DNA of 64,000 bases from Gammaproteobacteria bacterium. Lineage in GTDB: Bacteria > Pseudomonadota > Gammaproteobacteria > Pseudomonadales > Pseudohongiellaceae. Where the stretch lies: the NCBI GenBank assembly GCA_009922595.1, contig RFVC01000004.1, forward strand, positions 1 to 64,000, read 5' to 3'. Position numbers and translations under genes: made by a program. Of this stretch, positions 1 through 64,000 are shown piece after piece; the stretch's first letter is position 1, and each line of letters starts with the position of its first letter. Under the pieces are notes generated by a model. It ran no database searches and had not been told where the DNA came from. It saw only the letters and a list, made by a program, of their open reading frames with translations.

Positions 1-1
1 T

Positions 2-178
2 GCCCTTTGGAACCTGCGCTGGTTCGCCAACTCCATCCTGCTAAACCCTGCTTTTGACACTGGCGCCATCCCCAGTAGGGCTAAAAAACTGGCTTATATT
101 TCCACGGCACTCTGGGCGGTTGCCATTATTGCCGGTCGGCTACTGGCATATACCTATAACCAGCTGATGACATTTTAG
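2..178 (+). CDS. C-terminal end of a small integral membrane protein (partial)
   Basis: An open frame enters from the window edge and ends at TAG 176-178, giving 58 residues. The end has one hydrophobic membrane segment followed by a G-R-L-L-A-Y-T-Y tail. The next gene ends the same way (G-R-L-I-T-F-Y), so the two look like tandem paralogues or subunits of one membrane complex. They are separated by fewer than 20 bases and are probably co-transcribed. I recognise no catalytic motif. The family may be DUF6644-like, but that is from general resemblance only. Confidence 0.6.
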   Translation, partial: ALWNLRWFANSILLNPAFDTGAIPSRAKKLAYISTALWAVAIIAGRLLAYTYNQLMTF

Positions 179-196
179 GAGGCATTGAGACTTTTA

Positions 197-685
197 ATGC
201 TTCAAACAATTTCAGACTGGCTTCAAAGTACGGCTCTCTCCCGTGCCTTCATCTCCCAGGGAGCATGGTCATGGCCGCTAAGCGAGTCAATCCACTTTAT
301 CGGGTTGTGTTTGTTGATTGGCTCCGTCGGCCTGGTGGATTTGCGCCTGCTGGGACTGGCTAGGGGCATTCCATTTTCGGCCATCCACAAACTTATTCCT
401 TTAGGCGTAGCAGGATTCCTGGCAAACATGCTGACCGGTTCACTATTCGTTGTGGGCGACGCCGATCAGTACATCTTTAATGATGCATTTCGCTTCAAGA
501 TGCTATTCATGCTTGTTGCTGGAATAAACGTGCTTTTCTTTTACTCCACTGCCTTTGAAAAAACTAGGCTCCTTGGCCCAGATGCCGAAGTGCCGGTAAA
601 CGTGAAATTAATGGCAGGAATTTCTCTGTTTTGCTGGATTGCCATAATCTGCGCCGGCCGATTGATTACTTTTTATCGCCCCTGA
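197..685 (+). CDS. Small multi-pass membrane protein (DUF6644-like)
   Basis: A protein of 162 residues with four hydrophobic segments, at about residues 30-55, 66-85, 103-120 and 136-155. A conserved-looking S-E-S-I-H-F-I-G segment opens the first helix. An AGGAGG lies at 177-182. It is 14 nt before ATG 197 but only 2 nt before an in-frame TTG at 185, so neither start is ideal and I prefer the ATG. It directly follows the partial gene upstream and shares its C-terminal pattern. The function is unknown. A His within a membrane helix could bind a cofactor, but nothing else supports that. Confidence 0.6.
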   Translation: MLQTISDWLQSTALSRAFISQGAWSWPLSESIHFIGLCLLIGSVGLVDLRLLGLARGIPFSAIHKLIPLGVAGFLANMLTGSLFVVGDADQYIFNDAFRFKMLFMLVAGINVLFFYSTAFEKTRLLGPDAEVPVNVKLMAGISLFCWIAIICAGRLITFYRP

Positions 686-999
686 CTTCAAATTTTAGCG
701 CCCATAAGCATCAAGTTTAATCTAAGGATTGCTTTTTTGATGCATTGATACTAGATAGATTTAAGTTGCTTGTCTGTCATAACTCTCAATATTTTTACGT
801 TTATAACCGTCATGTAAATTTTTTCCATTTATTGCTCATACCAACATGTTTAAATTACCTAAAACGCTTGTATTTATCCTATTGGTGAATGGCTTTTTGC
901 AGACACTCTGAAACAGTATAATTTCACCATCAAAATTAAAAGATATAACGCTACTAGTCTGGGGCTACTCCTCAGTACAATCCAAATATCGAGGAAGTT
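686..999. other. AT-rich intergenic region before the aminotransferase operon
   Basis: These 314 bases hold no convincing gene. A 21-codon hydrophobic ORF at 846-911 has no ribosome binding site. A weak inverted repeat, GCATCAA (708-714) with TTGATGC (737-743), has a 22-nt loop and is not a clear terminator. A candidate promoter is listed separately. Confidence 0.5.
894..922 (+). promoter_or_regulatory. Candidate sigma70 promoter for the aminotransferase operon
   Basis: A perfect TATAAT (917-922) lies 17 nt after a poor -35 match, TTTTTG (894-899). A start near 929 would give a leader of about 70 nt before ATG 1000. Only the -10 is strong. Confidence 0.35.
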
Positions 1000-2172
1000 A
1001 TGCAATTAGCAAAAAGCTTGTCCCATCTTGGGACAGAATCGGCCTTTAAAATTCTGGCCAAGGCCAAGGCCATGGAAGCCGCCGGCCGAGACATAATAAA
1101 TCTGGGAATTGGGGCGCCCGACTTCCGCACGCCGGAAAACATCGTTGAAGCCGGCAAAAAAGCCATGGACGATGGCTTTCACTTTTACACTCCTGCCAAA
1201 GGACTGCCTCAGCTTCGTGAAGCTGTTTCTAATGACATTCAGAAATACCGCGGCGTAACAGTTGACCCAGAAACCGTCATGGTTGTTCCCGGCGGCAAAC
1301 CTACTATGTTCTTTGCGATCATGATGTTTGGCGAGCCCGGTGCAGAAATTATGTATCCGAACCCGGGCTTTCCTATTTACGAATCCATGATCAATTACTC
1401 CGGCGCAAAAGCAGTCCCTATTGAACTGCTGGAGGAAACCGGTTTTGCCTTTGATCCGGACCGAGTGCTCGCGCAGATAAATGACAACACCCGCCTGATT
1501 ATCATCAACACTCCGGCAAACCCGACCGGCGGCGTGCTGGAACGCGATGTCATAGATTACTTTGTCAAAGGCTTAGAAAAATTTCCCAGTGTAGTACTGC
1601 TGTCCGACGAGATTTATGCACGGCTGCTTTATGACGGCCTTGAGCATGTCAGTTTCCTTGAATACGAGTCCATTCGGGACAGAACCATCCTTCTTGATGG
1701 CTGGAGTAAAACCTATTCCATGACTGGCTGGCGGCTAGGCTATGGCGTATGGCCAGAGGCTCTAATCGACCACGCGGAAAGAATGCAGATCAACAGCAAC
1801 TCCTGCCCCTCCGCTCCGATTCAGCTGGCAGGAATGGAGGCCCTGACAGGCCCGCAGGATGCCGTGGATGTTATGCATGGCACCTTTGATGAACGCCGCA
1901 AGATAATTGTCGATCTGCTCAACGATGTTCCTGGCTTCTCCTGCATCGTGCCAAAAGGGGCTTTCTACGCCTTTCCCAATATCACCGGCACCGGGATGAA
2001 ATCTAAGGAACTGGAAGAACTACTGCTTGAGGAAGTAGGCGTAGCTACTGTCTCGGGAACAAGTTTTGGCCACCTGGGTGAAGGCTATATCAGATTCTCC
2101 TACGCCAGCAGCACAGAGAATATTCAAAATGCCCTCGCCAGGGTCAAGGACTTAATGGCAGCAAGGGTCTAG
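1000..2172 (+). CDS. Class I/II PLP-dependent aminotransferase
   Basis: A 390-residue cytoplasmic fold-type I aminotransferase that moves an amino group between an amino acid and a 2-oxo acid. The N-terminal substrate region N-L-G-I-G-A-P-D, the N-x-P-A-N-P-T-G motif near residue 173 and the PLP-binding S-K-T-Y-S-M-T-G-W-R-L-G motif, with Schiff-base Lys237, are all visible. Length fits AspC/DapL-like enzymes. It starts at ATG 1000 after GAGGAAG. It heads a tight operon, with 8 nt to the GH84 gene. The amino donor cannot be told from the sequence. An aspartate or alanine aminotransferase-like activity is likely. Confidence 0.9.
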   Translation: MQLAKSLSHLGTESAFKILAKAKAMEAAGRDIINLGIGAPDFRTPENIVEAGKKAMDDGFHFYTPAKGLPQLREAVSNDIQKYRGVTVDPETVMVVPGGKPTMFFAIMMFGEPGAEIMYPNPGFPIYESMINYSGAKAVPIELLEETGFAFDPDRVLAQINDNTRLIIINTPANPTGGVLERDVIDYFVKGLEKFPSVVLLSDEIYARLLYDGLEHVSFLEYESIRDRTILLDGWSKTYSMTGWRLGYGVWPEALIDHAERMQINSNSCPSAPIQLAGMEALTGPQDAVDVMHGTFDERRKIIVDLLNDVPGFSCIVPKGAFYAFPNITGTGMKSKELEELLLEEVGVATVSGTSFGHLGEGYIRFSYASSTENIQNALARVKDLMAARV

Positions 2173-2180
2173 GAATCAGT

Positions 2181-3254
2181 ATGCTCACGGTTAAGCCTTT
2201 CAGACTCGGAGTTGTCGAAGGCTTTTTTGGCAAGAGCTGGACCTGGGAAGCCCGCCAGCAATACGCCCAGTTTCTTAGTGGCAACGGCTTTACCACCTAT
2301 CTCTATGCCCCAAAGAATGATGACTGCTTTCGCAAAGAGTGGGCCAAACCCCTGCCCAGCGAGCACCGTGAATCCCTGGCCAGGTTGGCCTTGCTTTACC
2401 GGGAAGCCGGTATTGAATTTGGTATCGGCCTAAGTCCCTTTGAACTCTATTTGGATTTTTCTTCTAAAGGGCAGGACGCGCTTGTTAACAAGCTCGAGGA
2501 AATCAACGACATAAACCCCGACACGCTTTGCATACTCTTTGATGACATGCAGGGTGCCGTACCCAACCTTGCGGATCAGCAGCTGCGGATTATGGATTTT
2601 GTCACCCGTCACAGCAAAGCTAGGCAGTATATCTTCTGCCCAACCTACTACTCCGATGACCCGGTGCTGGAAAAACATTTTGGCAAGCCGCCAGAAAATT
2701 ATCTTGAAGACCTGGGCAACCACCTTGATTCCAGGATAGATATTTTCTGGACCGGCCCCCGTGTATTTTCCGAGGAATTCCCAGAGGAACATATGCTGAA
2801 GCTTTCGGAAAAGTTATCGCGCAAGCCCCTGCTTTGGGATAACTACCCGGTCAATGACAGTGAACAGCTGGTTGACCGCTTGCATCTTTCCGCATTCAAA
2901 AACCGCTCACAGAGTTTAAAGAAGCTGGCCCAAGGCCATATCTCAAACCCCATGAACCAGGCTAGCCTGTCACAGCTTCCGCTATACACGCTAAGCAAGA
3001 TCTACAGCGATATGGATGTGAACACGGACATGCTGCTTGAAGAAGCCTGCCGTGTGCTCTGCCCGGACAAGCTCGCCACTCTTCTGATTGAAGACTGGCC
3101 GTTATTTGAGGAGCAGGGACTGGCCGCATTAAGTGATCGCGAAAAAGCCGATTTAGTTACGCGCTATACGCCCTACCAGGAGCACCCCATGGTGCAGGAG
3201 CTGTTTGACTGGCTCAGGGGCGAGTACTCGTTTGATCCGAAATGCCTAACCTGA
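2181..3254 (+). CDS. GH84-family beta-N-acetylglucosaminidase (O-GlcNAcase-like), cytoplasmic
   Basis: A 357-residue glycoside hydrolase with the GH84 signature in order: G-V-V-E-G-F-F-G at the N-terminus, Y-A-P-K-N-D-D about residue 41, the catalytic pair Asp121-Asp122 in F-D-D-M-Q-G, W-T-G about residue 191, and L-W-D-N-Y-P-V-N-D near residue 220. Known family members use substrate-assisted catalysis to remove N-acetylglucosamine. No signal peptide is visible, so the enzyme probably acts in the cytoplasm, which is unusual because many bacterial members are secreted. Only the catalytic domain is present, without carbohydrate-binding modules. It lies 8 nt after the aminotransferase and 7 nt before the FkbM methyltransferase, so the three are probably co-transcribed. 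Confidence 0.85.
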   Translation: MLTVKPFRLGVVEGFFGKSWTWEARQQYAQFLSGNGFTTYLYAPKNDDCFRKEWAKPLPSEHRESLARLALLYREAGIEFGIGLSPFELYLDFSSKGQDALVNKLEEINDINPDTLCILFDDMQGAVPNLADQQLRIMDFVTRHSKARQYIFCPTYYSDDPVLEKHFGKPPENYLEDLGNHLDSRIDIFWTGPRVFSEEFPEEHMLKLSEKLSRKPLLWDNYPVNDSEQLVDRLHLSAFKNRSQSLKKLAQGHISNPMNQASLSQLPLYTLSKIYSDMDVNTDMLLEEACRVLCPDKLATLLIEDWPLFEEQGLAALSDREKADLVTRYTPYQEHPMVQELFDWLRGEYSFDPKCLT

Positions 3255-3261
3255 GTTTGCC

Positions 3262-4092
3262 ATGAGTAACAGAACAGAAACGCTTACAAATTGCCTGCAG
3301 CAACAGGTCACCGTTTTCAGTGACGATCATATCAGCAAGCACATTCGAAAATACGGGCTTCATGAGAAAGAGAAGCTAGAGGTCTTCAACGCCATTCTAT
3401 CCCGCTTTTCTGCGCCCTCAGTCCTCGACATAGGGGCCAACATTGGCAACCACGCCATGGCTTTCTCAACGACAGCTGGCCATGTCCATGCTTTTGAACC
3501 AATTCCGGACATTTATGAAATCCTGAAAAAAAACATACAGCAGAACAGCATCAGCAATATCACGGCACACCAGCTGGCTCTTTCCGATAGCGAAGGGACG
3601 GACACCATCTATATGGTCAGTGATGGCAACCTTGGCATGTCGAGCTTCGACCAGCGCGAGTCCGCTTCGGAACCGGTAACCGTGCACAAAAAAACTGGGG
3701 ATGCATTCCTGGCTGAGCAGAATATCGAGAAGGTGGACTTCATCAAGATTGATGTTGAGGCCCATGAGTATTATGTCATCAAGGGCCTGGCGCAGACTAT
3801 CCAGGCCCAGCGCCCTATCATCACGCTGGAGTGGAATGACCCAGTGGCCACTGCCCGTTTCAACGGTACCGAGGAATTTCGCTTCCTGCAGGAAAACTAT
3901 ATTGCCTATGCGGTTGGGATCAATCATGACCGTACTTACTGGCGCAACAAGCCGCTGTCCTGGCTGAAACGCAAAGGCACGCGCCTGTTTATGCCGCGCA
4001 AGGGCGTAATCTATGATTTTAACCCCGCCTGGAATTACGATAACGTTCTCTTTATTCCCCGGGGCCGAGAATCCCTCATGGATGGTCTGTAA
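3262..4092 (+). CDS. FkbM-family SAM-dependent methyltransferase
   Basis: A 276-residue methyltransferase. The SAM-binding motif V-L-D-I-G-A-N-I-G-N is near residue 54 and the acidic F-E-P motif follows at about residue 79. The FkbM-type I-K-I-D-V-E-A-H-E-Y motif is near residue 160. Family members usually O-methylate sugars or polyketide-like hydroxyls. As the third gene of the operon after the aminotransferase and GH84 enzyme, it may act on a glycan. That is inference from position only. There is no signal peptide. The C-terminal part is rich in Arg and Trp. Confidence 0.8.
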   Translation: MSNRTETLTNCLQQQVTVFSDDHISKHIRKYGLHEKEKLEVFNAILSRFSAPSVLDIGANIGNHAMAFSTTAGHVHAFEPIPDIYEILKKNIQQNSISNITAHQLALSDSEGTDTIYMVSDGNLGMSSFDQRESASEPVTVHKKTGDAFLAEQNIEKVDFIKIDVEAHEYYVIKGLAQTIQAQRPIITLEWNDPVATARFNGTEEFRFLQENYIAYAVGINHDRTYWRNKPLSWLKRKGTRLFMPRKGVIYDFNPAWNYDNVLFIPRGRESLMDGL

Positions 4093-4171
4093 CTGAAAAA
4101 GAATAGCGTTATTCAGGTCTCTTTCAGCTAAATCTAGGCAAATTCAAAATCCGGGTGTATAGTCAAACACC

Positions 4172-4450
4172 ATGAATTCTCTAAGGACATTCATCAAGAT
4201 AAGTCTGATCACGCTGGCGCTGATCGGTGTGCAGGTTATCCAGGCTTCACCACTGCATGATCACAGTGATCATGTTGTTGACTGTGGTCTCTGTCATTTC
4301 AGTTCAACAGAAATCACTTTTGATGACAGTCCTGTCATTACTCCGTCCATCAACCCACGAAATATTGCTGTTCCCCGAACAGTAACTGTCGTCTCGGAAT
4401 CTGCCAGACTTTCCTACCAGGGCCGCGCCCCCCCTCTCTCCAATCATTAA
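4172..4450 (+). CDS. Small exported His/Cys-rich protein beside a metal-type TonB receptor
   Basis: A 92-residue protein with a signal peptide (residues 1-25, ending V-I-Q-A-S). It then has a potential metal-binding stretch, H-D-H-S-D-H, followed by D-C-G-L-C-H. The C-G-L-C-H string fits the haem c consensus, but the short length and the His cluster make metal binding more likely than a cytochrome. Small proteins of this kind (DUF2946-like) often precede TonB receptors for zinc or copper. The receptor with His/Glu-rich loops starts about 80 nt downstream. The role in metal sensing or delivery is inferred from this context. Confidence 0.65.
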   Translation: MNSLRTFIKISLITLALIGVQVIQASPLHDHSDHVVDCGLCHFSSTEITFDDSPVITPSINPRNIAVPRTVTVVSESARLSYQGRAPPLSNH

Positions 4451-4527
4451 GTACATCGATTAAACGGAATCCGGACTCAGGCTGCTCCGGGCTTTCTGTA
4501 TCAATGTTTAATAATTGGAGACAACCA

Positions 4528-6654
4528 ATGAAAGTTTTAACAGCATCTATTCTGACCGCCATGGCAGCACAGGCTGCCGCCCAGGCCGAGGATGACAATG
4601 TCTATGAAATTGTGACGACCGCTATTCACACCAATGTGGGGGAAACTTCCCTGCCAATTACCGTGCTAGCAGGTGAAGAACTGCGTAACGCTACCCGCGC
4701 CACTATCGGGGAAACACTGGCGAACCTGCCAGGGATCAACAGCGCCTCTTTCGGACCTGCGGTAGGCCAACCGGTCATTCGAGGTCAGCAGGGCCGCAGG
4801 GTACTGGTACTAAATAACTCAATTTCCAATGCCGATGTCTCGGCCAATTCGGCTGACCATGCCAACACCATCGAGCCAATCCTGGCTGATGCGATTGAAG
4901 TGCTGCGTGGCCCGTCCACCCTGCTGTTCGGCAGCGGCGCCATGGGCGGAGTAGTCAACGTAATTGACCGCAGGGTTCCGCGCAGGATATTTGAGTCACC
5001 GGAATTCAATCTGGAAACACGCCACAACACGGCAGCTGACGAGTCCACTATAGTCGGCAGCCTGGATTTCTCCACTGGAAATTTCAGCTGGCACCTGGAT
5101 GGTGTTCGTCGTGAATGGAACGACCTGGATGTGCCCGGCTTTGCCATTGCAGAAGGTTACCTTGAGGAAAACCACGAGGGTGAACATGATGAGGATCATG
5201 ACGAAGAGCACGCTGAACATGAAGAGGAAATGGAGAACACCTTTGGCTATGTCGGCAACACCGGAGGGGAATCCGAGGCATTCACCTTTGGCGGCTCCTT
5301 TGTCTTTGATAATGGCTTTATTGGGCTGGCAGTGAACCGTATAGATAACACCTACGGACTTCCTGAAGGTGCACATACCCACGAGCATGAGGAAGAGCAC
5401 GGTGAGGAACATGATGAAGATCATGACGAGGAGCACGGTGAAGAGCATGGCGAGGAAGAGAAAAACGTCTTTATTGACATGGCGCGCATTCGTTATGACC
5501 TTACTGGCGAATGGCGCAACCTGACCCCCCTTATTGAACATGTTGATTACCGCCTCACCTATACCGAGTACGAACACAATGAACTGGAAGGAATCGGTGA
5601 AATCGGCACAACTTTCAGCAATGAAGGCTGGCAGCAGCGCCTGCAGATGACCCATACCGAAACGGCAGGCTGGCATGGGGTATTTGGAATTCAGACCGCT
5701 GACGAGGAATTTGGTGCTGTTGGCGAGGAAAGCTATATCCCCGTCGTCGATGTTTCTTCGATGGGACTCTTCCTGGTGGAGGACTACCATATGGAAGATC
5801 TGACCCTGGAGTTTGGCGCCCGCTTCAATAAAGATGAATACGGTCCCACCAACATTCCTGCACCAGGCAGGGATTTCGATACCTTCAGCCTGTCGGTATC
5901 GGCACTCTGGGATATCAGCCCTTTAGCTTCTTTTGGTGCCAATTGGTCTCGCTCCGAGCGTGCACCGTCAGTTGAGGAGCTCTATTCAAACTTCGGACTC
6001 GCCGACATAGAAGGCTGTGTCATCCATTTCGCCACCTCCGCTTGTGAAATTGGAAACAGCAATTTCAGCGAGGAGGAGTCGAACAATTTTGATCTCCAGG
6101 TGAACCTCACACTCGAAAATATGACACTGAGCATAGCGGTATTTAACAATGACTTTGATAACTACATCGCCCAGATTGCGACAGGCGAGGAAATCGATGA
6201 GTTTGCCGTCAGAGAGTATCGCCAGATTGATGCAAGCTTCAGTGGTTTCGAAGTAGACGCCACCTTCTTGTTATCCGACAACCTGTCCCTGAATTTATTT
6301 GCCGACACTGTCAACGGAAGGCTAGATGGCAATGGGGATGCACCAAGAATGCCTCCACGTAGAATCGGTGGACGCCTGGATTACAGTCTTGGTAACTGGT
6401 CAGCATTTCTGTCCGTTCTCGATGCTGCCCGCCAGGACAGCCCCGGGGATTTCGAACTGGAGACAGACGGCTATACCCGCTGGGATATCGGCGCCAACTA
6501 CCAGATGATCCTGAATGCAGAGAGTGAGATTACCTGGTACATCAGGGGCCGCAACCTGGGTGACGAAGAAATTCGTCTCTCCACTTCCTTCCTGCGCGGG
6601 TTCGCCCCGGAGGCAGGAAGATCTATTGAGGTGGGTGCAAGATTCAGCTTCTAG
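4528..6654 (+). CDS. TonB-dependent outer-membrane receptor with His/Asp/Glu-rich loops (zinc-type)
   Basis: A 708-residue receptor. ATG 4528 is chosen over ATG 4504 because GGAG at 4517-4520 sits 7 nt before it and a clean signal peptide (cleavage after A-Q-A) then follows. The plug domain holds I-T-V-L-A-G-E-E-L and the R-G-P-S-T-L-L-F-G motif, and the protein ends in a beta-barrel with terminal Phe (A-R-F-S-F). Two inserts, at about residues 212-240 and 284-310, are almost wholly His, Asp and Glu, as in ZnuD-like zinc receptors. The likely substrate is Zn2+ or another divalent metal or its complex. It probably forms a unit with the small His/Cys-rich gene upstream. I see no convincing Zur box. 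Confidence 0.88.
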   Translation: MKVLTASILTAMAAQAAAQAEDDNVYEIVTTAIHTNVGETSLPITVLAGEELRNATRATIGETLANLPGINSASFGPAVGQPVIRGQQGRRVLVLNNSISNADVSANSADHANTIEPILADAIEVLRGPSTLLFGSGAMGGVVNVIDRRVPRRIFESPEFNLETRHNTAADESTIVGSLDFSTGNFSWHLDGVRREWNDLDVPGFAIAEGYLEENHEGEHDEDHDEEHAEHEEEMENTFGYVGNTGGESEAFTFGGSFVFDNGFIGLAVNRIDNTYGLPEGAHTHEHEEEHGEEHDEDHDEEHGEEHGEEEKNVFIDMARIRYDLTGEWRNLTPLIEHVDYRLTYTEYEHNELEGIGEIGTTFSNEGWQQRLQMTHTETAGWHGVFGIQTADEEFGAVGEESYIPVVDVSSMGLFLVEDYHMEDLTLEFGARFNKDEYGPTNIPAPGRDFDTFSLSVSALWDISPLASFGANWSRSERAPSVEELYSNFGLADIEGCVIHFATSACEIGNSNFSEEESNNFDLQVNLTLENMTLSIAVFNNDFDNYIAQIATGEEIDEFAVREYRQIDASFSGFEVDATFLLSDNLSLNLFADTVNGRLDGNGDAPRMPPRRIGGRLDYSLGNWSAFLSVLDAARQDSPGDFELETDGYTRWDIGANYQMILNAESEITWYIRGRNLGDEEIRLSTSFLRGFAPEAGRSIEVGARFSF

Positions 6655-6691
6655 AACTGAATCAATTCTCATCTTCCATAGAGGATGGCTT

Positions 6692-6770
6692 TTGGGGGCA
6701 GATCAAAACCAGGTAGTTGTTTATACAACTCCTGTAAACCTGCCCCCAATTGAATGCTAGATTTACAGGG
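6692..6770. repeat. Nested and mutually exclusive inverted repeats between convergent genes
   Basis: TTGGGGGCA (6692-6700) pairs with TGCCCCCAA (6741-6749). Inside it AGTTGT (6715-6720) pairs with ACAACT (6725-6730), extended by CAGG/CCTG. An alternative stem uses CCTGTAAA (6731-6738) and TTTACAGG (6762-6769), so the two folds compete. AAACCTGCCC also occurs twice (6736-6745 with extra Cs, and 6771-6780). The element lies between the receptor and the histidine kinase, which point at each other. It could be a bidirectional terminator or a small mobile repeat. Confidence 0.5.
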
Positions 6771-6871
6771 AAACCTGCCCAATTAGTAAGAAAAATGCAG
6801 AAACAGCTTCTCTCCCTTCCGTCGGAATGAATTTAACCCGTAATGCCTTGGCTCCGCTTTTTTAAAAAAAC

Positions 6872-8251
6872 CTACAAGGTAACTCGGATGCAGGCACCTC
6901 CAAGCTCTCCAGTATCCACTCTGATATCTCCCCCGTAACTGTTCACGATATCCACGCTGACGGCCAGTCCAATCCCCTGCCCGCTATTAAGCGTGTCACC
7001 ACGGGCTCCACGCTGCATGACCCATCCTCGGTCTTCCTTAGGTATACCCTTGCCGTCGTCCTCTATTTCCAGCTGCAGGCGGTCACCCTTGGTGCTAACC
7101 CGAATACGAATTTCGCTTTTACAGTATTTGAAAGCGTTATCTAGCAGGTTGCCTGCCAGTTCCATCAAGTCACTTTCCTCGCCGCGAAAAACGGAGTTGG
7201 ACTCAAGGCTGCGAAGTAACCTGACGCCTTTTTCCCTGTAAACTTTTTCCAGCGCGTCAGTGACTTTTTCGAACAGCGGCGCCACTCTTACCGGAACACC
7301 AAGGTAACTGGTTGTGCCGGAGCTCGAAGCGCGTTTGAGCTGATAGGAAACAATCTGGTTCATTCTTGCCATCTGCTCTTCCAACTCATCAATCCTCGTT
7401 GGCCGTTCTTTATCCGACTCATCTAAATGCAGCCTGGCCTGGTGGACAATACCACCGATCACGGCAAGGGGCGTTTTCAGACTGTGTGCGAGATCACCCA
7501 GCGTGGTTCGGTAGCGGCTCTGGCGCTCACGTTCGCTTTTTACGAGGAGATTGAGATTATTGCTGACGCCCTGCAGTTCGCGGGGATATTCAAGCTCGAG
7601 CCTGTCCTTTTCACCAGCTTCAATACTGGATAGTTCGCCTGCCAGCTGTTTGAGAGGATTCATACCCCAGCGTAATAACAGGAGCTGAGCAATGGACAGC
7701 AGGATAGCCAGTCCGCCAAACCAGAGATAAAGACTAGACTGAAACTCCCGTATCTCAGCAGTGGTGGGCTCCGATGACTCCATGACTACGAAGGAGAATC
7801 CCGCATCAAGTGAAGACCAGTAGGTCCCGTAACTGGCAAAGGACAGCCTGCCCTGATCCGATGATTCCATGGTGCCAAATTCACTCTGCCCGGGATCCAG
7901 GCGTCGGCGCATGAAACTGGCTTCATCCAGATCTAGATTGATTGCTGATGGACTTCGCCAGACTTCCTCTCCACGGGTATTGAGGATGAAACCATAGAGG
8001 CCTGAATTGATCTGGGAAAAGCGGAGTTCCTCAAGGTCGGGAATAAAGAAGCCATCCCTGTCTGGTTCGGCCACGCCAAGCAGTGCGTAAATCTGAAGCT
8101 GCAGTCTTTCCTCGACTGCCGCTGCAACACTTTCCTTGAACACGCGGTCGAGAACGAATCCTGCCAGGCCAAGGAAAAGAATCAATAGGATACTGAACGC
8201 CAGGACCAGGCGTGACTGCAGCGAGTACTGGCTATTGGTTTGCAGGGACAT
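6872..8251 (-). CDS. Sensor histidine kinase, PhoQ-like
   Basis: A 459-residue inner-membrane kinase. TM1 is about residues 14-36. A periplasmic sensor domain follows to about 172, then TM2 to about 195, then a HAMP-like segment. The H-box is D-L-A-H-S-L-K-T-P with phospho-acceptor His256. The N-box (N-L-L-D-N-A-F-K-Y) and G-boxes (D-D-G-K-G-I-P; G-Q-G-I-G-L-A-V) follow. The H-box wording is typical of the PhoQ group. The acidic patch of enterobacterial PhoQ is not obvious in the sensor domain, so the signal may differ. Its start overlaps the regulator gene by 20 nt, indicating coupled translation. Confidence 0.88.
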   Translation of the reverse strand: MSLQTNSQYSLQSRLVLAFSILLILFLGLAGFVLDRVFKESVAAAVEERLQLQIYALLGVAEPDRDGFFIPDLEELRFSQINSGLYGFILNTRGEEVWRSPSAINLDLDEASFMRRRLDPGQSEFGTMESSDQGRLSFASYGTYWSSLDAGFSFVVMESSEPTTAEIREFQSSLYLWFGGLAILLSIAQLLLLRWGMNPLKQLAGELSSIEAGEKDRLELEYPRELQGVSNNLNLLVKSERERQSRYRTTLGDLAHSLKTPLAVIGGIVHQARLHLDESDKERPTRIDELEEQMARMNQIVSYQLKRASSSGTTSYLGVPVRVAPLFEKVTDALEKVYREKGVRLLRSLESNSVFRGEESDLMELAGNLLDNAFKYCKSEIRIRVSTKGDRLQLEIEDDGKGIPKEDRGWVMQRGARGDTLNSGQGIGLAVSVDIVNSYGGDIRVDTGELGGACIRVTL

Positions 8252-8912
8252 TGAAGCGGTAGCCCTGGCCGCGGATGGTGTCGATGGGTTTCAGGGTTTC
8301 GTTAGGGTCCAACTTCTGGCGCAGGCGGCGAATGAAAACCTCGAGCACATTGCTGTCCCGGTCATAGTCCTGGTCATAAAGATGTTCGGTGAGTTCGGTC
8401 TTGGATATGACCTTATCGGGATTCATCATCAGGTATTCCAAGACCTTGTATTCGTAGGCTGTCAGTTCAACTTCCTCGCCATCGACCCTGAGTCGCTTGG
8501 CGCTGGTATCTAGGCTGAGTCCGGCAAAATCGAGTGTTGGCTTCGAAAACCCGGCAGCCCGCCTGAGCAGCGCATTTAGTCGCGCTTTGATTTCCTCGAT
8601 CTGAAAAGGTTTAACCACGTAATCGTCGGCACCGGAATCCAGGCCTTCGACTTTGTCTGTCCAGTTATCCCTGGCCGTGAGAATAAGAATTGGGAAATTC
8701 ATGCCATCTGCGCGAATGGCTTTGATAAGATCTATTCCGTTCAACTTGGGCAGACCCAGATCAATAATGGCGGCATCGTAATCATATTCCCTGGACTGGT
8801 ATAGACCCGTCTCACCATCACTGGATGAATCAACAACGTAATCGGTATCTTCCAGAGCCTTCACAAGTTGGGCCCTGAGTAGGTCTTCATCTTCGACTAT
8901 CAGCAGGCGCAT
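8232..8912 (-). CDS. OmpR/PhoP-family response regulator
   Basis: A 226-residue regulator. The receiver domain has acidic residues E-D-E near the N-terminus, phospho-acceptor Asp51 (I-I-D-L-G-L-P), a Thr in I-L-T-A-R and Lys in V-V-K-P-F. A C-terminal winged helix contains S-N-V-L-E-V-F-I-R-R-L-R-Q-K-L-D and ends G-Q-G-Y-R-F. It is most like PhoP. It lies between a PepSY-domain gene upstream and its kinase downstream on the same strand. Likely target genes include its own operon (see the candidate box at 9503-9519). Confidence 0.9.
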   Translation of the reverse strand: MRLLIVEDEDLLRAQLVKALEDTDYVVDSSSDGETGLYQSREYDYDAAIIDLGLPKLNGIDLIKAIRADGMNFPILILTARDNWTDKVEGLDSGADDYVVKPFQIEEIKARLNALLRRAAGFSKPTLDFAGLSLDTSAKRLRVDGEEVELTAYEYKVLEYLMMNPDKVISKTELTEHLYDQDYDRDSNVLEVFIRRLRQKLDPNETLKPIDTIRGQGYRFNVPANQ

Positions 8913-8940
8913 AGATTTTAGGGAAGCAGCGATGTAACAG

Positions 8941-9288
8941 CTATTCCGATGTGCCGCTCACATCACCGGAACTGGCATTGACAAATACATTAAAGACGGT
9001 TCCGTCGCGATCCATACGAACCCGCCAGGTATCTGATGAACTGTCCATGAGGATGCTCAGCACACGGCCTTCAAAACGACCGCTGGCTATATTTGATGCC
9101 TGGCGCTTGGTAATGCTGGGCTGAGGAGACAGATTGTTGACGCCGTTATCCTGTAGGAGGACACGCTGAGCTCTGCGCTGTACACTTTCCTCGAATTCAT
9201 TTCGGTTTTCCGCGCCAGAAAGCCACACGGAGTAGGTCATGACGCCAACAACCAAAGTGCTAAGAATTGTGGTTCTGAAACGTTTCAC
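8941..9288 (-). CDS. Small membrane-anchored PepSY-domain protein
   Basis: A 115-residue protein with an N-terminal hydrophobic segment (residues 8-25) that acts as a signal or anchor. A PepSY-like repeat fills residues 55-112 (I-T-K-R-Q-A-S-N-I-A followed by W-R-V-R-M-D-R-D-G and V-F-V-N-A-S-S-G-D-V). PepSY proteins are periplasmic and are thought to inhibit proteases or modulate sensors. As the first gene of the regulator-kinase operon, it may tune the kinase sensor domain. That is inferred from gene order. It ends 28 nt before the regulator gene. Confidence 0.75.
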   Translation of the reverse strand: MKRFRTTILSTLVVGVMTYSVWLSGAENRNEFEESVQRRAQRVLLQDNGVNNLSPQPSITKRQASNIASGRFEGRVLSILMDSSSDTWRVRMDRDGTVFNVFVNASSGDVSGTSE

Positions 9289-9317
9289 GGGAAAATGTTT
9301 TATTAATTATTGTGGTG

Positions 9318-9461
9318 TCAGTTTACCGGTTCTATATTAACCCGGACCCTAACTGTTGGTCCTGGTTTTCTGAGCATCCTGACCGAGTAATCCGCTCCAT
9401 TGTAGCCATAGAGCACATCATAACCAACCCATTTTTCCTTTTGCTCAAGGTTAAGGAGACT
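9318..9461 (-). pseudogene. C-terminal remnant of a glycine-zipper (17 kDa antigen-type) protein
   Basis: An open frame of 47 codons runs between TAG (9462-9464) and TGA (9318-9320) and has no usable start. It encodes W-V-G-Y-D-V-L-Y-G-Y-N-G, then R-V-R-V-N-I-E-P-V-N at the end. This pattern (VGYDVxYxYxG ... RVRVxVxP) is typical of the C-terminal domain of small Rickettsia-17-kDa-like outer-membrane proteins. I see no signal peptide or glycine zipper upstream, so the gene appears truncated. It sits just ahead of the PepSY gene on the same strand. Confidence 0.55.
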
Positions 9462-9502
9462 CTATCACGAGTTTTTATTTAATTAGAATATCAGGAAGTG
9501 AA

Positions 9503-9519
9503 TTAACGATCCCTTAACA
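9503..9519 (-). promoter_or_regulatory. Candidate PhoP-type box
   Basis: On the minus strand TGTTAA and CGTTAA occur as direct repeats with an 11-nt period (6 + 5), the spacing of the PhoP box (GTTTA-N6-GTTTA type). It lies about 215 nt upstream of the PepSY-regulator-kinase operon. The sequence departs from the consensus at the third T, so this is tentative. Confidence 0.3.
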
Positions 9520-9811
9520 CAAGAAATTTTCGCGACCTTCCTGTTTTAATAGAATCCAAAGGCCTTAGGTTTAATAACGTAGCTTTACCTTTGAGTAAGA
9601 ATTAAGAAAAAATTCATGAGGGCGGAAACAGTTATTCATTCCATGGTAATCCTACAACCACTTTTCGTTTAACCATCGAGCACTTTGTTGATGACCATGT
9701 TTTACTTTATGACTGATCTGATTTCCATCATTATTGTTAAAAACCTTTTATGCTATGGGTAAATATCTGGTTTAGACTTAATCGATAAACCTGAATCAAA
9801 TAAGGGGACAT

Positions 9812-11338
9812 ATGAAAAAGTTTACCTTTGCTGTACTGCTGCTTGCAGGCTCGCTCAGCACTCTGGCTCAGCTGCCAGACCCAATACTTATCAATGAAGG
9901 CCTTATAGCTGGTAAGAAAGCATCAAATTCTAATGTCATGGTTTACCGCGGTATCCCCTATGCGGCCCCACCCATAGCAAACAACCGCTGGCGCCCCCCC
10001 GAACCTCCAGCCAGTTGGTCAGGTATCCGTGATGCTACAAACTTTGGACCTCGCTGTGTCCAGGGAGGCTTTGCGCCAGGGGCCATTCAGCCGCTCAGCA
10101 GCGAGGACTGTCTGTACTTGAATGTATTTACGCCCGCCAATAGCCAGGATGAATTGCTTCCGGTCATGATGTGGATTCACGGCGGCGGTTTTTTCACCGG
10201 GACTGCCTCCAGCAACCAGTATGATTCCCAGCACCTGGCCGCCAAGGGTGCTGTTGTGGTGACCATTAATTACCGGCTCGGCACTTTCGGTTTTTTTGCC
10301 CACCCCGAACTTACCGAGGAATCGCCGAATAACAGCTCAGGTAATTACGCTATGCTGGACGCCATCGCTGCACTCGAATGGATATATGAAAATGTTGCTG
10401 CTTTTGGTGGCGATCCAACCAACGTGACCGTTTTCGGAGAGTCTGCAGGAGGGGTGGCAGTAAGCGCACTGACGGCTTCCCCCCTCGCAAGGGGGCTGGT
10501 ACACCGTGCCATTTTACAAAGTCAAACTGAAGTGATCGGTCTTGGTTTTACATCAAGTCCACAGCCCACCTTGGCAGAGGCAGAAGCTGCCGGACTGCAG
10601 CAAATGGAAGCCTTCGGAGCCAGCTCCCTGGCCGAACTGCGTGAAGCAAGTGCGCAGGCAATATTGGAAAATTTTCCAACAGGCGGCAGGGTGATCGTGG
10701 ATGGCTGGTTCCTGCCAAAACAGATAGCCCAGGTCTACGAGGACAACGATCAGCATCCTATTTACCTCATGGCCGGAAGTAATCGTGACGAAGCCAATTT
10801 CTTCGGTATTGGTGCACAAAGTCTCCAGCAATACGAGCAAATTGCCGGTGAGTTATTTGGAGATCTGGCCGAGGAATTTAAAGCTCTTTACCCCGCCACC
10901 GATGCCGCCAGTGCAGATCTTGCGATCAAGCAGGCCTATAACGATGAGATGGCCTGGCTCCCCCGCAAACTCGCCAAGCATCAGGCCGACTGGGGCTTTA
11001 GTTCTTATGTATATTTCTTCGACCGTGTCCCACCGGGAACCAGCAGAGGCGCAACGCATGTAGCTGAGCTGGCCTACGTGTTCAACCAGTGGGACCAGCA
11101 CCCGGAATGGCACGAGGCAGATCGCGCCCTGGGGAATGCCATGTCTCAGTACTTTGTCAATTTTGCCCGAAGCAGTCGTGTGAACGGACAAGGACTTCCC
11201 GCATGGCCAGGTTTCATCAAAAATGAAACCGGCAATGTCATTATACTGGGCGAAGAGATCAGGACCGAGAGCGAAATGGTTCCTTCTTCACAGGTCATGG
11301 AGTTTTTTGACCAGGTCCACCAGTCACTTCTTGAGTAG
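9812..11338 (+). CDS. Exported type-B carboxylesterase
   Basis: A 508-residue alpha/beta-hydrolase of the carboxylesterase/cholinesterase family. The signal peptide ends near residue 19 (S-T-L-A-Q). The oxyanion-hole motif H-G-G-G-F-F follows, then nucleophile Ser211 in G-E-S-A-G-G. Acid Glu is likely in N-R-D-E-A-N-F, and catalytic His is in G-A-T-H-V-A-E-L. Length is usual for the family. It should act in the periplasm or outside on carboxylic esters; the substrate is not predictable. Its stop is only 2 nt from the stop of the convergent M48 protease gene, leaving no room for a separate terminator. Confidence 0.88.
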   Translation: MKKFTFAVLLLAGSLSTLAQLPDPILINEGLIAGKKASNSNVMVYRGIPYAAPPIANNRWRPPEPPASWSGIRDATNFGPRCVQGGFAPGAIQPLSSEDCLYLNVFTPANSQDELLPVMMWIHGGGFFTGTASSNQYDSQHLAAKGAVVVTINYRLGTFGFFAHPELTEESPNNSSGNYAMLDAIAALEWIYENVAAFGGDPTNVTVFGESAGGVAVSALTASPLARGLVHRAILQSQTEVIGLGFTSSPQPTLAEAEAAGLQQMEAFGASSLAELREASAQAILENFPTGGRVIVDGWFLPKQIAQVYEDNDQHPIYLMAGSNRDEANFFGIGAQSLQQYEQIAGELFGDLAEEFKALYPATDAASADLAIKQAYNDEMAWLPRKLAKHQADWGFSSYVYFFDRVPPGTSRGATHVAELAYVFNQWDQHPEWHEADRALGNAMSQYFVNFARSSRVNGQGLPAWPGFIKNETGNVIILGEEIRTESEMVPSSQVMEFFDQVHQSLLE

Positions 11339-11340
11339 TT

Positions 11341-13227
11341 CTACATAAAGCGCTGCTTAGGCAGCAGCGGCGGAATTGGACAATCCAGCAGGCTGCCGAC
11401 GGCCCGAAGTAATTCAGCCTCCTCAGCCGTAACCTTGCCATCCGCATTGATGGTAGCCGCCATGGCCTTTAGAAGCTTTGGTTTTTCCATCGGTTTAAGT
11501 GTATTAAGATTATCAAGGGCTTTTTCCAGCTGACCGGTGTTGGCCCCGAGATTGTGCCGATACTGCATTCCCATATTAAGTTTCAGGTATTCCTTGGCTG
11601 CCATAAAAGCGGATTTTGCTCCGGCTTCATCTGTATGCCCGGAACTGGCCAGAACTGATAAAAGCGCCTCGCATTCTTTATGCAACGCTTTTAGCGAACG
11701 GTATTTCTGACGCCGGTCAGGCCTGTCATCAAGGCTGTAACGAAGAATCTTGAACAGGCACCACTCGAACAATAAGATCTCATTATCCGCCATTATCAAT
11801 TTGCCCAGCACATTCATAAAGAAACGGTACTGCACCTTGGACAGCTGCCTGAGACTTGGAATCGCAAGGTCAACTAGCGCCAGGTAGTCATCACGTCTGA
11901 CTGCGTCCACTTCTTTCCTGATGACATCAAGTGCATGAAAGTCCTTTTCTTCCAGTTCCTTTTGCAAGAGCTGCATCTGCTGGTATTTCATCTGTTCATC
12001 AGAAAGACTAATCAGCAGGCTGTAAATCATGAGGGTCGCACTCATACTGTTATGAGCCTCTTCAAGCACAAGTGCCGGGATTGCCGCCAATGTGCTTGCA
12101 GCCCGGCTTAGATTCTCTGCAGAGGGATTGCCAATGCTGTCAAGAGCACTGCAAGTGCTTCCTCCCTGTCCAGCAAAATGGGGTACCCCCTCCCCGGCGC
12201 TCATCTCAGTATGGTTTGATTTGCCGGCTGTTGCCCCTTTCCAGAAAGGGTCGATTCGTTCAATTCGCTCTTTCAAGGGAGGGTGAGTGGCAAACATGCT
12301 GGAAAAACTGTGCTTGATGCCGTCGCAGAAGAGCATATGGCTAATTTCCGAGGCATCTTCACCGACAATTTCCGAACCCCTCGGGTAGCCGCCGATTTTT
12401 TTCAGTGCACCGCTGATTCCATCCGGGTTGCGCGTGTACTGAACGGCCGAGGCATCAGCCAGGAATTCCCTTTGCCGGCTAACTGCCGCCTTGATTATGT
12501 TGCCGAAAAATGTACCGCCATAGCCGATAACCATCAGGCCCAGACCGAGAAAGATAATGCCGCCACCGTTATTTTTGCTGGACTTGGAACCGGATTGGTA
12601 ACGGCTGCTGCGCAGTATGTGGTAGCCGATTATGCCAAGCACCATGATGCCGTACAGCAATCCCATGAGACGGATATTCAGTCGCATGTCCCCGTTAAAA
12701 ATATGACTGAATTCGTGTGCAATCACGCCCTGGAGTTCGTCCCGGTCAAGCTCTCTTATGCAGCCGCGAGTCACACCTATAACGGCATCGCGGGCTTTGT
12801 ATCCCGCCGCAAAGGCATTGATCGATTGTTCTTCCATCAGGTAAACCGACGGTACGGGCGTACCCGATGCAATCGCCATTTCCTCTACGACGTTGAGAAT
12901 CTTGCGCTCATCAGGATCACGCGTACTGGTATTAAGCAGCCTGCCGCCAAGTGCCTCAGCAACAGCCTTACCCCCACCACTTAGCTGAACAAGACGGAAC
13001 ATGGTTCCAAGGGCCACCACGGCCACCACCACGGTCGTGACACCAAGGAAAAGCTCGCTGCCCAGCATGTCAACGGAAAGACCAGTGTCCTGAGTTTCTG
13101 CGACAAAAAACAGCGCAATGACCAGGAAGGAAGTGAGAAGAATCAGGGTGATGACTGCTGCAATAAAAAGAAAAACCAGCTTGCGTGTCTGGCTTCGTGC
13201 CTCATCCTGATGTGCGAAGAAGTTCAT
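11341..13227 (-). CDS. M48-family membrane zinc protease with C-terminal TerB-like domain
   Basis: A 628-residue protein. Two N-terminal membrane segments (about 20-45 and 58-75) precede the zinc site His171-E-F-S-His175. A further pair of hydrophobic segments lies near 190-240, and the third ligand is in R-E-F-L-A-D-A. This part resembles HtpX. The second half is a large cytoplasm-like extension ending in a TerB-type helical domain (K-A-M-A-A-T-I-N-A-D-G-K-V-T-A-E-E). HtpX itself is about 290 residues, so the fusion doubles it. It lies directly downstream of a lemA gene, a pairing seen widely, probably for membrane protein quality control. Confidence 0.82.
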   Translation of the reverse strand: MNFFAHQDEARSQTRKLVFLFIAAVITLILLTSFLVIALFFVAETQDTGLSVDMLGSELFLGVTTVVVAVVALGTMFRLVQLSGGGKAVAEALGGRLLNTSTRDPDERKILNVVEEMAIASGTPVPSVYLMEEQSINAFAAGYKARDAVIGVTRGCIRELDRDELQGVIAHEFSHIFNGDMRLNIRLMGLLYGIMVLGIIGYHILRSSRYQSGSKSSKNNGGGIIFLGLGLMVIGYGGTFFGNIIKAAVSRQREFLADASAVQYTRNPDGISGALKKIGGYPRGSEIVGEDASEISHMLFCDGIKHSFSSMFATHPPLKERIERIDPFWKGATAGKSNHTEMSAGEGVPHFAGQGGSTCSALDSIGNPSAENLSRAASTLAAIPALVLEEAHNSMSATLMIYSLLISLSDEQMKYQQMQLLQKELEEKDFHALDVIRKEVDAVRRDDYLALVDLAIPSLRQLSKVQYRFFMNVLGKLIMADNEILLFEWCLFKILRYSLDDRPDRRQKYRSLKALHKECEALLSVLASSGHTDEAGAKSAFMAAKEYLKLNMGMQYRHNLGANTGQLEKALDNLNTLKPMEKPKLLKAMAATINADGKVTAEEAELLRAVGSLLDCPIPPLLPKQRFM

Positions 13228-13324
13228 CAGATACTAACTGAATGATTTTAGGGCTCTAATAAAATGAGTAATTTTTTCGTGGTAGCGAGAAAGCTAACGC
13301 GGAAAAAGACAATGTTAGAAGATC

Positions 13325-13921
13325 CTAAAAGCTGACTTTTGGCGCTTCCTGCATCGCTTCTGAATCCTCGAATTCAAGTAACGAAGCATCAGCGGCATGA
13401 CCGAAAGTACCGGCAACCATCACCGGCGGGAAGGTCTGCTTGTAAGTGTTGTACTCAGTCACAGCATCGTTGAATGCCTGACGAGAAAAGGCGACCTTGT
13501 TTTCAGTGCTGGTGAGTTCCTCGGACAACTGCATCATATTCTGATTGGCCTTCAGATCCGGATAGGCTTCCACCACTACGTTCAGTCGTCCCAGTGCGCC
13601 AGCCAGCATGCCTTCGGCCTGGCCAAGATCAAGCATTGCGGCAGGACTGCCGGGTTCTGCCGAGGCTTTTTCAAGCCCGCTTAGAGCCTGATTACGCGCG
13701 GCAATCACCGCCTCAAGCGTTTCCCGCTCGTGCTGTATATACCCTTTTGCGGTTTCCACCAGGTTGGGGATGAGGTCATAGCGCCGCTTCAGCTGCACTT
13801 CGATCTGGGAGAAGGCATTCTGATAACGGTTTTTCAGGGTGACGAGCCTGTTATAGATTCCTACCAGCCAGAAGATTAAAACGCCAAGTATTACCAGGAT
13901 CACAATGGTTGACATGGACAT
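13325..13921 (-). CDS. LemA-family protein
   Basis: A 198-residue protein with one N-terminal membrane helix (residues 4-22). The LemA core follows: Y-N-R-L-V-T-L-K-N-R-Y-Q-N-A-F-S-Q-I-E-V-Q-L and R-R-Y-D-L-I-P-N-L-V near residues 24-60, then a helical bundle. The C-terminal 30 residues are polar and acidic. It is the partner gene of the M48 protease, about 100 nt upstream of it on the same strand. The biochemical function of LemA is not established. The pairing suggests an adaptor or substrate-presenting role. Confidence 0.88.
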   Translation of the reverse strand: MSMSTIVILVILGVLIFWLVGIYNRLVTLKNRYQNAFSQIEVQLKRRYDLIPNLVETAKGYIQHERETLEAVIAARNQALSGLEKASAEPGSPAAMLDLGQAEGMLAGALGRLNVVVEAYPDLKANQNMMQLSEELTSTENKVAFSRQAFNDAVTEYNTYKQTFPPVMVAGTFGHAADASLLEFEDSEAMQEAPKVSF

Positions 13922-13990
13922 AGCAATTTCCTGTGTTGTTTTAGTTTTACTATTGGATGCTTTACAAACTGTTCTGGTTTAACAACCACT

Positions 13991-14323
13991 TCACTGGTTA
14001 GCCAGAGAACGCAGAGCCCTGGCATCATCAATTCCGCCCTGATTGATGACATTTGTGAAGCCGGCTGCCTCAAGTATGTCTTTCGCCTGTCCGGCCCTGT
14101 TGCCACTGCGGCAGTAAAGATTGATTTGTGTATCCAGGTCAAAACGTGCGGCAAAGTCTTCGACATCAATCGAGGCAAGCGGAATATTGTCATCGCCATC
14201 GATATGGTCAGCGTTGTATTCCTCAACGGTACGCACATCAATCCAGACCGATTCCGGAGCACTGGCGCAGGACGCCAGCATAACCAGGATTATTAAAGCG
14301 AATGATTTAAAGACCTGTTTCAT
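13991..14323 (-). CDS. Rhodanese-like lipoprotein (PspE-type)
   Basis: A 110-residue single-domain rhodanese. The signal peptide ends in a lipobox, M-L-A-S-C, so the mature protein should be lipid-anchored in the periplasm. The domain holds W-I-D-V-R-T-V-E-E-Y and the active loop Y-C-R-S-G-N-R-A-G, with the persulfide-forming Cys. It is short, like PspE. Its ATG overlaps the stop of the tiny ORF at 14320-14400 (ATGA), so the two may be coupled. A role in periplasmic sulfur transfer is likely from the fold. Confidence 0.82.
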   Translation of the reverse strand: MKQVFKSFALIILVMLASCASAPESVWIDVRTVEEYNADHIDGDDNIPLASIDVEDFAARFDLDTQINLYCRSGNRAGQAKDILEAAGFTNVINQGGIDDARALRSLANQ

Positions 14324-14400
14324 AAGGTTGCCCCAGCTATGGCAACACCGACACCGTTCATGAGTACGCGGCGCTGAAGTTTGTCATCTGTTTTTTTCAC
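14320..14400 (-). CDS. 26-residue ORF resembling a twin-arginine signal peptide
   Basis: From GTG 14400 the frame reads a basic N-region, then Q-R-R-V-L-M, then a moderately hydrophobic G-V-G-V-A-I-A-G-A-T-L, and stops at TGA. The layout is that of a Tat leader (R-R-x-L) with nothing after it. An AGGAG at the end of the DUF6152-like gene lies 10 nt before the GTG. An ATG at 14407 is one frame off, before a run of seven A's, so a homopolymer indel may have cut the start. It may be a remnant of a Tat-exported protein gene or a leader-only peptide. Confidence 0.35.
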   Translation of the reverse strand: MKKTDDKLQRRVLMNGVGVAIAGATL

Positions 14401-14406
14401 TTCTCA

Positions 14407-14784
14407 TCAACTCCTGTTGGGGTACAAATTGTAGAGCTTGTCCCCTACCCTGATACGCTCCGTTTTCATTTCAAAATTATTCCCCTCGCTGCGCCTGTGA
14501 CCGTAGGACGTAACTATGTCACCAACGTTGACGTTGGCTTCAGTGAAGCCGGCCCTTCGGCTTCTGCCGGGCGGACTCAGGAGTACATCCCACTCGTTAC
14601 CATCCGAATCCTTAAGTGTCAGGCGGTCATGGGGATTGCCGAAATGGGTCTCGACTACTTCGGCTGTTAATTCAAAAGGCTCGTTTCCATACCAGGACCA
14701 CCCATGGTGAGCAGCAACGACAGAAGTGAAAAGAGCCAACGCTGTGCCACAGAGAATTTTTAGTGCTGTTTTTATTATAGTCAT
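14407..14784 (-). CDS. Small exported protein, DUF6152-like
   Basis: A 125-residue protein. ATG 14784 is preferred over ATG 14835 because AGGAGG stands 5 nt before it and a signal peptide (residues 1-22, ending V-V-A-A-H) follows directly. The mature protein starts H-H-G-W-S-W-Y and has a beta-rich domain with G-N-P-H-D-R-L-T-L and S-Y-G-H-R-R. This matches the small periplasmic DUF6152-type family, often found near quinoprotein dehydrogenases. It is separated from the dehydrogenase upstream by a terminator, so it has its own promoter or is read-through. The function is unknown. Confidence 0.65.
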   Translation of the reverse strand: MTIIKTALKILCGTALALFTSVVAAHHGWSWYGNEPFELTAEVVETHFGNPHDRLTLKDSDGNEWDVLLSPPGRSRRAGFTEANVNVGDIVTSYGHRRSEGNNFEMKTERIRVGDKLYNLYPNRS

Positions 14785-14881
14785 ACCAGCCTCCTGTAGA
14801 TGTACTTTCGAGGATATGCCAAGCGGCTTCAGCACGCAAGGTACGCAGAGAATGGCGCTTTACCTCGATCACTTCACCTGT

Positions 14882-14908
14882 AAAAAAGCCGGGGTAATGC
14901 CCGGCTTT
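14882..14908 (-). terminator. Rho-independent terminator after the quinohaemoprotein gene
   Basis: On the minus strand AAAGCCGGG, a short loop (CATTAC) and CCCGGCTTT form a GC-rich stem followed by TTT. It lies 6 nt after the dehydrogenase stop codon. Confidence 0.85.
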
Positions 14909-14913
14909 GTCAC

Positions 14914-17094
14914 TTAATTGTCCTGAGTTTCTTCTTCAAACTCTTCAACATCTTCTGGCGCCACATCGTCGGGCGGCGGTCCGAATGGCGACGGTGTCGC
15001 CATGGCGATATGCGCTTCCGAAATAATGTAGTGCCTGATAGCTTCTGTATCTTCAGCTGAAAGTACTGAAGCAAAAGAGGTCATCCCTCTTTCGGCCAGT
15101 GCCCCGCCGAGTACCACGTTGTCGAAGCCTTCCTGGGAATGCAGCAGCGGTGTGCGGCGCAGGTCGGGGAATGAGCTGCGGGCCATACCGCCAACGTCAT
15201 GACACATGGCGCAGTTTTCGCCGTAGAGGGTATCACCGGCAGCAACCAGTTCGGCACCCGCCGTTTCTTCTGGTGGAGCAAGGGGACGCTGGGTGTATTC
15301 CACTTTTTCAGGAAGCTGGGCGTCGCCGCCCAGTTTGTATACCAGAAGGCGTGCATAGGTTGGTGCGTAATATCCGAGGAATGATGGGCCGCCCACAACC
15401 TGGGCAATGTACTGTTCACCTTCGTGAATATAAGTGATGGCGCCGGAATAGGAGGTAGCCTTAGTGTCAAACATCTTCAGCTCGGCGCCGTCCTCGGCAT
15501 TGTAAATACCAAGCGTTTCACCGCCGCCCTTGACCAGCAGTCCGCCTGCGGTAGTTAACGTACCACCTACGGGCGAATCTTCTATGGCCCAGACTTCTTT
15601 TGCAGCTACCGGATCCCACGCAACCAGCCTCGTGGTACTGCCACGCGGTACGGTGTTTTCAGGGTCATCGTAGGCATAGTCATGGCCAAAGTATTCCATA
15701 CCAAGGTTGAAACGCCCGTCGATATTTTCCGGGGCATTGGCAAATGCCATGCTGCTTTCCCTTGCCGGGATATAGAGCAAACCGGTGTCAGGGCTGAAGG
15801 ACATGGGATGAGCACCGTGTGCGCCGGCCGGCCCTGGCTGAATAATCGTGCCGGCTTCACGCTTGGTATACTGAGCCGCTTCATTAATGATTGGCCTGCC
15901 GGTAGTAATGTCATAACCGGAGGTCCAATTCACGGGAACAAAATTGTTGGCCCTCAGAAGTTCGCCTGTATAGGCGTCGAGCATATAGAAGAAGCCGCTT
16001 TTTGCTGCCTGCATGGCGACATGGCGCACCTCGCCATCCACCTCCAGGTCGGCAATGGTAATTTGCTGGACGGAATCGAAGTCCCATTCCTCACCCGGGA
16101 TCTGCTGGTAATGCCATACATATTCACCGGTGTCAGCATCCACGGCGACAATGGAATTCAAGAAAAGGTTATCACCTCCGCCGGGACTGCGCACGAGCGG
16201 GTTCCAGGGCGCACCGTTGCCTACACCAAAGAGCAGCAGGTTGGTCTCGGGATCGTAGGTAATACCGTCCCAGGTACTGCCCCCCCCGCCGAGTTCCCAC
16301 CAGTTGCCATTCCAGGTTTCTGCCGCCATGCGCATGGCGTCATTTTCAAAACCAAGTTCGGGATTACCCGGCACGGTGTAAAAACGCCAGAGGATCTCGC
16401 CTGTGTTTGCATCCACTGCCGACACAAAACCGCGGGTTCTGAATTCAGCCCCGCCGTTGCCAATGAAGACCTTGCCGTTAGCCACACGCACCGCGCCGGT
16501 CGAGGTGTAATTGAGTTCTTCGTCCACCGTCTGCGTTTCCCAGAGGGCCTCTCCGGTTTCAGCATCAAGTGCAAACATGCGTCCATCATATGCCGTAACA
16601 AATAGCTTGCCTTCATAAACGGCGGCACCACGGTTGCTGACTCCACAACAACCCTTGCCTACAACACTGCCTTCCACCTCTGGGTCGAAACGCCAGAGAG
16701 TTTCTCCAGATGATGCATCTATGGCCGTTACCTGGCCGAAGGATTCCGTAAAGTAGATAACGCCATCCACAAAAAGTGGCGTTGATTCCTGGTCCTGGTT
16801 GGTCTCGATATCCACCCACCAAGCCAGCCCAAGCTGATCAGCATTGTCGACATTGATCTGGTCGAGACGGCTGAAACGCTGCTCATTGTATGAACCCCCG
16901 TAAGTAAGCCACTGTTCCGGCTCGTTTTCGGCATTCTCAAGTCTTTCCTGTGAGACGTTGCCAAAAGCGGACTGCGACGCAGCGGGTGTTGCCGCCATTG
17001 GTTTGCTGGCAGGCGCTGCGGTTTCTTCACTGCCGCCGCAGGCTGCGATTAAAGCCGCCATAATGGACAGGGAAAGTAATTTGTACTTGCGCAT
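14914..17094 (-). CDS. PQQ-dependent quinohaemoprotein alcohol dehydrogenase, lipoprotein
   Basis: A 726-residue enzyme. ATG 17094 is chosen over ATG 17172 because AAGGA lies 7 nt before it and a lipobox (I-A-A-C-G) follows near residue 19. The N-terminal part is a PQQ beta-propeller with the vicinal disulfide Cys-Cys in G-K-G-C-C-G-V, W-motif repeats (D-A-x-T-G-E-x-L-W) and a Ca/PQQ segment, P-G-E-E-W-D-F-D. A C-terminal cytochrome c domain carries C-A-M-C-H near residue 640. Known type II enzymes oxidise alcohols or aldehydes in the periplasm and pass electrons to a cytochrome. No pqq biosynthesis genes are nearby. The substrate is unknown. Confidence 0.85.
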   Translation of the reverse strand: MRKYKLLSLSIMAALIAACGGSEETAAPASKPMAATPAASQSAFGNVSQERLENAENEPEQWLTYGGSYNEQRFSRLDQINVDNADQLGLAWWVDIETNQDQESTPLFVDGVIYFTESFGQVTAIDASSGETLWRFDPEVEGSVVGKGCCGVSNRGAAVYEGKLFVTAYDGRMFALDAETGEALWETQTVDEELNYTSTGAVRVANGKVFIGNGGAEFRTRGFVSAVDANTGEILWRFYTVPGNPELGFENDAMRMAAETWNGNWWELGGGGSTWDGITYDPETNLLLFGVGNGAPWNPLVRSPGGGDNLFLNSIVAVDADTGEYVWHYQQIPGEEWDFDSVQQITIADLEVDGEVRHVAMQAAKSGFFYMLDAYTGELLRANNFVPVNWTSGYDITTGRPIINEAAQYTKREAGTIIQPGPAGAHGAHPMSFSPDTGLLYIPARESSMAFANAPENIDGRFNLGMEYFGHDYAYDDPENTVPRGSTTRLVAWDPVAAKEVWAIEDSPVGGTLTTAGGLLVKGGGETLGIYNAEDGAELKMFDTKATSYSGAITYIHEGEQYIAQVVGGPSFLGYYAPTYARLLVYKLGGDAQLPEKVEYTQRPLAPPEETAGAELVAAGDTLYGENCAMCHDVGGMARSSFPDLRRTPLLHSQEGFDNVVLGGALAERGMTSFASVLSAEDTEAIRHYIISEAHIAMATPSPFGPPPDDVAPEDVEEFEEETQDN

Positions 17095-17231
17095 CAAAAT
17101 ATCCTTACTGTTTCTATGTATAAAAAATTTTAATGGTCGATCGAAAAAAGACTGCCAAGTATCGCGCAGCAATGCGCCATATGCACCTTATTTCAAGGGA
17201 AAAAACCTGATGATTTGTTAATTTTGGCTGA

Positions 17232-18983
17232 TCAGGCGTTATGCATCATGCGTTTGATTACCGGCGAGATAATCAGCATGACGATTGCTATACCCATCGC
17301 GATATACCCCACCTGGGAATATACCTCGGCATAGGTGGTCTTGGCTGCTGCAGCATCGGCCAGCTGACCGCCAATGGTCTCGGCCCCGGTAGTCGAGGCA
17401 ATGACCCCGGCCAGGTAGTTGGAAAGGCCACTGTAAAGGAACCAGGCTCCCATAGTCATCCCAACGGCGTGAACCGGCGCCAGCTTGGTCACTGCAGAAA
17501 GACCCACCGGTGACACCATCAGCTCACCAATGGTGTGAACCCAGTAAATTAGGAATATGAAGAAGACAGCAGTCATCCCCGCCTCACCGGACATGGACAT
17601 GCCGCCAACCAGTGAGAGGAAACCAAGGCCGGCCATAAACACCCCCATGGCAAACTTGACTGGCGTTGATGGATTCATGCCCCTCTTGTCCAGGGTGATC
17701 CAGAGCCAGGCAAGCACCGGGGCGAACATGACGATGAACATGGCATTCAGCGACTGGAAAACCGGTGCGGGCACAGACCACCCAAACATAGTGCGATCCA
17801 CCAGTCGGTCAGTAAAGAGGTTAAGCGAGGAGCCGGCCTGCTCAAACAGGGCCCAGAATGGTATCTGCGCCATAATGAAGTAGATACCGGCCAGCATCCT
17901 GTCACGCTCCTGCCCCTCGCAGCGCACCACGGCGTACCCCACCAGGTACAGGAAAACGAGGATGCCGAGGATGCCCACGTAGCTTTCTTCCACAAGATGC
18001 GAGTTCATCACGAGCAGCAACGACACCAGCACAATGACCAGGCCGGTCAGGTAACACATCTGCTCGACATTAATGGGCCCGATCACTTTCTCCTTGAGTT
18101 TTTCCAGGCTGGGCGGTTCAGCTTTGCCTTCGAGCCAGTGCTGGTATTTCAGGAACACCGTGAGGCCGGCAAACATGCCTATGCCGGCCAGACCAAAGCC
18201 GTATTTCCAGCCATAGACGATACCAAGGATTCCGCACGTCCATGACGACAGGAATGCTCCCAGGTTTATGCCCATGTAAAAAATCGTAAAGCCGGAATCA
18301 CGACGAGCATCACCGAAACCGTAAAGTGCGCCGACGATTGTGGAGATGTTTGCTTTCAGGAAGCCGACCCCGGCAATAATTAGGGCCAGGGATAGGTAGA
18401 GAATGTTCAGATAAAGGGTCTGGGTTTCAATCCGGGTGGTGTAGCTGTCGGTGGCTATGGCTGCCGGCAGTCCAACCGCGGCTGGGCTCTCAATCAGCAT
18501 CTGGGTGGCCCCGTCACTGAAACTGATACGCGACGTGCCTGATTCTGACACAATAATCTGGTTGGCATCACCACCACGGCCATCCAGCGTTACCTGGTAC
18601 TCCTGACCGTTGTACATCAGGATTTCCCTGGAGCCGCTGCCTTCAAAAGCCATTCCGAAATGCCCCAGCACCAGCAGAATGGCGCCGTAAGTGACCGCCT
18701 TTCGCTGCCCAAGGTATTTATCCGCCAGCGTACCGCCGATAATGGTCATCACGTAGACCAGTGCCGTGTAGGCGCCATACATAATCGTCGAACGTTCATC
18801 GGAAAAGAGAAAATGCTGCGTCAGGTAAATAATGAGCAGACCACGCATACCGTAGTAGGAAAAACGCTCCCACATCTCAGTGAAGAATAGAATGACCAGG
18901 CCGCGCGGATGGCCAAAAATAGTGTTGCTGGATTCCTGTGACTGAGCTCCTTCACCGGGAGTTGATACTGCTGTGTCTGTCAT
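17232..18983 (-). CDS. POT/PTR-family proton-coupled oligopeptide transporter
   Basis: A 583-residue transporter with 12 or more membrane helices. Family motifs include E-M-W-E-R-F-S-Y-Y-G-M-R near residue 38 (the proton-coupling E-x-x-E-R region) and F-Y-M-G-I-N-L-G-A near residue 235. A stretch of about 80 residues between helices near positions 118-195 is hydrophilic and beta-like, so it should be a periplasmic insert, seen in some marine members. It should import di- and tripeptides with protons. It follows the PQQ gene region and diverges from the sulfatase. Confidence 0.9.
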   Translation of the reverse strand: MTDTAVSTPGEGAQSQESSNTIFGHPRGLVILFFTEMWERFSYYGMRGLLIIYLTQHFLFSDERSTIMYGAYTALVYVMTIIGGTLADKYLGQRKAVTYGAILLVLGHFGMAFEGSGSREILMYNGQEYQVTLDGRGGDANQIIVSESGTSRISFSDGATQMLIESPAAVGLPAAIATDSYTTRIETQTLYLNILYLSLALIIAGVGFLKANISTIVGALYGFGDARRDSGFTIFYMGINLGAFLSSWTCGILGIVYGWKYGFGLAGIGMFAGLTVFLKYQHWLEGKAEPPSLEKLKEKVIGPINVEQMCYLTGLVIVLVSLLLVMNSHLVEESYVGILGILVFLYLVGYAVVRCEGQERDRMLAGIYFIMAQIPFWALFEQAGSSLNLFTDRLVDRTMFGWSVPAPVFQSLNAMFIVMFAPVLAWLWITLDKRGMNPSTPVKFAMGVFMAGLGFLSLVGGMSMSGEAGMTAVFFIFLIYWVHTIGELMVSPVGLSAVTKLAPVHAVGMTMGAWFLYSGLSNYLAGVIASTTGAETIGGQLADAAAAKTTYAEVYSQVGYIAMGIAIVMLIISPVIKRMMHNA

Positions 18984-19164
18984 GACAAAATTCCAAGGAA
19001 TAGAACTGCATCGAAGGTAGTCGGAATCCGAAGGATTTTCAAGTAATTACCCTGCATCACGCGCTGGCTTTTCCAAAATAAAGACATAATTTCTACCTGA
19101 GTATTAATTCGGGCTAGAATCCTTTTCTCACGTGGATTTCATAACAATTAGAAAGGGAAAGAAC

Positions 19165-20832
19165 ATGCCGGGGTCGAAACAATTAAAAGAAGCGATAAGC
19201 TGTATTGTGGTTTTGCTGCTCGCTGCCTGCTCGGGACAAGAAGCGCCATCCGCTGCAGCAGTAACAGAAGTCAGCGAACCAGAGCAGCCCAATATCCTGC
19301 TCATAGTTGCCGATGACCTGGGTTATGCGGACCTTGGTTTTTACGGCAGCGAAATCCCAACTCCCAACCTGGATATGCTGGCCGCCAACGGCATGCTGCT
19401 GACGGATTTCTACACCAGTATGACCTGCGGCCCCACCCGCTCTATGCTCATGTCCGGTACCGACAACCACATGGCCGGGGTTGGTGTGCAAAGTGCCCCC
19501 TCCCACCCTGACCATATTGGTGATCCCAACTACCTGGGCTACCTGAGCTTTCGCGTGGCCAGCCTGGCTGAACTGATGACCGAGGCAGGCTATAACACTT
19601 ACATGACCGGCAAGTGGCATCTAGGTATGGACGTGGAGAACGGCGCCCATGCCAGGGGCTTCAAGAAAAATTTCATCTCACTGGATGGGGCAGCTCATCT
19701 GGGTCCCTGGGACTGGCGCGGCCCGCAGAATGCCAATTACCGTGACGGCGACGAGATGGTGCAAGTCAATGACGACTGGTACACGGTGCGCGATTACACA
19801 GGCAAAATGGTCGAGTATATCGGGGAAGACAGGGACGAGGACAAACCCTTCTTTGCCTTCCTGGCCTACACAACACCGCACTGGCCCCTGCAGGCTCCTG
19901 CCGATGTCATTGCCAACTTTGACGGCGTTTACGACGACGGCTACGAGGCTACCTACCTGCGCCGCCTGGAGCGGATGAAAGAACTCGGCCATGTACCCGA
20001 AGAGGCTGAGCCGATGCCCATGGATATTTTTAGTCCACGCTGGGAAGATCTCGATTCTGAGGAAAAAGCCTATTCCGCCAAGCGCATGGAAATTTATGCT
20101 GCAATGGTCAGCGAACTGGACAAGTATGTCGGCCAGGTGGTGGATTATCTGAAAGAGATCGGTGAATTCGACAACACCTTCATCATGTTTATGTCTGACA
20201 ACGGTGCTGAATCGGCACGTCTTGACCTGTCACCCCGTTACCAGGAGTTCATTACGGGAGGACAGTACGATCAAAGCCTAGAAAACCTGGGCAGTGCCAC
20301 CTCCTATGTCATGTACGGACGCAACTGGGCCACCGTCAGTGAGACACGCTTTCGGCGGCACAAGGCTACCGGATTCGAAGGCGGCATTCATGTGCCTGCC
20401 TTTGTGCATTTCCCTTCCATGGTTGAACCCGGCACTCGCACCGATGGCTTTGGCACAGTGATGGATGTTTTACCAACCTTCCTGGCTATTGCCGGCACTC
20501 AACATCCCGGCACCAGCTTTCAGGGACGCGAAGTTGTGCCAATCAAGGGCAAATCACTGCTGCCCATGCTCACCGGTGAAACGGAAGAAATTCATGATGG
20601 CTACACCGGCTGGGAACTGAATGGTCATCGCACGATTCGGGAAGGGGAATGGAAAATAGTCTGGGACCGCGCAGCAGGTGAGGATGCTAAATGGCTCTTG
20701 TTTAATATTGAAGAAGACCCGATGGAGCAAAAAGACCTTGCCACGGAACTACCGGATAAACTGGCTCAGATGGTTGGTCTGTGGGAGCGCTACGAAGAGG
20801 AAAACGGCGTGATCTATGTCTACCCGGAATAA
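19165..20832 (+). CDS. Type I sulfatase, lipoprotein
   Basis: A 555-residue sulfatase. ATG 19165 is chosen over GTG 19132 because AGGGA stands about 6 nt before it. The signal peptide ends in L-L-A-A-C, so the mature protein should be lipid-anchored. The metal-binding A-D-D-L-G-Y-A-D is near residue 50. The formylglycine site C-G-P-T-R starts at Cys88, followed by G-K-W-H-L-G near 148 and M-S-D-N-G-A-E. The enzyme should hydrolyse sulfate esters of sugars or other organics. The next gene encodes the maturase that converts Cys88 to formylglycine and overlaps this one by 17 nt. Confidence 0.92.
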   Translation: MPGSKQLKEAISCIVVLLLAACSGQEAPSAAAVTEVSEPEQPNILLIVADDLGYADLGFYGSEIPTPNLDMLAANGMLLTDFYTSMTCGPTRSMLMSGTDNHMAGVGVQSAPSHPDHIGDPNYLGYLSFRVASLAELMTEAGYNTYMTGKWHLGMDVENGAHARGFKKNFISLDGAAHLGPWDWRGPQNANYRDGDEMVQVNDDWYTVRDYTGKMVEYIGEDRDEDKPFFAFLAYTTPHWPLQAPADVIANFDGVYDDGYEATYLRRLERMKELGHVPEEAEPMPMDIFSPRWEDLDSEEKAYSAKRMEIYAAMVSELDKYVGQVVDYLKEIGEFDNTFIMFMSDNGAESARLDLSPRYQEFITGGQYDQSLENLGSATSYVMYGRNWATVSETRFRRHKATGFEGGIHVPAFVHFPSMVEPGTRTDGFGTVMDVLPTFLAIAGTQHPGTSFQGREVVPIKGKSLLPMLTGETEEIHDGYTGWELNGHRTIREGEWKIVWDRAAGEDAKWLLFNIEEDPMEQKDLATELPDKLAQMVGLWERYEEENGVIYVYPE

Positions 20833-21826
20833 AATCATTTTAGCTGTCCTTGCCCCTGCAGGAATAACAATAGCAGCTGCCCTGGGGTGGATCGGATACC
20901 AGGCCTCTTTGCCCGCTCAGGATATGAGCGCTTTTAAGTTCCAATGCTACGAGGAATCACATCTAGCTGAAGCTGGCCGCAACGAGGAATATCCAGGCAT
21001 GGTATGGGTGCCGGGTGGCACATTTACCATGGGTGCAGAGGGTACCTATTTTGAAGAAGGTCCAGCCCACGAGGAAAGTGTGGCGGGATTCTGGATGGCA
21101 AGACATGAAGTCACCAATGCTGAGTTTGCCGAATTTGTCGAAGACACTGGTTATAAGACACTTGCTGAGCGCGGCATAGAAAATCCTAACGGTCCGCCTC
21201 TTCCTGGTTCTGCCGTATTTACTCCACATGTCAGCAATGAGCAGATAAACCCTTTCGCCAGTTGGTGGTCATTCATGGAAGGTGCCAGCTGGTTAGAACC
21301 CAAGGGTCCCGGTTCAGACATTGAAGGTCTGGAAAATCACCCGGTTGTACATATCGCCTTTGAGGATGCACAGGCTTATGCACAGTGGAAAGGTCACGCT
21401 CTTCCCACCGAGGCCCAGTTCGAATTTGCCGCCCAGAGTAGCCAGATGCGCAGCGAGGATGGTACCTACCTCTCAAACACCTGGCAGGGGCTTTTCCCTT
21501 TACAGCACTATCCCATGGACGGCTTTATTGGCACCGCCCCTGTTGAATGTTTTGGTGCAAATAAATATGGCCTTTATGACCTAATTGGAAATGTCTGGGA
21601 ATGGACGCAGTCACCCTATTTTCTGAACCACTCGTTTCCTGACCAGGAAAAATATCCCCAGGGGTATGATCCAAACCAGCCTGGCGAACCAGTCGCCGTC
21701 ATCAAGGGCGGCTCCTATTTATGCGCACCAAACTACTGCATGCGGTACCGGCCTGAGGCTCGGCAGGCGCAGAGCAAGGGGCTAGGCACCTCGCATATTG
21801 GTTTCAGAACAACAATAAATCCCTAA
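20816..21826 (+). CDS. Formylglycine-generating enzyme (sulfatase maturase), membrane-anchored
   Basis: A 336-residue SUMF1-domain protein. The N-terminus has a hydrophobic helix (residues 7-27) that should act as a signal or anchor, so the domain should face the periplasm. The domain begins M-V-W-V-P-G-G-T-F-T-M-G, has W-M-A-R-H-E-V-T-N and N-V-W-E-W-T, and ends with G-G-S-Y-L-C-A-P-N-Y-C, containing the redox pair Cys303 and Cys308 that in known enzymes bind copper and oxidise the substrate Cys with O2. ATG 20816 overlaps the sulfatase end by 17 nt, so the pair is translationally coupled and maturation probably occurs outside the cytoplasm. Confidence 0.88.
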   Translation: MSTRNKIILAVLAPAGITIAAALGWIGYQASLPAQDMSAFKFQCYEESHLAEAGRNEEYPGMVWVPGGTFTMGAEGTYFEEGPAHEESVAGFWMARHEVTNAEFAEFVEDTGYKTLAERGIENPNGPPLPGSAVFTPHVSNEQINPFASWWSFMEGASWLEPKGPGSDIEGLENHPVVHIAFEDAQAYAQWKGHALPTEAQFEFAAQSSQMRSEDGTYLSNTWQGLFPLQHYPMDGFIGTAPVECFGANKYGLYDLIGNVWEWTQSPYFLNHSFPDQEKYPQGYDPNQPGEPVAVIKGGSYLCAPNYCMRYRPEARQAQSKGLGTSHIGFRTTINP

Positions 21827-21907
21827 ATTATATAGATATATGGTTTGGCATGTGATTATCTTTTTGTAATTCGTAATATCACTATTTTTACATCACCGGA
21901 ATAAACG

Positions 21908-24499
21908 ATGGCAAAACGTGTTTACCTTTTTAATGAGGGTCAAAAGGAAGACCGCGACCTACTTGGGGGCAAGGGAGCAAACCTTTGCGAGATGACCAAC
22001 CTCGGTCTTCCCGTTCCTTTTGGCTTTATTATCACTACCAACACTTGCCGTGAATATTTCGAGAACGGCAACAAGCTGCCCAACCGGCTGGAACAAGAAT
22101 ACCGGGTTGCCCTCGACCTTGTTGAACAGAAAATGGGCTGTGATTTTGGTGATTCCAAAAATCCTCTCCTCCTCTCTGTCCGTTCAGGCGCCCCCGTATC
22201 AATGCCCGGCATGATGGATACTGTGCTGAACTTAGGCCTAAACGATGAAATTGTTCAGGGACTGGCCACCAAAACCGGCAATGCCAGATTTGCATACGAT
22301 AGCTACCGGCGTTTTATCCAGATGTTTGCCAACGTAGTGCTAGACGCAGATGGAGACCGCTTCGAAGAGACCATCGATGACTATAAAAAGTCGCATGGCA
22401 AAACACTTGATATAGAAATGGAAGCCAATGACTGGCAGCGTGTAATTGATCAATTTAAAAACCTGGTCGACATCCCCCAGGATCCATTTCAGCAGTTACT
22501 AATGGCCGTTGAGGCGGTCTTCAAGTCCTGGCATACCCCCCGTGCCCATGTTTATAGGGAAATGAACAACATTCCCGAGTCACTCGGAACTGCGGTCAAT
22601 GTACAGGCCATGGTGTATGGCAATTTCAGTGACGATTCCGGCTCTGGAGTCGCCTTTACCCGCAACCCATCCTCAGGGGAAAAGCGGTTTTTTGGCGAGA
22701 TTCTTTTTAATGCCGCAGGCGAAGACGTCGTGGCGGGAATTCGCACACCCGAACCCATTGATGCGCTGAAAGAAAGGATGCCGAAAGTGTACGACCAGCT
22801 TTTTGAAACCCAGGCCATGCTGGAAAAACATTACCGCGATATGCAGGACATCGAGTTCACCATACAAGAAGGCCGTATTTTTATTCTTCAGACACGCAGC
22901 GGAAAACGCACCGGACGTGCCTCCGTAAAAATTGCTGTAGAGATGGTCAAGGAAGGTCTTATCACCGACAAGGAAGCTTTGCTAAGAGTCTCACCCGATC
23001 ATGTTGAAGCTTTCCTGCATCCCACGGTGGACCCAACAGCAAAGAAAGATATCGTTGCATCTGGCCTTCCTGCAAGCCCCGGGGGTGCAACTGGGTCGGT
23101 GGTCTTTTCGGCAGACGAAGCCGTGGAAGTTGCTGCTAGCGGCATAAAGGTGATCCTTGTACGCAAGGAAACCACACCGGAGGATATTCATGGCATGAAG
23201 GTAGCGGAGGGAATACTGACCGAGCTCGGCGGCATGACGTCGCATGCAGCCGTGGTGGCCCGTGGTATGGGGGTGACCGCTATAACCGGCTGCCACACGC
23301 TGAATATAGATTATAAAAATGGGACGGCGACCACTGAAGAAGGCACCGTGATCAAGCGCGGTGATGTAATCACCATTGATGGCCTTGCCGGCGAGGTCAT
23401 GTTAGGCGACATTCCTAAAACCCTGGCCTCGTCCAGCGACGACTTTCAAACCCTGCTGTCATGGGCTGACAAGTACCGCAAACTCCAGGTACGGGCGAAC
23501 GCTGAAACACCGGAAGATGCCGCCAAGGCCATAGAGTTGGGTGCGGAAGGAATAGGGCTCTGCCGCACGGAGCACATGTTTTTTGACGCAAGCCGCATCA
23601 ATATCATGCGCGGCATGATCCTATCGGAAAACAAGGATGAACGGGAGTCTTACCTGACGCAGCTGGAAAAATTCCAGCATGACGATTTCCTAGAGTTGTT
23701 CAGAATCATGGACGGCAAACCGATTACCATTCGTTTGCTTGATCCACCGCTGCATGAATTCCTGCCTCATACAGAAGAAGATATCGAGGCCCTAGGCAAA
23801 CAGATCAACAAGTCCCTGGAGAAAATCCGTCAGGCCATTGATGACCTTGTCGAGGTTAATCCAATGCTTGGCCTGCGTGGCTGCCGCCTCTCTATTGTGC
23901 ATCCTGAAATCACTGAGATGCAGGTGCGCGCCATAACGAGTGCCGCAGTGGCAGCCACTGAAGCTGGCATAAACCCCATGCCCGAAATCATGATTCCCTT
24001 GGTCGTTAATGTGCGCGAAATCCGCATGATTACAGACATCATAGAGCATGGCATACATTCCATTATGTCCGAGAAAAGCCTCTCTTTTCGCTACAAGATC
24101 GGCACTATGATGGAGACGCCGAGAGCCTGCCTGGGCGCAGGACGAATTGCCAAAGACGTGGAATTCATGAGTTTCGGAACGAATGACCTGACACAAATGA
24201 CCTATGGCTTCTCCCGTGATGATGCCGCCAAGTTCATTCCCGAGTATCTAGATAAAAAACTGTTTGAGACCGATCCCTTTGTATCGCTCGATGAACGTGC
24301 CGTTGGCAAACTGCTTCGACTCGCAATCCGCGATTCTCGCGAAAAAAAGAAAGGTATCAAGTATGGAATCTGCGGCGAACACGGCGGCGATCCGCGCTCA
24401 GTCAAATATTTCCATGAGATCGGTCTGGATTATGTCAGCTGTAGTCCTTACCGCATTCCCATTGCCCGGATAGCGGCCGCACAGGCCAACGTCGAGTAA
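21908..24499 (+). CDS. ppdK: Pyruvate, phosphate dikinase
   Basis: An 863-residue enzyme that interconverts pyruvate + ATP + Pi with PEP + AMP + PPi. The N-terminal nucleotide-binding half starts G-G-K-G-A-N-L and holds G-V-A-F-T-R-N-P-S-S-G. The swivelling domain carries the phospho-acceptor His446 in G-G-M-T-S-H-A-A-V. The C-terminal TIM barrel has L-C-R-T-E-H-M-F and G-T-N-D-L-T-Q-M-T-Y-G. Length matches the family. A PEP-forming role suits a cell fed on amino acids or pyruvate. The SDR gene follows at 5 nt. The second, split dikinase 5 kb downstream lacks the barrel. Confidence 0.95.
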   Translation: MAKRVYLFNEGQKEDRDLLGGKGANLCEMTNLGLPVPFGFIITTNTCREYFENGNKLPNRLEQEYRVALDLVEQKMGCDFGDSKNPLLLSVRSGAPVSMPGMMDTVLNLGLNDEIVQGLATKTGNARFAYDSYRRFIQMFANVVLDADGDRFEETIDDYKKSHGKTLDIEMEANDWQRVIDQFKNLVDIPQDPFQQLLMAVEAVFKSWHTPRAHVYREMNNIPESLGTAVNVQAMVYGNFSDDSGSGVAFTRNPSSGEKRFFGEILFNAAGEDVVAGIRTPEPIDALKERMPKVYDQLFETQAMLEKHYRDMQDIEFTIQEGRIFILQTRSGKRTGRASVKIAVEMVKEGLITDKEALLRVSPDHVEAFLHPTVDPTAKKDIVASGLPASPGGATGSVVFSADEAVEVAASGIKVILVRKETTPEDIHGMKVAEGILTELGGMTSHAAVVARGMGVTAITGCHTLNIDYKNGTATTEEGTVIKRGDVITIDGLAGEVMLGDIPKTLASSSDDFQTLLSWADKYRKLQVRANAETPEDAAKAIELGAEGIGLCRTEHMFFDASRINIMRGMILSENKDERESYLTQLEKFQHDDFLELFRIMDGKPITIRLLDPPLHEFLPHTEEDIEALGKQINKSLEKIRQAIDDLVEVNPMLGLRGCRLSIVHPEITEMQVRAITSAAVAATEAGINPMPEIMIPLVVNVREIRMITDIIEHGIHSIMSEKSLSFRYKIGTMMETPRACLGAGRIAKDVEFMSFGTNDLTQMTYGFSRDDAAKFIPEYLDKKLFETDPFVSLDERAVGKLLRLAIRDSREKKKGIKYGICGEHGGDPRSVKYFHEIGLDYVSCSPYRIPIARIAAAQANVE

Positions 24500-24504
24500 G
24501 TTTC

Positions 24505-25443
24505 ATGCACATACTGGTAACCGGCGCTAATGGATTTATTGGCAGACACCTGGTCAATCGCTTACTGAGTAACCCGGCAGGCATCAACACCAGCCAGGTA
24601 ACCGTGCTGGACCTAAATCTTGACCTAGTTCCGGAGGATGTCCGTGTTAAGCGCATCACCGGCAGCTTTGCCGACGCAGAAAAGCTGACTGAAGCCCTGC
24701 AAGCCCCAGCCGATCTTGTCTATCACCTGGCCGCCGTCCCAAGCGGAGCCGCAGAACACAATTACCAGCTCGGTGTTGACATCAATATTCACGGGACCAT
24801 GGCCCTACTCGAAAAACTAAAAGATCAGGAAGAAAAAACCACGCTGGTTTTTGCAAGTTCTATCGCGGTTTACGGCAAGCCATCCGTGACAGAGGTGAAT
24901 GACGATACGCTGCCCACTCCCAACCTAACTTACGGTGCGCAGAAAGTTATTGCTGAAACCTTGATAGCAGACTATGCCCGCAGGCAATGGCTTAATGGCT
25001 GCTCAATTCGCCTACCGGGCATTGTAGCCAGGCCGCCGGAACCTAATGGCGCCGTGTCCATCTTTTTCAGCGACCTAATCAGGAATCTGAGCAGCGGCCA
25101 GCCATTTACTTGCCCGGTCTCGGCGTCAGCTAGTTCCTGGCTGATGTCAGTAGAATGCGTGGTGGACAACCTGGTACATGCCGCAACTCTGGAGCATTCA
25201 GGCCACAGCACATGGACTTTGCCGGCCCTGCACATTGCCATAGAAGAATTGGTAAACGAGATTGACGAGGTCAATCCAGGCAGTGAAGCGGGATCCCTGA
25301 TAACTTATGAAGCGGATCCATGGGTAGAAGAAAATTTTGGCAGCTACCCGCCCATCAATTGCCCCAAGGCCGTAAAAGCCGGATTTCATCATGATGGCTC
25401 GCCCAGTGAGCTTATTAAAAACAGCCTGAAAAGTTTAACCTGA
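24505..25443 (+). CDS. NAD-dependent epimerase/dehydratase-type SDR (D-erythronate dehydrogenase-like)
   Basis: A 312-residue extended SDR. G-A-N-G-F-I-G-R-H-L starts at residue 7. The catalytic tyrosine motif Y-G-A-Q-K is near residue 143, and R-L-P-G-I-V-A-R-P lies after it. The overall pattern, including S-W-L-M-S-V-E, resembles DenD, which oxidises D-erythronate. No other erythronate genes are nearby, so an unspecified sugar-acid or alcohol dehydrogenase is equally possible. It lies 5 nt after ppdK, so co-transcription is likely. It faces the minus-strand SDR gene 20 nt downstream. Confidence 0.75.
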   Translation: MHILVTGANGFIGRHLVNRLLSNPAGINTSQVTVLDLNLDLVPEDVRVKRITGSFADAEKLTEALQAPADLVYHLAAVPSGAAEHNYQLGVDINIHGTMALLEKLKDQEEKTTLVFASSIAVYGKPSVTEVNDDTLPTPNLTYGAQKVIAETLIADYARRQWLNGCSIRLPGIVARPPEPNGAVSIFFSDLIRNLSSGQPFTCPVSASASSWLMSVECVVDNLVHAATLEHSGHSTWTLPALHIAIEELVNEIDEVNPGSEAGSLITYEADPWVEENFGSYPPINCPKAVKAGFHHDGSPSELIKNSLKSLT

Positions 25444-25464
25444 CTTCTATCAGCGAAAGGTTAT

Positions 25465-26301
25465 CTATTGACTCGTAAGTGAAGTGCTGTCATCAAAGGC
25501 TTTTAGAATCCCGTCATGCCTGGCAGCCACCAGTTCTCTGTCCTGGGGATGAGTAATGACAAACAATCGGTTTTCTTCCACGGCCTTGACTACCCAGCGC
25601 CCAAACTGAAAGGGATCAGTGCCGCTGGCCGCCGCCTTGGCCAGGTCATGATTAGCGGAAATGGATACGGCGCCGCCGTACCTCTCGGGACGATTGCGCA
25701 GTGAATTACTGATGTCTGTGTTCACCACACCAGGGCAGAGAATGGAAACGCCGACCCCCTTTGGTGCCAGGTCGACATGCAGCGCCTCACCAAAACCGAC
25801 CATGGCAAACTTGGTAGTGTTGTACATCCCCTGCCCTCGGCTTGGCTCGTAGACACGTAGTCCGCTGATGGAACTGGTGATCACGATATGCGCGTTGTTA
25901 GGATCCTCCAGTAGATAAGGAATACAGGCCTGTACGGTATAAACCGACCCCTTGATATTGACATCGACAATCCAGTCCCAGTCAGTCACATCTATATTTT
26001 CCAGGGAATCCATCACACCGCTGACCCCGGCGTTGGCACAGACAATATTGATACCACCAAAACGCGCCTTGGCCTGGCCAACTGCCTCAACTACGGCTTT
26101 CCTGTCGGTGATATCCAGTGTGTAGGTCTGCACTTCAGCACCAGCTGCAGTAAGGAGTTGCTGCGTTTCTGCGAGACCAGCCTCGTTAACATCCACCAGC
26201 GCCAGGTTCATGCCTTTCTCGGCGAAAGCCTTCGCCATGCCGGCACCAATCCCAGCACCACCCCCCGTGATGAAGGCCGTTTTCTTATCGAACGTCTTGA
26301 T
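25465..26301 (-). CDS. SDR-family oxidoreductase with apparent ATC start codon
   Basis: A 278-residue classical SDR. An ATG at 26238 would omit the cofactor loop. The 21 codons upstream read I-K-T-F-D-K-K-T-A-F-I then T-G-G-G-A-G-I-G-A-G, the required NAD(P)-binding motif. No ATG, GTG or TTG occurs between the in-frame TGA and codon 22. AAGGG lies 7 nt before ATC 26301, in the place where relatives start with Met. The active site has S-S-I-S-G and Y-N-T-T-K. It is probably an NAD(P)-dependent alcohol or hydroxy-acid dehydrogenase. Confidence 0.75.
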   Translation of the reverse strand: MKTFDKKTAFITGGGAGIGAGMAKAFAEKGMNLALVDVNEAGLAETQQLLTAAGAEVQTYTLDITDRKAVVEAVGQAKARFGGINIVCANAGVSGVMDSLENIDVTDWDWIVDVNIKGSVYTVQACIPYLLEDPNNAHIVITSSISGLRVYEPSRGQGMYNTTKFAMVGFGEALHVDLAPKGVGVSILCPGVVNTDISNSLRNRPERYGGAVSISANHDLAKAAASGTDPFQFGRWVVKAVEENRLFVITHPQDRELVAARHDGILKAFDDSTSLTSQ

Positions 26302-26337
26302 AGTTTCACCCTTTCCGGTTCATTAATTGAGGCCGCA

Positions 26338-26366
26338 ATAATAAGGGCACCTACTCGTGATTGAAA
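26338..26366 (-). promoter_or_regulatory. Candidate promoter for the ATC-start SDR gene
   Basis: On the minus strand TATTAT (26338-26343) is 17 nt from a weak -35, TTTCAA (26361-26366). A start near 26331 leaves a 30-nt leader with its SD (AAAGGG) before ATC 26301, which supports translation beginning there. Confidence 0.4.
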
Positions 26367-26386
26367 CCCGAATCAGTCCTTGGGGA

Positions 26387-27397
26387 CTACAGAACAAAAC
26401 TAGTAACCCTTTCAATCAGCCAGTAAGAGGAAGGTATACCTATCACATAGGCTGCCAGCATGTCAGCGCGCTGGGCTGTAGTAACCTCTGCAAACAACGC
26501 TTTGCCGCTTGTGGCTTTTCCCAAGATCCATAAAGCAATACAAAAGACTAGGATAAAGGCCACCTGTCCGGCTTCTACGCCAAGGTTGAAAAAGAGCAGC
26601 GAGGCAAGTATTTCATTCTGCACCAGGCCAATCTCTCCCAATGCCGATGCAAATCCTAGACCATGCAGCAAACCAAAGCCGAAAGACACAATTAGGGGAT
26701 AGCGGTAAGTTAGACTGTTCTTATCCTGCCGACTGATTTCAAAAGCAAGGAAAACGATAGACAGGGCAATAACTGCCTCCACCGGAACGATGGGAATGGT
26801 TACCAGTCCAAGTGCGGAGAGACTCAGGGTAATTGAGTGCGCTAGGGTAAAGCCTGTGACCGTCCAGAGAATACGCTTGAGGGTTCTGGCAATCACCAAC
26901 AGTCCAAGTACGAAGAGCAGGTGATCAAAGCCGCTAAGGATATGCTCGATCCCCAGGGCAAGGTATTCCCTGGCAACGCTGCCAGTGGTGGCCTCTTCGG
27001 GCACCTCCCATCCATCGTCCATTGGCGTCAGCATCGCGGTAGCCGTATTCCCCTCCAGGTTCGACAACCGAAAAAAAGAAGCCAATGAGGGATTGAAGAA
27101 GGGATACTCAAGGGAGAGAAACTGCCCGAAGATTTTTTCATTGCAGATAACACTGCCGCCGCTGAATTCAGGCGCCGACTTTAATATCTGCGCTGAACAA
27201 CTCTCCGGCCAAACCACGGACGGCATGTTGTTGGCCTCGACCGTTTCTGGCACACGAATGGAGTACTGGTAAGCCAGCGGCAGCTGCTCCTCGATGGTAA
27301 CGACAACCGGACGCGCATCATGAGCCTGTACTGAATAAAAAAAACCATTCAGTAATACAAAGAACAAACCAATGAGAATACTTCGACAACCGGTCAT
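26387..27397 (-). CDS. HupE/UreJ-family membrane protein with periplasmic N-terminal domain
   Basis: A 336-residue protein. The first 25 residues are a signal peptide ending V-Q-A-H. A beta-like extracytoplasmic domain fills residues 26-145. The C-terminal half has about six membrane helices with the HupE/UreJ signature G-F-D-H-L-L-F-V and A-H-S-I-T-L. HupE and UreJ are linked to nickel supply, but this two-domain form has no known substrate. It lies about 40 nt downstream of a parvulin-type isomerase gene on the same strand, an arrangement I recall from other marine bacteria. The pair may build or use one transport complex. Confidence 0.75.
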   Translation of the reverse strand: MTGCRSILIGLFFVLLNGFFYSVQAHDARPVVVTIEEQLPLAYQYSIRVPETVEANNMPSVVWPESCSAQILKSAPEFSGGSVICNEKIFGQFLSLEYPFFNPSLASFFRLSNLEGNTATAMLTPMDDGWEVPEEATTGSVAREYLALGIEHILSGFDHLLFVLGLLVIARTLKRILWTVTGFTLAHSITLSLSALGLVTIPIVPVEAVIALSIVFLAFEISRQDKNSLTYRYPLIVSFGFGLLHGLGFASALGEIGLVQNEILASLLFFNLGVEAGQVAFILVFCIALWILGKATSGKALFAEVTTAQRADMLAAYVIGIPSSYWLIERVTSFVL

Positions 27398-27438
27398 TGT
27401 TTTTTAGCGTTTAACTTCTAACCTTTAACTAAAATCAG

Positions 27439-28329
27439 TCACTCATATGGATCCAAATCAACCACCACGTCATACCCTTCAACAACCCTGTTCTCGGCTT
27501 CGCGCCGCGTTTCCAGCACGGTTTCATAACGCCAGTCATCCATTACTCTACCTGCGATTGCGTCAAACGCAGGGATGTAGGGGTCACTCTTTTCTCTGAG
27601 CAAAACAAGATGAACGCCATAACGTGATTCGAGCGGACCATGCCACTGGCCGGTTCCAGCTTTGACAGTATCCAGCGCAGCTACGAACTCCTCGGTGAAA
27701 TTATTGATGACAAAATCCCGTGTTCGCTCAACGTAGTTCTGTAGAAAAGGATAGCGATCTCCATAGCCGGAGGCGTCGTTGAACGCTACCGATTCCAGTT
27801 GCGGATCATTCAAAAGGATTTCAGCATCGGCTCTGGCCTGCTCCCAGCCACGTTCGCCGCCGTCAAAGAAGATATGCGTAAAGGTATATACAGCATCCAC
27901 CCTGTATTCATTCTGCCGCTCTAGGTAAAAGGCCTCGAGCGCATCATCGGTGGGCTCGAGGGCCTGGTTAGCCAGGTTCTCCAGCAGGAATTCGACTTTC
28001 TGCACCAGGCGCTGTCGAATAATATAATCCCCGTTTTCCATACCCATGGCAACGGCTTCCCTGTATAGCGCCTCTTCCCTGACATACTCATCCAGAAGTA
28101 CATTAATTTCAGACTCGCTCATACCGGCAAGCTGTTCCCGAAATAATTCCGGTTGGAAGGCTTGGGCTCTAAATTGCATAAAATTCAGCAGATCATCACG
28201 GCTCACCACTATCTGGTTTCCGTCATCCATCTCGGTGTTTTCGGGTTGCTTTGTGATCGCGTAAGCGATGAAAATAAGCACTCCAACAAGCAGAAAATGA
28301 AAAAGCGGTTGACGGTAAAAACTTTTCAT
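27439..28329 (-). CDS. Membrane-anchored PpiC-type peptidyl-prolyl isomerase
   Basis: A 296-residue protein. An N-terminal hydrophobic helix (residues 9-26) anchors it with the bulk in the periplasm. A SurA-like helical N-domain covers roughly 45-130. A degenerate parvulin domain follows, ending G-P-L-E-S-R-Y-G-V-H-L-V. The usual central S-D-D or S-S motifs of active parvulins are not clear, so it may be mainly a chaperone. It precedes the HupE-like gene in the same transcript and may assist its periplasmic domain. This is inferred from gene order. Confidence 0.75.
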   Translation of the reverse strand: MKSFYRQPLFHFLLVGVLIFIAYAITKQPENTEMDDGNQIVVSRDDLLNFMQFRAQAFQPELFREQLAGMSESEINVLLDEYVREEALYREAVAMGMENGDYIIRQRLVQKVEFLLENLANQALEPTDDALEAFYLERQNEYRVDAVYTFTHIFFDGGERGWEQARADAEILLNDPQLESVAFNDASGYGDRYPFLQNYVERTRDFVINNFTEEFVAALDTVKAGTGQWHGPLESRYGVHLVLLREKSDPYIPAFDAIAGRVMDDWRYETVLETRREAENRVVEGYDVVVDLDPYE

Positions 28330-28411
28330 AATAATCGGGTTCCGGGGTCAAGCCGCAAAAGTATAACAATAAACATTGGCTGCTAATCAGAGAATAGACA
28401 GAGGGTAGTTC

Positions 28412-28840
28412 ATGAAGACAAGACTTAATCTTTCTAGGGGGCTGCTGGTTTTTGGCTTTCTTTACGGCATGACTAGTCTGTTGGCCACTTTCAATCATAT
28501 CGGCGATCCCGCCTACCTGGTGCAGGTCGAATTTGGCGGAGGTCAGGCACATTCGTGGTACCACGCGTTGCGCGAAGGGTTCGGCGATATCGCTACAATT
28601 GCAGTAATGCTGTATCTCTTTTTCGGTAATGCCAGGGTCAGGCAGCCCCATACCTGGTGGATTGGCCTGGTCTTGCTTCTTGGTTACTACCTGCCCTATT
28701 GGGCCGGCATGCCTTTCATGGCAGAACTGGCTGCTCCCAGTCAGCAGGCCGAGATTAACCACATTGTACAGGCTGTTTTTGCGCTTGCCGGGCTGTTTTG
28801 CGCGAGGAAGGAATTTTTCAGGCATCCCCAGACAAGCTGA
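28412..28840 (+). CDS. Hypothetical four-helix membrane protein
   Basis: A 142-residue protein with four predicted membrane helices, at about residues 9-28, 57-74, 84-104 and 115-134. Charged loops carry an E-F-G-G-G-Q-A-H-S-W-Y-H stretch between helices 1 and 2 and R-V-R-Q-P-H-T-W-W before helix 3. No family is recognised. It stands alone between the divergent isomerase gene and the split-dikinase cluster, so no function can be inferred from neighbours. Confidence 0.6.
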   Translation: MKTRLNLSRGLLVFGFLYGMTSLLATFNHIGDPAYLVQVEFGGGQAHSWYHALREGFGDIATIAVMLYLFFGNARVRQPHTWWIGLVLLLGYYLPYWAGMPFMAELAAPSQQAEINHIVQAVFALAGLFCARKEFFRHPQTS

Positions 28841-29115
28841 AATAATTCGGCTATTTACCGCCCCCCCTTTAAGAAGCCTTCAATCATATCCTCTATTTCT
28901 ACTGCGGCAATAATTTCCATCTGAAGGATTAAATCAAAGACGACTAGACTCGATTGCTGCACCGCAACGGACTTTTATTCCATTTAGGCTTCCATTTTTG
29001 CGCGAGAAAGGAGATTATTGTTGCCCCAAAAAACAGTTAGCTAAATATAATTTCCTCTTTTAAAACAGAGAGATACTAATACCATAAAACATCATCAGGT
29101 TTGGGAGTTAAAGTC

Positions 29116-30930
29116 ATGAGCGAGTCAAAGAATCCTTTTCCTTTACCCAGCGAAATAGAAAGCGTTCCAGGCGCCGAGAACTGGGGTGATATGTACGCTT
29201 ACTACACCAGGGTACAACCGGAGGATGATGATCGCTTCTGGTTTTACAACTCCATGCACTTTTCAGAGCCCATGTCGGCCTTCGACATGATTACTGCTGA
29301 AGCCGCCTATTACGCCATGGGGGCATATGTGACACGCGTCTTTGCATTTCCTACCGCGATGGGCATTGACTACAGATGCATAAACGGTCGCATCTATATT
29401 ACGGCAAATACTGTTCAGGACCCTGAAGAAATTGAAAAACGCCTGGCCATCTTCCAGGAGCGTGCCGGGCACTACTATGAAAACTGGAACGACATCTACG
29501 GGCAGTGGGAAAAACGCATGGGCGATCTCATCAAGGAGATGACCGCCATCAAGATACCAGAACTGCCTAACATTGAAGATGAAGCCGTGGTTAAGGAAGC
29601 CCGGGGGATTGCTCAGAACCATTACGTCCGCCAGGCCTACAACGAGGTCATAGAAAAATACCAGATCATGTGGCAGCACCACTTCGAAATGCTAATGCTC
29701 GGTTACGGTGCCTACGTGGTGTTCTTCCAGTTTTGCAAGCAGGCTTTTCCTGAAATCACTGACCAGACTGTTGCCAGGATGGTGGCCGGCATTGATGTGC
29801 TGATGTTCCGTCCGGATGACGAGTTGAAGAAGTTGGCCAAGTTGGCTGTTGAGCTTGGTATTGACGATGCCTTTACCGATGACGGCAATCCCGATGTGAT
29901 TCTTGCGGCCGTGGAAGCCAAAGGTGATGCCGGCAAACAATGGATGGATGCGCTGGCCGAATCGCGCGATCCCTGGTTCAACATTTCTATCGGAGACGGT
30001 TTTTATCACTTCGAACGCAGCTGGAACGATGATCTCTCGGTGCCTCTTTCCGCACTGCCCCACTACATAGGACTGATCAAGAAGGGTGAAAACCTGGAAC
30101 GCCCCACCGAAGAACTAAAAGCAGAACGCGAACGCATCATTAGCGAATACCGCGAACTGCTCGGCACCGATGAAGAAAAAGCGGCTTTTGACCAGATGCT
30201 CGCTGTCAGTCACCTGGTATTTCCGTATGTTGAGGATCACAAGTTCTACTGTGAACACTGGCTCACAACCTGCTTCTTCAACAAGATACGCGAGTTCGGC
30301 CAACTGCTTGCCCGTCATGACATGCTCGATGATGCCGAGGATATATTCCACCTGCACCACACCGAGGTCGACCTAACACTGGGTAATCTGATGAATGCCT
30401 GGGCAGCCGGCTCCAAGCCAGTAAACCAGGATTACTGGAAACCCATCGTGAAAGAACGCCGCCGCATGATCGAAGTTCTCAAGGAGTGGCAGGCACCGCC
30501 GGCTATAGGTCCTATGCCGGAGAATATAGAAGACCCGGCCCTGCAGATGCTCTGGGGCATCACCACTGAAACGCTACACACCTGGGCAGCCCCGGATATC
30601 GAGGACGACAGCCAGCTCAAGGGCTATGCCGCCTCACCTGGTATTGTTGAGGGTACCGCCAAGGTGTTGCGCTCCATTAATGACTTTGGGGAAATAAGTG
30701 AAGGCGATATTCTTGTTGCCCCCGTCACACATCCGAGTTGGAGCCCGCTCTTCAGCAAGATCAGTGCAGCCGTCTCCGATATTGGAGGCACCATGTCGCA
30801 CATGGCAATCGTAGCCCGAGAATATGGGATGCCGGCTGTTGTAGGTACCGGCCAGGCTACCAAGCGCATTCAGAATGGTCAGAAACTGCGAGTAGATGGC
30901 GACCGCGGCGTGGTCACGATACTTGAGTAA
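29116..30930 (+). CDS. PEP-utilising-enzyme mobile-domain protein (phenylphosphate-synthase alpha-like subunit)
   Basis: A 604-residue protein. ATG 29116 is preferred over TTG 29101 because GGGAG lies 8 nt before it. Residues 1-490 are a helical region with no motif I can name. The last 100 residues are the swivelling phosphohistidine domain of dikinases, with His562 in G-G-T-M-S-H-M-A-I-V-A-R. The ATP-grasp part is a separate gene 113 nt downstream, and the PEP/pyruvate barrel is absent. Sizes of about 69 and 38 kDa for the two proteins match the two main subunits of phenylphosphate synthase. It probably transfers a phosphoryl group to an organic acceptor that is not pyruvate. Confidence 0.8.
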   Translation: MSESKNPFPLPSEIESVPGAENWGDMYAYYTRVQPEDDDRFWFYNSMHFSEPMSAFDMITAEAAYYAMGAYVTRVFAFPTAMGIDYRCINGRIYITANTVQDPEEIEKRLAIFQERAGHYYENWNDIYGQWEKRMGDLIKEMTAIKIPELPNIEDEAVVKEARGIAQNHYVRQAYNEVIEKYQIMWQHHFEMLMLGYGAYVVFFQFCKQAFPEITDQTVARMVAGIDVLMFRPDDELKKLAKLAVELGIDDAFTDDGNPDVILAAVEAKGDAGKQWMDALAESRDPWFNISIGDGFYHFERSWNDDLSVPLSALPHYIGLIKKGENLERPTEELKAERERIISEYRELLGTDEEKAAFDQMLAVSHLVFPYVEDHKFYCEHWLTTCFFNKIREFGQLLARHDMLDDAEDIFHLHHTEVDLTLGNLMNAWAAGSKPVNQDYWKPIVKERRRMIEVLKEWQAPPAIGPMPENIEDPALQMLWGITTETLHTWAAPDIEDDSQLKGYAASPGIVEGTAKVLRSINDFGEISEGDILVAPVTHPSWSPLFSKISAAVSDIGGTMSHMAIVAREYGMPAVVGTGQATKRIQNGQKLRVDGDRGVVTILE

Positions 30931-31043
30931 ATATCCTTAAAGTATTCGTTTTAGCTAATATTGAAAGTGCAAATTTAAAAAACCAACCATTACGACCCTT
31001 AAATTTTTTGCTTTCAAGTTTTAATATTTAGCAGTCAACACAT

Positions 31044-32084
31044 ATGACATCAGACAGTTTCATTCTACCTTTTGGTACCATCTCACTTGATGATCGCCCT
31101 CGCGTTGGCGGCAAGGGCGGCAGCCTGGGGGAATTAACCAGTGCCCTGATCCCGGTTCCCCCGGGATTTGTTGTAACCACTGATGCCTTTAGTGCTTTCC
31201 TGGATGCCCTGGACAAGGAACATGGCATCCGCAACCAAATTGCCAAACTTGATCCAGAGGATGTTGCCACACTGAACCAGACCACCAGCGACATTCGCAC
31301 ACTGGTACAGCAGGCCCCTACCCCAAAGGAAATAGCATCCGTAATTGCCGAGGCATATTCCAAACTCGGCGATAACATTCCTGTGGCGGTGCGCTCGAGT
31401 GCCACAAGTGAAGATAGCGAAGAGGCCAGCTTTGCCGGCCTGCAAGACACCTATCTCTGGCAAAAAGGTGAAGCACAGCTTATGGAGGCCCTGAAACTTT
31501 GCTGGGCCAGCCTCTACAATGCCGAATCTGTTGCTTATCGCCTGAAACTTGATATACCGGAGTATCAACTGGCCATGGCCGTTGTGATACAGACCATGGT
31601 GAATTCACGCTGTTCCGGCGTCATGTTCACCCGCAGTCCAACCACGGGCGATAAGTCTGTGATTGCCATTGAAGGCAGCTGGGGGCTAGGCTCTAGCATC
31701 GTCAGTGGTGAAGTAACACCAGACAAATTCGTCATCAACAAGATCACTAGTGAAATTACCAGCCGCGATGTGGCAAGCAAGGATATCGAACACGTGCCCG
31801 ATGAAAAAGGCGGCATCATGGAAATGCCTGTCGATGAAACACGCAAGAAAACCCAGTGTGTGAGCGACGATGAGCTGAAAGAACTATCCTCTATTGCCCG
31901 CCGTATAGAAAAACTTTACGGCATGCCGCAAGATATCGAGTGGGCAATTGACCAAGAGGGCAAGGTCATGGTGCTGCAAAGCCGCCCAGAAACAGTCTGG
32001 GCTGCCAAGGAGAAGGCCCCGGTCGCAAAACCTACGGCAAAAGCCTTTGATCATATTTTCAATGTACTCGGGGGGCAGAAGTGA
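31044..32084 (+). CDS. ATP-binding subunit of a split dikinase (PPDK/PEP-synthase N-domain)
   Basis: A 346-residue protein with the nucleotide-binding domain of the PEP-synthase family: G-G-K-G-G-S-L-G-E-L at the N-terminus, A-V-R-S-S-A-T-S-E-D near residue 115, G-V-M-F-T-R-S-P near 193, and the C-terminal D-I-E-W-A-I and V-L-Q-S-R-P-E. It lacks the phosphohistidine domain, which is in the gene before it. It should hydrolyse ATP to AMP and Pi while phosphorylating His562 of the partner. Its stop overlaps the GTG start of the biotin carrier gene (GTGA), so they are translationally coupled. This ties the kinase to the carboxylase. Confidence 0.85.
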   Translation: MTSDSFILPFGTISLDDRPRVGGKGGSLGELTSALIPVPPGFVVTTDAFSAFLDALDKEHGIRNQIAKLDPEDVATLNQTTSDIRTLVQQAPTPKEIASVIAEAYSKLGDNIPVAVRSSATSEDSEEASFAGLQDTYLWQKGEAQLMEALKLCWASLYNAESVAYRLKLDIPEYQLAMAVVIQTMVNSRCSGVMFTRSPTTGDKSVIAIEGSWGLGSSIVSGEVTPDKFVINKITSEITSRDVASKDIEHVPDEKGGIMEMPVDETRKKTQCVSDDELKELSSIARRIEKLYGMPQDIEWAIDQEGKVMVLQSRPETVWAAKEKAPVAKPTAKAFDHIFNVLGGQK

Positions 32085-32542
32085 GTCTTAGCCATGAAGA
32101 CGTGCAGGAAATTCTACGCCTGCTTGAAGATACCGACTACGAAGAACTGGACCTAGAGACCGACCGGTTCACCCTGAGACTTAAGCGAGGCGAAGCTGGC
32201 TGGACGCAGGAACAAGCTACAAAAGGCAAGAGCCAACAGGTAAATATCACTTCAATCGATAGCGATAATGCAATCGAAGAGCCGCAACCTATAGAGGAAG
32301 GACTCCTAGATATCAGGGCACCGATGGTGGGTACGTTTTACCGTTCACCAAAACCGGGAGCCGATCCTTTTATTGAAATTGGAAGTGCAGTCCAAGAAGA
32401 TTCGGTAATTGCCATCATTGAAGTAATGAAGCTGATGAATTCAATTCCTGCGGGCCAGAACGGAGAAGTAGCAGAAATTCATGCCGAGGATGCCCAGTTT
32501 GTTGAAAAGGGGCAACTCCTGATGCGGGTCAGGCGTTCCTGA
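32081..32542 (+). CDS. Biotin carboxyl carrier protein
   Basis: A 153-residue carrier, the length of AccB. The N-terminal part resembles the AccB leader (I-L-R-L-L-E-D-T-D-Y). A linker of about 40 residues follows, then a biotinyl domain, with biotin-acceptor Lys117 in E-V-M-K-L-M-N where A or S is more usual before M. The GTG start overlaps the preceding stop by 4 nt, and the biotin carboxylase gene begins 8 nt after it. It may serve the cluster's carboxyltransferase or acetyl-CoA carboxylase; the gene order favours the former. Confidence 0.88.
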   Translation: MSLSHEDVQEILRLLEDTDYEELDLETDRFTLRLKRGEAGWTQEQATKGKSQQVNITSIDSDNAIEEPQPIEEGLLDIRAPMVGTFYRSPKPGADPFIEIGSAVQEDSVIAIIEVMKLMNSIPAGQNGEVAEIHAEDAQFVEKGQLLMRVRRS

Positions 32543-32550
32543 TAGCCCCT

Positions 32551-33900
32551 ATGAATATCAACCGGTTATTAATCGCCAATCGTGGCGAGATCGCTGTTCG
32601 CATAATTCGCACCTGCCAGCTGCTTGGTATTGAAACTGTGCTGGTAGCCTCCGAGGCTGACTTGGATTCCGTTCCTGCTAGGATGGCTGATAATTTGATC
32701 AACATCGGGCCTGCGCCCACACAGCAGAGCTATCTAAATATCGACAATGTCATTCAAGCAGCAAAACAGTCGCAGGCTGATGCTGTACATCCCGGATACG
32801 GCTTCCTGTCTGAGAACTCTGCTTTTGCATCGGCCTGCATTGAAAATGACATCATTTTTATTGGTCCCACCATCGAACAGCTTGATGCTATCGGCGATAA
32901 ACTAAAAGCGCGCAGCAATGCCCTGGCCGCCGACCTGCCTGTTGTCGCGGGCGGATCAGTGGAAACATTGGCTCAAGCCGTCAAAATAGCTTCAGATATC
33001 AGTTACCCGATACTCATCAAGGCGGTCAGTGGCGGCGGCGGTAAAGGAATGAAAGTGGTTCGCAGTGAGCCCGAACTCGAGGAAGCGATCACGCTGGCAC
33101 AGGCCGAGGCAGAAAATGCATTTGGCGATGACCGCATTTACCTCGAATGTTATGTAGAAACAGGTCGTCATGTTGAAGTCCAGATTCTTGCGGACGGCAG
33201 TACAGCTGTTCACCTTGGTACGCGTGACTGTTCCATACAGAGACGCTACCAAAAACTGGTCGAGGAAGCGCCCGCCCCGGCACTTGAAGATTCCCTAAGA
33301 AACAGAATCGAACAGGCTGCTGTGGATTTTGCCAGGCACCTTTCGTATCGGGGAGCCGGTACAGTCGAGTTCCTAGTGGATGTTGGCAGAAACAGTTTTT
33401 ATTTTCTTGAGATGAATGCCCGTATTCAGGTGGAGCACCCGGTCACCGAGGCCATCACAGGCTTTGATCTTGTCGCCCAGCAGATCCGCGTTGCCGAAGG
33501 ACGCCCCCTGGGAATGACCCAGGAGGACATCCAGTTTTACGGCCATGCGATTGAATGCCGCCTAAATGCAGAAGATCCCAGCAACAATTTCATACCCTCA
33601 CCGGGAACTATTACAAGGGCGCTCTTTCCGGCCGGCGAGGGAATTCGCATGGACAGCCATATCGAAACCGGAAGCAAAGTACCCCCCTTTTATGATTCGC
33701 TGCTTGGTAAGCTGATTGTTTGGGGCAAGACACGGAATGAGGCTGTCTCGCGACTGCAGCAGGCACTATCTGCATGTCACTTAGAAGGCGTGGCCACCAA
33801 TGTCGATCTCCACGCTTTAATACTGAGTAATGCCTCGTTCAGGGACGGCGGTGTTGATACGCAGTTCTTGCCTGCCCTGCTGGAGACAGACAATGGCTGA
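32551..33900 (+). CDS. Biotin carboxylase
   Basis: A 449-residue ATP-grasp enzyme, the length of AccC, that carboxylates biotin with bicarbonate and ATP. It shows I-A-N-R-G-E-I-A-V-R-I-I-R, Y-G-F-L-S-E-N, the glycine-rich S-G-G-G-G-K-G-M-K loop, E-E-A-P-A-P, and E-M-N-A-R-I-Q-V-E-H-P-V-T-E. It lies 8 nt after the carrier gene, and its stop overlaps the start of the carboxyltransferase by 8 nt (ATGGCTGA). It is therefore probably a dedicated subunit of this carboxylase, though a role with acetyl-CoA carboxylase cannot be excluded. Confidence 0.92.
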   Translation: MNINRLLIANRGEIAVRIIRTCQLLGIETVLVASEADLDSVPARMADNLINIGPAPTQQSYLNIDNVIQAAKQSQADAVHPGYGFLSENSAFASACIENDIIFIGPTIEQLDAIGDKLKARSNALAADLPVVAGGSVETLAQAVKIASDISYPILIKAVSGGGGKGMKVVRSEPELEEAITLAQAEAENAFGDDRIYLECYVETGRHVEVQILADGSTAVHLGTRDCSIQRRYQKLVEEAPAPALEDSLRNRIEQAAVDFARHLSYRGAGTVEFLVDVGRNSFYFLEMNARIQVEHPVTEAITGFDLVAQQIRVAEGRPLGMTQEDIQFYGHAIECRLNAEDPSNNFIPSPGTITRALFPAGEGIRMDSHIETGSKVPPFYDSLLGKLIVWGKTRNEAVSRLQQALSACHLEGVATNVDLHALILSNASFRDGGVDTQFLPALLETDNG

Positions 33901-35380
33901 AATCAAACTGGTTGATGTCAGTATCCGCGACGGCAATCAAAGCCTGTGGAGCATGACCGGTCTGGGCACAAACCAGATCATGCAGGCTGCCCCTATTATG
34001 GAGCGCGTTGGTTTTCGTGCTATTGATTTCACCTCAAGCACCCACATGTCCATGGCCATTCGTTCCCACCAGGATGATCCCTGGGAACGCATCCGCCTGA
34101 TGAAGCGCGCCCTGCCCGGCGTGCCGCTGCAATTCATCTCCACCGGATTTCGGTTTATCTCATGGGAGACGGCTGATCATGACTTTATGCGGCTTGCATA
34201 CCGCACACTGATGAAAAACGGCATAGGTCGCTTTGTCTTACTTGACCCCATGCATGACATGGATGCCCTGATGCTCGTAGCACGCATCGTAAAGGAGGAA
34301 GGCGATGCCGAGAACATGGCCGCGCTCACCTATACACTTAGTGACGTCCATAATGATGCGTTCTATGCTAACTGTGCAAGACAGATAGCAGCCTCAGGGG
34401 ACTTCGATCTGCTCTATATCAAAGACCCTTCCGGGCTCCTCACACCGGAACGCGCCCGCACGCTGATCCCGGCGGTAAAAAAAGAAATCGGTGATATGCC
34501 GCTGGAATTGCATTCCCACTGCACCATCGGTCTGTCACAGTTCAATTACATAGTAGGCGCTGAACTGGGCATCTCTGCCCTACACGTGGCAATGGGGCCG
34601 CTGGCCCATGGATCCTCGCTGCCCTGTGCTTCCCAGACTATCGCCAACTTAAAAACACACGGTTTCGAGGTAGATGCCGACGAAAAGGCAATCAAGGAGC
34701 TGGAAGATTTTTACTTTGCGCTGGCACGCGCGGAAGGTCTGCCGATCGGACAACCGCAATCCTATGACGCTTCCTTCCTGAGACATCAGATTGCGGGCGG
34801 TGTGATGACCACGACCCGGCGTCAGCTGGCTGAACTGAACCTTGAGCACAAATTTGATGAGGTTATGGCAGAGGTGGAACGAGTGCGCGCCGAGCTTGGT
34901 TCTCCAATCATGGTCACGCCCTTCCCGCAGATTGTCACGACCCAGGCCATGTTTAACGTAATGGGGGATGAGCGTTACCAGCAGATTCCTGACCAAGCAA
35001 TTCGTTACATTCTTGGCCGCTTTGGCAGGCCTACAGCCCCAGTAGATCAGAATGTGCTTGACCGGATCATGTCATTACCTAGGACCAAAGAAATTGAAGC
35101 TGAACCAATCATGATGACACTGGAAGAGCGTAGGGGCAGATTTCCCAGGTCCATGAGTGACGAGGAATTCCTGCTGCGTGCCGTGATGCCGCCGGAAATG
35201 ATAGACGGTATGCAGTCGCGCTCCCCTCACCAGCTTCATTACAATCCAGATGCAGCATCAGTGATTAACTTACTAAGAGGGATGAAAGAGCGCAGCACGC
35301 CCAGCTACTTTGAACTGAAACAAAGCGACTTCAGACTCGCCCTAGGTAAGAAAGCCATTGCCCGTAGCAAAGAACTATAA
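33893..35380 (+). CDS. Pyruvate-carboxylase-type carboxyltransferase subunit with altered active site
   Basis: A 495-residue DRE-TIM-type protein. ATG 33893 is used because the longer frame from 33830 lies inside the biotin carboxylase gene. It holds the metal site Asp13 in R-D-G-N-Q-S, where pyruvate carboxylases and oxaloacetate decarboxylases have R-D-A-H-Q-S. The probable carbamylated Lys177 is in I-K-D-P-S-G (usually K-D-M-A-G), and metal ligands His207 and His209 are in H-S-H-C-T-I-G (usually H-T-H-D-T-x-G). The C-terminal conserved carboxylase domain is present, the biotinyl domain is not. The fold and metal site are kept while the substrate-facing residues differ, so the acceptor is probably not pyruvate. 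Confidence 0.82.
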   Translation: MAEIKLVDVSIRDGNQSLWSMTGLGTNQIMQAAPIMERVGFRAIDFTSSTHMSMAIRSHQDDPWERIRLMKRALPGVPLQFISTGFRFISWETADHDFMRLAYRTLMKNGIGRFVLLDPMHDMDALMLVARIVKEEGDAENMAALTYTLSDVHNDAFYANCARQIAASGDFDLLYIKDPSGLLTPERARTLIPAVKKEIGDMPLELHSHCTIGLSQFNYIVGAELGISALHVAMGPLAHGSSLPCASQTIANLKTHGFEVDADEKAIKELEDFYFALARAEGLPIGQPQSYDASFLRHQIAGGVMTTTRRQLAELNLEHKFDEVMAEVERVRAELGSPIMVTPFPQIVTTQAMFNVMGDERYQQIPDQAIRYILGRFGRPTAPVDQNVLDRIMSLPRTKEIEAEPIMMTLEERRGRFPRSMSDEEFLLRAVMPPEMIDGMQSRSPHQLHYNPDAASVINLLRGMKERSTPSYFELKQSDFRLALGKKAIARSKEL

Positions 35381-35395
35381 CCAGGAAACAGTAGA

Positions 35396-36238
35396 ATGAA
35401 CCAGGAAGCTATCGAGCGCTTTAAATCGATCAAGGGTTTCGTCTTTGACATGGACGGCACGCTTATTCTTGGCGACAAGAAGAATAACAACATGAAAGTG
35501 CTGCCAGGAGCACCTGACTTTATAAACCTGCTGATTGAGAACGATATCCCCTATGTTGTGATGACTAATGGTACTGCCCGGTCACCCAGCGCCTATGTTG
35601 GTGTGCTAAGTGAAGCGGGCATTCCTATGAGCGAACATACAATGATGACGCCAAGCAGCGTGGCTGCAACCTACCTTCGGGATAACGGCTACAAGCGCAT
35701 CATGGTTCTGGGTTGTTCCGGTGTCTATGAACCCCTGCAGGACCTTGGTCTTGAGGTTGTGCTCTCTAATGAGGAAAACCCGGGCGTAGTAGATGCTGTC
35801 TATATAGGCTGGTATCGCGAATTCGGCTTCAAGGACATTGAAAATGCCTGGTTGGCATGCCGCGATGGTGCCGAGCTCTTTACCGCTTCCGATGTCCCCT
35901 TCTTTGCCTCCGCAAACGGCCCCGCCATCGGCACATCCTGCGCCCTGGCTGCTGCTCTGAAACCGCTAACCGGCAAGGATGCCGTTGTGCTTGGCAAACC
36001 CTCTGCTAATGCCATCGAAGGCGCTGCACGCCACCTTGGTCTGGCAGTAAATGAGATTGCCGTTGTGGGTGATGATGCCGACTTAGAAGTACCCATGGCC
36101 AAGGATAACGGCGCCATGGCCATCTATGTTCATACGGGTACCGGCGGTCCCAATGCCTTTGAAGAACGCCCCGAGACCACCTGGCCCCATATTTCAGTCG
36201 CCAATGTCGGCGAACTGATAAACTTGTGGAATGCCTGA
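35396..36238 (+). CDS. HAD-IIA family phosphatase (NagD-like)
   Basis: A 280-residue HAD hydrolase. Motif I is V-F-D-M-D-G-T with nucleophile Asp18 and acid Asp20. Motif II is V-M-T-N-G-T. A NagD-type cap follows, then motif III Lys in L-G-K-P-S-A-N-A and motif IV G-D-D-A-D. It lies 15 nt after the carboxyltransferase, and its end overlaps the GT9 start by 8 nt. It may remove the phosphate from the product of the kinase-carboxylase steps, or serve the glycosyltransferase. It could also be a general phosphatase. Confidence 0.82.
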   Translation: MNQEAIERFKSIKGFVFDMDGTLILGDKKNNNMKVLPGAPDFINLLIENDIPYVVMTNGTARSPSAYVGVLSEAGIPMSEHTMMTPSSVAATYLRDNGYKRIMVLGCSGVYEPLQDLGLEVVLSNEENPGVVDAVYIGWYREFGFKDIENAWLACRDGAELFTASDVPFFASANGPAIGTSCALAAALKPLTGKDAVVLGKPSANAIEGAARHLGLAVNEIAVVGDDADLEVPMAKDNGAMAIYVHTGTGGPNAFEERPETTWPHISVANVGELINLWNA

Positions 36239-37313
36239 TAGCCCCGTTCCAATTGATGCCAAGCGCATCCTGCTGATCAACTCCACCAAGTACCTTGGCA
36301 ACCTGCTTATCGCTGGCGGTCTGATGCAGGACTATGCTCGGCACTGTCAGCAGCAAGGCATAGCACTTAAAATACTTATTGATGAAAGTTTTCAGGAGCT
36401 TTGCGAAGGCAGTTTTCCAACAGGCACCCTGCTCTTTTTTCCCCGTCGCCGCATCAACCAGGCCGGTGTAATTGGCAAGTTACTGCTTTTACGTAAGACT
36501 GTCAGAGAATTGCGTAAATTTCATGCCGACCTCGCATTCAACATTGAAGAAGATTCCGCTACCAGCCATCTAACTCGTCTGTCCGGCGCCCAAATCAAGA
36601 TGGGGTGCAGCCTAAAAAAACATAAAACCGGTTACGATTATGTAGTGCCTGTTGAATTTGAAAACAGGCCACATGGGGAAGAGCATCGCTGGTATAGCTT
36701 CCTCGAGGTATTCAAGAAAGCTGGGCTGCCGAATTCTCAGAAGCCTGGTTATATAAGACTGCCTCAGCCGGGCATAGAGAAAGACTTACGTTTCAGGCTG
36801 TCAGACTATGGTGTGGATTTCAGCAGACCATTGATTGCGATTCATGCCAGCGCCACTAAAACATATAAGCAGTGGCCGCTAACTCACTTCATTGCACTGT
36901 GCTTACTAATTCTGGAGCATGACATGCAACCAGTACTACTTGGGGCCGGTACCGAAGATAGGCTTACTAATGAAGCAGTTATGGCGGCACTCGAAGAAAC
37001 GCATACTGAAAAGCCGGCGGTAAATCTTTGCGATAAACTTTCCCTTGCAGAACTGCCAAACCTCCTCTTGGCCTGCAAGCATTTTATAGGCAATGATAGC
37101 GGCCCCTTTCACCTGTGCAGCGCCCTCGGCCTCGCCGGGAGCGTCATCTGGGGACCCACCAATGCCGCTATATGGGGACCGCTGGGTGAAAAAAGTAATA
37201 TTATGAAAAGTGATTTTCACTGCGACCCAGCATGCAGCAAAGGGCATTGCCTACATGAATATCAATGCCTAAAGGAACTGAGTCCACAGAAAGTATTTAA
37301 CAGTATTCTCTAA
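36231..37313 (+). CDS. Glycosyltransferase family 9 (LPS heptosyltransferase-like)
   Basis: A 360-residue GT9 enzyme. The N-terminal domain starts I-L-L-I-N-S-T-K-Y-L-G-N. The nucleotide-sugar domain has I-A-I-H-A-S-A-T-K-T-Y-K-Q-W near residue 204 and F-I-G-N-D-S-G-P-F-H near residue 285. A Cys-rich tail (C-D-P-A-C-S-K-G-H-C) lies at the end, typical of several heptosyltransferases. It should transfer a sugar to lipid A core or another glycan at the inner membrane. It is the last gene of the coupled cluster. Its tie to the carboxylase is unclear and may be only transcriptional. Confidence 0.82.
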   Translation: MPDSPVPIDAKRILLINSTKYLGNLLIAGGLMQDYARHCQQQGIALKILIDESFQELCEGSFPTGTLLFFPRRRINQAGVIGKLLLLRKTVRELRKFHADLAFNIEEDSATSHLTRLSGAQIKMGCSLKKHKTGYDYVVPVEFENRPHGEEHRWYSFLEVFKKAGLPNSQKPGYIRLPQPGIEKDLRFRLSDYGVDFSRPLIAIHASATKTYKQWPLTHFIALCLLILEHDMQPVLLGAGTEDRLTNEAVMAALEETHTEKPAVNLCDKLSLAELPNLLLACKHFIGNDSGPFHLCSALGLAGSVIWGPTNAAIWGPLGEKSNIMKSDFHCDPACSKGHCLHEYQCLKELSPQKVFNSIL

Positions 37314-37399
37314 AAGCTGTTTTTTCCTGATAGTAAAGAACTCCACTGACGAAGCGAGCACCAGAGCGTCATATTCTGCGCCAAGTCTTTTAAATAAAA

Positions 37400-38884
37400 C
37401 TAATCACTGGAAAAGCGGCTAACCGTTACGGCTACCAGACCGGACAGAACAAAAGCAGGTAACAACACGTCAAGGGCATTGAGATAGGCAGCCCCTCTGT
37501 CCCAACCTATTCCAGTTAACACCGGCGGAACCACGAACTCAAACAGGATTGTGCCCAGAAATCCTGCCACCATTGCCCAGCGTGCTCCCAGTGCCGTCAA
37601 CCCCCGCCAACAAAGGCTGAGAATAATCACAGGACAGAATGTCGCCGCGATTCCTGACCAGCCAAAAATGATTATCCAGAAAATACCGTTCTCAACATCG
37701 TACAGCAGTATCCCCATGCCGATGCCAAAGGCAATCAGCGCCAGGATCAACGTCACTCTCTGGCTCAGATTGACCAGCGCTGCATCAGTCATTGAGGGAT
37801 GCTTTGTCTTCTGCCAGTAATCCCTTACCGCCGAGCTGGATGCAACGACCAGCAGGGAATCAATCGTTGACATTATGGCTGACAGTACCATGGCAATGTA
37901 TACACCAGCAAAAAACGGCAACAACAACGCCTGTGACATAAACGGAAGGATATTGTCGGAGTCAAAACCCAGGTCGGCATCAGAGAAAAGTGCTCTTCCC
38001 ACCATGCCCAGCATCACGGCGCCGGTATCCGCCAGGAAAGTCCAGGTCAGTGCCACAGCAGCCCCCTTGTTGATCTGGTGTTCATCGCGAATGGAAATGA
38101 AACGCACGAACACCTGGGGCGAGCCCAGGAAACCGATGCCAATCGCGGCAAACCCGAGCGTCTGCATGATGGCTATCGTGGTCCAACCTTGCCCTGCTGT
38201 TAGTGTCAGGTGCCCCGGAAAACTGTTGCCCAAGATAGCAAAAATACTGGTAACACCACCGGCCTCCAGTAAGCCGACAACGGGGAGTATGACCAGGCCG
38301 GCCACCATCAATAAGCCCTGGAACACGTCTGACCAGACAACCGCGATGAACCCGCCCTTGGTGATATAGAGCATGACCACCAGGAAACCGATAGTTGCTC
38401 CCAAGTAATGGTTCATATCGAGAAAGGCATTGAAGGCTTTTCCCGTAGCAAAAACCTGGGAGCCGGCATAGATGGGAACAAAAACTACTAGGGCGCCGGC
38501 AGCGATAAGACGCAGCCAGTGGCTGTTGTCGTTTAAGCGGGATTCCAGGTAATCAGGAATGGTAACACTGTCATACTGATCGGTAAGACGCTTGAAGGGC
38601 TTTGCCATCAGCAGCCATGCCGCACCGACACCAAGCAGCTCACCCAACACAATCCAGAGGCCCTGCAGCCCTACGGCGAAGCCAGTACCGGTCAGACCAA
38701 GCAGCAGCCAGGCACTTTCCCCTGTAGCGCGGGCTGAGAAGGCAACGTGAATAAACCCGAGTTTTTTGCCACCGGCATAGTAGTCGCGGATGTCATGCAT
38801 CCGCCTAGACGCCCTGTAACCGATGTAGAGCAATACACAGCAGTACAGAAATACGGCAAGGGATTTCCAGGCTATATCGCTAAT
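37400..38884 (-). CDS. Sodium:solute symporter (SSS/SLC5 family) with apparent ATT start
   Basis: A 494-residue, 12-13 helix transporter. The first in-frame TTG (38833) would cut the first helix. Upstream, in frame, the codons give I-S-D-I-A-W-K-S-L-A-V-F-L-Y. The only start-like position with an SD is ATT 38884, with AGAGGT 7 nt before it. It stands 5 nt after the stop of the upstream gene, as in a coupled operon. Family motifs such as D-Y-Y-A-G-G-K-K-L-G and G-W-S-G-I-A-A-T-F-C-P are present. The solute is unknown. CTG 38848 is an alternative start. Confidence 0.78.
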   Translation of the reverse strand: MSDIAWKSLAVFLYCCVLLYIGYRASRRMHDIRDYYAGGKKLGFIHVAFSARATGESAWLLLGLTGTGFAVGLQGLWIVLGELLGVGAAWLLMAKPFKRLTDQYDSVTIPDYLESRLNDNSHWLRLIAAGALVVFVPIYAGSQVFATGKAFNAFLDMNHYLGATIGFLVVMLYITKGGFIAVVWSDVFQGLLMVAGLVILPVVGLLEAGGVTSIFAILGNSFPGHLTLTAGQGWTTIAIMQTLGFAAIGIGFLGSPQVFVRFISIRDEHQINKGAAVALTWTFLADTGAVMLGMVGRALFSDADLGFDSDNILPFMSQALLLPFFAGVYIAMVLSAIMSTIDSLLVVASSSAVRDYWQKTKHPSMTDAALVNLSQRVTLILALIAFGIGMGILLYDVENGIFWIIIFGWSGIAATFCPVIILSLCWRGLTALGARWAMVAGFLGTILFEFVVPPVLTGIGWDRGAAYLNALDVLLPAFVLSGLVAVTVSRFSSD

Positions 38885-38889
38885 AGGGG

Positions 38890-39186
38890 CTACCTCTGTC
38901 GCGGCAAAAGATAGGCGCCGATATCTGCCAGCTTTTGGTCGCTGATTTCTGTTTTACGAAATGGCGGCATGATTTTGACTACGTTGCAGACAAAAGCTAC
39001 TTCCAGTTTATGGGTCAGATCAAGGCACTCTTCATGTAGAGCGGGCTTTTCACCCAGATAAAGAATTTTCAGGGCTGATGTTTCGGAATGTGTGAGCCCT
39101 TCCGGTGCGTTGTAAGGAGAACACCAGTGCTCGCAGACTTCCTTACACCGCACGGCATGCTGGACAAAGGCAAGATTACTTATCAA
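38890..39186 (-). CDS. Cytochrome c-like small protein without a haem-binding motif
   Basis: A 98-residue ORF from TTG 39186. The C-terminal end, I-M-P-P-F-R-K-T-E-I-S-D-Q-K-L-A-D-I-G-A-Y-L, is typical of a class I cytochrome c, including the distal M-P-P-F. Where the haem motif C-x-x-C-H should be, the sequence reads V-C-E-H-W-C-S-P, so covalent haem attachment is not expected. No signal peptide is visible and the start is uncertain. It may be a degenerate cytochrome, with the motif lost by a few base changes, between a GDPD-type enzyme and the symporter. Confidence 0.5.
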   Translation of the reverse strand: MISNLAFVQHAVRCKEVCEHWCSPYNAPEGLTHSETSALKILYLGEKPALHEECLDLTHKLEVAFVCNVVKIMPPFRKTEISDQKLADIGAYLLPRQR

Positions 39187-39218
39187 CTTGGCAACCTGCA
39201 GGAATCTTATGGGAAAAA

Positions 39219-40265
39219 TCAGTCAACGAGAGCATCCACAAACCTAACGGCCACGTCAGGAAAGTCAGTGAATACCCCATCAACACCTGCCTCTACCAGG
39301 AACAGCTCCAAGAGTGCGTTGAAATCAGTAATATATGCCGGCATCCTTCCCGGATCCAGACGAAACGTATAGGGATGTACCTGTAGCCCGGCTGCATTGG
39401 CTCTGCCCACCAGGTTGGAAATCTTTATCTCCTCCAAGCTGGAATCGTAGGAAACAATCATGTCCATCGCGGGGCCAACGCCGTCAGCGTAGACAGCCAG
39501 GTCCGTCATTCCGCCATCTTCCCGCATCCAGTTGTAGTCGTAATTGATCCACTGCTTAGAGTCCCATTCCATGGTTTCACCCCACTCGTTATGGGCAATC
39601 AACTGAACTAGTGGGATTTCCATTTCCAATGCCGGAAACAGTTCTTCATGGATACGTTTCAACTCATTGAAATCGAATGTCTGCAGGAAAACCGAGTCAT
39701 CCATCGAGTCATACCCGTAATCCCTGAGCACGCGCAAAATGGCAGTAGCAGAATCCTTGCCTTCCAGATGGTGGAACCAGGGGGATTTGATTTCAGGGTA
39801 GATTCCGACCTCTCTGCCGGTTGTCTTGTTCAAGCCCTGGATCAGCTCGATTTCCTCAGCCAGAGTGTGTATGCCGAAGCGGCTGGCGCCCGCCGGAAAC
39901 CGCTGGTTGGCAGCCGGTGACTCGGTGACATGCAGGGTGCGCAACTCTGCAAGCGTGAAATCGATGACATAATGGGCACCATCCTCACGGGCGCGGTCCG
40001 TAAACTTCTCCGCCACGTCAGTGACCCGGTCGAGGGTCAAGTCGTGCAGCACAACCAGTTCGTTATCACTGGTCATGACGACATCCTGTTCTATGTAATC
40101 AGCTCCCATGGCATGGGCCAGAACCTTGGAGGCTAGTGTATGCTCGGGCAGGTAACCGCTGGCGCCCCTGTGAGCGATAACAATTTTGCCGTCTGCGGCT
40201 TGAACGCTGTGCATAACCAGTGTTGCCATAAGCAACAGGCCCATCATTTGATTGGTCAGATTCAT
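39219..40265 (-). CDS. Periplasmic glycerophosphodiester phosphodiesterase (GlpQ-like)
   Basis: A 348-residue enzyme. The signal peptide covers residues 1-23, ending S-V-Q-A-A. The GDPD domain begins I-A-H-R-G-A-S-G-Y-L-P-E-H-T, with catalytic His and metal ligands E-Q-D-V-V-M-T-S-D and H-D. Near residue 156, Y-P-E-I-K-S-P completes the site. It should split glycerophosphodiesters into sn-glycerol-3-phosphate and alcohol in the periplasm. It is followed by the cytochrome-like ORF (32 nt) and a sodium symporter, which may take up the product. Confidence 0.88.
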   Translation of the reverse strand: MNLTNQMMGLLLMATLVMHSVQAADGKIVIAHRGASGYLPEHTLASKVLAHAMGADYIEQDVVMTSDNELVVLHDLTLDRVTDVAEKFTDRAREDGAHYVIDFTLAELRTLHVTESPAANQRFPAGASRFGIHTLAEEIELIQGLNKTTGREVGIYPEIKSPWFHHLEGKDSATAILRVLRDYGYDSMDDSVFLQTFDFNELKRIHEELFPALEMEIPLVQLIAHNEWGETMEWDSKQWINYDYNWMREDGGMTDLAVYADGVGPAMDMIVSYDSSLEEIKISNLVGRANAAGLQVHPYTFRLDPGRMPAYITDFNALLELFLVEAGVDGVFTDFPDVAVRFVDALVD

Positions 40266-40402
40266 AGATATTTACTGCTTTTCCAGCTGAAAGTATTGTT
40301 TTTGAATTAAAAACAGTTAAAGGAGACCCTGGCTCTCGAATTCAACTGCCTAGAAAGATAAAATGTCCTTCAGTAATTCACAAGACCTCGAAAAAGCCTA
40401 AA

Positions 40403-41963
40403 TTGAAGACTGCATTCCTGGGCAAGATCCTATCCGGCCCATTTACCATCCCATCAGGCATTGTTACCTGTGCCGCGCCGATCATTCAGAAATTCTTTGA
40501 CGAAATACCCGAAGTCGGAGTGCTCACCACCAAGAGTATCTGCCTCGAACCTAGGCTGGGTTACCGTGAGCCCATCCTGCATCAGTATTCACCCGGCTGC
40601 TTTGTTAATGCCGTAGGCCTTACAAACCCTGGCGCCAGAAAATCAGCTGAACTTCTGGGACAGCTTGATATTCCTAAAGACCGCTTTCTGCTTATTTCAA
40701 TTTTTGGTGGCTCCATCGAGGAATACGTGGAAGTGGCAAAAATACTGGCCCCGGTAGGTGACGGCCTAGAGCTGAATCTCTCCTGCCCTCATGCCAAGGG
40801 CTACGGTATGGCCATGGGGCAGGACCCCGACATGGTCCGGGATATCACGGCAGCCGTGAAAGCCGCCGTTGACGTACCCGTGGTCCCGAAACTAACGCCA
40901 AACGTGCCGAATTTCAGGGAAATTGCCGAGGCCGCAATAGCCGGCGGCGCTGATGCCCTGTGCGCCATCAATACGGTAGGCCCGGAAAAGAAGGCACAAC
41001 ATGGACATCCCGTGCTTTACAACGAGGTAGGGGGTGTATCAGGCAAAGAGATCCTGCCTCGAGCCCTGGAATGCATGCATGACCTGTCCGGTCTTGATAT
41101 TTCAATCATTGGCTGCGGGGGCGTATCAAGTGCCGCCAATGTCAGGAAAATGCAGACTCAAGGCGCCGATGTTATTGGTATTGGATCAGCCCTGGTAGGG
41201 ATGACCACCGATGAAATTGCCCATTATTTCAAGGTTCTGACTAAGGACCTTGAGGACAGCACAGAGAATGCCGAAGCGCTGGTACAGTACGATGTCGACA
41301 TGGATTTTTCACCGGTAACACTAGTGAAGAACGAGCGAATCTGCGATGACATTTGCATACTCACCTTTGACAGCAAGGTCCCTGTCAAAGCGGGGGAATT
41401 TATATTTCTCTGGGTTCCGGGACTTGGCGAGAAGCCTTTCTCTGCCCTGGCCGACGATCCTTTTTCCCTGGCCGTGATTAATCTAGGCCAGTTTACCGAG
41501 GCCTTGATGAGTCTTGAGCCAGGCACCGAAGCCTACGTGCGGGGCCCGCACGGCATCGCCATTTCACCCCCTGTGTCACCAACTACTTTAAATCTATCTT
41601 TTAGATTTTCTTTTTACTTTCCTTTTAGCTTTTTATATCGATGAGTGTGAAGCAGTTGCGCCTACCCATATTGCGACCGATGACGGCAGCGAGGGTTTCC
41701 ATGGAGTGGTGACTGAATTGCTGAGAGAGAGGCTCGAGGAAATGGATCAGGCAGAACTTGATAACCTGGTCTTTTATAACTGTGGACCGGCTCCCATGGT
41801 CCACGCTGCAGTTAAAGTAGAAAAAGAGTTCTGCAAGCCAGGCCAGATATACAATGCCATCGACTATATGACCAAATGCGGAGTCGGCATCTGTGGTGCC
41901 TGCAACTCTCCCGATGGCCGCCGGCTCTGTGTCGACGGTCCGTTCCTTGTCGAGGAATCCTGA
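40403..41963 (+). pseudogene. Dihydroorotate dehydrogenase fused to a PyrK-type electron-transfer subunit, disrupted
   Basis: Residues 1-300 are a class 1B PyrD: T-K-S-I-C-L-E-P-R, F-V-N-A-V-G-L, E-L-N-L-S-C-P-H and I-I-G-C-G-G-V. From about 310 a PyrK-type FAD domain starts and runs to G-P-H-G-I. The frame is then lost in a T-rich stretch and stops at 41644. The right frame resumes at 41640 (D-E-C-E-A-V-A-P) and ends with the 2Fe-2S cluster motif C-G-V-G-I-C-G-A-C. Some 70-90 residues, including the NAD-binding part, are missing. An ORF of 12 codons at 40363-40401 also hints at a start lesion. It may be a real pseudogene or an assembly error. Confidence 0.7.
41575..41640. other. T-rich replacement segment inside the pyrDK gene
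   Basis: About 60 bases are nearly all T and A, with runs such as CTTTTAGATTTTCTTTTTAC. They do not resemble the flanking coding sequence, which is about half GC. The segment stands where the NAD-binding domain of PyrK should be, and the frame changes across it. It shows no inverted repeat or target duplication that I can see, so an insertion sequence is unlikely. Confidence 0.45.
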
Positions 41964-41966
41964 CTC

Positions 41967-43109
41967 TTACTGGTAGCTTACATTAGGCGGTAGCTGGGCG
42001 CCGGTTCCTTCAGGTCTGGCCTGCTCTGCTTCAACATTGATGCGCAAGGTGCCGATACCGTCGATACTGGCTTCAATCACTTCGCCGTCCTGCAGAAAAC
42101 GCTGCTCACCCCTGACTGCTGTCCCCATTCCTACACCACCGGAGGTTCCGTTATTGAGCACATCACCTGGATACAGGGTTATGAGAGAAGAGGCATATTC
42201 AATTAGTTCGTAGAGCGAGTGAATCATGTCACCAGCTTGCCCCTCCTGCATCTGCACTCCGCCCACGCTAAGGGTCTGACGCAGGATTTCCATGGGATCT
42301 CCGTAAAATTCCTTTGGCACTATCCAAGGCCCCATTGGTGCAAAAGTGTCATGCCCCTTGCCCACAAACCAATCCACACCCTGGAAACCGCCAGGCGGGC
42401 GGCCACCGCGATCACTGATATCCATGGTCACCATAAAGCCAAAGATATGATCCCAGGCGTTCTCCGCCGACACGTACTTGGCCGTTGTGCCGATGACGGT
42501 GCCCAACTCCACTTCCCAGTCTATCTGGGTTCGCCCATAGGGAAGCATTACCGCATCCCCGTCGCCTATGATGGCGCCGCGGGTGGGTTTGAGGAACAGG
42601 TATGGGGCCCCCCGGTTTTCACGGCGGTCACGGCGTGAAGCCTCAATTTCCTCGGGCGTGCCGGTTTCGTTGACGTGCGTATAGAAGTTCACCGCCGCAT
42701 TCATGATCTTGCCGGGATAGAGAATCGGCGGCAGGGTATCGATATCACTTACATCGTGGATAAAGCCAGGCCGGTTTACATCAAGCTGATCAGTCAGGAC
42801 CAGGTCATTGACGATTTCGTACAGCCGGCGTCTGAGGCCGTATTCATATCGCTCAATCAACTCCAGCATATCGGCGGGCATTGGCAGTTCAGGCACTGCC
42901 CCCTGCTGCTCCATTGCCTGGTTGGCGGCATTCAGTTCCACGATAAGTGAATCCCTCAGCACCAGTCCGACCCAGGGGTTGTCTCCGCTGGAAAAAGTAC
43001 CCACCTTGAATGGTGCAAGGACCTGATCTGAGGACTGGGAAAAAGAGTGATGTGCTGAAATGAACAAGGCGGCTGCCAGCAGCAACCTGAAAAGCCTGGA
43101 AAGAATCAT
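41967..43109 (-). CDS. Exported fumarylacetoacetate hydrolase-family protein
   Basis: A 380-residue protein. ATG 43109 is preferred over ATG 43175 because a G-rich SD (GGGGGGC) precedes it and a signal peptide (L-F-R-L-L-L-A-A-A-L-F) follows. The FAH-fold domain covers about residues 120-365, with D-W-E-V-E-L-G-T-V-I-G metal-ligand residues and G-D-V-L-N-N-G-T-S-G-G near the end. Most FAH-family hydrolases and decarboxylases are cytoplasmic, so export is unusual. It ends 3 nt from the end of the convergent pyrDK gene. The substrate is unknown. Confidence 0.75.
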   Translation of the reverse strand: MILSRLFRLLLAAALFISAHHSFSQSSDQVLAPFKVGTFSSGDNPWVGLVLRDSLIVELNAANQAMEQQGAVPELPMPADMLELIERYEYGLRRRLYEIVNDLVLTDQLDVNRPGFIHDVSDIDTLPPILYPGKIMNAAVNFYTHVNETGTPEEIEASRRDRRENRGAPYLFLKPTRGAIIGDGDAVMLPYGRTQIDWEVELGTVIGTTAKYVSAENAWDHIFGFMVTMDISDRGGRPPGGFQGVDWFVGKGHDTFAPMGPWIVPKEFYGDPMEILRQTLSVGGVQMQEGQAGDMIHSLYELIEYASSLITLYPGDVLNNGTSGGVGMGTAVRGEQRFLQDGEVIEASIDGIGTLRINVEAEQARPEGTGAQLPPNVSYQ

Positions 43110-43210
43110 GATCTGCCCCCCGGTATTTTTATTGTAAAGGGACTCAAGTGTCCCCCCGGGGCAGCGGCGAGTCAAGCCACCAGCGCAGAGCCGATGGCTT
43201 GTTGTCTTAC

Positions 43211-44389
43211 TTAGCCAGCGTAGACTGCCTGTGCAGCCGCTACAGCCTTACCTGAGTTGATAGGGGCACCCATATCCGTGAGCACCGCATCCAACGCACC
43301 GAGGCAGAGCAAAACATTGGTCTTGCAGCAGCTCTCACCCATCAGGCCGATACGCCAGACTTTACCGGCCAGCGCACCCAGACCGGCACCGATTTCAAGA
43401 TTGTAATTGTTAAGAAGTGCGGCTCTGACCTTCGCTTCTTCAACCCCTTCTGGAATGGTGACGGAATTCAGCTGTGGCAGCCGGTATTCTTTATCAACAA
43501 CAAAACCCAGGCCCATGGCCTCGATTCCTGCAGCCAGAGCCTCATGATGAAAAGCGTGTTTCGCCCATGAGTTTTCCAGACCTATTTCTTTCAGAATGAC
43601 CAGTGATTCATGTAAACCATACATGCTGTTAACCGGCGCGGTGTGGTGGTAAGTCCTGCCGCCCTTGCCGTCCCAGTAACCCATGACCAAGTTCATATCG
43701 AGAAACCAGCTCTGTACCTTGGTTGTGCGATTCTTGATAACCTCAACCGCGCGTTCACCAAAACTTACCGGTGAAATCCCTGGAGGACAGGAAAGACATT
43801 TCTGCGTACCGGAATAAATGGCATCGATTTCCCAGCCATCCACATCCAGTTCGACACCGGCTAAACCGGTGACGCTGTCGACGAGCGAAAGGCAGTCATA
43901 CTTGTGGGCCAGTGCAGAAAGTGTCTGGGCATCACTGCGTGCACCTGTAGAAGTCTCTGCGTGAACAAAAGCCAGCAGCTTTGCATCAGGGTGAGCCTGA
44001 AGGGCCGCCTCGACCTTGTTCGGATCAACTGGTTTACCCCATTCATCCTCAACCATTATGGCTTCGGCACCGCAGCGCTCAACATTTTCCCTCATTCGGC
44101 CGCCAAAAACACCATTCTGGCATACCACGGCCTTGTCTCCTGGCTCCAGCAGGTTAACAAAACAGCTCTCCATACCGGCAGAACCCGGCGCCGAAATAGG
44201 GATGGTAAGCTGATTCTTTGTCTGGAAGGCATACTGCAGCAATTCCTTGATTTCATCCATCAGGCCAACGAAGGCAGGGTCCAGGTGACCGATAGTCGGT
44301 GCGCCCATGGCGCCGGTTACGCGCGGATTGACATCAGAAGGACCAGGACCCATGAGGGTGCGTTTAGGAGGATGAAAAGTGCTGCTCAT
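43211..44389 (-). CDS. Alanine/serine-glyoxylate aminotransferase-family enzyme
   Basis: A 392-residue class V aminotransferase. The N-terminal part has G-P-G-P-S-D-V-N-P-R and S-A-P-G-S-A-G-M-E. PLP Lys lies in Y-S-G-T-Q-K-C-L-S-C-P-P-G near residue 195, and V-D-S-V-T-G-L-A-G is the cofactor-aspartate region. The C-terminal R-I-G-L-M-G-E-S motif is present. It should convert glyoxylate or a similar 2-oxo acid using alanine or serine. It is separated from rplQ by the terminator at 44436-44464 and begins a new transcription unit to the left. Confidence 0.85.
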   Translation of the reverse strand: MSSTFHPPKRTLMGPGPSDVNPRVTGAMGAPTIGHLDPAFVGLMDEIKELLQYAFQTKNQLTIPISAPGSAGMESCFVNLLEPGDKAVVCQNGVFGGRMRENVERCGAEAIMVEDEWGKPVDPNKVEAALQAHPDAKLLAFVHAETSTGARSDAQTLSALAHKYDCLSLVDSVTGLAGVELDVDGWEIDAIYSGTQKCLSCPPGISPVSFGERAVEVIKNRTTKVQSWFLDMNLVMGYWDGKGGRTYHHTAPVNSMYGLHESLVILKEIGLENSWAKHAFHHEALAAGIEAMGLGFVVDKEYRLPQLNSVTIPEGVEEAKVRAALLNNYNLEIGAGLGALAGKVWRIGLMGESCCKTNVLLCLGALDAVLTDMGAPINSGKAVAAAQAVYAG

Positions 44390-44435
44390 TTGAATTCTCT
44401 TTATATTTCAGTGATCGGTTTTGTTATTTAGAAAT

Positions 44436-44464
44436 AAAAAAAGCCGAATACACGGCTTTTTTTA
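44436..44464 (-). terminator. Terminator at the end of the alpha operon
   Basis: AAAAGCCG and CGGCTTTT flank a 6-nt loop, followed on the minus strand by a T-run. The stem and the tracts are symmetric, so it could work in both directions. It lies about 20 nt after the rplQ stop. Confidence 0.88.
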
Positions 44465-44483
44465 TACGAAAAGTGTTAACTTC

Positions 44484-44879
44484 CTAAGCTTCTTCGACAT
44501 CATCGTAGTCGAAATCTTCCTCGAGTCGGTCAACCAGTTCCACGTAGGCCATCGGTGCCTTGTCACCAGTGCGCAAACCGCACTTGATGATACGGATATA
44601 GCCACCAGGACGCTCTGTATAGCGTGGACCAAGCTCGCTGAAGAGCTTGCCTACTGTCGCTTTGTTGCGTACACGGTCAAATGCCAGCCTGCGATTGGCA
44701 ACACTGTCATCCTTGGCAAGTGTGATCAGGGGCTCTGCAAAGCCACGAAGTTCCTTAGCCTTGGCCAGTGTCGTCTTTATGATTTCATGTTCAACCAGGG
44801 AAGAAGTCATGTTGCGAAACATCGCTTTACGATGACTTGAGTTCCTGTTCAGTTGACGTCCGGAATGACGGTGACGCAT
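44484..44879 (-). CDS. rplQ: Ribosomal protein bL17
   Basis: A 131-residue protein. The start [12 protein letters not shown] and the segments F-R-N-M-T-S-S-L-V and [11 protein letters not shown] identify bL17 of the large subunit. The last 18 residues are acidic. It is the last gene of the alpha operon, followed by a strong terminator and 41 nt after rpoA. Confidence 0.97.
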
Positions 44880-44920
44880 GACGAATATCCTAACTTATGT
44901 ATCTTATATAGCTTCTTTGA

Positions 44921-45919
44921 TTACACAACCCTATCATCACCTTTCAAAGATGATGGAGGCCAATTCTCTAGACGCAGACCCAGGGACAGACCCTTGGATG
45001 CCAGAACGTCCTTGATTTCGGTCAGTGACTTCTTACCCAGGTTCGGAGTCTTCAGAAGCTCCACTTCAGTACGCTGAATCAGGTCACCAATGTAATATAT
45101 ATTTTCTGCTTTCAAACAGTTGGCTGAACGCACAGTCAGCTCAAGATCATCTACCGGACGCATTAAGATAGGATCAATCTTATCTTCCTGTTCTTCCGGC
45201 TCCCTGATCGCATCATTCTCCAGGTCAACGAAGACGCTCAGCTGATGCTGCAGGATAGTGGCTGCCTGGCGAATGGCTTCTTCTGGATCGATAGTGCCAT
45301 TGGTTTCGAGCTCGAGAATCAGCTTATCTAGGTCAGTACGCTGTTCAACACGAGCATTCTCAACAGAGTAAGTTACCGTGTTAACTGGAGTGTAAGAGGC
45401 ATCAAGCATCAGCTTGCCAACCGGACGTGTTTCGTCCTCCGGGTTGTTTCTGGCATCTACGGGGACATAACCACGGCCAACACCAATCTTGATATGCATG
45501 TTGATAGAACCATTTTCATTGAGATTGCAGATCAGGTGATCGGGGTTAACGATCTCAACATCTTGCTCCAGCGTGATATCGCCAGCTGTTACAGGGCCTT
45601 TGCCTATCTTGCTGAGGTTCAGTACAACTTCGTCCTTACCTTCGAGCTTAACGGCCAGGTCTTTGAGGTTCAAAATGATTTCAATCACATCTTCTTGAAC
45701 ACCTTCAATAGTGCTGTACTCATGGACAACGCCCTCAATTTCGACTTCTTCCACTGCACAACCGGGCATGGAAGACAATAAAATCCTGCGCAGCGCATTG
45801 CCCAAGGTGTGTCCAAAGCCCCTTTCAAGCGGCTCCAGAACTACTTTTGAATGACACGGACCATGTTCATCTACTTGAATAACCTGTGGTGTCAGAAAGT
45901 CTGCTAACGAAATTTGCAT
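44921..45919 (-). CDS. rpoA: RNA polymerase alpha subunit
   Basis: A 332-residue protein. The N-terminal dimerisation domain has [18 protein letters not shown] near residues 33-50. The C-terminal domain that contacts activators and UP elements has S-A-N-C-L-K-A-E-N and [11 protein letters not shown] near residue 295. Length fits gammaproteobacteria. It lies between rpsD and rplQ in the usual order. Confidence 0.97.
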
Positions 45920-45952
45920 GGAATTCCTCTTCGGCCTGGTAATGACTAAACG

Positions 45953-46573
45953 TTATTTAGAGTAAAGCTCAACAATCAAGCTTTCGTTGATTTCGGAAGA
46001 CAGGTCACTGCGATCCGGCTTGTTCTTAAAGACGCCTTCCAACTTGTCGATGTTGACATCAATCCATTCAACGGGAGAACGTGCAGCAGCCTGGTCAAGT
46101 GCTGACTTGATACGCAGCTGCTCTTTGGCTTTTTCGCGAACCGAAACAACATCGCCTTCTTGCACCTGGTAGGAAGGAATGTTTACGGTCTGGCCGTTAA
46201 CCTGGATAGCCTTGTGAGAAACCAACTGCCTGGACTCAGCGCGTGTAGCACCGAAACCGATACGGTACACAACGTTATCCAGCCTGGATTCCAGCAGCTG
46301 CAGCAGGTTTTCACCAGTAGCACCTTTCAGCCTGGCCGCTTCCTTGTAGTAGTTGCGGAACTGCTTCTCGAGCACGCCATACATACGACGTACTTTCTGC
46401 TTTTCACGCAGCTGTACGCCATAGTCGGAAAGGCGTGCGCGACGGTTACCGTGCTGACCCGGAACAGTTTCAGCGTTGCATTTATCATCCAATGAGCGTA
46501 CACCGCTCTTCAGGAACAGGTCAGTACCTTCCCTGCGGGATAATTTACATTTTGGTCCAATGTAACGTGCCAT
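45953..46573 (-). CDS. rpsD: Ribosomal protein uS4
   Basis: A 206-residue protein starting [14 protein letters not shown]. The S4 RNA-binding domain [12 protein letters not shown] lies near residues 96-107, followed by [10 protein letters not shown]. It has a single Cys pair remnant rather than a zinc site. In the alpha operon of enterobacteria uS4 represses its own translation. I did not identify the target structure here. Confidence 0.97.
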
Positions 46574-46616
46574 AAATATTTACCGGTTATATAAACTTTT
46601 TAAAATTATTTAATGG

Positions 46617-47006
46617 TTAGACTCTGCGACGCTTGGGCGGACGGCAACCATTATGGGGGATCGGTGTGACGTCAGTAATGTTGTTGATCTGCAGGCCACA
46701 GGCATTCAGGGCGCGAACAGCAGATTCACGGCCAGGGCCAGGTCCATTTACCCTAACGTCTATATTCTTCAGGCTATAGGTCTCTATTGCAGCTTTGCCA
46801 GCACGCTCGGCAGCAACCTGCGCAGCGAATGGTGTGCTCTTCCTGGAACCACGAAAACCCGATCCACCGGAAGTCGCCCATGACAAAGCGTTACCCTGGC
46901 GATCGGTAATAGTGATAATGGTGTTATTAAAGGACGCGTGAATGTGGGCTACACCGTCGTTGACGGCAGTCCTGGTTTTCTTGCGACCTGCTGAAGGTTT
47001 AGCCAT
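46617..47006 (-). CDS. rpsK: Ribosomal protein uS11
   Basis: A 129-residue protein of usual length. It has [15 protein letters not shown] near residue 22, the [10 protein letters not shown] motif and the C-terminal [12 protein letters not shown]. It is in the standard order after rpsM, with about 50 nt between. Confidence 0.97.
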
Positions 47007-47058
47007 TAATCTGTTTTCCTATCGTTATCTTTCTATTCAGGTATTTATCTTTTTAGAA

Positions 47059-47415
47059 TTACTTGCGAATAGGTTTTCGCGGACCCTTACGTGTCCTTGC
47101 ATTGGTTTTAGTCCGCTGACCGTTAACCGGCAGGCTGCGGCGATGACGAATACCCCGGTATGTACCAAGGTCCATCAGACGTTTGATGTTCATGGACACT
47201 TCACGACGCAGGTCACCCTCTGTCGTCAGCTTGCTGACCTCGTTACGAATAGAGTCGAGCTGCTCCTCACTGAGGTCGCTCACTTTCGTAGACGGTGCGA
47301 TACCAGTAGTTTCACAAAGTGACTGGGCAACAGTCGGACCAATCCCGTACACATAACGCAGGGAAATCACGATATGCTTGTTGTCTGGTATGTTGACTCC
47401 GGCGATACGGGCCAT
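47059..47415 (-). CDS. rpsM: Ribosomal protein uS13
   Basis: A 118-residue protein. ATG 47415 is preferred over TTG 47421 because GGAG lies 7 nt before it and the family starts [10 protein letters not shown]. The helix-two-turn-helix part and the C-terminal basic tail ([11 protein letters not shown]) are intact. It is the first gene of the alpha operon proper. Confidence 0.97.
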
Positions 47416-47497
47416 ATGCAAACTCCAAATATTTGGCTGTTAAGCCTTTCTATTAAATCTCTTGGTTCAAATTAAACTGCCAGCAAGGCAGATCTTT

Positions 47498-47611
47498 TTA
47501 ACCCTGCCTCTGCTTGTGGCGAGGTTCTTTACAAATAACGCGCACGACACCGCCACGCTTGATGACTTTGCAGTTGCGACAAATCTTTTTCACTGAGGCT
47601 CTAACTTTCAT
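47498..47611 (-). CDS. rpmJ: Ribosomal protein bL36 (zinc form)
   Basis: A 37-residue ORF between secY and rpsM. It starts [15 protein letters not shown] and ends H-K-Q-R-Q-G. The C-x-x-C, C and H residues form the zinc ribbon of the C+ form. Position between secY and rpsM is the usual one. Confidence 0.93.
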
Positions 47612-47632
47612 AACTCTCTCCAGAAATCCCTA

Positions 47633-48943
47633 TTACCGTTTGAATGAACCGATATTGGATTTCTTCATCAATGATTCATACTGATGCGACATCAGGTGTG
47701 ACTGAATCTGGGACATAAAGTCCATGCACACCACCACAACAATCAGCAGGGATGTTCCGCCAAGCTGGAATGGAACGCCGGCAGCAACCTGCAAAAATTG
47801 GGGCAGCAAACAAATCATGGTGATGTATATGGCACCGAACATAGTCAGGCGCGTCATCACGTTATCAACATAGTTTGCTGTCTGCTCTCCAGGACGAATT
47901 CCGGGAATGAAGGCACCGGAGCGTCTCAGGTTATCGGCGATTTCCTTTGGATTGAAAACCAGGGACGTATAGAAGAAGCAGAAAGCCACGATCAGGGCAG
48001 CAAAAACAAGTATGTAAAGCGGCTGACCCGGTCCAAGAATAAGGGCGAGATCTGCCAACCATTGCATGCCTTCGTTTTGACCAAACCATTGACCCAGAGA
48101 GGCAGGGAAGAGCAGGAAACTGCTGGCAAAAATTGCTGGAATCACACCGGCCATGTTCACTTTAAGCGGAAGGTGGCTGGACTGGCCCTGGTACATTTTC
48201 CTGCCCTGCTGACGTGGGGCATAGTTAACGGTAATACGACGCTGAGCCCTTTCAACAAAAACTACAACACCGATAACAACGGCTGCAATAACTGCAACTA
48301 CGAACAGCGCAAGCGGCTGAATCTGCCCCTCGGCAGCCTGCTCAAGCGACTGACCGATAGCAGCAGGCAGACCCGCTACGATACCGGCAAAAATCAGGAG
48401 TGAAATACCGTTGCCGACACCCCTTTCCGTTATCTGTTCACCCAGCCACATCAGAAACATTGCCCCAGTAACCAGCGATACAAACGCGGTGAAGTAAAAA
48501 CTAAAATTCGGATTAAATGCCAGTTGAGACAGGAGTCCGGTGGTAATGGCTACAGCCTGGATGGAAGCAAAGAGAAGCGCTCCATAACGGGTGTACTGGC
48601 TCAGCTTACGGCGACCGGACTCGCCTTCTTTTTTGAGCTGTTCAAGCTGGGGCGTTGTTGCGGTCAGTAGCTGCATAATAATTGACGCTGTAATGTAAGG
48701 CATGATGCCCAGCGCAAAAATACTCATGCGCTCGATCGCACCACCTGAGAACATATTAAACAGGCCAAGGAATGTACCCTGGTTTTGGTTAAACAGGGCC
48801 TGCAGCTGGTCAGGGTTTATGCCCGGCACAGGAATATGCGTACCGGTCCTGTAGACAAAAATGGCAAACAAAACGAAAAACAGCCTGGCTTTCAGTTCAG
48901 CCAAACCGTCTCCTTTTCCTGGTCTCATTCCGGGTGTTGCCAT
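47633..48943 (-). CDS. secY: Sec translocase subunit SecY
   Basis: A 436-residue, ten-helix membrane channel. Features seen are G-T-H-I-P-V-P-G-I near residue 35, F-N-M-F-S-G-G-A near 63 and the cytoplasmic loop [10 protein letters not shown] near 241. It exports unfolded proteins with SecE, SecG and SecA. It lies between rplO and rpmJ at the end of the spc operon. Confidence 0.97.
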
Positions 48944-48976
48944 CGTCTTAAACTTTAATCGTCTTAAATTGCTTAA

Positions 48977-49483
48977 TTAGTCTTCGCTGCTTTCTTTGCC
49001 TGCATCAGCTGCCGGTTTTACTTTCTTTGCCTTGGGTGCAGGAGCTGCTGCTTCCATCACCTTGCCGCCAGCAGCTTCAATTGCTGCCTTGGCACCAGCA
49101 GTTACGCGAATACCTTCAACAGTTACGGCCTTGGTCACATCACCAGAGAGCATGACTTTTACACGCTTGGTGTTGCGGTCAATGATGTTGGCTTTTTCCA
49201 GTGTTTCCAGGTTGACCACTTCACCTTCAACCTTGCCAAGCTCAGAAGTGCGAACTTCCGCCGTGGTGCTGCCGATACGTGAATAGAAACCAAACTTCGG
49301 AACACGTTTCTGCAGAGGCATCTGGCCACCCTCGAAACCGGGACGAACCCTGCCGCCGGAGCGTGACTTCTGACCCTTGTGGCCGCGTCCACAGGTCTTA
49401 CCAAAGCCGCTGCCGATGCCGCGACCTACACGTTTCTTTTCCTGGACTGAACCTGGAACTGGAGACAAAGTGTTTAATTGCAT
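48977..49483 (-). CDS. rplO: Ribosomal protein uL15 with an Ala/Lys-rich C-terminal extension
   Basis: A 168-residue protein, against about 144 in E. coli. The core has [18 protein letters not shown] and [11 protein letters not shown]. After about residue 143 comes a tail rich in Ala, Pro and Lys that ends acidic (K-E-S-S-E-D). The tail is probably disordered and surface-exposed. The gene lies between rpmD and secY. Confidence 0.95.
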
Positions 49484-49513
49484 GTCTTTTTACCTATTTT
49501 TCACTCGGACCGC

Positions 49514-49699
49514 TTACGCTTCTGCCACTTCCACAAGATGGTTGACCTTGTTGATCATGCCGCGGACCGAAGGTGTGTCTTCTACTTCCACCGTGTGTCG
49601 AATCCGCCTCAGGCCGAGACCAGTCAGGCAAGCCTTGTGGTTTTTCAAAGCACCAATCGGGCTTTTCACCAGAGTTACTTTTACTTTCTTGTCTGCCAT
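49514..49699 (-). CDS. rpmD: Ribosomal protein uL30
   Basis: A 61-residue protein with [10 protein letters not shown] and [10 protein letters not shown], complete for the short bacterial form. It has the usual position between rpsE and rplO, 30 nt before the latter. Confidence 0.95.
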
Positions 49700-49749
49700 G
49701 GTCCTGCTCTCTTTAACTAATTCTTTACTTGATACTTAATGGCTTTTGC

Positions 49750-50262
49750 TTAACCAATAATCTCTTCAACAGTTTTGCCGCGCTTGGCCGCTACTTCTTC
49801 AGGAGAGCGCATATGCTGCAGACCCTTGAAAGTCGCCCTTACCACGTTTACCGGATTGGTAGAGCCATAACACTTTGCTAGTACGTTGTGCACACCGGCA
49901 AGTTCGAGGATTGCACGCATCGCACCACCGGCAATTACGCCGGTACCTTCAGATGCAGGCTGCATGTAGACCTTGGAAGCACCATGCCTAGCCTTAATCG
50001 GGTACTGCAGAGTGTCACCATCAAGCTTCACGCTGATCATGTTGCGACGGGCAGATTCCATGGCTTTCTGAATAGCCAGTGGCACTTCACGCGCCTTGCC
50101 ACGACCAAAACCAACACGGCCATTGCCGTCACCAACCGCAGTCAGGGCTGTAAAACCAAAAATACGGCCACCTTTGACCACCTTGGCCACACGGTTAACC
50201 TGAATCAGCTTTTCCTGAAGGCCTTCTTCGTTCTTGTTGCTCTGTTCGTTTTTCAATGCCAT
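49750..50262 (-). CDS. rpsE: Ribosomal protein uS5
   Basis: A 170-residue protein. The double-stranded RNA-binding domain holds [12 protein letters not shown] and the loop [12 protein letters not shown]. Residues in this loop affect ribosomal ambiguity and spectinomycin response in other bacteria, and they look ordinary here. Confidence 0.97.
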
Positions 50263-50279
50263 TGTGTTTAGACCGTCTC

Positions 50280-50615
50280 TTAGAATTCCAAACCAGCTTC
50301 GCGTGCTGCATCAGCCAGTGCTTTTACGCGGCCGTGATACTGGTAACCACTGCGATCAAATGCCACGCTAGTGACACCAGCAGCTTTAGCTCTCTCAGCA
50401 ATGCTTTTGCCTACCTCTGCAGCAGACTCAACGTTGCCGGTTTTCTTTTCACCCAACGAAGAAGCAGAAGCCAGTACCTGGTGGTCTGGTGAAATAACCT
50501 GGGCATAGATATGCCTTGGGCTTCTGAAGATGCAAAGGCGATTAACCCTTAATTCGCTGATCTTGGCACGTGCCCTCTTGGCACGTCTCAGTCGCGATTT
50601 CTTCCTCTCGTTCAT
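50280..50615 (-). CDS. rplR: Ribosomal protein uL18
   Basis: A 111-residue protein. It has [23 protein letters not shown] and [12 protein letters not shown], which bind 5S rRNA. It is slightly shorter at the N-terminus than in E. coli. Order rplF-rplR-rpsE is standard. Confidence 0.96.
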
Positions 50616-50662
50616 ATCCTGTCTCTTCTCTCTTGAATCTTGCTTTAAATCTTTAGCGAGAA

Positions 50663-51196
50663 TTACTTCTTCTTCGCTTCTTTCCTGAATACACGCTCAT
50701 CAGCGTAACGCACACCTTTGCCCTTGTAGGGCTCTGGAGGCCTGAATTTCCTGATTTCTGCCGCTACCTGACCAACCAGCTGCTTGTCGGGACCCTTTAT
50801 GACAATTTCAGTCTGGCTGGGTGTTTCAGCAGTCACACCCTCGGGCAGTGAATAATCAATCGGGTGAGAAAATCCCAGCACAAGGTTCAGTGTTTTACCC
50901 TGAGCCTTGGCCCTGTAACCGACACCCTGCAGCTCAAGTTTCTTTTCGAAACCATCACTGACTCCGGTCACCATGTTGTTAACCAGTGAACGGAAAGTGC
51001 CGGTCATGGCTACTGCCTCTTTACTCTCTTCCTTGGCAGACAGCTTAAGCTGGTTGTCTTCATTAACAATGTCTACGAGCTCATGAAGCTGCAGGTCAAG
51101 GGAGCCGTTGCTGCCTTTTACAGATACCAGGCCATCGGCAATGTTGACTTGAACACCGCTTGGCAACTCTACTGGAGCATTTGCAATTCTGGACAT
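50663..51196 (-). CDS. rplF: Ribosomal protein uL6
   Basis: A 177-residue protein. The two repeated domains and the C-terminal motif [14 protein letters not shown] are present. It follows rpsH in the spc operon with a 40-nt gap. Confidence 0.97.
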
Positions 51197-51236
51197 AATC
51201 GGGCTCTTCTACTCTTAAACTGTTGATTAAAACTCA

Positions 51237-51632
51237 TTAAAAAACGGTGCAAAGAACTTCACCGCCAACACCAGCTGCCCTGGCAGCCTTGTCAGTCATC
51301 ACACCCTTGTTGGTGCTGACAACACAAATACCAAGACCGGCCTCAACTTCCGGAAGCTCATCTTTGCCGGAATACTGACGCAGGCCTGGCCGGCTGCCGC
51401 GCTTCAGATCTTCAATCACCGGCTTGCCATTGTAGTATTTCAGTTCAACAGTCAGCTCTGGCTTAACCAGGTCGTCATTAACACTATAACCGTTGATATA
51501 ACCTTCTTGTTTTAGAACGGCCAGGATTGACTGTTTGATCTTGGAAGACGGACAGTTAACCGTAGTCAGGCCAGCCATCTGGGCGTTACGTATACGTGTC
51601 AATAAATCTGCTATTGGGTCTGACATGCTCAT
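51237..51632 (-). CDS. rpsH: Ribosomal protein uS8
   Basis: A 131-residue protein starting [18 protein letters not shown]. The C-terminal [11 protein letters not shown] and G-G-E-V-L-C-T-V-F are intact. In E. coli uS8 represses the spc operon by binding near rplE. No such site was identified here. Confidence 0.97.
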
Positions 51633-51679
51633 AATTTTTGTCTCTTCTCTTACTCTCTGCCTAACTCTCAGCTTTTGGC

Positions 51680-51985
51680 TTACCAGCTGGCCTTGGTCAG
51701 TCCTGGGATATCGCCCTGCATGGCATGCTCCCTCAGTTTGTTACGGCAAAGTCCGAACTTGCGGAAAACGCCGTGGGGACGGCCAGTAACTTGGCAGCGA
51801 TTACGCTGACGAACCGGGCAGGCATCACGAGGCAGCTTCTGCAGCTTGACCTGCGCATCCCACTTTTCCTCGTCGGAAGCAGTGGTGCTTTTGATGACAG
51901 CCTTCAGCGCAGCACGTTTTTCAGCATGCTTGGCAACCAATTTGCTACGCTTGTTCTCTCTTGCAATCATTGACGCTTTAGCCAT
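51680..51985 (-). CDS. rpsN: Ribosomal protein uS14 (zinc-free long form)
   Basis: A 101-residue protein, the long C-minus form. The C-x-x-C pairs of the short zinc form are absent; single Cys residues occur near R-D-A-C-P and [24 protein letters not shown] is normal. Thus bL36 is the zinc form here while uS14 is not. Confidence 0.96.
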
Positions 51986-52020
51986 GTTTCTTTGCTCTCT
52001 CTATCTCTGTTTCAGCTAAA

Positions 52021-52581
52021 TCAGGCGCTTGCTGCCTGACCGCTTTCACCACGGAATGGGAACTTCATTGCTCGAAGCAGTGCCCTGCCTTCGTCATCAG
52101 TTCTCGCCGTGGTAGTAATTGTAATATCGAGACCACGCAGGGTATCGATCTTGTCGTAATCAATTTCTGGGAAAATGATCTGCTCGTTGACGCCCATGGC
52201 ATAATTGCCGCGACCGTCAAATGACTTGGGGCTCAGGCCACGGAAGTCGCGAATACGAGGAATCGCGATAGATACTAGGCGATCCAGGAATTCATACATA
52301 CGTTCACCGCGCAGAGTCACCTTGCATCCCACAGGCCAGCCTTCACGAATCTTGAAACCAGCAATCGACTTGCGAGCGTTGGTAACAATAGGCTTTTGGC
52401 CGCTGATCTGGGCCAGATCATTCATGGCGTTTTCCAGAACTTTCTTGTCACCGAATTCGCTACTGCCAATGTTCAAAACCACCTTGGTGATTTTTGGCAT
52501 TTCCATGGGATTCGCGTAGGAAAACTGGTTAGTCAGTTCCTGAATCACCTCATTTTTGTAAACGTCTCTTAAGCGCGCCAT
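52021..52581 (-). CDS. rplE: Ribosomal protein uL5
   Basis: A 186-residue protein with [25 protein letters not shown] and [12 protein letters not shown]. It binds 5S rRNA. A short polar tail (G-Q-A-A-S-A) extends the usual 179 residues. Confidence 0.97.
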
Positions 52582-52616
52582 GATCTATCTCTTTGTTTGC
52601 CTGTTTCTAACTGCAA

Positions 52617-52931
52617 TTAATCAATTGCTGAGTTGTCGGATTTGAAGACGCGAAACTTGTTGCCGCCTTCGTCCACACTGATACCAACACGGTCAGCTTT
52701 TTCAGTGTTCGGATTAAAAATAGCCACGTTGGAAACCTGGATACCGGCTTCCTTCTCAACAATGCCGCCCTGGCGACCCAGGTTTGGGTTGGGCTTGGTG
52801 TGGCGCTTGATCATGTTGATACCAGACACAAGAACGCGGCCATCTTTAAGCACGCGGGTAATCTTGCCGCGCTTACCTTTGTCCTTGCCGGCAATCACAA
52901 TGACTTCATCATCACGTTTCAGTTTTTGCAT
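52617..52931 (-). CDS. rplX: Ribosomal protein uL24
   Basis: A 104-residue protein with the KOW motif [17 protein letters not shown] near the start and R-H-T-K-P-N-P after it. It initiates large-subunit assembly. It lies 55 nt after rplN and 35 nt before rplE. Confidence 0.97.
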
Positions 52932-52986
52932 CGTTGCTATCTCTTACTTTCTCTAACTTTTTAACTTCACTGGAATCCGGGTCTGC

Positions 52987-53355
52987 TTAGAGCACTTCCG
53001 GCGCCAGTGAAATAATTTTCATGAATTTCTCTGTACGCAGTTCGCGGGTAACCGGTCCGAATACACGGGTACCTATGGGCGCTTCCTGCTGGTTCAGCAA
53101 AATCGCCGCGTTGTCATCGAACTTAATCAGTGAACCATCCTGGCGACGAACACCGCTCTTTGTGCGTACTACGAGTGCGTTCAGTACCTGGCCTTTTTTG
53201 ACCTTGCCGCGAGGGATTGCTTCCTTAACGGTTACCTTGATCACGTCACCAACTCGGGCATAACGACGGTGAGATCCGCCAAGCACCTTGATGCACATCA
53301 CCTTCCTGGCTCCGCTATTATCTGCCACATCCAAATAGGACTGAACTTGAATCAT
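52987..53355 (-). CDS. rplN: Ribosomal protein uL14
   Basis: A 122-residue protein of exact family length. It begins [17 protein letters not shown] and contains R-G-K-V-K-K-G-Q-V and [12 protein letters not shown]. It is the first gene of the spc operon. Confidence 0.98.
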
Positions 53356-53424
53356 CTTACTTCTCCGGCCTTGTGCCCTGATCTGTATCTCTACATACTG
53401 CTTATCAGCAGTGTTAACCCACTT

Positions 53425-53715
53425 TTAAACTTGAGTCGCCTTTTCATCGACAGAAACCAGAGCCCAGCTCTTTGTCTTGGAAATAGGCCTTACTTCTTTG
53501 ATGGTCACAGTATCACCTTCCTGACACTCGTTGCTTTCATCGTGCGCATGCAACTTGGAAGACTTGGTCACGTATTTGCCATAAACAGGGTGCTTCACAC
53601 GCCTCTGAATAAGCACAGTGATGGACTTGTCCATCTTGTTGCTGACAACCCTTCCGGTTGCAGTACGGACAACTTTTTCCTCTGTGGCTTCAGCCTTTTC
53701 TACAGCTTCTGTCAT
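53425..53715 (-). CDS. rpsQ: Ribosomal protein uS17
   Basis: A 96-residue protein, about 12 residues longer at its acidic N-terminus (T-E-A-V-E-K-A-E-A) than in E. coli. The core [11 protein letters not shown] and K-T-K-S-W-A-L-V are intact. It is the last gene of the S10 operon, followed by rplN after 69 nt. Confidence 0.96.
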
Positions 53716-53743
53716 TTCTCTATTAACCTGTCTTTAAACTCTG

Positions 53744-53944
53744 TTACGCGTTCTGCTTTTCATTAATCAGGGTTTTTACCCTGGCGATGTACTTGCGGAC
53801 TGCAGCAGGCAGATGGGTCTGACCCAGCTGACCCGTTGCCTTTTGCATACGGTGGTTGAACTGGTCACGCAGCAATTCATGAAGAACTTCAGTCAGTTCC
53901 TCAACAGACTTTTCGCGTAATTCGCTGGTTTCATACTTGGCCAT
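53744..53944 (-). CDS. rpmC: Ribosomal protein uL29
   Basis: A 66-residue coiled-coil-like protein with [17 protein letters not shown] and [14 protein letters not shown] 53944 shares one base with the rplP stop (TAATG), so translation is coupled. Confidence 0.96.
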
Positions 53945-54357
53945 TACATCACCACCCTTTTCTCAAATTTGGTGCGAAAAGGCAGTTTAGCCGCAGCCAG
54001 TGAGAACGCTTCTTCTGCCAGCTCTTCGCTGACACCTTCAATTTCAAACAGCACCTTGCCTGGCTGAATCTGGGCTACCCAGTACTCAACACTACCCTTA
54101 CCTTTACCCTGGCGAACCTCAAGAGGCTTCTGGGTAATTGGCTTGTCAGGAAAAACACGAATCCAGATCTTTCCACCACGTTTTACATGACGTGTAAGTG
54201 CTCGACGAGCTGCCTCGATCTGACGGGCAGTCAACCTGCCGCGGCCGATAGCCTTCAAACCATATTCGCCAAAACTGATGCTGCTGCCGCGATGGGCCAG
54301 GCCGCGGTTGCGACCCTTCTGCTGTTTGCGAAACTTGGTACGTTTTGGTTGTAACAT
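53944..54357 (-). CDS. rplP: Ribosomal protein uL16
   Basis: A 137-residue protein starting [16 protein letters not shown]. Segments [11 protein letters not shown] and G-S-V-E-Y-W-V-A are conserved. It lies near the A site in known ribosomes. It overlaps rpmC by one base. Confidence 0.98.
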
Positions 54358-54389
54358 CCTGAACTACCTTTACTTAATTCTTTAGTCTC

Positions 54390-55058
54390 TTATGAATTCT
54401 TGACCGGCTCTGAAGCAAGGGCTTCTTCAGCATTGAAAATCTCACCCTTGAAGATCCAGACCTTCACACCAATGATGCCGTAAGTTGTCAGTGCCTCACT
54501 GGTGGCATAGTCGATATCAGCCCTGAGGGTATGCAGAGGTACACGACCCTCGTGATAACGCTCACTGCGGGCAATTTCTGCCCCACCGAGACGACCGCTA
54601 ACCTGGACTTTTACACCTTCCGCACCCTGGCGCATGGCGTTCTGCATGGCGCGCTTCATGGCGCGGCGGAACATTACGCGGCGTTCAAGCTGCTGTGCAA
54701 TGCTTTCAGCAACAAGCTGCGCATCGAGGTCAGGCTTGCGAATCTCTTCAATGTTGATATGAACAGGGACACCCATTTTTTCAGTCAGCTGGGCGCGCAG
54801 TTTCTCAACATCTTCACCTTTCTTACCAATCACAATGCCGGGACGAGCTGTATATACAGTCACTCGTGCAGTCTGGGCAGGACGCTCGATTTCAACACGG
54901 GAAACAGAGGCTGATGCCAGCTTCTTTTTCACCATGTCACGTACTTCCATATCCTCGAGCAAGTATTTGGCGTAATCGGTACCGCCTGCATACCAGACAG
55001 AGGTATGCTTTTTAACAATACCGAGTCGAATACCTGTTGGGTGTACTTTCTGTCCCAT
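54390..55058 (-). CDS. rpsC: Ribosomal protein uS3
   Basis: A 222-residue protein starting [13 protein letters not shown]. The KH-type motif [11 protein letters not shown] is near residue 75, and the C-terminal domain has [14 protein letters not shown]. It forms part of the mRNA entry helicase. Confidence 0.98.
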
Positions 55059-55084
55059 ACTTTCCTCTTTTTCCGTCTGACCGC

Positions 55085-55423
55085 TTAGCTATCGTCAGCG
55101 ACTTTAACTGTAATGTGACAAGAGCGTTTCAAAATACGATCAGCTCTACCCTTGGCGCGAGGCATCAGTCTTTTCAGTGTCATCGCCTCATCCACATAAA
55201 TGCTGGATACTTTCAGCTCGTCAATATCAACGCCTTCATTGTGTTCTGCGTTGGCAATTGCGGAGTTGAGTACCTTCTTGATAATGGCTGCGCCCTTCTT
55301 GGGGCTGTAAGTCAGAAGCTCAAGCGCTTCTTCCACACCCTTACCACGAATCTGGTCAGCAACGAGCCTGGCTTTCTGTGCCGACAACCGGGCTGTACTT
55401 AATTTTGCTGAAACTTCCATCAT
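55085..55423 (-). CDS. rplV: Ribosomal protein uL22
   Basis: A 112-residue protein with [15 protein letters not shown] and the exit-tunnel loop [15 protein letters not shown]. Length is as in E. coli. The loop carries no obvious macrolide-resistance insertion. Confidence 0.97.
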
Positions 55424-55456
55424 TCTTACCTCTGTAACCTGTCTCTCGAAAAGCCT

Positions 55457-55729
55457 TTATTTGGCTTTCTTGTCTGCGGTGTGACCGCGATAAGTGCGAG
55501 TGACAACAAATTCTCCAAGCTTGTGCCCAACCATATCCTCTGATATCAGAACTGGCACATGCTGACGACCATTGTGAACAGAAATAGTCAGGCCTAGCAT
55601 GTCAGGGGACACCATGGAACGCCTGGACCAGGTCTTAATTGGCCTTCTGTCATTATTTTCCTGAGCAGTCTGCACTTTCTTAAGCAGGTGAAGGTCAATA
55701 AATGGTCCTTTGTTTAATGATCTTGGCAC
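55457..55729 (-). CDS. rpsS: Ribosomal protein uS19
   Basis: A 90-residue protein with [21 protein letters not shown] and H-N-G-R-Q-H-V-P-V. It is complete and lies 33 nt before rplV in the usual order. Confidence 0.98.
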
Positions 55730-55776
55730 TGTTGTTTTCCTCTAATACTTATCTCTGTATACCGGCAGCTACCGTA

Positions 55777-56607
55777 TTACCTGCTTGCACGACGACGACG
55801 GACAATCAGGTTGTCAGTACGCTTGTTGGTACGAGTCTTGTAACCCTTGGTTGGAGTACCCCAGGGTGAAACCGGATGACGGCCGCCAGATGTACGCCCT
55901 TCACCACCACCGTGGGGGTGATCAACCGGGTTCATCGCAACACCGCGAACAGTCGGACGAATACCACGCCAGCGTGCAGCACCGGCCTTGCCGAGTGAAC
56001 GCAGGCTGTGCTCACTGTTCGACACTTCACCCAGTACTGCGCGACAGTCTGAAAGGACCTTGCGCATTTCACCTGAACGCAGACGCAAGGTGGCATACTG
56101 ACCCTCCCTCGCTACCAGCTGGACAGATGTGCCAGCAGAACGCGCGATCTGAGCACCCTTGCCTGGCTTCATTTCTACACAGTGTACTGTGCTACCCATC
56201 GGGATATTGCGCAGCGGCAAGCAGTTGCCTGGCTTCATCGGTGCGCTTTCGCCGGAAATCACTTCATCACCAGCCTGCACCTTGGCAGGAGCAATAATAT
56301 AGCGACGCTCACCGTCTGCATATTTCAGCAGTGCAATGTTGGCGCTGCGGTTAGGATCGTATTCCAGCCTTTCTATTGTGGCCGGGATATTGTCCTTGTT
56401 GCGCTTGAAATCAATAATTCTGTATTTCTGTTTGTGTCCACCACCGGAATGCCTGCGCGTAATACGACCAGCATTGTTACGTCCGCCATTTTTAGACTTT
56501 GCTTCAGTCAGCGGTGCATAAGGGGCACCCTTGTGTAAGTCAGGGTTTACAACCTTGACGACAAAACGGCGACCTGGAGAAGTAGGCTTGGATTTAACTA
56601 CTGGCAT
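55777..56607 (-). CDS. rplB: Ribosomal protein uL2
   Basis: A 276-residue protein. ATG 56607 is used because the longer frame from 56742 runs into rplW and the family starts M[13 protein letters not shown]. The C-terminal [16 protein letters not shown] is essential for peptidyl transfer in known ribosomes. Confidence 0.97.
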
Positions 56608-56623
56608 CTTTTGCTCTCCTCTC

Positions 56624-56923
56624 TTAACCCAATTCAGCAAAGTCAATTTCATGACCCTGCTCCAGACGGATATAGGCTTTCTTCCAGCTTGGACGGGTAC
56701 GGTAAATGCCGCGGGCGGAACGCTTTCTCTTGCCCTTAACATTCAGTACCTGGACATCTTTCACTTCAACATTGAAGAGACCTTCCACCGCTTCCTTAAT
56801 TTCAGCCTTGGTGGCATCCCTGGCGACCTTGAAGGTCACCTGGTTGTTCTCTTCAGAAATAATGGAGCTCTTTTCTGAAATGTGCGGGCCCAGCACGACG
56901 GTCAACATTCTTTCCTGATTCAT
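56624..56923 (-). CDS. rplW: Ribosomal protein uL23
   Basis: A 99-residue protein with L-G-P-H-I-S-E-K-S and [16 protein letters not shown]. Its start overlaps the rplD stop by 4 nt (ATGA). It lies at the exit tunnel and binds trigger factor and SRP in known ribosomes. Confidence 0.97.
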
Positions 56924-57537
56924 GCCAGCATCCCCTCCAGCTTTTTCAGCGCCGGCACGGTCATCAGAACCTTATCGAAGCCAATCAGGCTTACCGGATC
57001 TACGCCAGCAGCTTCCAGAACATCAACCTTGTGCAGGTTGCGGGCAGCAAGGAACAAGTTCTGATCAACTTCATCACTGACGATCAGTACATTCTGCAGC
57101 TCAAGTTCGGAAAGTTTTTTTATGAGTCCCTTGGTTTTGTGAGACTCGACTTTGAATTCATCAACAACGAGGAGGCGGTCCTGGCGAACCAGTTCAGAAA
57201 GGATGCAACGCAGCGCACCGCGATACATTTTCTTGTTAATTTTTTTGGAGTGATCTTGTGGCCTTGCAGCAAAGGTAACACCACCAGTACGCCACAGCGG
57301 TCCGCGTGAGGTTCCGGCGCGAGCCCTGCCAGTCCCTTTCTGACGCCATGGCTTTTTGCCGCCGCCGCTAACCTCAGAACGTGTTTTCTGTTTAACCGTA
57401 CCCTGACGTGAACCAGCCATGTAAGTCACTACCACCTGGTGAACCAGGCTTTCGTTGAATTCCTTGCCGAAAGTATCGTCAGAAACTGAAACTGTTTTTG
57501 CTGCCTTCTTACCAGGCACTGCAATATTCAAATCCAT
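56920..57537 (-). CDS. rplD: Ribosomal protein uL4
   Basis: A 205-residue protein. The tunnel loop [23 protein letters not shown] is complete. In E. coli uL4 represses and attenuates the S10 operon through the leader. The leader hairpin at 58808-58839 and the rpsJ-rplC leader could be the target here. Confidence 0.97.
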
Positions 57538-57540
57538 TGC

Positions 57541-58221
57541 TTACCCCTCAGAAGACGATTTTGATTTAACGGTTGGTGAAATGATGACGTCTGCCCCGGT
57601 GGCTCCTGGAACAGCGCCCTTGATGAGGATCAGATTGTTATCTGTGTCGATCTTAACTACTTCAAGGCCCTGCGTGGTGACTCTCTCGTTACCCATCTGG
57701 CCGGACATTTTCTTGCCTTTCCAGACTCGGCCGGGTGTCTGACACTGGCCGATAGAACCCGGCGCGCGATGTGATAGCGAGTTGCCATGGGTAGCGTCCT
57801 GCATACGGAAATTATGACGCTTGATTACACCCTGGTAACCCTTACCCTTGGAAGTGCCGGTCACATCAACGATCTGGCCTTCCCTGAAAGCTGCAACGGT
57901 GAATTCGACACCAGGCGCCACTTCCTTGCTGTCTTCACCTTGGCCCACGACCAGATCATCTACCTCGGCACGGAATTCCCACAGGCCACGACCTGCCTCA
58001 AGTCCTGCTTTCGCATAGTGACCTGCCTCGGACTTGCTCAGGTGAGAGCTTTTCTTTGAGCCAGTAGTGATCTGCACAGCGCTATAACCATCAGTCTCGA
58101 CGGTTTTCACCTGTGTCACCTTGTTTGGCAGAACTTCTACCACTGTTACGGGTACAGAAGACCCGGATTCGGTGAAAATGCGTGTCATTCCGCTTTTTCG
58201 ACCGACTAAGCCTATAGACAT
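57541..58221 (-). CDS. rplC: Ribosomal protein uL3
   Basis: A 226-residue protein starting [13 protein letters not shown]. The segment [21 protein letters not shown] is intact and has the Gln modified by PrmB in E. coli. The C-terminal end is extended by a Ser/Lys-rich tail. A structured 210-nt gap precedes it. Confidence 0.96.
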
Positions 58222-58431
58222 TTTAAAACCTCATCGTGTAAGGGGCTTTAACCCACTATGGCCGCTTCCGCGTTACACCATGTTGTGTATGCTGCTTTCA
58301 ACCCGAAGGCTAAGACAGCGTGTTTATGTATTTAGAGTGCCAGCAGGTTTGGCTGCAGACACTTTCATACGATTCTTGCGTTTAAATATTAAATAGGTAA
58401 AAGCTATTCTATTTTTTATTTGTGAAGCTGA
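58222..58431 (-). promoter_or_regulatory. Structured leader between rpsJ and rplC
   Basis: This 210-nt gap is much longer than the usual few tens of nt. On the minus strand it folds in two parts. The first (58291-58319) is an imperfect stem capped by C(TTCG)G, an extra-stable tetraloop. The second (58236-58278) has an outer stem GTGTAA/TTACAC enclosing short hairpins CGC-GGAA-GCG, CCA-TAG-TGG and GGG-TTAAAG-CCC, just before the rplC SD. A 14-codon ORF lies at the start. It may be an autoregulatory RNA for the rplC group; the pairings are read by eye. Confidence 0.45.
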
Positions 58432-58758
58432 TCAGGCAGCTTCACTTTTGCCCAGGCTAATCTGAACTTCGACGCCAGCAGCAAGGTTCAGCTGCATGAG
58501 TGCTTCGACGAACTTCTCAGTGGGCTCAACAATGTCCAGCAAACGCTTGTGAGTACGAATTTCGTACTGATCACGAGCGTCCTTATTGACGTGGGGTGAA
58601 ATCAGTACCGTGTAACGTTCTTTCCTGGTAGGTAAAGGGATAGGACCTTTTACATAGGCACCAGTACGTTTGGCGGTGTTCACTAGTTCCTGGGTTGACT
58701 GATCAATCAGGCGGTGATCAAAGGCTTTCAGCCGAATTCTGATACGCTGGTTCTGCAT
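58432..58758 (-). CDS. rpsJ: Ribosomal protein uS10
   Basis: A 108-residue protein starting [14 protein letters not shown]. Conserved [11 protein letters not shown] and [15 protein letters not shown] are present. It has a five-residue extension (K-S-E-A-A). In E. coli it also binds NusB in antitermination. It is first in the S10 operon, with no tuf before it. Confidence 0.97.
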
Positions 58759-58807
58759 GCGACCAACTTCTCCACATCAATAAGTTTTTAAAGAACAAAA
58801 TGTTAAA

Positions 58808-58839
58808 GCGGTGAAACCGGGATAAACCGGTTTCACCGC
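58808..58839 (-). promoter_or_regulatory. Leader hairpin of the S10 operon
   Basis: A perfect 13-bp stem, GCGGTGAAACCGG with its complement, encloses a 6-nt loop. It lies at the very start of the predicted S10 transcript (start about 58848), not directly after fusA. It may serve as a 5' stabilising or attenuation structure. A terminator role for fusA read-through is the alternative, but it has a poor T-run. Confidence 0.6.
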
Positions 58840-58854
58840 GAAAAAAGAGCGCAA

Positions 58855-58883
58855 ATTCTACGTGCGAACCCCCATGCAGTCAA
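58855..58883 (-). promoter_or_regulatory. Sigma70 promoter of the S10 operon
   Basis: On the minus strand TTGACT (58878-58883) and TAGAAT (58855-58860) are spaced by exactly 17 nt. The start would be near 58848, about 90 nt before the rpsJ ATG. The position just after fusA is right for a separate S10 promoter. Confidence 0.8.
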
Positions 58884-58988
58884 GGGTTTACCAACGTTTT
58901 TTTATGTAAAAATAGAGGCTGTTTTTACCCCCTTTTTTCGGCCTATTTCAGGCCAGATCGGGGTGCTATCCCCAGACCCTGAATAATG

Positions 58989-61091
58989 CTACGCCGCTGA
59001 TCCCTTCTCGATAATGGCGTCAGCGATGGCTCCAGGCACTTCAGCATACTTCGTGAATTCCATGGTATAAGTGGCCCGGCCCTGCGTGGCTGAGCGCAAA
59101 TCAGTGGAATAGCCAAACATTTCCGCCAGCGGAACCTCGGCATTGATCACCTTGCCGGAGGCACTCTCTTCCATGCCCTGAACTATGCCGCGGCGACGGT
59201 TCAAATCGCCCATAACATCTCCCATGTATTCCTCTGGTGTAACCACTTCCACCTGCATAATTGGCTCCAGCAGGGCTGCATCCGCTTTCAGGGCACCTTC
59301 CCTTAGGGCCTGAGAACCGGCGATCTTAAAGGCCATTTCACTTGAATCAACATCATGGAAAGAGCCGTCATAAAGCGTCACTTTCATTGCCAGCAGGGGG
59401 TAGCCTGCCAGACAGCCGTTCTGCATCTGCTCCTGGACACCTTTGTCCACGGCAGGAATATATTCCCTGGGGACGACTCCGCCCACGATATCGTTAACAA
59501 ATTCGTACTCGGCATCGGCAGGAAGGGGCTCCAGTCTCAGCCAAACATGGCCATACTGACCACGTCCACCGGACTGCTTAACGTGCTTGCCCTCTATTTC
59601 AACAGTTTTACGAATGGTCTCGCGGTAGGCCACCTGCGGTTTACCGATATTTGCCTCTACATTGAATTCACGGCGCATCCGGTCAACTAGGACATCGAGG
59701 TGCAGCTCGCCCATACCGGAAATAATGGTCTGGCCTGACTCTTCATCGGTTTCAACCCGGAATGACGGGTCCTCCTGGGCCAGTTTGCCAAGCGCAATAC
59801 CCATTTTTTCCTGGTCTGCCTTGGTTTTGGGCTCCACGGCAACAGAGATAACAGGCTCAGGGAAATCCATTTTTTCCAAGGTAATCTGGCTGTCGATATC
59901 ACAGAGCGTCTCACCGGTGGTGACGTCCTTAAGGCCAATGGCAGCTGCGATATCGCCCGCCAACACTTCCTTGATCTCTTCGCGGGAGTTGGAGTGCATC
60001 TGCACCATGCGGCCAACGCGCTCCTTGTTATGTTTGAGCGGATTGTAAATGGTATCGCCGGAATTCAACTTGCCAGAGTAAACCCGAAAAAAAGTCAGGG
60101 TGCCGACAAACGGGTCGGTGGCAATCTTGAAAGCCAGGGCGGCAAATGGCGCATTATCATCGGCTTTGCGGGATTCGACAGTTTGACCATCTTCCAGCAC
60201 GCCCTCAATTGCCTTCACTTCCGTGGGCGAAGGCATGTATTCGATGACCGCATCCAGCACGGCCTGCACACCCTTGTTCTTGAAGGCCGATCCACACAAC
60301 GTTGGGACGATTTCATTGGCCAGGGTACGGATACGCAAGCCCTTTTTGATTTCCTCTTCGGTAAGCTCACCTTCCTCAAGGTATTTCACCATTAATTCTT
60401 CATTGGCTTCGGCAGCACTTTCCACCAGTTCAGAACGCCACTGCTCACATCCAGCCATCATGTCTGCCGGAATATCGCCGTATTCGAAAGTAGTACCCAT
60501 ATCGTCCTCACTCCAGATGATCTGCTTCATCTTGATGAGGTCGATAACGCCCTTGAATTCATCCTCGGCACCAATGGCCAGCTGGATAGGCACGGGATTG
60601 GCACCCAGTCTATCCTTCATCTGTTGAACAACCTTGAGGAAGTCGGCGCCTGCACGGTCCATCTTATTGACAAATACCATGCGCGGGACTTCGTAGCGAT
60701 TCGCTTGGCGCCAGACCGTTTCCGTCTGGGGCTGCACACCTGAGCTGGCACAAAGCACCACCACTGCACCGTCAAGCACACGCAGGGAACGTTCTACTTC
60801 AATGGTGAAATCAACGTGACCCGGGGTATCAATAATATTGATGCGGTGGTCTTCAAACTGGCTGTCCATCCCGTTCCAAAAACAAGTGGTGGCAGCGGAA
60901 GTGATGGTGATGCCTCGTTCCTGCTCCTGTTCCATCCAGTCCATTACAGCGGCGCCATCATGCACTTCACCGATCTTGTGGCTGATACCTGTATAGAACA
61001 GCACGCGCTCAGTCGTGGTGGTTTTACCCGCATCGACGTGCGCACAAATTCCAATATTGCGGTAACGGTCAATTGGGGTTTGTCTGGCCAC
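58989..61091 (-). CDS. fusA: Elongation factor G
   Basis: A 700-residue GTPase. The G1 loop [12 protein letters not shown] is near residue 17, the switch [11 protein letters not shown] near 58, D-T-P-G-H near 88 and N-K-M-D near 142. Domains II-V follow with G-G-R-G-Q-Y-G-H-V. It drives translocation and, with RRF, ribosome recycling. It lies after rpsG in the str operon, and tuf does not follow it. Confidence 0.97.
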
Positions 61092-61127
61092 TATTTTGCC
61101 CCCAAAAAATCTGCGTTAACAGATTCC

Positions 61128-61610
<483 letters not shown>

Positions 61611-61733
61611 TCAGGTTTGCCCAGTACAGTTTGCAGAAGACAAAAAGACCGGCCTTACTGGAATATAAAATTTTAAGATTAGACTTTCTGGAAATTTTCT
61701 CTTCTAGTTACAAATGGATTACTTTATTGCTCT

Positions 61734-62105
61734 TTACTTAGGTTTTTTGGTTCCGTACTTGGAGCGGCCCTGTTTCCTGTCGGCTACACCCGAGGTATCC
61801 AGACTGCCACGAACAGTGTGATAACGCACACCAGGCAGGTCTTTTACCCTACCGCCCCTGATCAGGATCACGGAGTGTTCCTGCAGGTTATGGCCTTCAC
61901 CACCAATGTAGGATGTCACCTCGTAGCCATTGGTCAGGCGCACACGGCAGACCTTACGGAGAGCTGAGTTTGGTTTCTTCGGCGTAGTGGTATAGACACG
62001 AGTGCAGACGCCACGGCGCTGCGGACATCCCTGCAGTGCAGGTACGTCACTCTTGTCCATCTTGCTTTTACGGGGCTTGCGAACCAGCTGGTTAACAGTC
62101 GCCAT
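61734..62105 (-). CDS. rpsL: Ribosomal protein uS12
   Basis: A 123-residue protein. The segments [13 protein letters not shown] and [10 protein letters not shown] are the wild-type, streptomycin-sensitive sequence at both classic resistance positions. It is first in the str operon, behind the promoter at 62152-62180. Confidence 0.98.
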
Positions 62106-62151
62106 TCATCTCTCCAGTAATTTGTTACTGTGTTAGCTAAAAAGTGGCGCG

Positions 62152-62180
62152 ATTGTAATGATCACGCCTGTCCTAGTCAA
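62152..62180 (-). promoter_or_regulatory. Sigma70 promoter of the str operon
   Basis: On the minus strand TTGACT (62175-62180) and TACAAT (62152-62157) have a 17-nt spacer. It lies just before rpsL and uses the same -35 as the S10 promoter. The start would be near 62145, about 40 nt before the rpsL ATG. Confidence 0.8.
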
Positions 62181-62276
62181 CTGAATCAGTTACAAGATAA
62201 AGGGTACAGGGTATAAGCCATTTCGCATCGGAAACAGCCTGCTAGTACCTTTGATCCTATGTCTTGTGCCTTATTC

Positions 62277-64000
62277 TTATTCCTCTTCCTGTGATGGTTG
62301 TTCCGCGGCTTCAGCCTCAGATTCCAATAACGCTTCGGTCAGGGCAGCTTCAACCTCAAATGCTGAAGGACCCTCTTCTTCGGCTAACCTGGCCTCAGCC
62401 TGGCGTTTCCTGGTTTCGTGGTAGGTAAGACCTGTACCAGCCGGTATCAAGCGGCCAACCACAACATTTTCCTTCAGACCCTGCAGGTAATCACGCTTGC
62501 CGGTAACGGCCGCTTCGGTGAGTACGCGAGTAGTTTCCTGGAAGGAGGCCGCGGAAATAAAGGATTCTGTAGCCAGTGATGCCTTGGTGATACCCAGCAG
62601 GATTCGCTCGAACTTGGCGGGTTCCTTGCTTTCTTCAACCAGGCGTTCGTTTTCCTTGACCACTCGGATATATTCCACCTGCTCACCCTTGATGAAACTG
62701 GAATCACCCATTTCCATGATTTCAGCCTTGCGCAGCATCTGACGCACAATAACCTCGATGTGCTTGTCATTGATGCGTACACCCTGCAGACGATAGACAT
62801 CCTGTACCTCGTTGACGATGTAGTTAGCCAGGGCCTCTACACCTTTCAGACGCAGGATATCGTGCGGATTGGGAGGGCCATCAGAGACGATTTCACCCTT
62901 CTCAATGTATTCACCTTCGAATACAGTCATCTGGCGCCACTTCGGAATCAGTAATTCGTAGTGCGAGCTGCCGTCAATAGGGTTCACCCCATCAGTGGGC
63001 GTGATAACCAGGCGGCGCTTACCCTTGGTTTCCTTACCGAAACTGACTGTACCGGAAATCTCGGCAAGAATGGCTGGCTCTTTTGGCTTACGGGCCTCGA
63101 AGAGATCGGCAACACGCGGCAAACCACCAGTGATGTCACGGGTCTTGGAGCCCTCCTGAGGAATACGGGCAATAACATCACCGATATTAACCTGGTGTCC
63201 GTCTTCAACACCCACGATAGCTTTGGCCGGCAGGAAGTAGTGAGCCGGAACATTAGTGCCCGGGAGGGTCAACTCCTTGCCTTTGCCATCAAGCAGGGTA
63301 ATCGCAGGACGTGAATCCTTGCCACCGGATGGTCTTTCAGCAGCATCCATGATGGTGATATTAGTCAGACCAGTGATTTCGTCAGTCTGACGTTTGACAC
63401 TGATGCCCTCTTCCATTGACTCAAAACGCACCTTGCCGGCAACCTCAACAACGATTGGGTGAGTATGCGGATCCCATGTAGCTACCACCTCGCCGGCATT
63501 GACTTCTGACATGTCCGCTCCGCGAACAACGGCTCCGTACGGCAGTTTATATCGCTCTTTCTCACGGCCGTTCGTGTCATTCACGATCAGCTCACCTGAA
63601 CGGCTAACCACCACAAGGTCACCGCTGGTTCTTTCAACGGTCTTCATGTTGTGCAGATGGATGGTACCGTCGGTTTTAACCTGGACGTTATCCGCTGCAG
63701 TAGCACGGGAAGCCGCACCACCGATATGGAATGTTCGCAATGGCCACGTGCGAGATCACGGCCGTAACACTTACGGCAAATACCGTATTCCGCTTCACAG
63801 GTAATCGGTGAGCGGACAATTACTTCGTCTACACCGGCTGTTTCCAGATTTTCGACCAGTTTCTCATCAATCATGACGCCGGCTTCAATAACGGTAGCAC
63901 CGTCATTGTCTATAGCATCCTTAGCCAGAACACGACCCAGCACCAGCTCACCCAGTGGTGCAATGATGTCGCCACCTTCAATAACCGGTGACGCATTCAG
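62277..64000 (-). CDS. rpoC: RNA polymerase beta' subunit, C-terminal part with a frameshifting gap
   Basis: The window holds the last third of rpoC. The upstream part reads ...[14 protein letters not shown] and loses its frame at 63739-63740. The frame resumes with [11 protein letters not shown] and runs to the end, an acidic tail. In RpoC 25 residues separate G-H from R-T-F-H, including G-E-A-x-G-V-I-A-A-Q-S-I-G-E-P-G-T-Q-L-T-M. Here they are missing (73 nt). That segment belongs to the catalytic core, so a real deletion would be lethal and an assembly fault is likely. The frame upstream of the lesion stays open to the window edge. Confidence 0.93.

Follow-up and report, generated by a model that had tools for sequence, protein, structure and literature searches.

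Six genes lie on the + strand at positions 29116-36238 of the window (the whole 64,000-nucleotide stretch of DNA that was analysed), all where an earlier sequence-only reading had put them. The first gene (29116..30930) encodes an HpeH/AcvA-type dikinase alpha subunit, a PEP-utilizers mobile-domain protein of 604 aa with substrate-binding and swivel (phospho-His) domains, and the second (31044..32084) encodes an HpeI/AcvB-type beta subunit of 346 aa with a PPDK_N ATP-grasp domain (361 bits). They are followed by the gene of an HpeC-type biotin carboxyl carrier protein (32081..32542), which contains a Biotin_lipoyl domain (PF00364) and the biotinylation motif EVMKLMN, and by those of the biotin carboxylase (32551..33900; 449 aa; Biotin_carb_N, CPSase_L_D2, and Biotin_carb_C) and the carboxyltransferase (CT; 33893..35380; 495 aa; PYC_OADA) of a predicted phospho-hydroxyphenylethanone carboxylase. 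The last gene (35396..36238) encodes an HpeD-type HAD-IIA (NagD-like) phosphatase with a Hydrolase_6 domain (PF13344). A longer reading of the CT gene from an upstream start at 33830 is also possible. The earlier description of one coupled run held tightly from the ATP-grasp gene to the HAD gene, with a 4-nt overlap between the ATP-grasp and carrier genes, an 8-nt gap before the biotin carboxylase gene, an 8-nt overlap of the latter with the CT gene, and a 15-nt gap before the phosphatase gene, but the two dikinase genes are 113 nt apart and are only loosely coupled neighbours.

The combination of kinase, biotin carboxylase, and phosphatase, put forward in that reading as a candidate new system, is not new: work from 2022 onward has characterised it as the Hpe/Acv pathway (PMC9618137). 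According to PMC9618137, PMC12167813, and PMC13101465, the phenol group of a hydroxyphenyl methyl ketone first receives a phosphate, a biotin enzyme then carboxylates the acetyl carbon, and dephosphorylation follows. The content and order of the six genes match hpeHICBAD of Rhodococcus rhodochrous GD02, where the alpha and beta kinase, BCCP, BC, CT, and HAD genes stand in the same order within hpeHICBADEF (PMC9618137; PMC12167813). The acvABCDEF operon of Sphingobium lignivorans SYK-6, as described in PMC13101465 and PMC13406360, is likewise a six-gene kinase-carboxylase-phosphatase operon. The six-gene set is very probably an hpeHICBAD (acv-type) operon that belongs to this known pathway and is conserved in the genus.

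Recurrence of the locus in related genomes

The CT was present in all six genomes of the genus (own genome included) and in four of eight genomes of a sister genus. Among 83 related loci selected because their CT resembled that of the window group (the best 80 of 395 relatives plus three further loci, some of them interrupted by contig ends), all six genes were found in 18 and the first five in 25. Joint conservation of the genes in relatives, which the sequence-only reading had left to a search of other genomes, was thus found, and the recurrence of the same arrangement across related loci places it far beyond chance. One locus (L043) contained an HpeI match and no HpeH match. PMC13101465 reports clustering of kinase and carboxylase genes in just 52 of the 836 cases it covers.

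The closest named relatives were gammaproteobacterial MAGs, not Rhodococcus. Rhodococcus JS3073, which carries a near-copy of GD02 HpeI (9GOJ; E 3.2e-232), has the row H-I-...-BC-CT-HAD-ligase, of which H, I, BC, CT, and HAD are homologous to those of the window, the window proteins being 33-48% identical to the JS3073 copies (BCCP left out). On a Rhizobium plasmid, the row H-I-BCCP-BC-CT-HAD continues with genes of an acetoacetate-CoA ligase and an amidohydrolase. The two plasmid hosts in the comparison are presumably bisphenol A degraders. A viral connection was rejected, as none of the 17 stretches in viral contigs that fit a search pattern encoded a relative.

The dikinase pair

Domain scanning of the alpha subunit (in its 609-aa reading from 29101) matched PF00391 alone, at residues 533-603, and the subunit consequently lacks the PEP/pyruvate barrel, in agreement with the earlier view of the two proteins as a split dikinase without that domain. 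The alpha subunit scored 809.7 bits against NF006153 (cut-off 578). Its sequence SDIGGTMSH fits the phospho-His motif T/SxxGGxxxH defined for the HpeH-type kinase (PMC12167813), a motif common to the window and GD02-type kinases; the motif histidine, His562, was kept in all 30 rows of the HpeH alignment. In the AlphaFold model of the subunit (pLDDT 80.9), the top six fold matches in the PDB were all rifampin phosphotransferase, a fold already reported for HpeH (PMC12167813). The beta subunit matched 9GOJ, named HpeI in the JBC paper, as its closest solved chain (E 6.8e-78). Identity to the GD02-type proteins of locus L120 was 46% for the alpha subunit and 42.6% for the beta subunit. The complete PPDK at 21908-24499 is a separate ordinary gene, and a link to it was rejected.

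The likeness to phenylphosphate synthase pointed out before is real: the alpha subunit shares 43% identity with its counterpart in the Azoarcus KH32C kinase, which is encoded next to ppcB, ppcD, ppcA, and ppcG, and the family includes PpsAB, a phenol dikinase built of two subunits. Together with the subunit sizes, this could suggest that phenol is phosphorylated for ring carboxylation and that the adjacent biotin enzyme has nothing to do with it. The carboxylase of the PpsAB-Ppc system is biotin-independent and ring-acting, and no UbiD or ppc gene was found among the 15 window proteins scanned. Both kinase subunits occurred in 29 of the 83 CT loci (best 80 of 395 plus three), usually directly upstream of the carboxylase, and this conserved linkage of kinase and biotin carboxylase largely refutes such an arrangement, which we consider very improbable. 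An acetone-type enol phosphate carboxylation was rejected, as the entries listed gave no lead to it and the phenol-kinase family accounts for the genes.

In the HpeH tree, whose rows were the CT-bearing loci and five named reference rows (L042 was omitted from tree and alignments because its extracted stretch ran into a stop), the window alpha subunit fell in a clade of 29 rows apart from the GD02-type HpeH, and the order of the latter and the phenylphosphate-synthase row was left unsettled. Owing to this separation, the substrate identity of the GD02 type is not safely transferable to the window kinase.

The biotin-dependent carboxylase and the phosphatase

The carrier scored slightly below the cut-off of the AccB equivalog model (113.4 against 115.2), and the biotin carboxylase exceeded the cut-off of NF006367 (625 bits against 597) and stayed below that of the accC equivalog (601 against 626.5). 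The matches of the CT to PYC_OADA and oadA-type models could be explained by ordinary anaplerotic pyruvate carboxylase (PC) or oxaloacetate decarboxylase genes beside an unrelated dikinase, but the CT reached the cut-off of none of the OadA/PC models listed (nearest 285 against 402), and it was about 28-33% identical to the OadA-type proteins of relatives versus 73-89% within its own group. The genome also has a separate OadA-like gene on contig C241, whose product is 28% identical to the CT. In the tree, the CT rows formed a clade separate from the oxaloacetate decarboxylases with an SH-aLRT of 100, which upholds the earlier description of the CT as divergent. The 34 CT rows were the window and 33 others (35 were chosen among 87 extracted, and L061 and L112 were removed as identical copies), and the OadA side comprised the longest open frame from each of 12 of the 18 usable loci (20 were given; L161 and L168, without the anchor string, were left out).

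The residues that form the metal site in pyruvate carboxylase were conserved in all 34 CT rows. Residue 85 was Thr in 33 of these rows and Ser in one, against Arg in all 12 OadA rows; the Arg at this position is presumably the alpha-keto acid binder, R621 of R. etli PC. The replacement of Arg by Thr is a further point against an ordinary PC or OadA, which we regard as extremely improbable, and is a candidate marker separating these CTs from the OadA/PC enzymes whose models they match. The GD02-type CT of L120 stood on the same side of the tree and had Thr at the Arg position too; it is 45% identical to the window CT, and the two lie on separate branches. By these comparisons, the CT is distinct from PC/OadA within a predicted three-component biotin carboxylase. 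XccBCA of Aromatoleum aromaticum EbN1, acting on 4-hydroxyacetophenone, is described in PMC9618137 as a three-part biotin carboxylase homologous to HpeCBA and near hpeHI homologues, in an anaerobic context unlike that of the window.

The HAD phosphatase resembled HAD-IIA-type models without exceeding any model cut-off, and was 33-45% identical to the HAD proteins encoded next to the carboxylase in L119-L122. In L040-L043, about 2-6 kb containing other genes separated the HAD gene from the CT, and in L044-L049 no HAD match was found within the locus. Because this linkage is looser in relatives, the HAD gene is a less secure member of the operon than the other five genes.

Predicted pathway and downstream steps

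Neither hpeE nor hpeF was found beside the operon among the 15 window proteins scanned, whereas both adjoin the operon in GD02. In SYK-6, the last two pathway steps are encoded away from the operon, according to PMC13101465, so adjacent HpeE and HpeF are not required of the Acv type; going by this description, the own genome apparently has the same layout. An acetoacetate-CoA-ligase-type gene on contig C158 is a candidate for HpeE; P. putida YC-AE1 encodes a ligase close to its carboxylase, and the C158 product shares 58% identity with that ligase. The candidate exceeded ordinary acetoacetate-CoA ligase models and may simply be such an ordinary ligase; the carboxylase-adjacent ligases of L120 and L122 likewise exceeded these models. 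The search of the own genome for HpeF gave nothing convincing, the best being a weak Amidohydro_2 match (E 1.7e-5). A BKACE gene adjoins the carboxylase in L119; BKACE is absent from the own genome and was ruled out as the cleavage enzyme.

PobA (4-hydroxybenzoate hydroxylase) was found in the own genome with 638 bits (cut-off 538.7), a cut-off exceeded in just one of 14 control genomes. About 7.5 kb downstream of its gene, on the same contig C25, lies a LigA-like/LigB-like pair, of which the LigB-like protein was above subfamily cut-offs and the LigA-like protein below the cut-offs of its models. PobA exceeded its cut-off in 10 of 10 full-CT genomes (own included) versus 12 of 66 others, a co-occurrence that comes from two genera and carries no phylogenetic correction. 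PobA also occurs in genomes without the CT. PobA, the LigAB-type pair, and the HpeE candidate together lead to a predicted route from 4-hydroxyacetophenone through 4-hydroxybenzoate to protocatechuate, and a lower pathway for the aromatic product thus appears, from gene content, to be encoded in the own genome.

It is possible, but in our judgement the less probable case, that the same chemistry serves mainly another phenolic ketone, such as an acetosyringone-like compound, another hydroxylated acetophenone, or a longer-chain aryl ketone. The modest identities of HpeH and CT to the GD02 type and their separate branches are consistent with this, as are the different substrate preferences of the homologues AcvAB and HpeHI reported in PMC13101465, and the gallate-dioxygenase-type enzyme encoded in the own genome could serve a syringyl route. 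The occurrence of PobA in all 10 CT-bearing genomes, however, points to 4-hydroxybenzoate as the product. The two VanA_C-type oxygenases of the genome matched no vanillate model and, with a sterol-monooxygenase model whose cut-off is 600, reached about 97-99 bits. A vanillate demethylase, and with it guaiacyl or syringyl O-demethylation, is thus unsupported by this search for VanA-type enzymes.

For the route to 4-hydroxybenzoate, gene content, order, families, and conserved catalytic residues were observed here together with the PobA, LigAB-type, and ligase genes, and the kinase, carboxylase, and phosphatase reactions are putatively assigned from homologues characterised by others. HpeI would bind ATP, the beta-phosphate would move to His562 of HpeH, and the HpeH swivel would deliver it to the substrate, a 4-hydroxyphenyl methyl ketone, at its phenolic oxygen; 4-hydroxyacetophenone is the most likely ketone, and acetovanillone is less likely. 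The biotin carboxylase would load the carrier-bound biotin with CO2, the CT would transfer this CO2 onto the acetyl group to give 4-phospho-benzoylacetate, and the HAD enzyme would then strip the phosphate. The phosphorylation and subsequent carboxylation proposed by the sequence-only reading were essentially right, but its mechanism was imprecise, since in the characterised system the acetyl side chain takes up the CO2 and the phosphate on the phenol oxygen stays in place until the HAD enzyme removes it (PMC9618137). The acetoacetate-CoA-ligase-type enzyme encoded outside the operon would activate the beta-keto acid, and a hydrolase, or a thiolase with a thioesterase, would cleave it to 4-hydroxybenzoate and acetyl-CoA, after which PobA and the LigAB-type dioxygenase would carry 4-hydroxybenzoate onward via protocatechuate. 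Which ketone is used, how the beta-keto acid is cleaved, and what the operon does for the organism are inferred.

Neither the kinase nor the CT shares a branch with the GD02 type, and the host group consists of small-genome gammaproteobacteria (about 2.6-3.4 Mb). It is conceivable, though rather unlikely, that the operon clade represents a branch of its own within the phosphorylate-then-carboxylate strategy, one that is adapted to another phenolic ketone and supplies a 4-hydroxybenzoate/protocatechuate or gallate-type route; if so, cleavage of the beta-keto acid would be a new solution. The window operon appears to be a fresh example of the described route for lignin-type phenolic ketone breakdown, not a new pathway. 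The Hpe/Acv pathway for lignin-derived phenolic ketones, established by experiment and sparsely sampled, is now extended to another genus, in which the operon is retained alongside 4-hydroxybenzoate metabolism, and the locus is a source of additional enzymes for lignin valorisation.

Gene layout and relation to the Hpe pathway

Six genes on the plus strand fill positions 29116-36238 of the window. The first encodes a 604-aa phospho-histidine/swivel protein at the HpeH position, for which the domain scan gave PF00391 only, and the second a 346-aa ATP-grasp protein (PF01326) at the HpeI position. These are followed by a biotin carrier (BCCP, 153 aa) carrying EVMKLMN, a biotin carboxylase (BC, 449 aa), a carboxyltransferase (CT, 495 aa, PYC_OADA) and a HAD-IIA type phosphatase (HAD, 280 aa). 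The first two genes are spaced by 113 nt, the junctions from gene 2 to gene 5 are either overlapping or 8 nt, and 15 nt lie between CT and the phosphatase. A glycosyltransferase-9 gene overlaps the 3' end of the phosphatase gene; at the compared loci L040-L043 the two remain paired, and intervening genes part both from the carboxylase.

The sequence-only reading proposed this gene run as a candidate new carboxylation system, but PMC9618137 already describes the combination as the Hpe pathway of Rhodococcus rhodochrous GD02. There, HpeHI phosphorylates acetovanillone and 4-hydroxyacetophenone on the phenol, the biotin-dependent HpeCBA acts on these ketones once they are phosphorylated and not in free form, each carboxylation converting one ATP to ADP, and HpeD then dephosphorylates the carboxylated product. 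Table 1 of that paper gives hpeB as the carboxyltransferase and hpeA as the biotin carboxylase; the masses given there (HpeA 57.4 kDa, HpeB 49.3 kDa), together with the BC-before-CT order in the Rhodococcus JS3073 plasmid cluster (L120), fit the reverse assignment. According to PMC12167813, HpeHI is a dikinase forming AMP, H581Q had no detectable activity, and the HpeI structure is 9GOJ. PMC13101465 compares the operons of GD02, Actinomadura macra and SYK-6, the last having six genes with the final two steps encoded elsewhere, and states that in N. aromaticivorans the pathway is begun by the single-component kinase MarK.

The ATP-grasp subunit of the window had 9GOJ as its best solved chain (E 6.8e-78). 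L120 encodes a near-copy of the 9GOJ HpeI (E 3.2e-232), with the kinase alpha subunit ahead of it and BC, CT, HAD and an acetoacetate-CoA-ligase-type protein behind. Identities between the window and this GD02-type set were 46% for HpeH, 43% for HpeI, 48% for BC, 45% for CT and 33% for HAD, while no BCCP match passed the filter. R. leguminosarum BT01 (L122) carries all six genes in the same order, followed by an acetoacetate-CoA ligase and an amidohydrolase.

Carboxyltransferase and kinase subunits

In a tree of 34 CT and 12 oxaloacetate decarboxylase (OadA) rows, built by a quick method without bootstrap, the two groups were parted by one branch (SH-aLRT 100), and residue 85 was Thr in 33 and Ser in one of the 34 CT rows, against Arg in all 12 OadA rows. 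On both grounds the CT lies outside the oxaloacetate decarboxylases. The Arg at this position is the residue that holds the alpha-keto acid, so its loss would suit a simple ketone substrate. Arg13, Asp14, Gln17, Lys178, His208 and His210, which we take to be R548, D549, Q552, K718, H747 and H749 of R. etli pyruvate carboxylase, were conserved in 34/34 CT and 12/12 OadA rows. Plasmids of Rhodococcus, Novosphingobium, Cnuibacter, Sulfitobacter, Caballeronia and Arthrobacter carry a further group of carboxyltransferases, more remote at 33-37% identity (hits H19-H27). Their annotations read carboxyltransferase, pyruvate carboxylase subunit B or hypothetical, where there is any annotation.

The HpeH tree (35 rows) placed the window inside a 29-row clade of CT-locus kinases (support 100/98), nearest to gammaproteobacterial rows of up to 84% identity. 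Outside this clade, mostly on long branches without resolved order, were the GD02-type HpeH, Azoarcus KH32C (kinase neighbours ppcB, ppcD, ppcA and ppcG), two Rhodococcus kinases adjoining a P450 gene, Thermomicrobium and Natribaculum. In their trees, the kinase and CT of L045, a record labelled as a Klebsiella pneumoniae MAG, nest among uncultured gammaproteobacteria, and the label is probably wrong. The AlphaFold model of HpeH (28-row alignment, mean pLDDT 80.9, pTM 0.83) had rifampin phosphotransferase as its best Foldseek match, the top six having E values of 2e-15 to 8e-13 with TM-scores by query length of only 0.39-0.58 and large rmsd. The same relation is given for HpeH in PMC12167813.

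Three other features of the window were observed. A complete PPDK gene (21908-24499) lies 4.6 kb upstream of the operon, and every PPDK_N match found in the window's own genome outside the operon falls within this gene. At 19132-21826 a sulfatase is directly followed by a sulfatase-modifying factor homologue. The stretch 40403-41963 encodes a dihydroorotate-dehydrogenase-like protein whose start is of the PyrK type and, immediately behind it, a short frame resembling the remaining electron-transfer part; this may be a split or broken gene.

Conservation and the genes found with the carboxylase

Kinases above the cut-off of the window HpeH model are rare, occurring in 4 of 299 genomes of a phylum sample that counted the window's own. 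Among 76 related genomes, a near full-length CT (73-89% identity) was present in nine besides the window's own, namely all five other genomes of its genus and four of eight in the sister genus g161. One genome of the own genus (G299) had its CT match reported with an internal stop codon, and one of g161 (G330) had a partial CT (57% over 143 residues); the other genomes gave nothing, weak fragments or OadA-type matches near 30%. Conservation in relatives, on which the earlier proposal was staked, thus holds at the genus level.

Synteny was compared over 83 loci, the best 80 of 395 relatives and three further loci. By tblastn, CT was found in 83, BCCP in 79, BC in 77, HAD in 75, HpeI in 32 and HpeH in 29, contig ends cutting many loci; the complete six-gene set was present in 18 and the first five genes in 25. 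The HpeH and HpeI pair accompanied CT at 29 loci and a UPF0261/Tm-1-like gene at 46, the two types never occurring together, and the latter gene may be a MarK-type single-component kinase. Three loci had HpeI only, among them L043, an exception to the conservation with an HpeI match and no HpeH match; five showed no kinase, four of these with less than 4.9 kb upstream. L035, L036, L037 and L052 have HpeH, HpeI, BCCP, CT and HAD with no BC match in the 12-18 kb examined, and their BC may be supplied from another genome site. Plasmids of Sphingomonas bisphenolicum (pBAR1, L119) and Pseudomonas putida YC-AE1 (L121) carry the carboxylase and a Tm-1-like gene, with BKACE and thioesterase genes nearby in the former and acetoacetate-CoA ligase and amidohydrolase genes in the latter. 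Both strains are presumably bisphenol A degraders.

Candidate later steps in the genome and proposed function

The acetoacetate-CoA-ligase-type gene on contig C158 of the window's own genome showed 46% identity to the Rhizobium-cluster ligase and 58% to the ligase near the carboxylase of P. putida YC-AE1. Since it and the L120 and L122 cluster ligases all pass ordinary acetoacetate-CoA ligase models, it may be either the pathway enzyme HpeE or an ordinary ligase. For HpeF the genome gave a weak amidohydrolase match only, and BKACE was absent from it.

The genome also encodes a 4-hydroxybenzoate 3-monooxygenase (PobA; 638 bits, cut-off 538.7), and some 7.5 kb downstream of it the contig carries LigA-like and LigB-like genes. 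The LigB-like protein exceeded subfamily cut-offs for class III extradiol dioxygenases (444 vs 290 at best), whereas the LigA-like protein was under those of its models (best 116 vs 161). A gallate-dioxygenase-type gene lies on contig C233 (716 bits vs 412). Contig C147 (L134:109-969) has an intradiol dioxygenase gene, a relative of catechol 1,2-dioxygenase but far under the cut-offs of those models (143 vs 392 bits). PobA was above cut-off in 10/10 genomes with full CT compared with 12/66 others, G330 among the latter (Fisher 6.8e-7, a value that ignores shared ancestry, the CT carriers being two genera only). A LigB-type match of at least 46% was found in 10/10 CT-bearing genomes, and any match in 29 of the 76.

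The operon is best read as hpeHICBAD, with high confidence in an Hpe-type function. The reaction order is established in homologues, and the substrate and physiology in this organism are inferred; the main substrate would be 4-hydroxyacetophenone, an assignment we favour by a little over even chances.
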